Shown here: one piece after another, positions 1 to 21,471 of the stretch
Layout: each line of letters begins with the position of its first letter
Numbering within the stretch: position 1 is the stretch's first letter
DNA from: a virus
Length of the DNA stretch: 21,471 bases
IMG/VR virus record: IMGVR_UViG_3300000115_000167
Coordinates: 1-21,471 of that record
Strand: one strand, 5' to 3'
Translations under genes and position numbers: made by a program
Notes under the pieces: generated by a model
Database searches by the model: none
The model's input: the letters and a program-made list of their open reading frames with translations, nothing else
Told to the model about the DNA's origin: nothing

Positions 1-104
1 CTTTCATCTTTATATGATTTTTTCTCTAGAGGTGCATTCTCTTTTTGAACTGCACCAAGAAGTTTATCAAGTGAGTTAGTTCTTTTTAACGTATCTAATG
101 ACAT
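1..104 (-). CDS. 32: ssDNA-binding protein gp32, N-terminal part (runs off the window)
   Basis: Only the first 34 codons are inside the window. The peptide begins MSLDTLKRTNSLDKLLGAVQ and continues to a Lys-Ser-Tyr-Lys-Asp-Glu stretch. This resembles the N-terminus of gp32 from marine T4-like phages, where a short basic cooperativity segment precedes the zinc-containing OB fold. gp32 coats single-stranded DNA at the replication fork and in recombination. The ATG is preceded by a GGAG-type ribosome binding site 6-7 nt upstream. It is the last gene of the gp33 to gp32 run, and gp33 and gp32 are also close together in T4-like genomes. The OB fold and zinc ligands lie outside the window, so the call rests on the N-terminal pattern and gene order. 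Confidence 0.72.
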   Translation of the reverse strand, partial: MSLDTLKRTNSLDKLLGAVQKENAPLEKKSYKDE

Positions 105-114
105 TTAAGTCTCC

Positions 115-858
115 TTATGTTAACGTATGTTTTTGTTTTAGTTCTTCGTATGTTAAATCTGTTCCAACCTTATAAAATTGTACATCTGGAAAGTCAAATT
201 GTACAAGTTTAAATTGGTTATCCCAGTTAATCGTGTTAAACCCACGACTATCTTCAGGCAGATAATTATCACTGCCCTTATACATGTTATTTATAGGTTT
301 GTTATAATCACTTCCATCAAACCCTAACATATATATCTCCTTTGCACCACGTTGACAAGCAAGATGTAGTGCAGTATTACCAGCTGACCATCCTTTAGGA
401 TATTTAATGTCGATTACTTTGTCATTGTATTCTTCAACCCAAGTAACATATAATCCAACATCCTTTCCAGCCTTTCTTTTAAAATCTTCCACATCTACAT
501 TTGGATTATGTAGTAACATCTCCTTTAAGTTTTCTTCAACAGTATTCCAAGTTTTACCCTGTACCACACAAGAGCTTCTTCCCTTCTTTGATGACTCATA
601 TATTGGATCATCCCAACTCATCATCAATGTTTCTGGTATGAAGTCTGGTGGTAAGACTTCCCAATCAGCAAACCAACATTTGTTTTTCATTGGATAGTCT
701 GATTCATAAACCTCTTGTTGTATAGGATAGTCTATTACAACCAAATTGTCAACAGTTAAATCACGATAAATTGCATTACATCCCCATGAGACATAATTAC
801 CACTAAGTAATTCTGTAGGTCTTGATTCACCATTTCCATAAACTAGATGTATTGTCAT
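115..858 (-). CDS. Rossmann-like conserved protein, possibly MAF/DUF115-like
   Basis: A protein of 247 residues, function not recognised with certainty. Near the N-terminus it has a GNGESR loop after a beta strand, then a WGCNAIYRD motif and a VVIDYP strand. Near residues 165-190 it has SAGNTALHLACQRGAKEIYMLGFD. This order (small loop, CNA motif, then a Gly-rich helix leading to 'G-x-KEIYxxGxD') is reminiscent of the DUF115/MAF and GT42-like Rossmann folds that bind nucleotide-activated substrates, so a transferase-like role is possible. The ATG is chosen over an in-frame TTG seven codons upstream because it overlaps the thyX stop as TAATG and has a GAGGT Shine-Dalgarno site. It is probably translationally coupled to thyX. 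The family link is inference. Confidence 0.6.
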   Translation of the reverse strand: MTIHLVYGNGESRPTELLSGNYVSWGCNAIYRDLTVDNLVVIDYPIQQEVYESDYPMKNKCWFADWEVLPPDFIPETLMMSWDDPIYESSKKGRSSCVVQGKTWNTVEENLKEMLLHNPNVDVEDFKRKAGKDVGLYVTWVEEYNDKVIDIKYPKGWSAGNTALHLACQRGAKEIYMLGFDGSDYNKPINNMYKGSDNYLPEDSRGFNTINWDNQFKLVQFDFPDVQFYKVGTDLTYEELKQKHTLT

Positions 859-1514
859 TAAGACCTCAGTGCCTTCCAAGATATAGGAAACTCTTTTTTT
901 CCAATAGTGTCAATTTGTTCTGCAATCATTTGTGTTTCCAGTTGTGTATCTGGTTTACATCTCAGATTACAAACACGAGCAAAGGCCATCAATGTACCAC
1001 TCCAATACCATTCAGTATATAAATTTTGTGGCAAAATCATTCGTGCCATCTCTGGAGCAATATTTTGTTTTAACATATTATTATATGTTTGTTTTAAAAA
1101 TTGCATTGTTGAACCTAATTCAAATTCTATAGTTTCATCAGACGAACCTTGTTTCTTATCTTCAGCTTTTAATCGCCACTCTTTAGGAATATAAAATTCT
1201 GGTTCGTCATCAACATATCGTCTACTCACCTCATTCCATACTAAACCAACTTGATGTTTTACCAACTGTCTTGCAACAAAGATTGGAGCCTTTACGTGTA
1301 TTTGTAAAGATGCATGTCCAAATGGACTCCAATGATCATGTTTAGCAAGAAACGAAATTAGTTTTTTATCCTTATCACTTAGAGTTTGTTTGTATACTGT
1401 AGGAGAATCTTTTCTTTCCACCCACTCAAACTCAGACTCTTTTGCAAATGAGGTACGGGCAGCATTTACCACAGATAAATCACTGCCCATTTTGTCAATG
1501 AACTTTACGGTCAT
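858..1514 (-). CDS. thyX: FAD-dependent thymidylate synthase ThyX
   Basis: ThyX makes dTMP from dUMP using methylene-tetrahydrofolate, FAD and NADPH, and supplies thymidylate for phage DNA synthesis. The 218-residue protein contains KHQVGLVWNEVSRRYV near residues 92-107, a variant of the ThyX signature RHRxxSxNExSxRY, followed by EFYIPKEWR. Upstream is HDHWSPFGHASLQ, which fits the conserved 'H-x-S-xxEH' region. The chosen ATG gives the start MTVKFIDKMGSDL and has an AGAGG site just upstream. A longer reading frame exists but would overlap the preceding coiled-coil gene extensively. The gene overlaps that upstream gene by 20 nt and the downstream gene by 1 nt, so it sits in a coupled operon. 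With NrdJ in the same window, the phage encodes two steps of dNTP production. Confidence 0.93.
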   Translation of the reverse strand: MTVKFIDKMGSDLSVVNAARTSFAKESEFEWVERKDSPTVYKQTLSDKDKKLISFLAKHDHWSPFGHASLQIHVKAPIFVARQLVKHQVGLVWNEVSRRYVDDEPEFYIPKEWRLKAEDKKQGSSDETIEFELGSTMQFLKQTYNNMLKQNIAPEMARMILPQNLYTEWYWSGTLMAFARVCNLRCKPDTQLETQMIAEQIDTIGKKEFPISWKALRS

Positions 1515-1725
1515 TATACCTCTTTTGGTTTCCTTGACCACCCTTTTTAGATGGGCGGTAACCTTTGGGCCACTCTGGAGTTCTTGATGCAAGTTCCTTG
1601 CACCGTTCTTTGAGTTGCTGATTTTCTTTCTGCAACTCGGCACAATCGTATTCAAGTTCCTTGATACGATTTTTCACTTGAATGTTCTCTAGAACATCAA
1701 ATGCATTGGTTTGTCCTTCAGACAT
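1495..1725 (-). CDS. Small coiled-coil protein, unknown function
   Basis: A 76-residue protein. Residues 10-45 form a heptad-rich, charged helix (VKNRIKELEYDCAELQKENQ and onwards) that should be a coiled coil. The C-terminal third is basic and rich in Gly, Lys and Arg (PKGYRPSKKGGQGNQKRYND), which suggests nucleic-acid contact or disorder. No enzymatic motif is visible. The ATG follows GGAG with about 10 nt spacing, and it is the first gene after the promoter at 1763-1791, giving a leader of roughly 30 nt. Its 3' end overlaps thyX by 20 nt. Function is not recognised. Confidence 0.6.
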   Translation of the reverse strand: MSEGQTNAFDVLENIQVKNRIKELEYDCAELQKENQQLKERCKELASRTPEWPKGYRPSKKGGQGNQKRYNDRKVH

Positions 1726-1762
1726 TTATAAACAACTCCTTTTTGTTTAGTTTATAGATTCT

Positions 1763-1791
1763 ATATTACACCATTTTTAGTCTAATGTCAA
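1763..1791 (-). promoter_or_regulatory. Sigma70-like promoter for the 76-aa gene/thyX
   Basis: The -35 box TTGACA is at 1791-1786, the spacer is 17 bp and the -10 box TAATAT is at 1768-1763. The predicted start is near 1756. The site lies in the short gap between the gp33-like gene and the coiled-coil gene, and it belongs to the set of similar promoters in this window. Confidence 0.75.
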
Positions 1792-1794
1792 GTA

Positions 1795-2040
1795 CTAAAT
1801 TGGTAATTGTGCTTGTTTTTCTAAGTAATTTAATTCTCTAGCATTAGCTTCGATCTTTTCTTTAAGACCTTTAGTTATAAGTCTACCTACTGTATCTGGT
1901 TCAACATTATTTTTTTGACAGTAATCAATTACTGCATCCATATGAGATATACGTTTCTCTTTGGCAATGTTTTCTATTTCTAATGAGAATTTTTTTGGTG
2001 TTTGTAGTAGAGTTTCAACTACAACTGTTGGTTCTTGCAT
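1795..2040 (-). CDS. 33: gp33-like late transcription coactivator
   Basis: An 81-residue, mostly helical protein with the central pattern KFSLEIENIAKEKRISHMDAVIDYC, then VEPDTVGRLITKGLKEKIEANA and an ending LNYLEKQAQLPI. This resembles the small proteins of marine T4-like phages annotated as gp33, the late-promoter coactivator that links RNA polymerase and the gp55 sigma factor to the sliding clamp. Position supports this: it lies next to the gp32 cluster, as gp33 does in T4. The window also contains T4-type late promoters (TATAAATA) that would need such a factor. The ATG at 2040 is preferred to an in-frame TTG six codons upstream; GAGG lies about 12 nt before the ATG. The assignment rests on recalled family resemblance and context. 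Confidence 0.6.
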   Translation of the reverse strand: MQEPTVVVETLLQTPKKFSLEIENIAKEKRISHMDAVIDYCQKNNVEPDTVGRLITKGLKEKIEANARELNYLEKQAQLPI

Positions 2041-2077
2041 TTTATTACTTTGCCTCAATTAATTACATTTTAATAGT

Positions 2078-2198
2078 TGTGGGGTTAACCATGACCCCAC
2101 ACGCACTTATTAAGTAGTGACCCTTATTAATGTGTAGGTGGGATTTAAGGATTACCCACAATTTACGGATGGCGCATCCTCATGCAAACTACCGTAAA
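2078..2198 (-). other. Hairpin-rich non-coding stretch between tmRNA and gp33-like gene
   Basis: No gene is visible between 2041 and about 2230. Three stem-loops can be drawn on the minus strand. The first has TTTACGG/CCGTAAA arms (2192-2198 with 2162-2168) enclosing a GCAT/ATGC mini-hairpin. The second is GTGGG/CCCAC (2155-2159 with 2138-2142). The third has 8-bp arms TGTGGGGT/ACCCCACA (2094-2101 with 2078-2085) and an 8-nt loop. The last could end transcription of the tmRNA, but it is followed by ACTATTAAAAT rather than a clean U-run. The stretch may be the 3' trailer of the tmRNA precursor or a separate small RNA. Confidence 0.5.
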
Positions 2199-2394
2199 AA
2201 CCTCATATCGGAAAGTTACTTCCAAAACCTAATACTCTTTGTCTCCAAAGTCTACCAGTGTCACTACAACTATGAGTCATGTTAGACCCATACGCTAGGC
2301 CCGATTCCATGCACTACAATCCGAACTCCGTCGAGTTGGACTTTTCTATTGGTACGACTTTTCTGTTGCTAAGCAAGTCGCCAGCTCCCTGTGA

Positions 2395-2439
2395 TTACGC
2401 AGCTAGTGCGAATCCAGAAGGTGCAAAGTTATCGTTTGC
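2395..2439 (-). other. tmRNA proteolysis-tag reading frame
   Basis: Starting at the resume codon GCA, the frame reads ANDNFAPSGFALAA followed by TAA. It begins with AND, as many bacterial tags do, and ends in ALAA, the signal bound by ClpX/ClpA and SspB-type adaptors. The segment just upstream (AAAACTACTAA) matches the A-rich, UAG-like context before the resume codon in other tmRNAs. The 14-residue tag is longer than the 10-residue E. coli tag. Confidence 0.92.
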
Positions 2440-2521
2440 ATTTAGTAGTTTTGACCAATTACGCAGTCACCCGATGATTCTACTCGCCTCTATCCTTGTC
2501 AGTCGATCCTAGTTCGCCCCC

Positions 2522-2590
2522 ATCAAAAACACTAGACTACTGTATAGTCCTCTGCAAAGGAAAGCAATTGCAGCTGCTCTCTAGTGTTCA
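2522..2590 (-). other. Intervening segment of the permuted tmRNA precursor
   Basis: The 69-nt segment joins the CCA end of the acceptor piece to the 5' end of the coding piece and is expected to be cut out. It has its own fold: outer arms AACACTAGA (2588-2580) and TCTAGTGTT (2536-2528), an inner CTGCAA/TTGCAG stem and a GACTA/TAGTC stem. Stacked on the acceptor stem, these would give a long hairpin suited to RNase processing. Which host nucleases cut it cannot be read from the sequence. Confidence 0.75.
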
Positions 2591-2658
2591 TGGTGGAGGC
2601 GTTGGGTACTGCCCCCAAGTCCTGTCCAATTGTCGAATTGTATCAACAAACCATGTAT

Positions 2659-2690
2659 TATTTATAACATGATTCGTGGGGCAATGTCAA
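2659..2690 (-). promoter_or_regulatory. Dual promoter upstream of tmRNA (sigma70-like plus T4 late motif)
   Basis: TTGACA is at 2690-2685, followed by an 18-bp spacer that contains CGAATCATGT and then TATAAA (2666-2661) with an extended -10 TGT. The same bases include TATAAATA (2666-2659), which matches the T4 late-promoter consensus. The site could therefore serve both early and late RNA polymerase forms. The predicted start is near 2654, just before the acceptor half of the tmRNA. Confidence 0.75.
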
Positions 2691-2704
2691 GGATTATTTT
2701 ACTT

Positions 2705-3112
2705 TTATGGTAAATATTTTTTCTCAGGAGGATTTTCCCATGGCTGTCTACCCGAATAAGGAACAAAAGTATTTCCTGGCGCTAACAAGCACATCATTCC
2801 ATCTTTAAACATTACAGTAATTGATACAGTTTGTGTATCTAAATTTGCCCAAACATAAACAGAGCCTGAAAAATTTTGACCTGTACTAGTTTCTCTAATG
2901 TAACTATTAGCAGTCCACAATAATGATTCTTTGTTTTTAACCATTATATCAAACACAGTTTGAAAATTATCACACGGAATCGTCATGTTTAGGGTTTTTG
3001 GATTTGAAGTTACTGGATTATTTTGTGCATATGCAGAACTACACAGGAGCGCCGACAACATCAACGATCCCAAGATTGTCAACTGGCTCTTCCAACTTTT
3101 TAAATTTTTCAT
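2705..3112 (-). CDS. Secreted/periplasmic conserved protein, unknown function
   Basis: A 135-residue protein with a clear Sec signal peptide: basic start MKNLKSWKSQ, hydrophobic core LTILGSLMLSALLC, and a likely cleavage after SSAYA before QNNPV around residue 29. The mature part has two Cys (in PCDNFQTVFD and GMMCLLAPG), which could form a disulfide in the periplasm, and ends in a Pro-rich segment (RQPWENPPEKKYLP). Similar small exported proteins occur in marine T4-like phages, but I do not know their function. The start codon lies inside the 3' end of the exonuclease gene (overlap 74 nt). It is the last gene before the tmRNA promoter, and it follows the M15 endolysin and exonuclease genes. 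A role at the cell envelope is only a guess. Confidence 0.7.
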   Translation of the reverse strand: MKNLKSWKSQLTILGSLMLSALLCSSAYAQNNPVTSNPKTLNMTIPCDNFQTVFDIMVKNKESLLWTANSYIRETSTGQNFSGSVYVWANLDTQTVSITVMFKDGMMCLLAPGNTFVPYSGRQPWENPPEKKYLP

Positions 3113-3770
3113 TTTTCATTTCCCACTCTGAAACAGTTTGTTCTATTAAAGGAACATATTCTTTTTTATCCTTTACAAATTCTTGAACAACTCCATCTGA
3201 GGTTACAACTAATATACAAATCTGATTGATTTCAATACCAGTTCGTTCTTCAAACATTTCTGCATATGCAGATGCTTGAATATAATAGTTTTCATTCCAT
3301 TCATCATTACGTTCTTTTGATGAAGTCTTAAAGTCTATAATGGAAAGTTTACCATCAAACTCAGCAACACAGTCTACCCTACCAGCAACTCTGTAATTGT
3401 CAGAGTATAGTCCACACTCTTGTGCATGAATGTTATCTATTCGATGTAGAACTTTCTTTTCTAGTTGTCCAAATAAACAATAAGGAAGAAATTTTGCTTC
3501 ATGCTTTTTCATATCCTCATTGTTTAAATAGTCTTCACACATATGATGGACAGCTGTGCCACGAGCAGCAGATGTTCTTGCAACATAGTTTGCAACATCA
3601 TTACCAACACGTTTACGCCACTCATGCAACCCCTGTTTATTCCTTACAGAAAGAACAGTTGTCACAGATGGATAAAAGTTTCCATCTGGAGTTTCGTACA
3701 GTCTAGTACCATCTTTATTTCTCGCTTTGATATCCTGTAGAGTTACAGGAACATGATTAAAAGTTTTCAT
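3039..3770 (-). CDS. PD-(D/E)XK exonuclease, RecB/Cas4-like
   Basis: A 243-residue nuclease of the PD-(D/E)XK superfamily. The motifs appear in the RecB/Cas4 order: a helix with GTAVHHMCED (around residue 71), the metal site VAGRVDCVAEF...LSIIDFKTSSK (GxxD then D-x-K, around residues 128-151), and the YYIQASAYAEMF motif (QxxxY) after it. Such enzymes degrade or trim DNA ends in recombination, repair or host DNA breakdown. No Cas4-type iron-sulfur Cys cluster is evident at the C-terminus. The ATG has AAGGA 8 nt upstream. It follows the M15 endolysin gene after 16 nt and shares the phoH-led operon. Confidence 0.88.
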   Translation of the reverse strand: MKTFNHVPVTLQDIKARNKDGTRLYETPDGNFYPSVTTVLSVRNKQGLHEWRKRVGNDVANYVARTSAARGTAVHHMCEDYLNNEDMKKHEAKFLPYCLFGQLEKKVLHRIDNIHAQECGLYSDNYRVAGRVDCVAEFDGKLSIIDFKTSSKERNDEWNENYYIQASAYAEMFEERTGIEINQICILVVTSDGVVQEFVKDKKEYVPLIEQTVSEWEMKNEKFKKLEEPVDNLGIVDVVGAPV

Positions 3771-3786
3771 TATATATCCTTATTTA

Positions 3787-4254
3787 TTACATTACTTCAA
3801 AATGTGGGCCATCAATAAATGGCCTGCGACCTTGTGAACGTCTAAGGTCAATATATGCATTCATTGCATCTTCAGCAGTACCTTCATATGATCTGATATC
3901 ACCTTCTGACCATGCAGCACCCCATTTGATAGAAATACCAACATCTCTTGCTGCAACTTTGAAGGCATCACAAATGTCATCATACACATTTAGTTCCCAC
4001 ACAACATCTGATCCATCATAAGCTACAACGTCAACTGCATGTGAAAATCCATCGTCTTGAATAAGATGTTTACTTTTCATAGTTTGTGATCTGCCAGCAG
4101 CAACAAGTTTTTCTTGTTCAGCTATGGTGCGTACTCCATATGTCACTCCAAAGTCTACTTTAGTTAATTTGATGGCACCCTCTACTACAGCTACTAACTG
4201 TGGATGTACACCATCTAATTTATTTCTTGATCTATTTGATAAATTAAAAGCCAT
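3787..4254 (-). CDS. M15 peptidase endolysin (L-Ala-D-Glu endopeptidase-like)
   Basis: A 155-residue enzyme of the peptidase M15/VanY-like family, which cuts peptide stems in peptidoglycan. The zinc-binding elements are present: SHAVDVVAYDG around residues 71-81 (His and Asp ligands) and the C-terminal PHFEVM (the third ligand is the His of PHFE). The family's YGVRTIAEQEKLVAAGRSQT segment is in the expected place and the length is normal for phage endolysins of this type. It has no signal peptide, so it would need a holin or another route to the wall. Its ATG overlaps the phoH stop as TAATG (1 nt), implying coupled translation from the late promoter upstream of phoH. A second, exported wall hydrolase is at 6312-6824. 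Confidence 0.9.
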   Translation of the reverse strand: MAFNLSNRSRNKLDGVHPQLVAVVEGAIKLTKVDFGVTYGVRTIAEQEKLVAAGRSQTMKSKHLIQDDGFSHAVDVVAYDGSDVVWELNVYDDICDAFKVAARDVGISIKWGAAWSEGDIRSYEGTAEDAMNAYIDLRRSQGRRPFIDGPHFEVM

Positions 4255-4958
4255 TATTCTATTCCCAATCCTAGTTTTGTTTTTTGTATTAAATAGTTTC
4301 TTACGAAACCAGAGCGAACTATATCTCCGATATCAAATTCGCAGCAGTTAAATTCTTGCATTTCTTGAAGTATTTGTAAAAAGTTCATCAAACCATTTTT
4401 TTCAGCAGTCCTAGTCAAATCAGTCTGACCAAAATCACCACAGAAAATAATTTTAGAGTCTTGACCTACTCTTGTGATGATCGTATCCAATTCATGGAAA
4501 TTTAAGTTTTGACATTCATCTACAATAATGATAGCGTTGTCGAAAGTTAGTCCTCTCAAAAACGATGTTGACATAAAGTAAAAACTACCTTGTGCTTTTA
4601 ATCTATCATACAACATACTAAATGCTTGTTCGTTAGGTTGTTCAAACATAAACTGCATCATATTAGAATATGGTACTTGATAGAGTGCAGCTTTGTCTTC
4701 CTCATCGCCAGGCAAGAAACCTATTTCTCTTGTTGGAATAAGTGATCGAACCACAACAACTTTATCTTGTGGCATTTCATTTTTCAAAACATCTTGGAGA
4801 GCAAGATATAATGATACAAAAGTTTTACCTGTTCCAGCACAGCCAAATAGAAATTGATTTTGACCTTTTTTCCAAGATTCAAAAACTTGTTTTTGGTGAT
4901 CTGTAACTGGTTTAATTTTTGTCAGGTTTGAGTAACCTATTTCATTTTTCTTGGACAT
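4254..4958 (-). CDS. phoH: PhoH-like P-loop ATPase
   Basis: A 234-residue PhoH-family ATPase, widespread in marine phages. Walker A is FGCAGTGKT at residues 38-46 and Walker B is AIIIVDECQNL near residue 130, followed by the sensor-like IIFCGDFGQTDL. The family is related to RNA helicase-type ATPases; its role in phage infection is unresolved and need not involve phosphate. I start it at the ATG for MSKKNEIGYSN, which has AGGAAA just upstream. A longer in-frame start 20 codons earlier would place a perfect 14-bp inverted repeat inside the coding region, which is unlikely. It is the first gene after the late-type promoter at 5090-5097 and overlaps the endolysin gene by 1 nt. Confidence 0.93.
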   Translation of the reverse strand: MSKKNEIGYSNLTKIKPVTDHQKQVFESWKKGQNQFLFGCAGTGKTFVSLYLALQDVLKNEMPQDKVVVVRSLIPTREIGFLPGDEEDKAALYQVPYSNMMQFMFEQPNEQAFSMLYDRLKAQGSFYFMSTSFLRGLTFDNAIIIVDECQNLNFHELDTIITRVGQDSKIIFCGDFGQTDLTRTAEKNGLMNFLQILQEMQEFNCCEFDIGDIVRSGFVRNYLIQKTKLGLGIE

Positions 4959-4980
4959 ATTCACTTTCCTAATATAAAGT

Positions 4981-5021
4981 GAGATGGACAGTGACAATTC
5001 GTAGAAATCACTGTCCATCTC
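4981..5021 (-). repeat. Perfect 14-bp inverted repeat in the phoH leader
   Basis: The arms GAGATGGACAGTGA (4981-4994) and TCACTGTCCATCTC (5008-5021) are exact reverse complements around a 13-nt loop. The hairpin ends 22 nt before the phoH ATG and just upstream of its ribosome binding site. It is not followed by a U-run on either strand, so a simple intrinsic terminator is unlikely. A leader hairpin affecting translation or RNA stability, or a protein-binding palindrome, fits better. Confidence 0.8.
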
Positions 5022-5089
5022 TGTATGAAACCTTTAAAGGTAGAAGTCTTTGTGCTTCCATTGATCAATAAATTGAGTTTCATACCTTT

Positions 5090-5097
5090 TATTTATA
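5090..5097 (-). promoter_or_regulatory. T4-type late promoter upstream of phoH
   Basis: The octamer TATAAATA on the minus strand is identical to the T4 late-promoter -10 consensus. It sits directly after the stop of the 119-aa gene and about 130 nt before the phoH ATG, with no good -35 box. The leader it would produce contains the 14-bp hairpin. Confidence 0.6.
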
Positions 5098-5098
5098 A

Positions 5099-5458
5099 TC
5101 ATTTTACCAGTTGGCCTGGCCTATATTCTTTTGCAATATTATTCATATTGTGAGCTTTACCAACACTAGTACGTTTTTTCACAGTGTCAAATGTTCTCTT
5201 ATCTTTTGCTGTTCTGTTTGTTCCATACTTTTCTGCCATTGGTGAGTTGGGATGTGATTCAGAAATACGTTGCATATTTTCTGTAAACCCATCATCTACT
5301 TTATGAGTCTTTCCTTCGATACCAGACACAATTTTTGGTGTTGATAATTCTTTTTTAAAATTAGGATTTTCCTGTAAAAAACTTTCTAGTTCATTCCAAC
5401 TACAAAATTTTTCATGTGATTCTCCATTTTTAGTGTCAGTTATTGTGTATGTTGGCAT
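5099..5458 (-). CDS. Conserved phage protein with FmdB-like N-terminus, unknown function
   Basis: A 119-residue protein that begins MPTYTITDTKNGESHEKFCS and continues with a helix ending in FLQENPNFKKE, then a VSGIEG loop and a basic, Lys/Arg-rich C-terminal half. Marine T4-like phages carry a protein with the same MPTY...T.G....F.....E..L.ENP layout and a following 'P-IVSG' segment. The N-terminus recalls FmdB-type zinc ribbons, but the CxxC pairs are missing, so zinc binding is not supported. Its start overlaps the 65-aa coiled-coil gene by 23 nt. It is the last gene before the late promoter of phoH. Function is unknown. Confidence 0.7.
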   Translation of the reverse strand: MPTYTITDTKNGESHEKFCSWNELESFLQENPNFKKELSTPKIVSGIEGKTHKVDDGFTENMQRISESHPNSPMAEKYGTNRTAKDKRTFDTVKKRTSVGKAHNMNNIAKEYRPGQLVK

Positions 5459-5633
5459 TTTCTTTTAACCTATAATTTTCATCAGATAATCTTTTTACAC
5501 TCATCTGTAAAGCATGAATTTCTTTTTGCATTTCCTGTATTGTGTGTTCTAATATATCACTTCTTCCTCTAGAGTCTTCTTCTCTAGAACGTCTTAGCAT
5601 ATAATCATAATATCCCTCACGCTGTTGTGACAT
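5436..5633 (-). CDS. Small coiled-coil protein, unknown function
   Basis: A 65-residue, highly charged protein. The segment from about residue 25 to 58 (ILEHTIQEMQKEIHALQMSV, then KRLSDENYRLKEN) has leucine/isoleucine heptads typical of a short coiled coil. The N-terminal part is rich in Arg, Glu and Tyr. It overlaps both neighbours, 17 nt with the upstream 182-aa gene and 23 nt with the downstream 119-aa gene, which supports its being a real translated gene. A GAGGAG site lies about 12-15 nt before the ATG. I do not recognise a family. Confidence 0.6.
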   Translation of the reverse strand: MSQQREGYYDYMLRRSREEDSRGRSDILEHTIQEMQKEIHALQMSVKRLSDENYRLKENANIHNN

Positions 5634-6165
5634 ACCAATGTGGCTCCTCTCTTTTTTTCCATTTAGCTAAATGTTGCTTATACTTTATATAGTAGTTTCG
5701 ATAAGAAACCAAAGAACTTTCATTTTTTACATCATCAGGCATTGCTGGTGTAGGTTCTGTCCAGTGACCATTTGGTATATTCATAGGAGGCCTGTAAAGT
5801 GCCTCTTTTAATTTACGAAAACTTTCATGTGATCTATCATGGTCATAACGATACATAAATTCTTTGTTTAACTCTGTCCATAATTCATATAACCAAAGAT
5901 AATTTTTTTCTGATTGACGAACCCAAATACCACTTGGATGATTAATATGAGATGCTTTGTATAGAATACATTCAAGTTCAGAATTAAGTTTCCATCGTTT
6001 AATTTTACGATTATTTTTTGTTCTACCATAGTATTCTATACCATCTAATACACGATGGGCCGTAGACATAAGTTGTGCATATTCAATAATCATTTTACTA
6101 CAATGACTGTTGTTATGCATTTCTGCACATTGATCTGGATATGCACTAAGGTAAAATATATTCAT
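5617..6165 (-). CDS. Pyrimidine-dimer glycosylase-like (Pyr_excise-type) conserved protein
   Basis: A 182-residue protein that begins MNIFYLSAYPDQCAEMHNNS, then HCSKMIIEYAQLMSTAHRVLDG. Many phages encode proteins with this 'MNIFYL..P..CA..H...H..KM..E..QLL.TAH' opening. My recollection is that databases place them near the pyrimidine-dimer DNA glycosylase family, but this protein is clearly not a copy of T4 DenV. The later Trp/Tyr-rich helices (KNYLWLYELWTELNKEFMYR) are also typical of the group. DNA repair is possible but not proven. The ATG lies 40 nt after the predicted start of an internal promoter at 6212-6240, and the upstream 48-aa frame ends 3 nt before it. Confidence 0.65.
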   Translation of the reverse strand: MNIFYLSAYPDQCAEMHNNSHCSKMIIEYAQLMSTAHRVLDGIEYYGRTKNNRKIKRWKLNSELECILYKASHINHPSGIWVRQSEKNYLWLYELWTELNKEFMYRYDHDRSHESFRKLKEALYRPPMNIPNGHWTEPTPAMPDDVKNESSLVSYRNYYIKYKQHLAKWKKREEPHWYVTTA

Positions 6166-6168
6166 GTT

Positions 6169-6315
6169 CTATTTCTTTTCTGTTAATATTTTAATCTTTT
6201 CTGTTAACCATATAATAACACATTTTTCTTCTTCTGTCAAGTCTTTATTTCCAAGAGCATACAATGTTCTTTGAAAAACTGCATACTCCTGCCATTCTGT
6301 TCCAGTTAAACTCAT
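6169..6315 (-). CDS. 48-aa conserved-looking miniprotein, unknown function
   Basis: A short frame from ATG at 6315 to TAG, starting MSLTGTEWQEYAVFQRTLYA and ending in an amphipathic, Lys/Glu-rich helix (TEEEKCVIIWLTEKIKILTEKK is the last 22 residues, shown here only as a description of composition: acidic first, then hydrophobic and basic). Its ATG overlaps the stop of the SleB-like gene as ATGA, the usual sign of coupled translation in this genome, and it fills an otherwise empty 146-nt gap. A promoter for the next gene lies inside it. No family is recognised. Confidence 0.6.
   Translation of the reverse strand: MSLTGTEWQEYAVFQRTLYALGNKDLTEEEKCVIIWLTEKIKILTEKK
6212..6240 (-). promoter_or_regulatory. 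Internal sigma70-like promoter for the 182-aa gene
   Basis: TTGACA (6240-6235), a 17-bp spacer ending ATGTGT, and TATTAT (6217-6212) form a strong match with an extended -10 (TGT). The predicted start is near 6205, 40 nt before the ATG at 6165. The promoter lies wholly inside the 48-aa coding frame. Confidence 0.72.
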
Positions 6316-6824
6316 TTTTTATCCTTCATTCGGTAAAAGATGTGAGAACCAATTTGAGCAATCCTATCAAGTTGTTTTGACCATCTAGGCTTTACATAGG
6401 TGGCATGGTAATGTGTTGCACCTTCTGTTATTCCAATATATGATCTATGAACATACATATCTCTAGCAAATTTACGTGACCGTTCCCAAGCAGTAGAATC
6501 TGTAGGAGTGTCTGCTCTTCCATCACAATACCAACTAAATTGACATTTATGTCTTTTTGGAAAACCATTTGAATCTGTTTTAGCTTGATACACTACTGAA
6601 CATATATCATTGGGATATTGTGTATGGTTCGCCCTGTTAAGGACTACATCTGTGACTGCCATTGCATCTGCTAATGAAACTGCTTTTGTTTCAAAATAAA
6701 TATTAAGAGCAAGACATTCTATTTCATTTTCTTCTATATTTTTTTTGATAACTTCTTGACCAGCATATACTACTGAAGTAAATACTAGACTGTTTACCAT
6801 TACTGCTGTAATAAGTTTTTTCAT
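6312..6824 (-). CDS. Exported SleB-type cell wall hydrolase
   Basis: A 170-residue protein with a Sec signal peptide (MKKLITAVMVNSLVFTSVVYA, likely cut after VYA near residue 21) and a Hydrolase_2/SleB-like domain. The domain shows ECLALNIYFETK (the Glu near residue 45 is the expected catalytic acid), VVLNRANHTQYPNDICSVVY, CQFSWYCDG, and the closing GATHYHATYVKPRW and IGSHIFYR. SleB-type enzymes are lytic transglycosylase-like amidase-fold proteins that cut peptidoglycan. Because it carries its own signal peptide it could reach the periplasm without a holin, unlike the M15 endolysin at 3787-4254. GAGG lies 6 nt before the ATG, and its stop overlaps the 48-aa frame (ATGA). Confidence 0.9.
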   Translation of the reverse strand: MKKLITAVMVNSLVFTSVVYAGQEVIKKNIEENEIECLALNIYFETKAVSLADAMAVTDVVLNRANHTQYPNDICSVVYQAKTDSNGFPKRHKCQFSWYCDGRADTPTDSTAWERSRKFARDMYVHRSYIGITEGATHYHATYVKPRWSKQLDRIAQIGSHIFYRMKDKK

Positions 6825-6838
6825 TTCTGCCTCTGATA

Positions 6839-7228
6839 TTATTTTTTATATTCTTCGTACTCTTTTAATAGTACTTCTTGTAGTTCGTAAGCCTCCTTTT
6901 CATATGGTAAGTCAAAATAGTTTTGACCATCGTGATTTTCATTAATTCCTAATTCGTTTCTTGCGTACTGTTTAACATGAACCATTTCGTGACATATAGT
7001 AGTAATCATTTCCACTATGTCTAGTTTTTTGTTAACTTCTAATTCAAAGGTTCGATTGTCATCAGCCATCATACAATATCCAGCTGTATTATTTTTAAGA
7101 TTATTTATCTGTATTTCTACATCTAAGGTTTTCATTCTAGGCATAAGTTTGTCAATACAGAAATAAGCAACGTCACTTACTAGTTCACGTTGCTTCTTAT
7201 TACCACCTATAGTGTAGATAAGGTTCAT
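6839..7228 (-). CDS. Zincin metalloprotease-like protein (HExxH)
   Basis: A 129-residue protein with the zinc motif CHEMVHVKQYAR (HEMVH at residues 80-84) and a downstream PYEKEAYELQ near residue 110 that can provide the third, Glu ligand, as in SprT-like and other small gluzincins. The N-terminal half resembles a mixed alpha/beta lobe with no signal peptide, so it probably acts in the cytoplasm or virion. Similar HExxH proteins occur in marine T4-like phages with unknown targets. It begins 3 nt after the 77-aa gene and ends 15 nt before the SleB-like gene. A clear Shine-Dalgarno site is missing, so coupling to the upstream gene is likely. Confidence 0.82.
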   Translation of the reverse strand: MNLIYTIGGNKKQRELVSDVAYFCIDKLMPRMKTLDVEIQINNLKNNTAGYCMMADDNRTFELEVNKKLDIVEMITTICHEMVHVKQYARNELGINENHDGQNYFDLPYEKEAYELQEVLLKEYEEYKK

Positions 7229-7230
7229 TT

Positions 7231-7464
7231 TTAAACTAGCTCTAGAGCTTTTTTGAAAAGAAAAGATGCACCATCATCAGAGTCAAAACCCTCTTCAGAT
7301 GCAAAATCCATTGACGAACTCTGGTAACATGTATCGGCGATACCTTTTGTGTTTAGGACATATGCAACACTTTCAGCAGTGTTACCCCAACCAACAAGTC
7401 CAAGATTTGAGAACATTTGAATCCCACCTTTGTGGGCACTGATGAAGTCTACTTGATTTGACAT
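7231..7464 (-). CDS. Small conserved protein, unknown function
   Basis: A 77-residue protein that starts MSNQVDFISAHKGGIQMFSN, followed by GLVGWGNTAESVAYVLNTKG, and ends in an acidic Ser/Asp stretch and a short helix (FLFKKALELV). I know the look of such proteins from marine T4-like phages but not their function. The ATG at 7464 is chosen because the promoter at 7497-7525 predicts a transcript beginning near 7490. A longer in-frame start at 7506 would lie upstream of that start point. AAAGG lies about 9 nt before the ATG. It leads an operon with the metalloprotease and the SleB-like hydrolase. Confidence 0.65.
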   Translation of the reverse strand: MSNQVDFISAHKGGIQMFSNLGLVGWGNTAESVAYVLNTKGIADTCYQSSSMDFASEEGFDSDDGASFLFKKALELV

Positions 7465-7496
7465 TTGTAATACCTTTCTCTCTTGATTACATATAT

Positions 7497-7525
7497 ACAT
7501 TAACACAAAAGGGGGGCTGTGTCAA
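7497..7525 (-). promoter_or_regulatory. Promoter whose -35 box lies in a terminator loop
   Basis: TTGACA (7525-7520), a 17-bp spacer ending TTTTGTGT, and TAATGT (7502-7497). The -35 box occupies the loop of the GC-only hairpin at 7511-7531, and the spacer contains its second arm. The predicted start is near 7490, 26 nt before the 77-aa gene. Confidence 0.7.
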
Positions 7526-7537
7526 CCCCCCTTTTTT
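7507..7537 (-). terminator. Bidirectional intrinsic terminator (6 G-C pairs)
   Basis: The arms GGGGGG (7511-7516) and CCCCCC (7526-7531) flank a 9-nt loop. TTTTTT follows on the plus strand (7532-7537), and TTTT follows on the minus strand (7510-7507). On the coding (minus) strand it ends the transcript of the 115-aa gene and the structured RNA. The plus-strand run would block antisense transcription into the operon. Confidence 0.88.
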
Positions 7538-7646
7538 CTCAATGATTTCAGTCATTTAAGACTGTCACGTTATCATCATTTATATCATTGAGGATAAGTG
7601 ATTCGGTTGGCTATGATGATGAGAGAAAAGGTGCCAACCAAATCAC
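7538..7646 (-). ncRNA. Structured RNA region before terminator (candidate ncRNA or 3' UTR element)
   Basis: Two strong stem-loops fill the space between the 28-aa frame and the terminator. The first pairs GTGATTTGGTTGGC (7646-7633) with GCCAACCGAATCAC (7611-7598), which is 14 bp with one G-U, around a 21-nt loop. The second pairs CTCAATGAT (7592-7584) with ATCATTGAG (7546-7538) and contains an inner CAGTC/GACTG stem (7564-7560 with 7553-7549). The hairpins, followed directly by the GC-rich terminator, look like a designed RNA 3' end. The first arm overlaps the stop codon of the 28-aa frame. No known RNA family is recognised. Confidence 0.6.
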
Positions 7647-7729
7647 ATTCGTATTATACCAAGTGGATCAACATTAATGAGAATTAATCCAAAGACTAAT
7701 CCCCAAAAGATAGTTTTTAAAACAGTCAT
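7643..7729 (-). CDS. 28-aa single-pass membrane peptide
   Basis: A very short frame, MTVLKTIFWGLVFGLILINV followed by eight residues ending in RM. Residues 6-20 form one hydrophobic segment long enough to span or embed in a membrane. Its ATG overlaps the stop of the 115-aa gene as ATGA, the same coupling seen at many real junctions here. Its stop falls in the first arm of the structured RNA region. Small hydrophobic peptides of this kind in phages include holin-like and superinfection-exclusion proteins, but nothing specific is shown here. Confidence 0.5.
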   Translation of the reverse strand: MTVLKTIFWGLVFGLILINVDPLGIIRM

Positions 7730-8073
7730 ATCAGATACAAAGGCCCTGTCCACTGAATATCAAATCCACCATCAAGAACATTTCCCCGAGCACCATTCCG
7801 AGTAGGGGCATTGTAACCAGCAGCTTTCAACAGATCACCTTTTTTGAATTTTTTGTCATTGTCTGTATTGACAACAAACCCCCAAACAGAACCACCTTTT
7901 TTAGTCATAATTTTGATATACTTTTGACCATATTTAATAACCCAATCACCAGCAAATTCTTTTTGCATTTTTTCATTGTCTAAGAATTTATTGTAATCAT
8001 GGTTAGCTGCAGATAACATATTTGCTATACCAAGTTCGATGGTATCGAATTGTTTGTTTATTGAAACTGACAT
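7726..8073 (-). CDS. Conserved phage protein, unknown function
   Basis: A 115-residue soluble-looking protein. The N-terminal half is helical (FDTIELGIANMLSAANHDYN), the middle is a beta-rich segment (DWVIKYGQKYIKIMTKKGGS then VWGFVV), and the C-terminus is GDLLKAAGYNAPTRNGARGN with a final strand. The KYIKIM...GSVWGFV pattern suggests a compact beta domain, and Gly-Asn-rich ends suggest packing against partners. Similar proteins appear to be common in marine T4-like phages. It is the first gene after the promoter at 8103-8131, with AAAGG about 8 nt upstream of the ATG and a leader of about 23 nt. It is followed by the 28-aa peptide. Confidence 0.7.
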   Translation of the reverse strand: MSVSINKQFDTIELGIANMLSAANHDYNKFLDNEKMQKEFAGDWVIKYGQKYIKIMTKKGGSVWGFVVNTDNDKKFKKGDLLKAAGYNAPTRNGARGNVLDGGFDIQWTGPLYLI

Positions 8074-8102
8074 TATAAACCTTTCTCTGTCATTATGTAT
8101 AT

Positions 8103-8131
8103 ACTATAACATGATTCGTTAGTAATGTCAA
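8103..8131 (-). promoter_or_regulatory. Extended -10 promoter with CGAATCATG spacer motif
   Basis: TTGACA (8131-8126), a 17-bp spacer TTACTAACGAATCATGT, and TATAGT (8108-8103). It follows the terminator at 8134-8161 with almost no gap. The spacer word CGAATCATGTTAT is shared with the promoters at 2659-2690 and, with one change, 11123-11151. The predicted start is near 8096. Confidence 0.82.
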
Positions 8132-8133
8132 CA

Positions 8134-8161
8134 TAAAAAAACCCTTGAAAAACAAGGGTTT
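8134..8161 (-). terminator. Intrinsic terminator of the bS21-RNase H operon
   Basis: On the minus strand AAACCCTTG (8161-8153) pairs with CAAGGGTTT (8147-8139) around a TTTTT loop, followed by an uninterrupted run of T (8141-8135). It lies 6 nt after the stop of the 167-aa gene and is immediately followed by the next promoter. Confidence 0.88.
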
Positions 8162-8167
8162 AATTTG

Positions 8168-8671
8168 TTACCTATCTGCACCAGATGCTAAGCCTGGTTC
8201 TTGTGGATATTCATCAGGTGGTGGAACTTTATAATTTTCATCCCAACCAAATGCTTCTCTTACTACGTTTGAAGACAATCCTTTGTATAGGTTGTGTAGT
8301 TTTTTATCCTTAGCTGCAATAATAATTTTTGCTTCACTTTGATGTAAACCCTCTAACAACTGAAAAAACATTTGTTCTTTTCTGTGTTGTTTAGTTTGTC
8401 TATCTGCACCTTCAATGAAGTGCCAAAGTTTTTTAGCTTCCATTGCAAGAACGGAATGATCTGTTCCTTCTGGTGCATCATTGGGTTGATAAGGAACAGG
8501 GCCTTCTGGAATTACCCAATTAATATTTGGATCAAAAGATGATTTAAGTACCATGCGTAATGCATCAGTATTGTTCTCTCTAAGGATTTTTACCTTTTGA
8601 TCTTTAGTTTTTGCTTTGTGTACTTTATCCAATACTTCAGAAAAAAGCGGTGTGTATGTTTGTTCGGCCAT
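8168..8671 (-). CDS. Conserved T4-like phage protein (DUF6433-like), unknown function
   Basis: A 167-residue protein starting MAEQTYTPLFSEVLDKVHKA. It has the pattern KTKDQKVKILRENNTDALRM, then PNINWVIPEGPVPYQPNDAP, a helical middle (EMFFQLLEGLHQSEAKII, allowing for one residue) and KGLSSNVVREAFGW near the end. This layout (short helical start, 'LP-EG-PPY-PNDAP' loop, 'LLE-LHP-EA' helix, 'VVKEAF' end) is shared by a protein common in marine T4-like phages, which I recall as DUF6433. The role is unknown. The ATG at 8671 with GGAG 9-10 nt upstream is preferred over an in-frame TTG five codons earlier. It starts 2 nt upstream of the RNase H stop and is followed by a strong terminator. Confidence 0.75.
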   Translation of the reverse strand: MAEQTYTPLFSEVLDKVHKAKTKDQKVKILRENNTDALRMVLKSSFDPNINWVIPEGPVPYQPNDAPEGTDHSVLAMEAKKLWHFIEGADRQTKQHRKEQMFFQLLEGLHQSEAKIIIAAKDKKLHNLYKGLSSNVVREAFGWDENYKVPPPDEYPQEPGLASGADR

Positions 8672-8672
8672 A

Positions 8673-9536
8673 TTAAAATTCTCCAATTGTTTCAGTAAGA
8701 TTTTTTAATCTTGATTTTATAAAATAATTTAGTAAGTTGCTTCGATCACCGAATGGAGCTGCATGAAACTTTGTTATAATTTCATCTTCAAGTTCATTTG
8801 GGATTTTACTCAAATCAATGAGTTTTTCATTTCTTTGATAATTTCTTTTAACCTCATCGTGTAAATCATTAATATTCATATTCAACCAAGTATCAATCTT
8901 TTTCTTTCCTAAAGGTTTTTGTCTCAATCCATCAGCAAATGTATTGTCTGGCGATAGAACATTAGGCACTCCATCACTAGTATCACCTTTAAATATATGT
9001 TCTTTTATATATGTTTCTGGATTATGACCATTTACATACTTTTTAAGAATTGGTGAATATTGTTTTACATTTACATATCTTTGAAGTTGGATAAAATCTT
9101 TATCTCCAGATACGATCATAACTTTTTCATTCTTACTACGATCTTTTTCTGTTTGAGTATACTTACACAATATAGCTATAATATCGTCAGCCTCTGCACC
9201 ATAAACTTCCAGAACCTTGTACGGTAGGTTTTCTTTGATTTCTGCTTTGATTGTATTTAAGACTTCAAAGATAGCGTTCCAATCTTTGTCATCCTTTTCT
9301 CTACCCTTTTTACGATTAAATTTATATTGAGGAAAAAAGTCTCTCCTCCAATAATGTTTAGAATCGTAAGTAAGTATCACCTCACCATATTCACCACCAA
9401 ACATTGTTCTATACATACGAACCGAATTTAGAATCATATGTCTTACCATACTCTCATCTGGTTCTTTAGATTTTGTCATATTCAAATGCATCATTAGACT
9501 AGCTAATGATATTTGATTCATATCAATAAGTATCAT
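8673..9536 (-). CDS. rnh: T4-type RNase H (5'-3' exonuclease, FEN family)
   Basis: A 287-residue member of the 5'-nuclease family, which in T4 removes RNA primers from lagging-strand fragments. The acidic metal-binding motifs are all visible: MILIDMNQISLAS (Asp5), EVYGAEADDIIAIL near residue 110, MIVSGDKDFIQLQ near residue 141, and KGDTSDGVPNVLS near residue 184. The length is close to that of T4 Rnh (about 305). Its ATG overlaps the stop of the 131-aa gene by 4 nt (ATGA), so translation is coupled. With gp32, gp33-like and primase in the window it belongs to the replication set. Confidence 0.93.
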   Translation of the reverse strand: MILIDMNQISLASLMMHLNMTKSKEPDESMVRHMILNSVRMYRTMFGGEYGEVILTYDSKHYWRRDFFPQYKFNRKKGREKDDKDWNAIFEVLNTIKAEIKENLPYKVLEVYGAEADDIIAILCKYTQTEKDRSKNEKVMIVSGDKDFIQLQRYVNVKQYSPILKKYVNGHNPETYIKEHIFKGDTSDGVPNVLSPDNTFADGLRQKPLGKKKIDTWLNMNINDLHDEVKRNYQRNEKLIDLSKIPNELEDEIITKFHAAPFGDRSNLLNYFIKSRLKNLTETIGEF

Positions 9537-9928
9537 TTTGTATTATCTTCCTCAAGAATTTTCTTCACCAATCTGTCGAGTGCTTCATAGTCAAGCTTTG
9601 CAGCAAAACTAGTTTCTGTACCGACAGTTTTTACTTTCATTATAGATGATATAAGGTCTGTCATTATGTGATCATACCCCATTGACCTACACATGATAGA
9701 TTTTATTATTTCATTTAAGAATCCAATCTCAGATATAAATTCTTCATTTTTTATTTCTACACCATTTTCTGCAAGATTGTGTATAGTAGGAATCATAATA
9801 CTCTCAGCAACCTCATCAATAAACATCATATCATCTGTTAATTGATCAGTTTCTTGGGGAGATACAACTTTTACTCTAGACCAAGGGCCTCTGACTACAT
9901 TGTTAGCGATGGATGTATCGTCTTCCAC
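9533..9928 (-). CDS. Conserved phage protein next to RNase H, unknown function
   Basis: A 131-residue acidic, helical protein that begins with GTG. The N-terminal NNVVRGPWSRVKVVSPQETD segment and the later IMIPTIHNLAENGVEIKNEE and FLNEIIKSIMCRSMG helices are typical of a protein family I have seen in marine T4-like phages. No catalytic motif is visible and no function is known to me. GAGGG four nt before the GTG supports this start. It overlaps the 144-aa gene upstream by 34 nt and rnh downstream by 4 nt, so it belongs to the same translationally coupled run and may work with RNase H or its partners. Confidence 0.72.
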   Translation of the reverse strand: MEDDTSIANNVVRGPWSRVKVVSPQETDQLTDDMMFIDEVAESIMIPTIHNLAENGVEIKNEEFISEIGFLNEIIKSIMCRSMGYDHIMTDLISSIMKVKTVGTETSFAAKLDYEALDRLVKKILEEDNTK

Positions 9929-10329
9929 TGTACCCTCTTTTCTGCATACTCACCATAAAAATCATCAACCCAATCACCATGTTTTAAATAGTGTTGCATG
10001 TTTCTTACATATGCTACACAGTTAGCATGTTTTGAATGTGAACCCTTTACATCTTTACGCATTTCAGCCTTATAAGAATTTGATAAATCTTTTTGTGTCT
10101 TTATCCATTCTTTTATCTTTTTAGCAGATAACGGATGTTCATCACCTTTATCAATAACAGACTGACATATAGATTCATTCTTAGCGGGTGCTCTTGCTGC
10201 ACGAGCCTTTGCAAGACGTTCAACTGCTGCTTCTCGTTGTTCTGGAGTCATAGGTTTACGTTTCTTACGAACCTTTGGAGCTACCCAACCATCATTAGCA
10301 GTTTTAGCTGTAATCTTCTTTCTAGACAT
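9895..10329 (-). CDS. Basic conserved phage protein, unknown function
   Basis: A 144-residue protein with a very basic N-terminal half (RKKITAKTANDGWVAPKVRK, then KRKPMTPEQREAAVERLAKA and Ala/Arg repeats) and a C-terminal part with AEMRKDVKGSHSKHANCVAY and HYLKHGDWVDDFYGEYAEKR. The N-terminal half looks like a nucleic-acid-binding, partly disordered tail followed by a helix. The start follows the bS21 stop directly (TGAATG) and its GAAGGA ribosome binding site overlaps the last codons of bS21, so the two are co-translated. A link to RNA or ribosome biology is only suggested by charge and position. Confidence 0.68.
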   Translation of the reverse strand: MSRKKITAKTANDGWVAPKVRKKRKPMTPEQREAAVERLAKARAARAPAKNESICQSVIDKGDEHPLSAKKIKEWIKTQKDLSNSYKAEMRKDVKGSHSKHANCVAYVRNMQHYLKHGDWVDDFYGEYAEKRVQWKTIHPSLTM

Positions 10330-10563
10330 TCAATTTCCTTCTGTGTCTTGAATTGCAATTTTCTTTAACCATCTACGTCTTCCTGCTGCTTTAGCAAGTC
10401 TTCTCTTTTCAGCCTTAGCTGTGAAGTGAGATTTTTCACGAACCTCATTTAACACACCTTCAGCCTGCATACGTTTTTTTAAAACTCGTAATGCACCATT
10501 GATATCGTTATTACGAACATCAACACGCATACCAGATTTTTCATATTCTTTACTGTTCTTCAA
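10330..10563 (-). CDS. rpsU: Phage-encoded ribosomal protein bS21
   Basis: A bS21-like protein of up to 77 residues. The core MRVDVRNNDINGALRVLKKR, then MQAEGVLNEVREKSHFTAKA, then EKRRLAKAAGRRRWLKK matches bS21 in order: a beta-like start, a 'VxALRxxK' helix, 'G-x-xxExRxxxx(F/Y)' and a basic C-terminal helix. bS21 binds the 30S platform near the anti-Shine-Dalgarno, so a phage copy may replace the host protein and change mRNA choice. The start is uncertain. The frame opens with TTG at 10563, whereas the ATG at 10530 gives a 66-residue protein that aligns better with bS21, but it lacks a Shine-Dalgarno site. It overlaps the 49-aa membrane peptide by 14 nt if the TTG is used. Confidence 0.9.
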   Translation of the reverse strand: MKNSKEYEKSGMRVDVRNNDINGALRVLKKRMQAEGVLNEVREKSHFTAKAEKRRLAKAAGRRRWLKKIAIQDTEGN

Positions 10564-10699
10564 CTGTCCTAAGTCCTTCTAAAAATTCTATAATCAAATC
10601 TATTGCATCAGAAGTTACAAAGTAATTAATTACTGAACTAACGATTCCATAATGACACAAAAGTATACCAACTAAAATCCAAAACATGGCTTTAATCAT
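10550..10699 (-). CDS. 49-aa small membrane protein
   Basis: A frame from ATG at 10699 to TAA. It begins MIKAMFWILVGILLCHYGIV, one hydrophobic segment, and continues with a second amphipathic helix (SDAIDLIIEFLEGLRTVEEQ at the end). The ATG overlaps the stop of the 63-aa gene by 8 nt, and its end overlaps the extended bS21 frame. It fills an otherwise empty gap in a coupled gene run. One N-terminal TM segment plus an acidic tail is compatible with a holin or antiholin-like or other membrane role, but no family is recognised. Confidence 0.6.
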   Translation of the reverse strand: MIKAMFWILVGILLCHYGIVSSVINYFVTSDAIDLIIEFLEGLRTVEEQ

Positions 10700-10883
10700 C
10701 TAACTTAATTAATTCCTCTTCACCGTTTTCATCTGTTTTAGTTTTTATATACCCACCATCTTTTAAACTATCTAAAGTGTGATGAATAATTTCTTCTGGA
10801 TCAACTTGGTATTTACCCCAGAAGTAAGATACTATACAAGCACCCATTGTGATAATTACAGGTGCTGTAATATAATCCAACAT
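10692..10883 (-). CDS. Small membrane-anchored protein, unknown function
   Basis: A 63-residue protein with an N-terminal TM segment (ITAPVIITMGACIVSYFWG, residues 5-23) and an acidic cytoplasmic tail containing DPEEIIHHTLDSLKDGGYIK and ending EEELIKLDD. The second half has the 'I-x-x-T-L-D-x-L-x-x-x-G-Y-I' pattern of small proteins that I have seen in marine T4-like phages. Its ATG overlaps the upstream stop (TAATG), and its end overlaps the 49-aa membrane protein. Three small genes in a row, two with TM segments, suggest a membrane function made early from the promoter at 11123-11151. Confidence 0.65.
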   Translation of the reverse strand: MLDYITAPVIITMGACIVSYFWGKYQVDPEEIIHHTLDSLKDGGYIKTKTDENGEEELIKLDD

Positions 10884-11095
10884 TAATTATTCCAAACACC
10901 TGTGGGAATTGGTTTCCATATTTCTGAAACTGTATCTTCTACTATCTCAGTATCAATATAAGGCACCATTGATTTACCCAACGAAACTGAACGAGACACT
11001 GCCTCATTTAATGTATATGAAGTTTTTACAATGTGATTAACAGTAGTCCAAAAAACTTCTTCTACTTCCATTGCCCAGTTTTTAGTAGCACTCAT
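10883..11095 (-). CDS. Small conserved protein, unknown function
   Basis: A 70-residue protein starting MSATKNWAMEVEEVFWTTVN, with mixed charge and a C-terminal segment DTVSEIWKPIPTGVWNN. It has no TM segment or catalytic motif. The ATG at 11095 is chosen over an earlier in-frame ATG because GGAG is 6 nt upstream and the promoter at 11123-11151 predicts a transcript start near 11116, giving a 21-nt leader. It heads the operon that includes bS21 and RNase H, and its stop overlaps the 63-aa gene by 1 nt. Function unknown. Confidence 0.62.
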   Translation of the reverse strand: MSATKNWAMEVEEVFWTTVNHIVKTSYTLNEAVSRSVSLGKSMVPYIDTEIVEDTVSEIWKPIPTGVWNN

Positions 11096-11122
11096 GATTC
11101 TCTCCATCATTAATTATACTTT

Positions 11123-11151
11123 ACAATAACACGATTCGTTATTAAAGTCAA
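11123..11151 (-). promoter_or_regulatory. Extended -10 promoter with CGAATCGTG spacer motif
   Basis: TTGACT (11151-11146), a 17-bp spacer TTAATAACGAATCGTGT, and TATTGT (11128-11123). The spacer word differs by one base from those at 8103-8131 and 2659-2690. It drives the bS21-RNase H operon and overlaps the last codons of the methyltransferase gene. Confidence 0.8.
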
Positions 11152-11735
11152 GTGATATTTTCATTAATATTTAAATTATTTAGGAAAAATTCCATATATA
11201 GTTCTTCATTTAGAATAGAATAGTTATTACAATTTCCTGTAGTTTGTATATGCGTACATACTTTTTTTGGAGCATATCTTTCTACCATAGTTTCCCACCA
11301 ACTAATAGGTTCTACTGTACAATGTGCATTATCTCCATTAGGAAGAATAGCATTAGCTGGAGCAGTTGCAATACCAAGAAATACAAACTTATTTGCTCTA
11401 GAGAATATTTTATCAAAAGTTTCTGGAATTTGTTCTTTAGGAATATGTTCCATTACATCAAATGAAATGATACCATCAAAATTACCCTCTGGTAAAATAT
11501 CATATTCTGGAATTGCTGGGTCATATAATGATGGCATTATTCCACCCCAATGTTTATGGTAATTATAATTTAAATAACCTTCTGCTTTACCACACCCAAA
11601 ATCTAATATACTTTCAGCTTTCCAATCTTGTACTAAATCTACTATGTGTTGTAAATAGAATTTTAATCCAGCACCATTTCCATAATCATTGTGTTCTTTG
11701 TGATATTGTTTATACTGTTCAATCCACTCGTTCAT
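11148..11735 (-). CDS. Class I SAM-dependent methyltransferase
   Basis: A 195-residue Rossmann-fold methyltransferase. Motif I is SILDFGCGKAEGYL (residues 42-55), and FDGIISFDVMEHIPKEQIPE near residue 86 is the 'D-V-(L/M)-E-H' motif typical of methyltransferase type 11/23. Later strands include KFVFLGIATAPANAILPNGD. The substrate is not evident; small molecules, proteins or sugars are possible. There is no DNA-methylase target-recognition domain and no DPPY motif. The ATG giving MNEWIEQYK is chosen because a longer frame would overlap the nuclease gene by over 100 nt. The remaining overlap is 17 nt. It is the last gene of the primase-NrdJ operon. Confidence 0.85.
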   Translation of the reverse strand: MNEWIEQYKQYHKEHNDYGNGAGLKFYLQHIVDLVQDWKAESILDFGCGKAEGYLNYNYHKHWGGIMPSLYDPAIPEYDILPEGNFDGIISFDVMEHIPKEQIPETFDKIFSRANKFVFLGIATAPANAILPNGDNAHCTVEPISWWETMVERYAPKKVCTHIQTTGNCNNYSILNEELYMEFFLNNLNINENIT

Positions 11736-12057
11736 GCAACCCCACAAAATATTCTGCATCAACAACAACCAAAGGTTTCTGATTATTACGTTTAATAAAG
11801 ACAACTGGTTCATAATCACCAGAATTAGATTGAGCTTGTTCGTATGATTTCCACACGTTCAAACTCTCTTGATTTTTACACTCAATAGAATATGGAAACT
11901 TTTCTCTAGCAGCACGAGCCATGATAAGGTCTTCTCCACCAGCACCCATGCTTCTAGATTCTACATCTTCTGGATGTACTTCAAGTTTCTCAATTAGTTG
12001 ATCACGAACCCATTGCTGAAATCTTCTACCTTTTGCTTTAGCACTTTGTGTTTTCAC
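11719..12057 (-). CDS. PD-(D/E)XK-like nuclease / resolvase-like protein
   Basis: A 112-residue protein with the small Hjc/VRR-like nuclease layout: a basic helical start (KAKGRRFQQWVRDQLIEKLE), SRSMGAGGEDLIMARAAREK near residue 35 (the E-D of GGEDL is the first acidic motif), then FPYSIECKNQESLNVWKSYE around residue 54 (E-x-K as the catalytic pair). The last part ends in two beta strands (EPVVFIKRN, KPLVVVDAEYF). Such small nucleases cut branched or other DNA. The substrate cannot be read from the sequence. It lies 10 nt after the Cys-rich gene and overlaps the methyltransferase gene. Confidence 0.75.
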   Translation of the reverse strand: MKTQSAKAKGRRFQQWVRDQLIEKLEVHPEDVESRSMGAGGEDLIMARAAREKFPYSIECKNQESLNVWKSYEQAQSNSGDYEPVVFIKRNNQKPLVVVDAEYFVGLHERVD

Positions 12058-12067
12058 ATTATCCTCA

Positions 12068-12202
12068 TTAGAGTTGGTGACTATCTACAGGATTGTCAGG
12101 CCAACTTTCACTTCCACAATCACAATTTTCACAATTGCAATTTTCGTCATTACAGTTTCCTTCACAATGACATTCGTGGTCACATTCTTGACATTCACTC
12201 AT
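12068..12202 (-). CDS. Cys-rich metallothionein-like miniprotein (44 aa)
   Basis: The frame from ATG at 12202 to TAA encodes 44 residues. The first 20 are MSECQECDHECHCEGNCNDE, followed by NCNCENCDCG and an unstructured tail ending VDSHQL. Cysteines at positions 4, 7, 11, 13, 17, 22, 24, 27 and 29 make nine Cys in 26 residues, in CxxC and CxC spacings, with His 9 and His 12 among them and many acidic residues. This is the pattern of a metallothionein-like metal-binding peptide rather than a disulfide-rich secreted one; no signal peptide is present. Its ATG overlaps the stop of the zinc-ribbon gene by 8 nt, so it is coupled within the NrdJ operon. A role in metal storage, delivery or binding is inferred. 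Confidence 0.72.
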   Translation of the reverse strand: MSECQECDHECHCEGNCNDENCNCENCDCGSESWPDNPVDSHQL

Positions 12203-12356
12203 CGTACTCTTCTCCGTAATCTTCGAGCTCGTCTTCTAGCTCATCGTTGAGGTCATCACCACAAAAGGGGCAATGGACTACTCTATATAGTCGGGTATCC
12301 ATTGCGTGTTTTAAACGAAACTCAGCATCACATGATTCGCATACAAATAAATTCAT
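12195..12356 (-). CDS. Zinc-ribbon protein with acidic tail (53 aa)
   Basis: A 53-residue frame that begins MNLFVCESCDAEFRLKHAMD and has two CxxC pairs, C6-x2-C9 and C29-x2-C32 (HCPFCGDD), the spacing of a rubredoxin-like zinc ribbon. The C-terminal third is almost entirely Asp, Glu, Leu and Tyr. Zinc ribbons of this size bind nucleic acid or act as protein adaptors; the acidic tail argues for protein contact or DNA mimicry. Its ATG overlaps the nrdJ stop by 1 nt (TAATG) and its end overlaps the Cys-rich gene, so it is a genuine member of the operon. Confidence 0.75.
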   Translation of the reverse strand: MNLFVCESCDAEFRLKHAMDTRLYRVVHCPFCGDDLNDELEDELEDYGEEYDE

Positions 12357-14275
12357 TAAACTATTTCACAAGCACCAGAAACACAAGCAAGTTCTTGTGC
12401 CCCAACAGTCATATCTTGAGATTCATATTCAGAAAGTTTTGACCAATCTATTTCTTTTGGCATTTGATCTAACAAAAATTCATAACCTTCTTTATTAGTA
12501 TCTTGATATGGTGCTTGTTGATATGTGTGTTCACTAAATGGTAAGAATGACACACCACTCATCCAATCAAAGTTTTTGTAAACCCATGAACCGACTTCCA
12601 TCCATTCATCTTCTTTAACAGAAATTGTGACTGATGGCTTGTGCTCACACCAATGTTTCTGATAAGTTAACCACAATTCTAATTGTTCGATAGCAGACAT
12701 GTCTGTTCTGAAAACTGCACCTTTGTCAACTTTCATAGGAAAAGAGAACACAGCAGTGTTAGCAGGATTCATTACATCATCTTCTACAGGAAATCCCATG
12801 TCTGTCATCATCTTTGTTAATGGGTCTTTCTTATCTCCACGAACTGTACGAATATAAAAAGGATTATGTCTCGCATGTATTCCAGATGCAGCATCAACGA
12901 GCTGAGAAACTGTGCCCGAGGGCTTAACGCAAGTTATAGCAACAGATTGATTAATACCTAGTTTTGATGCCCATTCTTTATTTACTTTAACTGCGTGAGT
13001 TTTTAAATCTTCAAGTAGATTTTCAATACCTTTTGTTTTACCATTTGTAAGTGAGTTATCCATGATACCTGTGAGCGAAACACCAAGAAGTCTTTCCTCT
13101 GAACAATTCTTTTTCCATGCAGCAGATACATATTTAAAGTTTGTAAGTGTGGATTGTAAAGTTCCAAGAATCGTTGCAATACGAACTTTTTCTAAAAGAG
13201 ACTCCTTTGTATCTTCTGGTCTTACTACAACCTCGCTAAGATTGCACGTTTCTCTTGATCGTAAAATTATCTCAGAACAAGGATTCGTGCCGAATTGATG
13301 ACCTTCTACTTCCCTACGACCATTCAATTCAGCCATATGATTAGCACTTTCCCGATTGAATATACCCCTTTCACCAGACTTAGAATCATAAAGAGCTTTC
13401 CACTCATCCATGAAGATACCCATATCTGGTTTCTCAGTATATGCAGCTGAGTTATTTGCAAGAGCACGTTGTGGATTATCTTGCCACCACTGACCGGCCT
13501 TTGCATGTCTCATACGGTCATCAGAGAGGTTTGAGAGACTTATGAGCGCACTTCTTCGTACACCCCCTACTACAACTACCTCTGCAATCTTACAAACAAT
13601 ATCGTGACATTCTAGTGAAGTTAGTTTTCTACCAGCTGCACCTTTAAGTACATTGGTTACAAAATTAAAAAGATTTTCTAGTGGTGCAGGCCCTGATGCA
13701 CGACCACCAAATGTTTTAAGTGGCGCACCAGCTGGACGTACTTTGGATACATCCCAACGTGGAATTTGACCAATATACAACATACCCATCAATTCCTTAA
13801 AGGCCTTTGCCCAACCCATCTTACTATCTGCAACAGTAATTACAGTATCACTTGGATGAAACTCTTCAGCAACTCTTGGTAGTTCAGATACAAACTGCCT
13901 TTCAACAGAAAATCCAACTCCTGTACCATTCATAAGAATATAAAGAATCTCATCGAATGCTGTAATGCGTTCTACTGCAACATAAGAACAATTATAACCA
14001 GCCATATTTTCACGCTTTAATGCCTCGCCAGCAGTCATCAAACACCTCATAGAAGGCATGACACGTTGACCTAGTACTGCAACCTCAAGTTCATCTCTAA
14101 CTCTATCACTTATTTTAAAATCACACATTTCCTTAACATGTTCTGTAAAAAAATCAAAGTATCTTGTAACAGTTTCATTCCACGTTTCTCTTCGACTTTC
14201 TTCTGGTAACCATCGTGAGTATCTTGATAAGTGAATAAATTCTTGATATGGGGTTGGTAGGTAATTACTAGGCAT
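12356..14275 (-). CDS. nrdJ: Class II (adenosylcobalamin-dependent) ribonucleotide reductase NrdJ
   Basis: A 639-residue monomeric class II reductase that makes deoxyribonucleotides for phage replication using adenosylcobalamin. Visible elements: NCSYVAVERI around residue 95 (N-terminal redox Cys), the GTGVGFSVER loop near 117-126, the active-site segment FGTNPCSEIILRSRETCNLS around 329-348 (thiyl Cys of NPCSE, Glu after it, second redox Cys of ETCNLS), VKPSGTVSQLVDAASG near 455, and a C-terminal redox pair CVSGAC in the last ten residues. These match the monomeric RTPR form, here about 100 residues shorter than the Lactobacillus enzyme. The substrate level (NTP versus NDP) is inferred from that resemblance. 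It overlaps the primase stop by 8 nt. It depends on host or environmental cobalamin. Confidence 0.95.
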   Translation of the reverse strand: MPSNYLPTPYQEFIHLSRYSRWLPEESRRETWNETVTRYFDFFTEHVKEMCDFKISDRVRDELEVAVLGQRVMPSMRCLMTAGEALKRENMAGYNCSYVAVERITAFDEILYILMNGTGVGFSVERQFVSELPRVAEEFHPSDTVITVADSKMGWAKAFKELMGMLYIGQIPRWDVSKVRPAGAPLKTFGGRASGPAPLENLFNFVTNVLKGAAGRKLTSLECHDIVCKIAEVVVVGGVRRSALISLSNLSDDRMRHAKAGQWWQDNPQRALANNSAAYTEKPDMGIFMDEWKALYDSKSGERGIFNRESANHMAELNGRREVEGHQFGTNPCSEIILRSRETCNLSEVVVRPEDTKESLLEKVRIATILGTLQSTLTNFKYVSAAWKKNCSEERLLGVSLTGIMDNSLTNGKTKGIENLLEDLKTHAVKVNKEWASKLGINQSVAITCVKPSGTVSQLVDAASGIHARHNPFYIRTVRGDKKDPLTKMMTDMGFPVEDDVMNPANTAVFSFPMKVDKGAVFRTDMSAIEQLELWLTYQKHWCEHKPSVTISVKEDEWMEVGSWVYKNFDWMSGVSFLPFSEHTYQQAPYQDTNKEGYEFLLDQMPKEIDWSKLSEYESQDMTVGAQELACVSGACEIV

Positions 14276-15263
14276 TAGTTCTTCTCCATGTTGTCAGTCT
14301 TATCTTAGCCATATTGCCCTGATAAGCATTCTTTTCTATTATTATTTGTATTTCGCTTTTTGTTTTTCCAGACAAGATCATATCATTTATATCTTTTTCT
14401 TTCATATCATCTGGCCAGAGGACAACTCTATATCCTTCATCAATAGTCTTTCCAATCTGTCTTAATACTTCTGTATTTCTCCTCTCGTTATCAAAAATAA
14501 TCGTAGTATTTTCTTTAGGTAACTTCATAAAATCTGCACCAGCGACAGCAATGCAATTATCCAAAAATAAACTATCTATGGGGCCTTCGACCACATAGGT
14601 ATGTTTCTTAGGATTCAGTCTATTAAGACCAAATACCTTATCTTTTTCTGGATCAAGTTTAATGGTAATGTATTTTGGTTGTTCATCGCCGAAAGCTCTC
14701 CCTTGAAAGGCAAACATTTTATTGTTTTCATCAAAGAATGGTATTATCAATCTAGGATGATCGCCCTTCAAAGAAGGGAATTTGTTAGGTACAACTTTAT
14801 TTACCCAAGAATAAAACTTAGGGGCAAAAAACAATTCAAAATGAACTGTAGAAGGAATCCGTCTGTTTTCCACAAATTTCTTAACAGGATGATCATGTCT
14901 TAGTGATGATATCTTTTTAAGAGATTTAAGTGGAGATGGGCCTTTCATAAAGTTTGGTTGTTGAAATTTACCAATGTCGGGAACATCAGCATCGTTCTTT
15001 TTGTATCGTTCAAATATATAGTCATCATAAATCTTAGGATCAACATGCTTTAATAAGTTCTGAAAACTAGAACCTTTACCACAATTATGACACTTATATA
15101 TAAGATTCGATTCTTTACGAAATACGAATCCACGAGCCTTTGATTTATTTTTTTGAGAGTCACCACAATAAGGACAACGAAAATTAAAAAGAAAATCACC
15201 CTTCTTTTTAAACAGTTGTAATTGTGATGATGCGATTAATAGATACTTTTGTTCAATATACAT
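14268..15263 (-). CDS. 61: DNA primase, T4 gp61-like
   Basis: A 331-residue primase. The N-terminal zinc domain has C30-x2-C33 (RCPYCGDS) and C58-x2-C61 (KCHNCGKG). The middle links to a Toprim domain with HTYVVEGPIDSLFL (the Glu of VVEGP) near residue 219 and the TTIIFDNERRN metal site near 253, then VVLWPDDMKEKDINDMIL. It makes RNA primers for lagging-strand synthesis with the gp41 helicase. The start MYIEQKYLLIASSQLQLFKK fits homologues, and no later start would keep the zinc domain. The predicted transcription start of its promoter coincides with the ATG, and no Shine-Dalgarno site is present. It leads the operon containing nrdJ. Confidence 0.92.
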   Translation of the reverse strand: MYIEQKYLLIASSQLQLFKKKGDFLFNFRCPYCGDSQKNKSKARGFVFRKESNLIYKCHNCGKGSSFQNLLKHVDPKIYDDYIFERYKKNDADVPDIGKFQQPNFMKGPSPLKSLKKISSLRHDHPVKKFVENRRIPSTVHFELFFAPKFYSWVNKVVPNKFPSLKGDHPRLIIPFFDENNKMFAFQGRAFGDEQPKYITIKLDPEKDKVFGLNRLNPKKHTYVVEGPIDSLFLDNCIAVAGADFMKLPKENTTIIFDNERRNTEVLRQIGKTIDEGYRVVLWPDDMKEKDINDMILSGKTKSEIQIIIEKNAYQGNMAKIRLTTWRRTNA

Positions 15264-15269
15264 TTAATC

Positions 15270-15298
15270 ATAATAACATAATTTTGTTGCAGTGTCAA
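15270..15298 (-). promoter_or_regulatory. Promoter of the primase-nrdJ operon
   Basis: TTGACA (15298-15293), a 17-bp spacer ending AAAATTATGT, and TATTAT (15275-15270) with an extended TGT. Standard spacing puts +1 at 15263, which is the A of the primase ATG, so the mRNA may be leaderless. The -35 box overlaps the stop region of the upstream gene. Confidence 0.8.
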
Positions 15299-15705
15299 CC
15301 CCAAATCGGCATTTTTTGTAGAGCAAATCCAACTACGATAGAACCACCGATAATCAACCAACGCCACTTTTCAAGAATACCAACTCTACCATTTAAATCA
15401 CTTCTTAGATTTTCTATATGTGCAGCCTGTTCTATTTGATACTTGGTAATCATATCTCTCATCTCTTTAGAATTTGTGGTGATACGAGAATGCAGTTCTT
15501 TTATATCATTACTAAATTCTTTATTTGCTCTAGAGGAAGCTTCTTCCTGTTGAGATATCTTTTCTTCATGTACAGCAAGCATACGATTCACAGAAGTAGT
15601 TACTTCAGTAATTTTTTCTATAGCAGTGTCTAAACGATTAAAGATAAATTTAATATCTTTAACTTCTTTCTTGAGTAAAGCTACTTCTGTGTTAATGTCT
15701 TCCAT
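15295..15705 (-). CDS. Coiled-coil protein with C-terminal membrane anchor
   Basis: A 136-residue protein: residues 1-110 are heptad-rich helix (EVALLKKEVKDIKFIFNRLD, ... EFSNDIKELHSRITTNSKEM), followed by KWRWLIIGGSIVVGFALQ, a C-terminal TM segment, and a short tail. Marine T4-like phages carry a protein of the same build ('MEDINTEVALLK...RMLAVHEE...EKWRWLIIGG'), function unknown. It should sit in the inner membrane with the coiled coil in the cytoplasm, or the reverse. It is transcribed from its own promoter at 15730-15758, which overlaps the end of another coiled-coil/TM protein gene. The two may interact through their coiled coils. Confidence 0.75.
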   Translation of the reverse strand: MEDINTEVALLKKEVKDIKFIFNRLDTAIEKITEVTTSVNRMLAVHEEKISQQEEASSRANKEFSNDIKELHSRITTNSKEMRDMITKYQIEQAAHIENLRSDLNGRVGILEKWRWLIIGGSIVVGFALQKMPIWG

Positions 15706-15729
15706 TTATTATTTCCTTACTACAGAATC

Positions 15730-15758
15730 ATTATATCAGTTTGCCAGAGGATTGTCAA
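15730..15758 (-). promoter_or_regulatory. Consensus sigma70 promoter for the 136-aa gene
   Basis: TTGACA (15758-15753), a 17-bp spacer and a perfect TATAAT (15735-15730). The -35 box and spacer lie in the last codons of the 213-aa gene, and TATAAT begins directly after its TGA stop. Predicted +1 is near 15723, 18 nt before the next ATG. It lacks the TGT extension of the other sites. Confidence 0.83.
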
Positions 15759-16377
15759 GGGCTTCTTCCACCATTTCTTTTAATTCTTTTCTTGTGAGTT
15801 TCATTTGATCTCTTGTGTCTTTTTCAGATTGACGCATAGTTGATTCAACTTCACGTACTGTTTCATTTGTCTCTGATCTAATCTCACCCATAGTATCACG
15901 AATCTTTTCTAGTTCTAAATCAAGTTCTTTTGCCATTTCTTCTAATTCATCTTGAGCCTCTTTAAGATCATCCTCAGCTTCCTTGAGTTGTTCTTTTGTT
16001 TTAGCTTCAAACTTATCTATGGCATTTTCAGTCTTTTCCTCAAAGTGTTCTACCGTTGATTCAACATGTTGTTTTGAATCTTCAACCTTTACTTTTAGTT
16101 TATCTAAACCAACATCTATTCTATCAATGTCACCCTTCATATCATTCTTAATATCTCTGGTGTATGATATTGCATCCTCTAATCTGATTTCTATTTCATT
16201 GTTACGTGCTGCAATTGCATCAGTATCTATTTCTGCAATAATTTCCTTCATGTCCATGTAGTCTTTATAAAATTCAAATACACCCCATGTAGCAGCACCT
16301 AGTGTAGATAGTGCAGTGAGTATAGCAAACAATCTACCACCTTTAAATGTTACTCCAGCAAATTCAAACTCTGCCAT
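15736..16377 (-). CDS. Membrane-anchored long coiled-coil protein
   Basis: A 213-residue protein with an N-terminal TM segment (RLFAILTALSTLGAATWGVF, residues 15-34) and then about 150 residues of highly charged helix with heptad repeats (for example KTENAIDKFEAKTKEQLKEA and EDDLKEAQDELEEMAKELDL). The start MAEFEFAGVTFKGGRLFAIL is shared by proteins of marine T4-like phages. It is probably an elongated membrane-tethered rod. It follows the 681-aa secreted protein gene after 2 nt and belongs to the late-promoter operon. Its coding end contains the promoter of the next coiled-coil/TM gene. Function is unknown. Confidence 0.75.
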   Translation of the reverse strand: MAEFEFAGVTFKGGRLFAILTALSTLGAATWGVFEFYKDYMDMKEIIAEIDTDAIAARNNEIEIRLEDAISYTRDIKNDMKGDIDRIDVGLDKLKVKVEDSKQHVESTVEHFEEKTENAIDKFEAKTKEQLKEAEDDLKEAQDELEEMAKELDLELEKIRDTMGEIRSETNETVREVESTMRQSEKDTRDQMKLTRKELKEMVEEALDNPLAN

Positions 16378-16379
16378 AA

Positions 16380-18425
16380 TTAATTCCTTTCATATTGTTC
16401 TCTTACCATCTTATTGTGTGTTTCATCACTAGCACCAGTAAAAAACCTTTGTGATGGATTATCAAATACACGTTGATCATTGTATATGTCTTTAGTTTCA
16501 TAGTAGTTACCATCAGGCATTTGTGATTGTTGATAGTCTCTTATCTTTGGATTGTATCCCAACAACGCAGCCTTTGCCTCTTCAGAAGTATCACCACCCA
16601 ATGCCTTTTCAACCAATTCATCTTCTAGATTTTGTTGCATACCCAACTGTTCCTCAGAAACTTCATTCAACCCACCATTATCAGATTCTTCTATAACATC
16701 TTTTGTAACATTATCAATTAATGTGTTCAACTCTATATTTAGTCTTGCAACAATATCAACTGGTAATGAACTCTCTACCGATACTTGACTAAATCCAAAA
16801 TCTACAGAACTCCCATATTCAGCTGAATTAGTTATATCTACAGCACTCAAACCACTACTCGCAATTAGTGATACATCACTACTGCCAGATAATAATTCAA
16901 CACCAGCATCAGTTTGTTGCAATGAAGTTTGATTATTACTAAAATATGATCCAGTACTAGATTGTGTTCCAGAACTACCACCAGAACTATCAGCAAAACC
17001 GCCAGACGATAAAGTGTTACTGTCCATACTTGTACCACTGGCAGATATACCATCGGCTGATAAACTTTGAGATGAACTATCTGTTGCAACCTGTTGTGCA
17101 TCAGTTGCAGTTTCAGATGCAGCAGTTAATGCTTTATTTTTCAATTTTTTATTAGAAGGTTTTTCAGTAACATTTGGTATACTATCTTGGATTAATTCTT
17201 CTACCTCTATCACATCGTCTAATATGGGGTCTATGGACGGTTCTAGTTCTTCGATTGTCATAGGTTCAGGCTCTGGTAATACTTGTATAGAATCTTCAAG
17301 TACATCAATCATTGGTTCTTGTACATCAATACCAGTAGTTGCTTCTAAATCAATACCAGTAGTTGCTTCCAAATCAATGCCTAAACTTAAATCTTCTAAA
17401 ACATTTGTTACATCTGGTATTCCAGTATCATTAATAGGAGGCAACCCAATGTCATCATCAAAAATATCACTACCATCATTTGCTGGTTGTCCATCATCCA
17501 CACCAGTTAGTATTTGATCGTCAACACCTAAGTTATCACTAATGATAGGTATTTCATCAATAATCACATTACCATCATCGGCAATATTAATATCAAGTCC
17601 ACCACCAACTGTTGGGTCTGGATTTACAGAACTACCATCATCACCAGTAATCATACTATTATCTTGACCATCAAATTCATTTGTTTCTGAAATATAATTA
17701 TAACATGCTGGACTATATTGGGAATTTGCTTCACATTCCTCTTCAAATGTCAATGCAGTTGTCTGGCCAGGATAGGTAAAGTTAGGATCAAAGTCTTGTT
17801 CATGTCCAGCAAGTGTTTTATAAACCATATGAAATTTTAAATCACCAATACCATCACCAGCAGTATCGCCAGTCATAGTCGCTACAAATGTATAAGTATC
17901 CGTAATATTTATTAGAAATGGTGGTATATCTTCAGCTGAATAGTCAGTTCCATCAATTGTACCAGTAAAACTTTGTGTTCTAGCATAAACTAAAGTATCA
18001 CCGTCTTTTATTTCCATTTTAAAGGCTAGTGTTGAGTTTCCACTTTTATATACTTTGTACTCATATTTCCACCCCTTAAATTGCACACCAACTCCAGCAG
18101 CCTGAAACGCAGCATTAATCAGAATAGTCGCCTTTGCAAATTGTTGAGCTGTACTATCGTTATTAATAAATTTGTAGGAGTTTGTACTTGTGTCGTAGTA
18201 TACATCATTTTCACCAGTAAGAGTTACCGCATCAGCACCATCCAACATTTGCATAGAAACAGTGTTACATAGAATAGTGTCAGAGTATGTTGTTGTACTA
18301 TCAGTCCTTAGTAAAGTGCCGTCATAGTATTCAATACCACAATCATGTGTTTCAGTAGTAGCGAATACCTCAGAGGAGTAGAAGCAACAAACTAAGACCA
18401 CCCAATGTTTTGAGTATGGTATCAT
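16380..18425 (-). CDS. Large secreted low-complexity protein, unknown function
   Basis: A 681-residue protein with a signal peptide (HWVVLVCCFYSSEVFA, cut near residue 22 before TTETHDCG). Residues 23-225 form a beta-rich domain with four or more Cys (DCGIEYYDGT, ILCNTV, EECEANSQYSPACYNY). This is followed by a long acidic, Asp/Gly/Pro-rich linker with LEATTGID repeats, a Ser/Gly-rich segment (GGFADSSGGSSGTQSSTGSY), and a C-terminal part ending QRFFTGASDETHNKMVREQY. The build suggests an exported or surface-located structural protein, perhaps fibre-like. Its start overlaps the Asn/Thr-rich gene by 56 nt, so the two are co-expressed from a late promoter. No family is recognised. Confidence 0.72.
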   Translation of the reverse strand: MIPYSKHWVVLVCCFYSSEVFATTETHDCGIEYYDGTLLRTDSTTTYSDTILCNTVSMQMLDGADAVTLTGENDVYYDTSTNSYKFINNDSTAQQFAKATILINAAFQAAGVGVQFKGWKYEYKVYKSGNSTLAFKMEIKDGDTLVYARTQSFTGTIDGTDYSAEDIPPFLINITDTYTFVATMTGDTAGDGIGDLKFHMVYKTLAGHEQDFDPNFTYPGQTTALTFEEECEANSQYSPACYNYISETNEFDGQDNSMITGDDGSSVNPDPTVGGGLDINIADDGNVIIDEIPIISDNLGVDDQILTGVDDGQPANDGSDIFDDDIGLPPINDTGIPDVTNVLEDLSLGIDLEATTGIDLEATTGIDVQEPMIDVLEDSIQVLPEPEPMTIEELEPSIDPILDDVIEVEELIQDSIPNVTEKPSNKKLKNKALTAASETATDAQQVATDSSSQSLSADGISASGTSMDSNTLSSGGFADSSGGSSGTQSSTGSYFSNNQTSLQQTDAGVELLSGSSDVSLIASSGLSAVDITNSAEYGSSVDFGFSQVSVESSLPVDIVARLNIELNTLIDNVTKDVIEESDNGGLNEVSEEQLGMQQNLEDELVEKALGGDTSEEAKAALLGYNPKIRDYQQSQMPDGNYYETKDIYNDQRVFDNPSQRFFTGASDETHNKMVREQYERN
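17325..17372 (-). repeat. Two 24-bp tandem repeats in the 681-aa gene
   Basis: The 24-bp units at 17325-17348 and 17349-17372 differ at one base and encode LEATTGID twice, with a partial third copy of the first bases after 17372. The repeats are in frame, so copy-number change would lengthen or shorten the acidic linker without breaking the protein. Confidence 0.85.
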
Positions 18426-19425
18426 TTTTTATCTCTTCTTGTTGTTCTATTGCAGCATTTTTAGGATGTACTGGTTTTGCTTTTGGTTTAGGGTCTACTT
18501 GTTTCCATTTTTTCTGAGCCGCTTCTCCAATCTCACCATCAAATGGACAAGGTGTTCCTGCCATATCCATGGCTAAAAATATTTCTACATCTTGACATAA
18601 GAGTGCGATTGCTGCAACTTTCATACCCATATTATACAAAGTCTTAGACTTCTTTAATCTTTCACAATTCAAATCTCTGATATGAGAACCGCCTGCAATA
18701 CCCACAATTTGTGTTTGTACTGAACCAGATACAGCTGTAGTACAAGTATCAAGACCACCGGCATTGACTGTCGGTGCAATCGCACTAGGTGGCGGAGCCG
18801 TAACAGTTTGGTTTTGATTTACAGTACTGTTATTAGTATTTGTATTAGTGTTATTACTTGTACTATCCACATTACTATTATTTGTATTAGTATTGGTGTT
18901 ATTATTTGTATTGGTGTTCGTATTTGTGTTAGTATTAGTTGATGTACTATTAACAGTCTGATTGACAGTAGAATTGCTTGTACTATTAACAGTCTGATCT
19001 ACAGTTGATGTACTAGTATTTGTGTTTGTATTATTATTTGTGTTTGTATTATTGGCTGTAGAGTTGATTGTAGTATTATTCGTATTATTATTTGTATTTG
19101 TGTTTGTATTATTACTTGTATTCGTGTTAGTATTAGTGTTATTATTAGTATTCGTGCTTGTACTCGTATTTGTGTTTGTATTAGTATTCGTATTGGTGTT
19201 AGTATTTGTGTTGGTTTGATTACCAGTTATACTTGTGGTGTTATTATTTGTGTTGGTATTGTTAGTTGTAACACTAGAAGTTGTATTAGTGGTGCTATCA
19301 GTTAATGCACAGTCAACACCTGTAAGAGCACAATCTACAGCATTTACTTGATCTTGAGCAATAGCTAAAGCAGATGGTAACATCAGCATACAGAATAATA
19401 TTATTCGTAAAATGATAACTTGCAC
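18370..19425 (-). CDS. Secreted Asn/Thr-repeat protein with conserved C-terminal domain
   Basis: A 351-residue protein from a GTG start (AGGAG 7 nt upstream). A signal peptide (VIILRIILFCMLMLPSALAIA) is followed by DCALTGVDCALT. Residues about 46-215 are almost only Asn, Thr and Ser in (NT)n and NSTVNQTVNSTS-type repeats, which would form an extended or beta-solenoid stalk. The C-terminal domain (SGSVQTQIVGIAGGSHIRDL, then MGMKVAAIALLCQDVEIFLA and MDMAGTPCPFDGEIGE) resembles a domain found in marine T4-like phage proteins of unknown role, and a last hydrophobic stretch LLLLLL ends it. It is the first gene after the late promoter at 19448-19455. A surface or virion-associated role is plausible but unproven. 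Confidence 0.75.
   Translation of the reverse strand: MQVIILRIILFCMLMLPSALAIAQDQVNAVDCALTGVDCALTDSTTNTTSSVTTNNTNTNNNTTSITGNQTNTNTNTNTNTNTNTNTSTSTNTNNNTNTNTNTSNNTNTNTNNNTNNTTINSTANNTNTNNNTNTNTSTSTVDQTVNSTSNSTVNQTVNSTSTNTNTNTNTNTNNNTNTNTNNSNVDSTSNNTNTNTNNSTVNQNQTVTAPPPSAIAPTVNAGGLDTCTTAVSGSVQTQIVGIAGGSHIRDLNCERLKKSKTLYNMGMKVAAIALLCQDVEIFLAMDMAGTPCPFDGEIGEAAQKKWKQVDPKPKAKPVHPKNAAIEQQEEIKNDTILKTLGGLSLLLLLL
18815..19290 (-). repeat. Low-complexity AAT/ACN tract encoding Asn/Thr repeats
   Basis: About 475 bp of near-repetitive sequence built from AAT/AAC and ACA/ACT/ACG codons, with interspersed AGT codons. The third codon positions vary, so the peptide repeat is more regular than the DNA. Two longer units encoding STVNQTVNSTS-like motifs occur near 18940-19010. 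Such tracts expand and contract easily by slippage or recombination. Confidence 0.85.
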
Positions 19426-19447
19426 TAAAACGCTCCTGTCCTTTAAT

Positions 19448-19455
19448 TATTTATA
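19448..19455 (-). promoter_or_regulatory. T4-type late promoter for the secreted-protein operon
   Basis: TATAAATA on the minus strand, an exact match to the T4 late consensus, lies about 25 nt upstream of the GTG start at 19425. No -35 box is evident, which is normal for this class. Confidence 0.68.
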
Positions 19456-19488
19456 ATCAAACTGCTAGGTATTTATTATATGCAAGTA

Positions 19489-20211
19489 TTAGGTAAAATC
19501 TATATTTAACCATTTCCTATCTTGTCTAGGGTTTCTTGTATTCAACCACTTTTCTCTACTTCTCATAGGAAAACTAACAGATATTCTAGAAGTTAAGTTT
19601 CTGGGCTCGTGGATTACTTCTTTTGGTATAAAGATAGCATCGCCTGGCTCTAAGACTTCATCAATGTAAACACCATAATCTTCTATATTTTTTACATTAG
19701 GGGAAACTTTACTTGTATCAACACTATCTTTGCAACATCTCCAATGTGTTCTTCCCACTGCTTGAACTATAAGGTTTGTTGCTGTATCATAATGTGCTCC
19801 AAAAAAATTCTCTAGTTCTTTTTTAACAGAGAAAAATATATGTGCATCACAATTTTCACCAGACATTTCTTCCAAGTAAAAGGCTATTTGATTTATTTTT
19901 TCATTTACTCTAGAACTGTCTGGCCAGTAACAAACTGAACTGTTTATTATTTCTTCTACTAATGTTGGTGGTATAGTTGTAGTATCTTTTACCCAAGGTT
20001 CTCTTCTATCTTGATCTGATAAATTTTTCCACTTGGTTAATTTTCTAACTTCTTTAGTTGGTATGAGTCTTTGCGTAGTTTGAAAAGACCTTAGATTTAA
20101 AAGTTTGTTAAATTCTTCTACAGAAAATATGTCTGGAAATATATTCTTGAATACACGAGCTTCATTCTTTTCCACACACTCCTGTATAAGTGTTGATTCT
20201 AATTTATCCAT
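19489..20211 (-). CDS. JmjC/cupin_4-like Fe(II)/2-oxoglutarate oxygenase
   Basis: A 240-residue protein with the double-stranded beta-helix pattern of cupin_4/JmjC enzymes: FFGAHYDTATNLIVQAVGRT followed by HWRCC (the His and Asp of H-x-D bind iron) and LEPGDAIFIPKEVIHEPRNL followed by TSRISVSFPM (distal His). The sequence layout 'H-x-D...QxxGxxxW...PGDxxxxP...H...SxSxSF' is that of ribosomal oxygenases (RoxA/YcfD, MINA53/NO66) and related bacterial JmjC proteins. Whether this one hydroxylates a ribosomal protein is unknown. The ATG giving MDKLESTLIQ is chosen over an in-frame TTG five codons upstream because it has a GGGA site. It ends a run with a small membrane protein and the lipase-like gene. 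Confidence 0.75.
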   Translation of the reverse strand: MDKLESTLIQECVEKNEARVFKNIFPDIFSVEEFNKLLNLRSFQTTQRLIPTKEVRKLTKWKNLSDQDRREPWVKDTTTIPPTLVEEIINSSVCYWPDSSRVNEKINQIAFYLEEMSGENCDAHIFFSVKKELENFFGAHYDTATNLIVQAVGRTHWRCCKDSVDTSKVSPNVKNIEDYGVYIDEVLEPGDAIFIPKEVIHEPRNLTSRISVSFPMRSREKWLNTRNPRQDRKWLNIDFT

Positions 20212-20222
20212 ACTATTCCCAA

Positions 20223-20513
20223 TCAATAATTAAAAGTATTACTTTCTAAACTTTTTATTCTTTTTTCCAATTCATCAATCTTTTTTGTAACATGAGGATA
20301 TTTTTTTCTCCACGCATCATCTGGTTGTTCAAACCAAGTCAACCCCCAACGATCTATTAGATAATCTAAAATACGATCAAACCAACTATATCCCCATAGA
20401 CCTATTCGTGTTCCTTGAAAATATGCTAGGAATGCAGCACCAAAAATACTACCTATGATAGCTGTATATATCCAAAGACGATCTGTCGCCATTCTTTCAA
20501 TCATATCCCACAT
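20223..20513 (-). CDS. Small membrane protein with C-terminal helix, unknown function
   Basis: A 96-residue protein with one TM segment (LWIYTAIIGSIFGAAFLAYF, residues 13-32), an aromatic amphipathic segment (GLWGYSWFDRILDYLIDRWG, then LTWFEQPDDAWRKKYP), and a C-terminal coiled coil (VTKKIDELEKRIKSLES). This combination and the motif 'Q-P-x-D-A-W-R-K-K-Y-P' look like a conserved protein of marine T4-like phages. Its ATG overlaps the lipase stop by 1 nt (TAATG), so it is made with the lipase. That pairing could hint at membrane targeting of the lipase or of a lysis process, but there is no direct evidence. Confidence 0.7.
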   Translation of the reverse strand: MWDMIERMATDRLWIYTAIIGSIFGAAFLAYFQGTRIGLWGYSWFDRILDYLIDRWGLTWFEQPDDAWRKKYPHVTKKIDELEKRIKSLESNTFNY

Positions 20514-21303
20514 TATTTAATTAAAATCTTTCCTGTGTAAGCATACAAGTCTTTTAGTTTATCAGAATAAAGTGTTATGTTGTGATCATAAATTCCATCA
20601 AAGAGTTGAAACTTTTTTAATGCTTTCCATCTTCCTCGCATGGAGTCTTTTAATTTTTGCCATAGAGTTAATTTACGAATATTACCATAATAATTTATAT
20701 AACACAATTTACCATGATGCCTATAACCCATCAACCACAAAGGTATTACTGGAACTACATCGTTATTGTTTCTAAATCTATGATGTTCAACATCACAACC
20801 ATCACGCCATTCTCTACCACCCACTCTTGGTGATCCATATGTGTATAGTATTGGATTTCTTTCTTCTAAACGACTAGCACACAATGTTGCCATCGCACCA
20901 CCTAAACTATGACCAGTGATCCAAATTTGTTGCTTGGTTCTTCTGTTTAGAATACCAGAAATGTCGTTCCACAATTTTCGTAGTTCTATCTTAAATCCCA
21001 TATGCACTTTACCTTCAGTCTTAGACTTTCTTTTGAAAGCTAGAAGGTCTGCCTTTACATCTGAGAATTGAGTTGGTTCTGTTCCTCTAAAAGCTATCAC
21101 GATATGTTCTGAATTATGAAATATGTGACACTGGGCCCCATCGTTGTCAATAAACTTATAGTTTTTAAATCCTAGTCTAAGTATTTCTCGTTTTACTCTA
21201 GTTCCATCATGGTAAGCTAGTGCAGAAACTTCAGAAAAGAAATATGATTTCCATTCGTGATTATCAAATTCTAATTTTCACAGAGTTCAAAATATTTTTT
21301 CAT
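20513..21303 (-). pseudogene. Class 3 lipase-like gene with one internal frameshift
   Basis: The coding region starts with an ATG at 21303 that overlaps the upstream stop as ATGA, reads MKKYFELCEN and then meets TAG at 21273-21271. In the -1 frame the product continues LEFDNHEWKSYFFSEVSALA (plausible lipase N-terminus), then IAFRGTEPTQFSDVKADLLA, WITGHSLGGAMATLCASRLE (nucleophile Ser in GHSLGG), NNNDVVPVIPLW (catalytic Asp) and DHNITLYSD (probable catalytic His). The length of 791 bp is one base short of 264 codons, so a missing T in the AAAATTAG stretch would restore a 263-residue lipase. In the present sequence, a GTG at 21100 could start only a truncated enzyme. The event is either a real mutation or a sequencing/assembly error. 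Confidence 0.8.
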
Positions 21304-21471
21304 CTATTTTCCGTTTCTGGTTCATTTGTTACGGCATCTTCGTAATACACAATAATTTCTTTTTGTTGTTCAATGTATCTTCTCAACTCTGCAAAGTTTT
21401 TTGATAAGTTCTCATAATCTTTTACAGATATTGCAATGTAAGAATCTGTACCATTTTTCTTTTCAAACTCT
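21300..21471 (-). CDS. C-terminal end of a helical protein (truncated by window edge)
   Basis: The last 56 or so residues of a protein whose start lies beyond the window. The visible part is a charged helix (EFEKKNGTDSYIAISVKDYE, NLSKNFAELRRYIEQQKEII) and ends VYYEDAVTNEPETENR. Coiled-coil character is likely for the central helix. Its TGA stop overlaps the ATG of the lipase-like gene as ATGA, so translation of the lipase is coupled to it. No family can be named from this fragment. Confidence 0.6.
   Translation of the reverse strand, partial: EFEKKNGTDSYIAISVKDYENLSKNFAELRRYIEQQKEIIVYYEDAVTNEPETENR

Follow-up and report, generated by a model that had tools for sequence, protein, structure and literature searches.

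The minus strand of the 21,471-nucleotide stretch of virus DNA analyzed here (the window), which derives from a 25,865-base virus fragment, carries a circularly permuted, two-piece tmRNA gene of the alphaproteobacterial type. Between positions 2690 and 1795, this strand holds, in order, a promoter, the permuted tmRNA gene, a manA-like RNA, a two-hairpin RNA, and the gene for gp33 (Table 1). Judging from the sequence, we estimate a probability of about 0.8 that a pelagimyophage-like, T4-type phage carries here a working ssrA of the permuted alphaproteobacterial form, acting through the steps proposed below. The tmRNA by itself is of a known kind; the arrangement that surrounds it is the new part.

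Identity and structure of the tmRNA gene

A cmscan search of the whole window against Rfam yielded two tmRNA matches on the minus strand, alpha_tmRNA (RF01849) at 2694-2351 with 113.5 bits (E = 1.2e-30) and tmRNA_permuted (RF04321) at 2654-2395 with 111.4 bits (E = 2.2e-21). Both scores exceed the respective gathering cut-offs of 50 and 47 bits. ARAGORN, a separate method, also reported a permuted tmRNA, with the tag ANDNFAPSGFALAA. The CCA-bearing acceptor half comes first on the minus strand, followed by the intervening sequence and then the coding half; the last base of the encoded CCA is 2591, and the coding half starts at 2521. The 7-bp acceptor stem pairs GGGGGCG (2521-2515) with CGCCUCC and contains the G3-U70 alanine identity pair. 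The intervening sequence (2590-2522) is predicted to form a branched stem, closed by pairing of AACACUAG with CUAGUGUU, with a folding energy of -19.5 kcal/mol and a z score of -1.7, which alone is not significant. The gene probably extends from about 2654 to about 2350, its 5' end being placed from the promoter and the start of the model match.

These results bear out most of a first-pass annotation of the window, which had described an acceptor half with encoded CCA ahead of the coding half, a 7-bp acceptor stem with G3-U70, and a tag frame reading ANDNFAPSGFALAA-stop (found at 2439-2395), and had called the gene a phage-encoded permuted tmRNA of the alpha type in a T4-like virus. The alpha_tmRNA model that it suggested running gives the score above, and the expected inter-piece helix is present and shows compensatory changes across 66 phage homologues. 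Its interval of 2230-2654 correctly covered the tmRNA (about 2654-2350) and was about 120 bases too long at the 3' boundary: the coding half closes with the hairpin at 2381-2354, and positions 2338-2230 belong to the separate manA-like RNA, outside the tmRNA.

Table 1. Features of the tmRNA-gp33 region and the thyX gene further downstream, with their positions in the window.
Feature	Positions	Strand	Basis
Composite promoter: TTGACA (2690-2685), 18-nt spacer, TATAAATA (2666-2659)	2659-2690	minus	Motif positions
tmRNA acceptor piece (5' strand of inter-piece helix, T arm, CGCCUCC-ACCA)	2591-2654	minus	cmscan, RF04321 and RF01849
Intervening sequence, predicted to be excised in the two-piece tmRNA	2522-2590	minus	Exact positions from sequence
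tmRNA coding piece, from the GGGGGCG acceptor strand to the terminal hairpin	2350-2521	minus	cmscan, sequence positions
Tag reading frame, ANDNFAPSGFALAA and stop TAA	2395-2439	minus	ARAGORN, tag conservation
Terminal hairpin of the coding piece, GCGACUU/AAGUCGU	2354-2381	minus	Homologue stems, predicted fold
Divergent manA RNA (RF01745), orphan riboswitch candidate	2128-2338	minus	cmscan, 46.1 bits, E = 1.5e-10
Two-hairpin RNA, loops CUUAAUA and YGGUUA	2075-2124	minus	Model R1, 66.5 bits (training set included the L004 copy, identical to the window copy); predicted fold
gp33-type late-transcription coactivator, first gene downstream of the tmRNA	1795-2040	minus	PHROG 254, E = 3.9e-21
ThyX thymidylate synthase, beyond gp33	858-1547	minus	PHROG 85, E = 4.3e-65; synteny with Melnitz and Mosig

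Covariation and tag conservation among phage homologues

Homologues were collected from viral contigs by a gp33 protein search, two scans with riboswitch patterns, and a scan with a two-hairpin pattern; the counts given here refer to loci chosen by pattern and should not be read as prevalence. A scan with a short manA-derived pattern was too unspecific and was left out of the counts. G3-U70 and ACCA are invariant in all 66 distinct phage homologues, while acceptor pairs 5 and 6 alternate between G-C and C-G and between C-G and U-A. The T stem is paired in 66 of 66, with compensatory changes, and the terminal hairpin appears with 24 different complementary stem pairs. Columns 27-34/89-95, which form the inter-piece helix, have up to six pair types with 0-1 bad cell of 66. 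Since these homologues share ancestry, such pair counts represent non-independent events. The RNAalifold consensus energy of the alignment was -31.5, compared with -1.0 when its columns were shuffled.

Most phage tags are 14 codons long, begin with ANDNFA, and end with ALAA. Across 26 distinct 14-residue tags, positions 1-6 and 11-14 are conserved and positions 7-9 are variable. Codons change silently, and positions 13 and 14 draw on all four alanine codons. The conserved ends, the varied middle, and the silent use of alanine codons indicate that the tag peptide itself is under selection, and conservation of ANDNFA at the start and ALAA at the end speaks for selection on its degradation signal as well.

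A composite promoter upstream of the tmRNA gene

The promoter appears to combine a host sigma-70 early type with an overlapping T4 late type. The composite motif occurs once in the window, against 0.013 copies expected from shuffled sequences. TTGAC and TATAAATA are both present in 66 of 80 distinct regions upstream of phage tmRNAs, where their positions are nearly always fixed at sigma-70 spacing and the sequence of the spacer varies. The genome of Methylophilales phage Melnitz contains TATAAATA 22 times on one strand and three times on the other, frequently lying shortly before late genes, including those for gp23 and the tail sheath, and only two copies of the full composite promoter. For RB49 and cyanophages, overlap of early and late promoters has been proposed to serve middle-mode expression (PMC2984593), and expression of the Melnitz tmRNA has been proposed to be early only (PMC9004378). 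From its motifs, we infer that the tmRNA in the window would be expressed both early and late; early expression is plausible from the consensus -35 and the -10 at sigma-70 spacing.

Proposed action of the phage tmRNA

We propose that a single precursor would be transcribed early by host sigma-70 RNA polymerase and that the same promoter would be read late, through TATAAATA, by phage machinery of the gp55/gp33/gp45 type. Host tRNA-processing enzymes would excise the intervening sequence, and two helices, the acceptor stem and the one between the pieces, would keep the acceptor and coding pieces together. The alanyl-tRNA synthetase of the host would charge the molecule through G3-U70, and host SmpB would take it to ribosomes that have stalled on broken mRNAs, expected to be plentiful during infection. 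SmpB was not found in 12 phage records, three isolate genomes among them; the control for this search was positive in 10 of 14 cellular genomes. The tag (A)ANDNFAPSGFALAA would then be added, the ribosome released, and the product directed by its ALAA end to ClpXP-type proteolysis, a targeting suggested by the resemblance of the tag to known SsrA tags. Readthrough of the operon would add the manA-like RNA and a two-hairpin leader before the gp33 gene, probably regulating gp33.

A variant compatible with this proposal is a working tmRNA that serves chiefly to free ribosomes while host mRNA is being destroyed, with proteolysis of tagged products incidental. T4-type phages destroy host mRNA, and the early expression that the -35 and -10 elements make plausible would suit such a role. 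We regard this variant as a serious possibility, though not the favored one: the conserved ANDNFA start and ALAA end point instead to a selected degradation signal. Much less probable is a decoy, whose tRNA-like domain would titrate SmpB or alanyl-tRNA synthetase and so inhibit host trans-translation. This role has a phage precedent in mycobacteriophage DS6A, for whose tag-less tmRNA it has been proposed (PMC4131195, PMC11915505), and would agree with the lack of SmpB in the 12 phage records. However, a decoy would need neither the tag frame, resume codon, and stop, all conserved with silent changes, nor the ALAA end, which is mostly fixed among the 26 distinct tags.

Phage identity and relationships of the gene

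The window encodes gp33, ThyX, PhoH, NrdA, and a gp61-type primase, with relatives in marine myophages, and on this basis we assign it to a T4-like, pelagimyophage-related phage. The primase is nearest to that of Pelagibacter phage Mosig (48.5%), followed by that of Melnitz (47.7%). In a tblastn search, the gp33 of the window matched the annotated gp33 of HTVC008M, Melnitz, and Mosig.

In a tmRNA tree, the phage genes formed one clade (support of 0.957) against 99 tmRNAs from non-phage contigs, mainly alphaproteobacterial. The sole entry of the non-phage set to fall inside this clade, L233, is itself a misbinned phage contig. When 385 alphaproteobacterial genomes were searched for closely related host tmRNAs, only short local matches came up. 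The single phage clade speaks against a recent capture and also against using the gene as a host marker, as the first-pass annotation had proposed. That annotation had further suggested a comparison with SAR11 tags; the phage tags are unlike ANDNSGVALAA (found once) and ANESYALAA (found twice), which come from the only three small, AT-rich, SAR11-like genomes that yielded tags in an uneven host sample. Its remark that only a few reports of phage tmRNAs exist is outdated, as the study that describes the Melnitz gene counted 133 unique tmRNA structures in phages, of which 53 are two-piece (PMC9004378). Its suggestions that the phage RNA could stand in for the host tmRNA and could tag proteins of the host or the phage are retained here as hypotheses.

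ARAGORN found no tmRNA upstream of gp33 in several related contigs, which suggests that the gene is dispensable or movable. A functionless passenger recently captured from a host, or host contamination of the viral contig, would accord with this absence, with permuted tmRNAs being typical of alphaproteobacteria, and with tmRNA genes being common integration sites, but is the least probable reading of all, given one phage clade apart from the 99 bacterial tmRNAs, an identical position ahead of gp33 in the genomes of isolates, covariation among phage homologues, and a mostly shared phage-type promoter.

The L233 tmRNA is permuted and lies on a T4-like phage contig (PBDU01000009.1; gp33, helicase loader, endolysin) from the MAG "Euryarchaeota archaeon SP339." This supports the view that one or more of the "archaeal" tmRNAs of the type discussed in PMC11915505 stem from misbinning, in this case of phage and not bacterial DNA.

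Three further minus-strand genes of the window were recorded. The first (2705-3112) encodes a small protein that looks secreted and matches nothing in Pfam or PHROG; several relatives have comparable short ORFs of signal-peptide-like character ahead of the tmRNA. The second (18370-19425) encodes a 351-residue secreted-looking protein with long Asn-Thr repeats and no Pfam match, and the third (20513-21100) a phage-encoded class 3 lipase (PF01764, 82.9 bits).

A manA-like RNA in an exchangeable slot

About 11 nt 3' of the probable end of the coding piece, the window matches manA RNA. The match is full length, but its 46.1 bits lie below the gathering threshold of 55.2 and thus fail the curated cut-off, and we therefore use the name manA-like. 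RNAs in the same slot of relatives score 55.9-67.5 bits, above the cut-off. When these are aligned, the manA core and the pseudoknot strands are conserved or covarying. The strands of the relatives read GCATTG/CAATGC, GCAATG/CATTGC, GTGTTG/CAACAC, and TTGTGG/CCACAA; those of the window, TGTAG/CTACA, occupy the aligned positions and were read by eye, a script having chosen another 5-bp match. The pseudoknot, flagged as uncertain when manA was described (PMC2864571), thus covaries among same-slot relatives. Compared with known manA RNAs (RF01745; PMC2864571), the RNA of the window shares the full-length match and the conserved core and differs in its score below the cut-off and in its location, between a tmRNA and gp33, a context absent from the literature searched.

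Other RNAs occupy the slot in other phages. In Melnitz it is filled by a glutamine riboswitch (52.8 bits), an arrangement repeated in several further contigs with a tmRNA, and two loci (L003 and L013) have neither manA nor a glutamine riboswitch. L005 and L006, whose flanks are nearly identical, present an empty and a filled site, respectively. In the window, cmscan gave no match to the glutamine riboswitch (RF01739) up to E = 5, and matches to engA (2057-2151; 17 bits against a cut-off of 46) and mir-582 were at chance level. The position of the switch on the 3' side of the tmRNA makes control of whatever comes after it the more plausible role. More speculative, and in our view rather doubtful, is the idea that the space between tmRNA and gp33 is an exchangeable sensor slot, holding a glutamine riboswitch, manA, or nothing and followed by the two-hairpin RNA, that would tune the onset of late transcription to host metabolism; if so, the ligand of manA might be linked to nitrogen or glutamine status.

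Two further observations concern loci with the glutamine riboswitch. On the reverse strand of L438 (about 6170-6425), the sequence of the tmRNA 3' terminal hairpin recurs beyond the riboswitch cassette, as if direct repeats stood on both flanks. A small conserved ORF (MTLYQxWCYxKAxEEW...) follows the riboswitch in L362, L388, L438, L338, and L002 and was absent from the manA-type loci read.

A two-hairpin RNA element

The two-hairpin RNA had no Rfam match in the cmscan of the window, and blastn with an 88-nt stretch containing it gave no phage match. Among 77 distinct copies from other loci, the loops are invariant and the stems covary. Changes on both sides occur in 11 of 11 pairs, and the covariation score is 0.635 versus 0.257 after shuffling. 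Pairing holds in 98% of cells for hairpin 1 and in 70% for hairpin 2, the lower value reflecting variable loop length. Model R1 finds one copy per record where the element is present, including L233, which was outside its training set. ARAGORN placed a same-strand tmRNA upstream of the element at 70 of 129 loci; 18 more had less than 600 nt of upstream sequence, and 41 had none. The covariance model detected a tmRNA in 9 of 39 records from these 41, with positions checked in part. The element often lies between the tmRNA and gp33, and the genes downstream of it vary. A 2OG-Fe(II) oxygenase gene (PF13759) is located between the element and gp33 in L006 (1562-2239) and L019 (2272-2973), and by similarity the same insertion is present in L005, L011, L017, and L018. 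Our best guess is that the two-hairpin RNA is a leader or processing element.

Comparison with known systems

A two-piece phage tmRNA just upstream of gp33 is already known from Melnitz and Mosig, where it is annotated as SsrA. Melnitz (EXVC044M, PMC9004378) resembles the window in its permuted, two-piece, alpha-type tmRNA, the same composite promoter, the position upstream of gp33 with thyX further on, and the same two-hairpin element. It differs in its tag, ANDNYVPVDYALAA, and in having a glutamine riboswitch and a small ORF after the tmRNA and no manA; only 32% of the query aligns to Melnitz, at 80% identity. Mosig (EXVC030M, MT647606) shares with the window a permuted tmRNA directly upstream of gp33, a PD-(D/E)XK nuclease gene upstream of the tmRNA, and the closest primase. 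In contrast, its tag is GEDNFALAA, and it lacks both the TATAAATA/TTGAC promoter at the expected place and the two-hairpin element. In HTVC008M, ARAGORN detects a tmRNA with the tag ANFNEYALAA. Alphaproteobacterial tmRNAs (RF01849, RF04321) agree with that of the window in the tRNA-domain features tested, the encoded CCA, and the order of the halves. Unlike it, the sampled bacterial genes encode tags that are mostly 9-14 residues long, none identical, and the phage genes form a separate clade.

Many marine T4-like phages thus appear to carry their own trans-translation RNA. The literature that we found on these phage tmRNAs consists of sequence-based inference only, and the conserved tag and promoter make the question of trans-translation testable in cultured Melnitz and Mosig. 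The two-hairpin element may represent a new RNA family, and the swap between glutamine riboswitch and manA before gp33 offers a concrete way toward the ligand of manA, an orphan riboswitch candidate.
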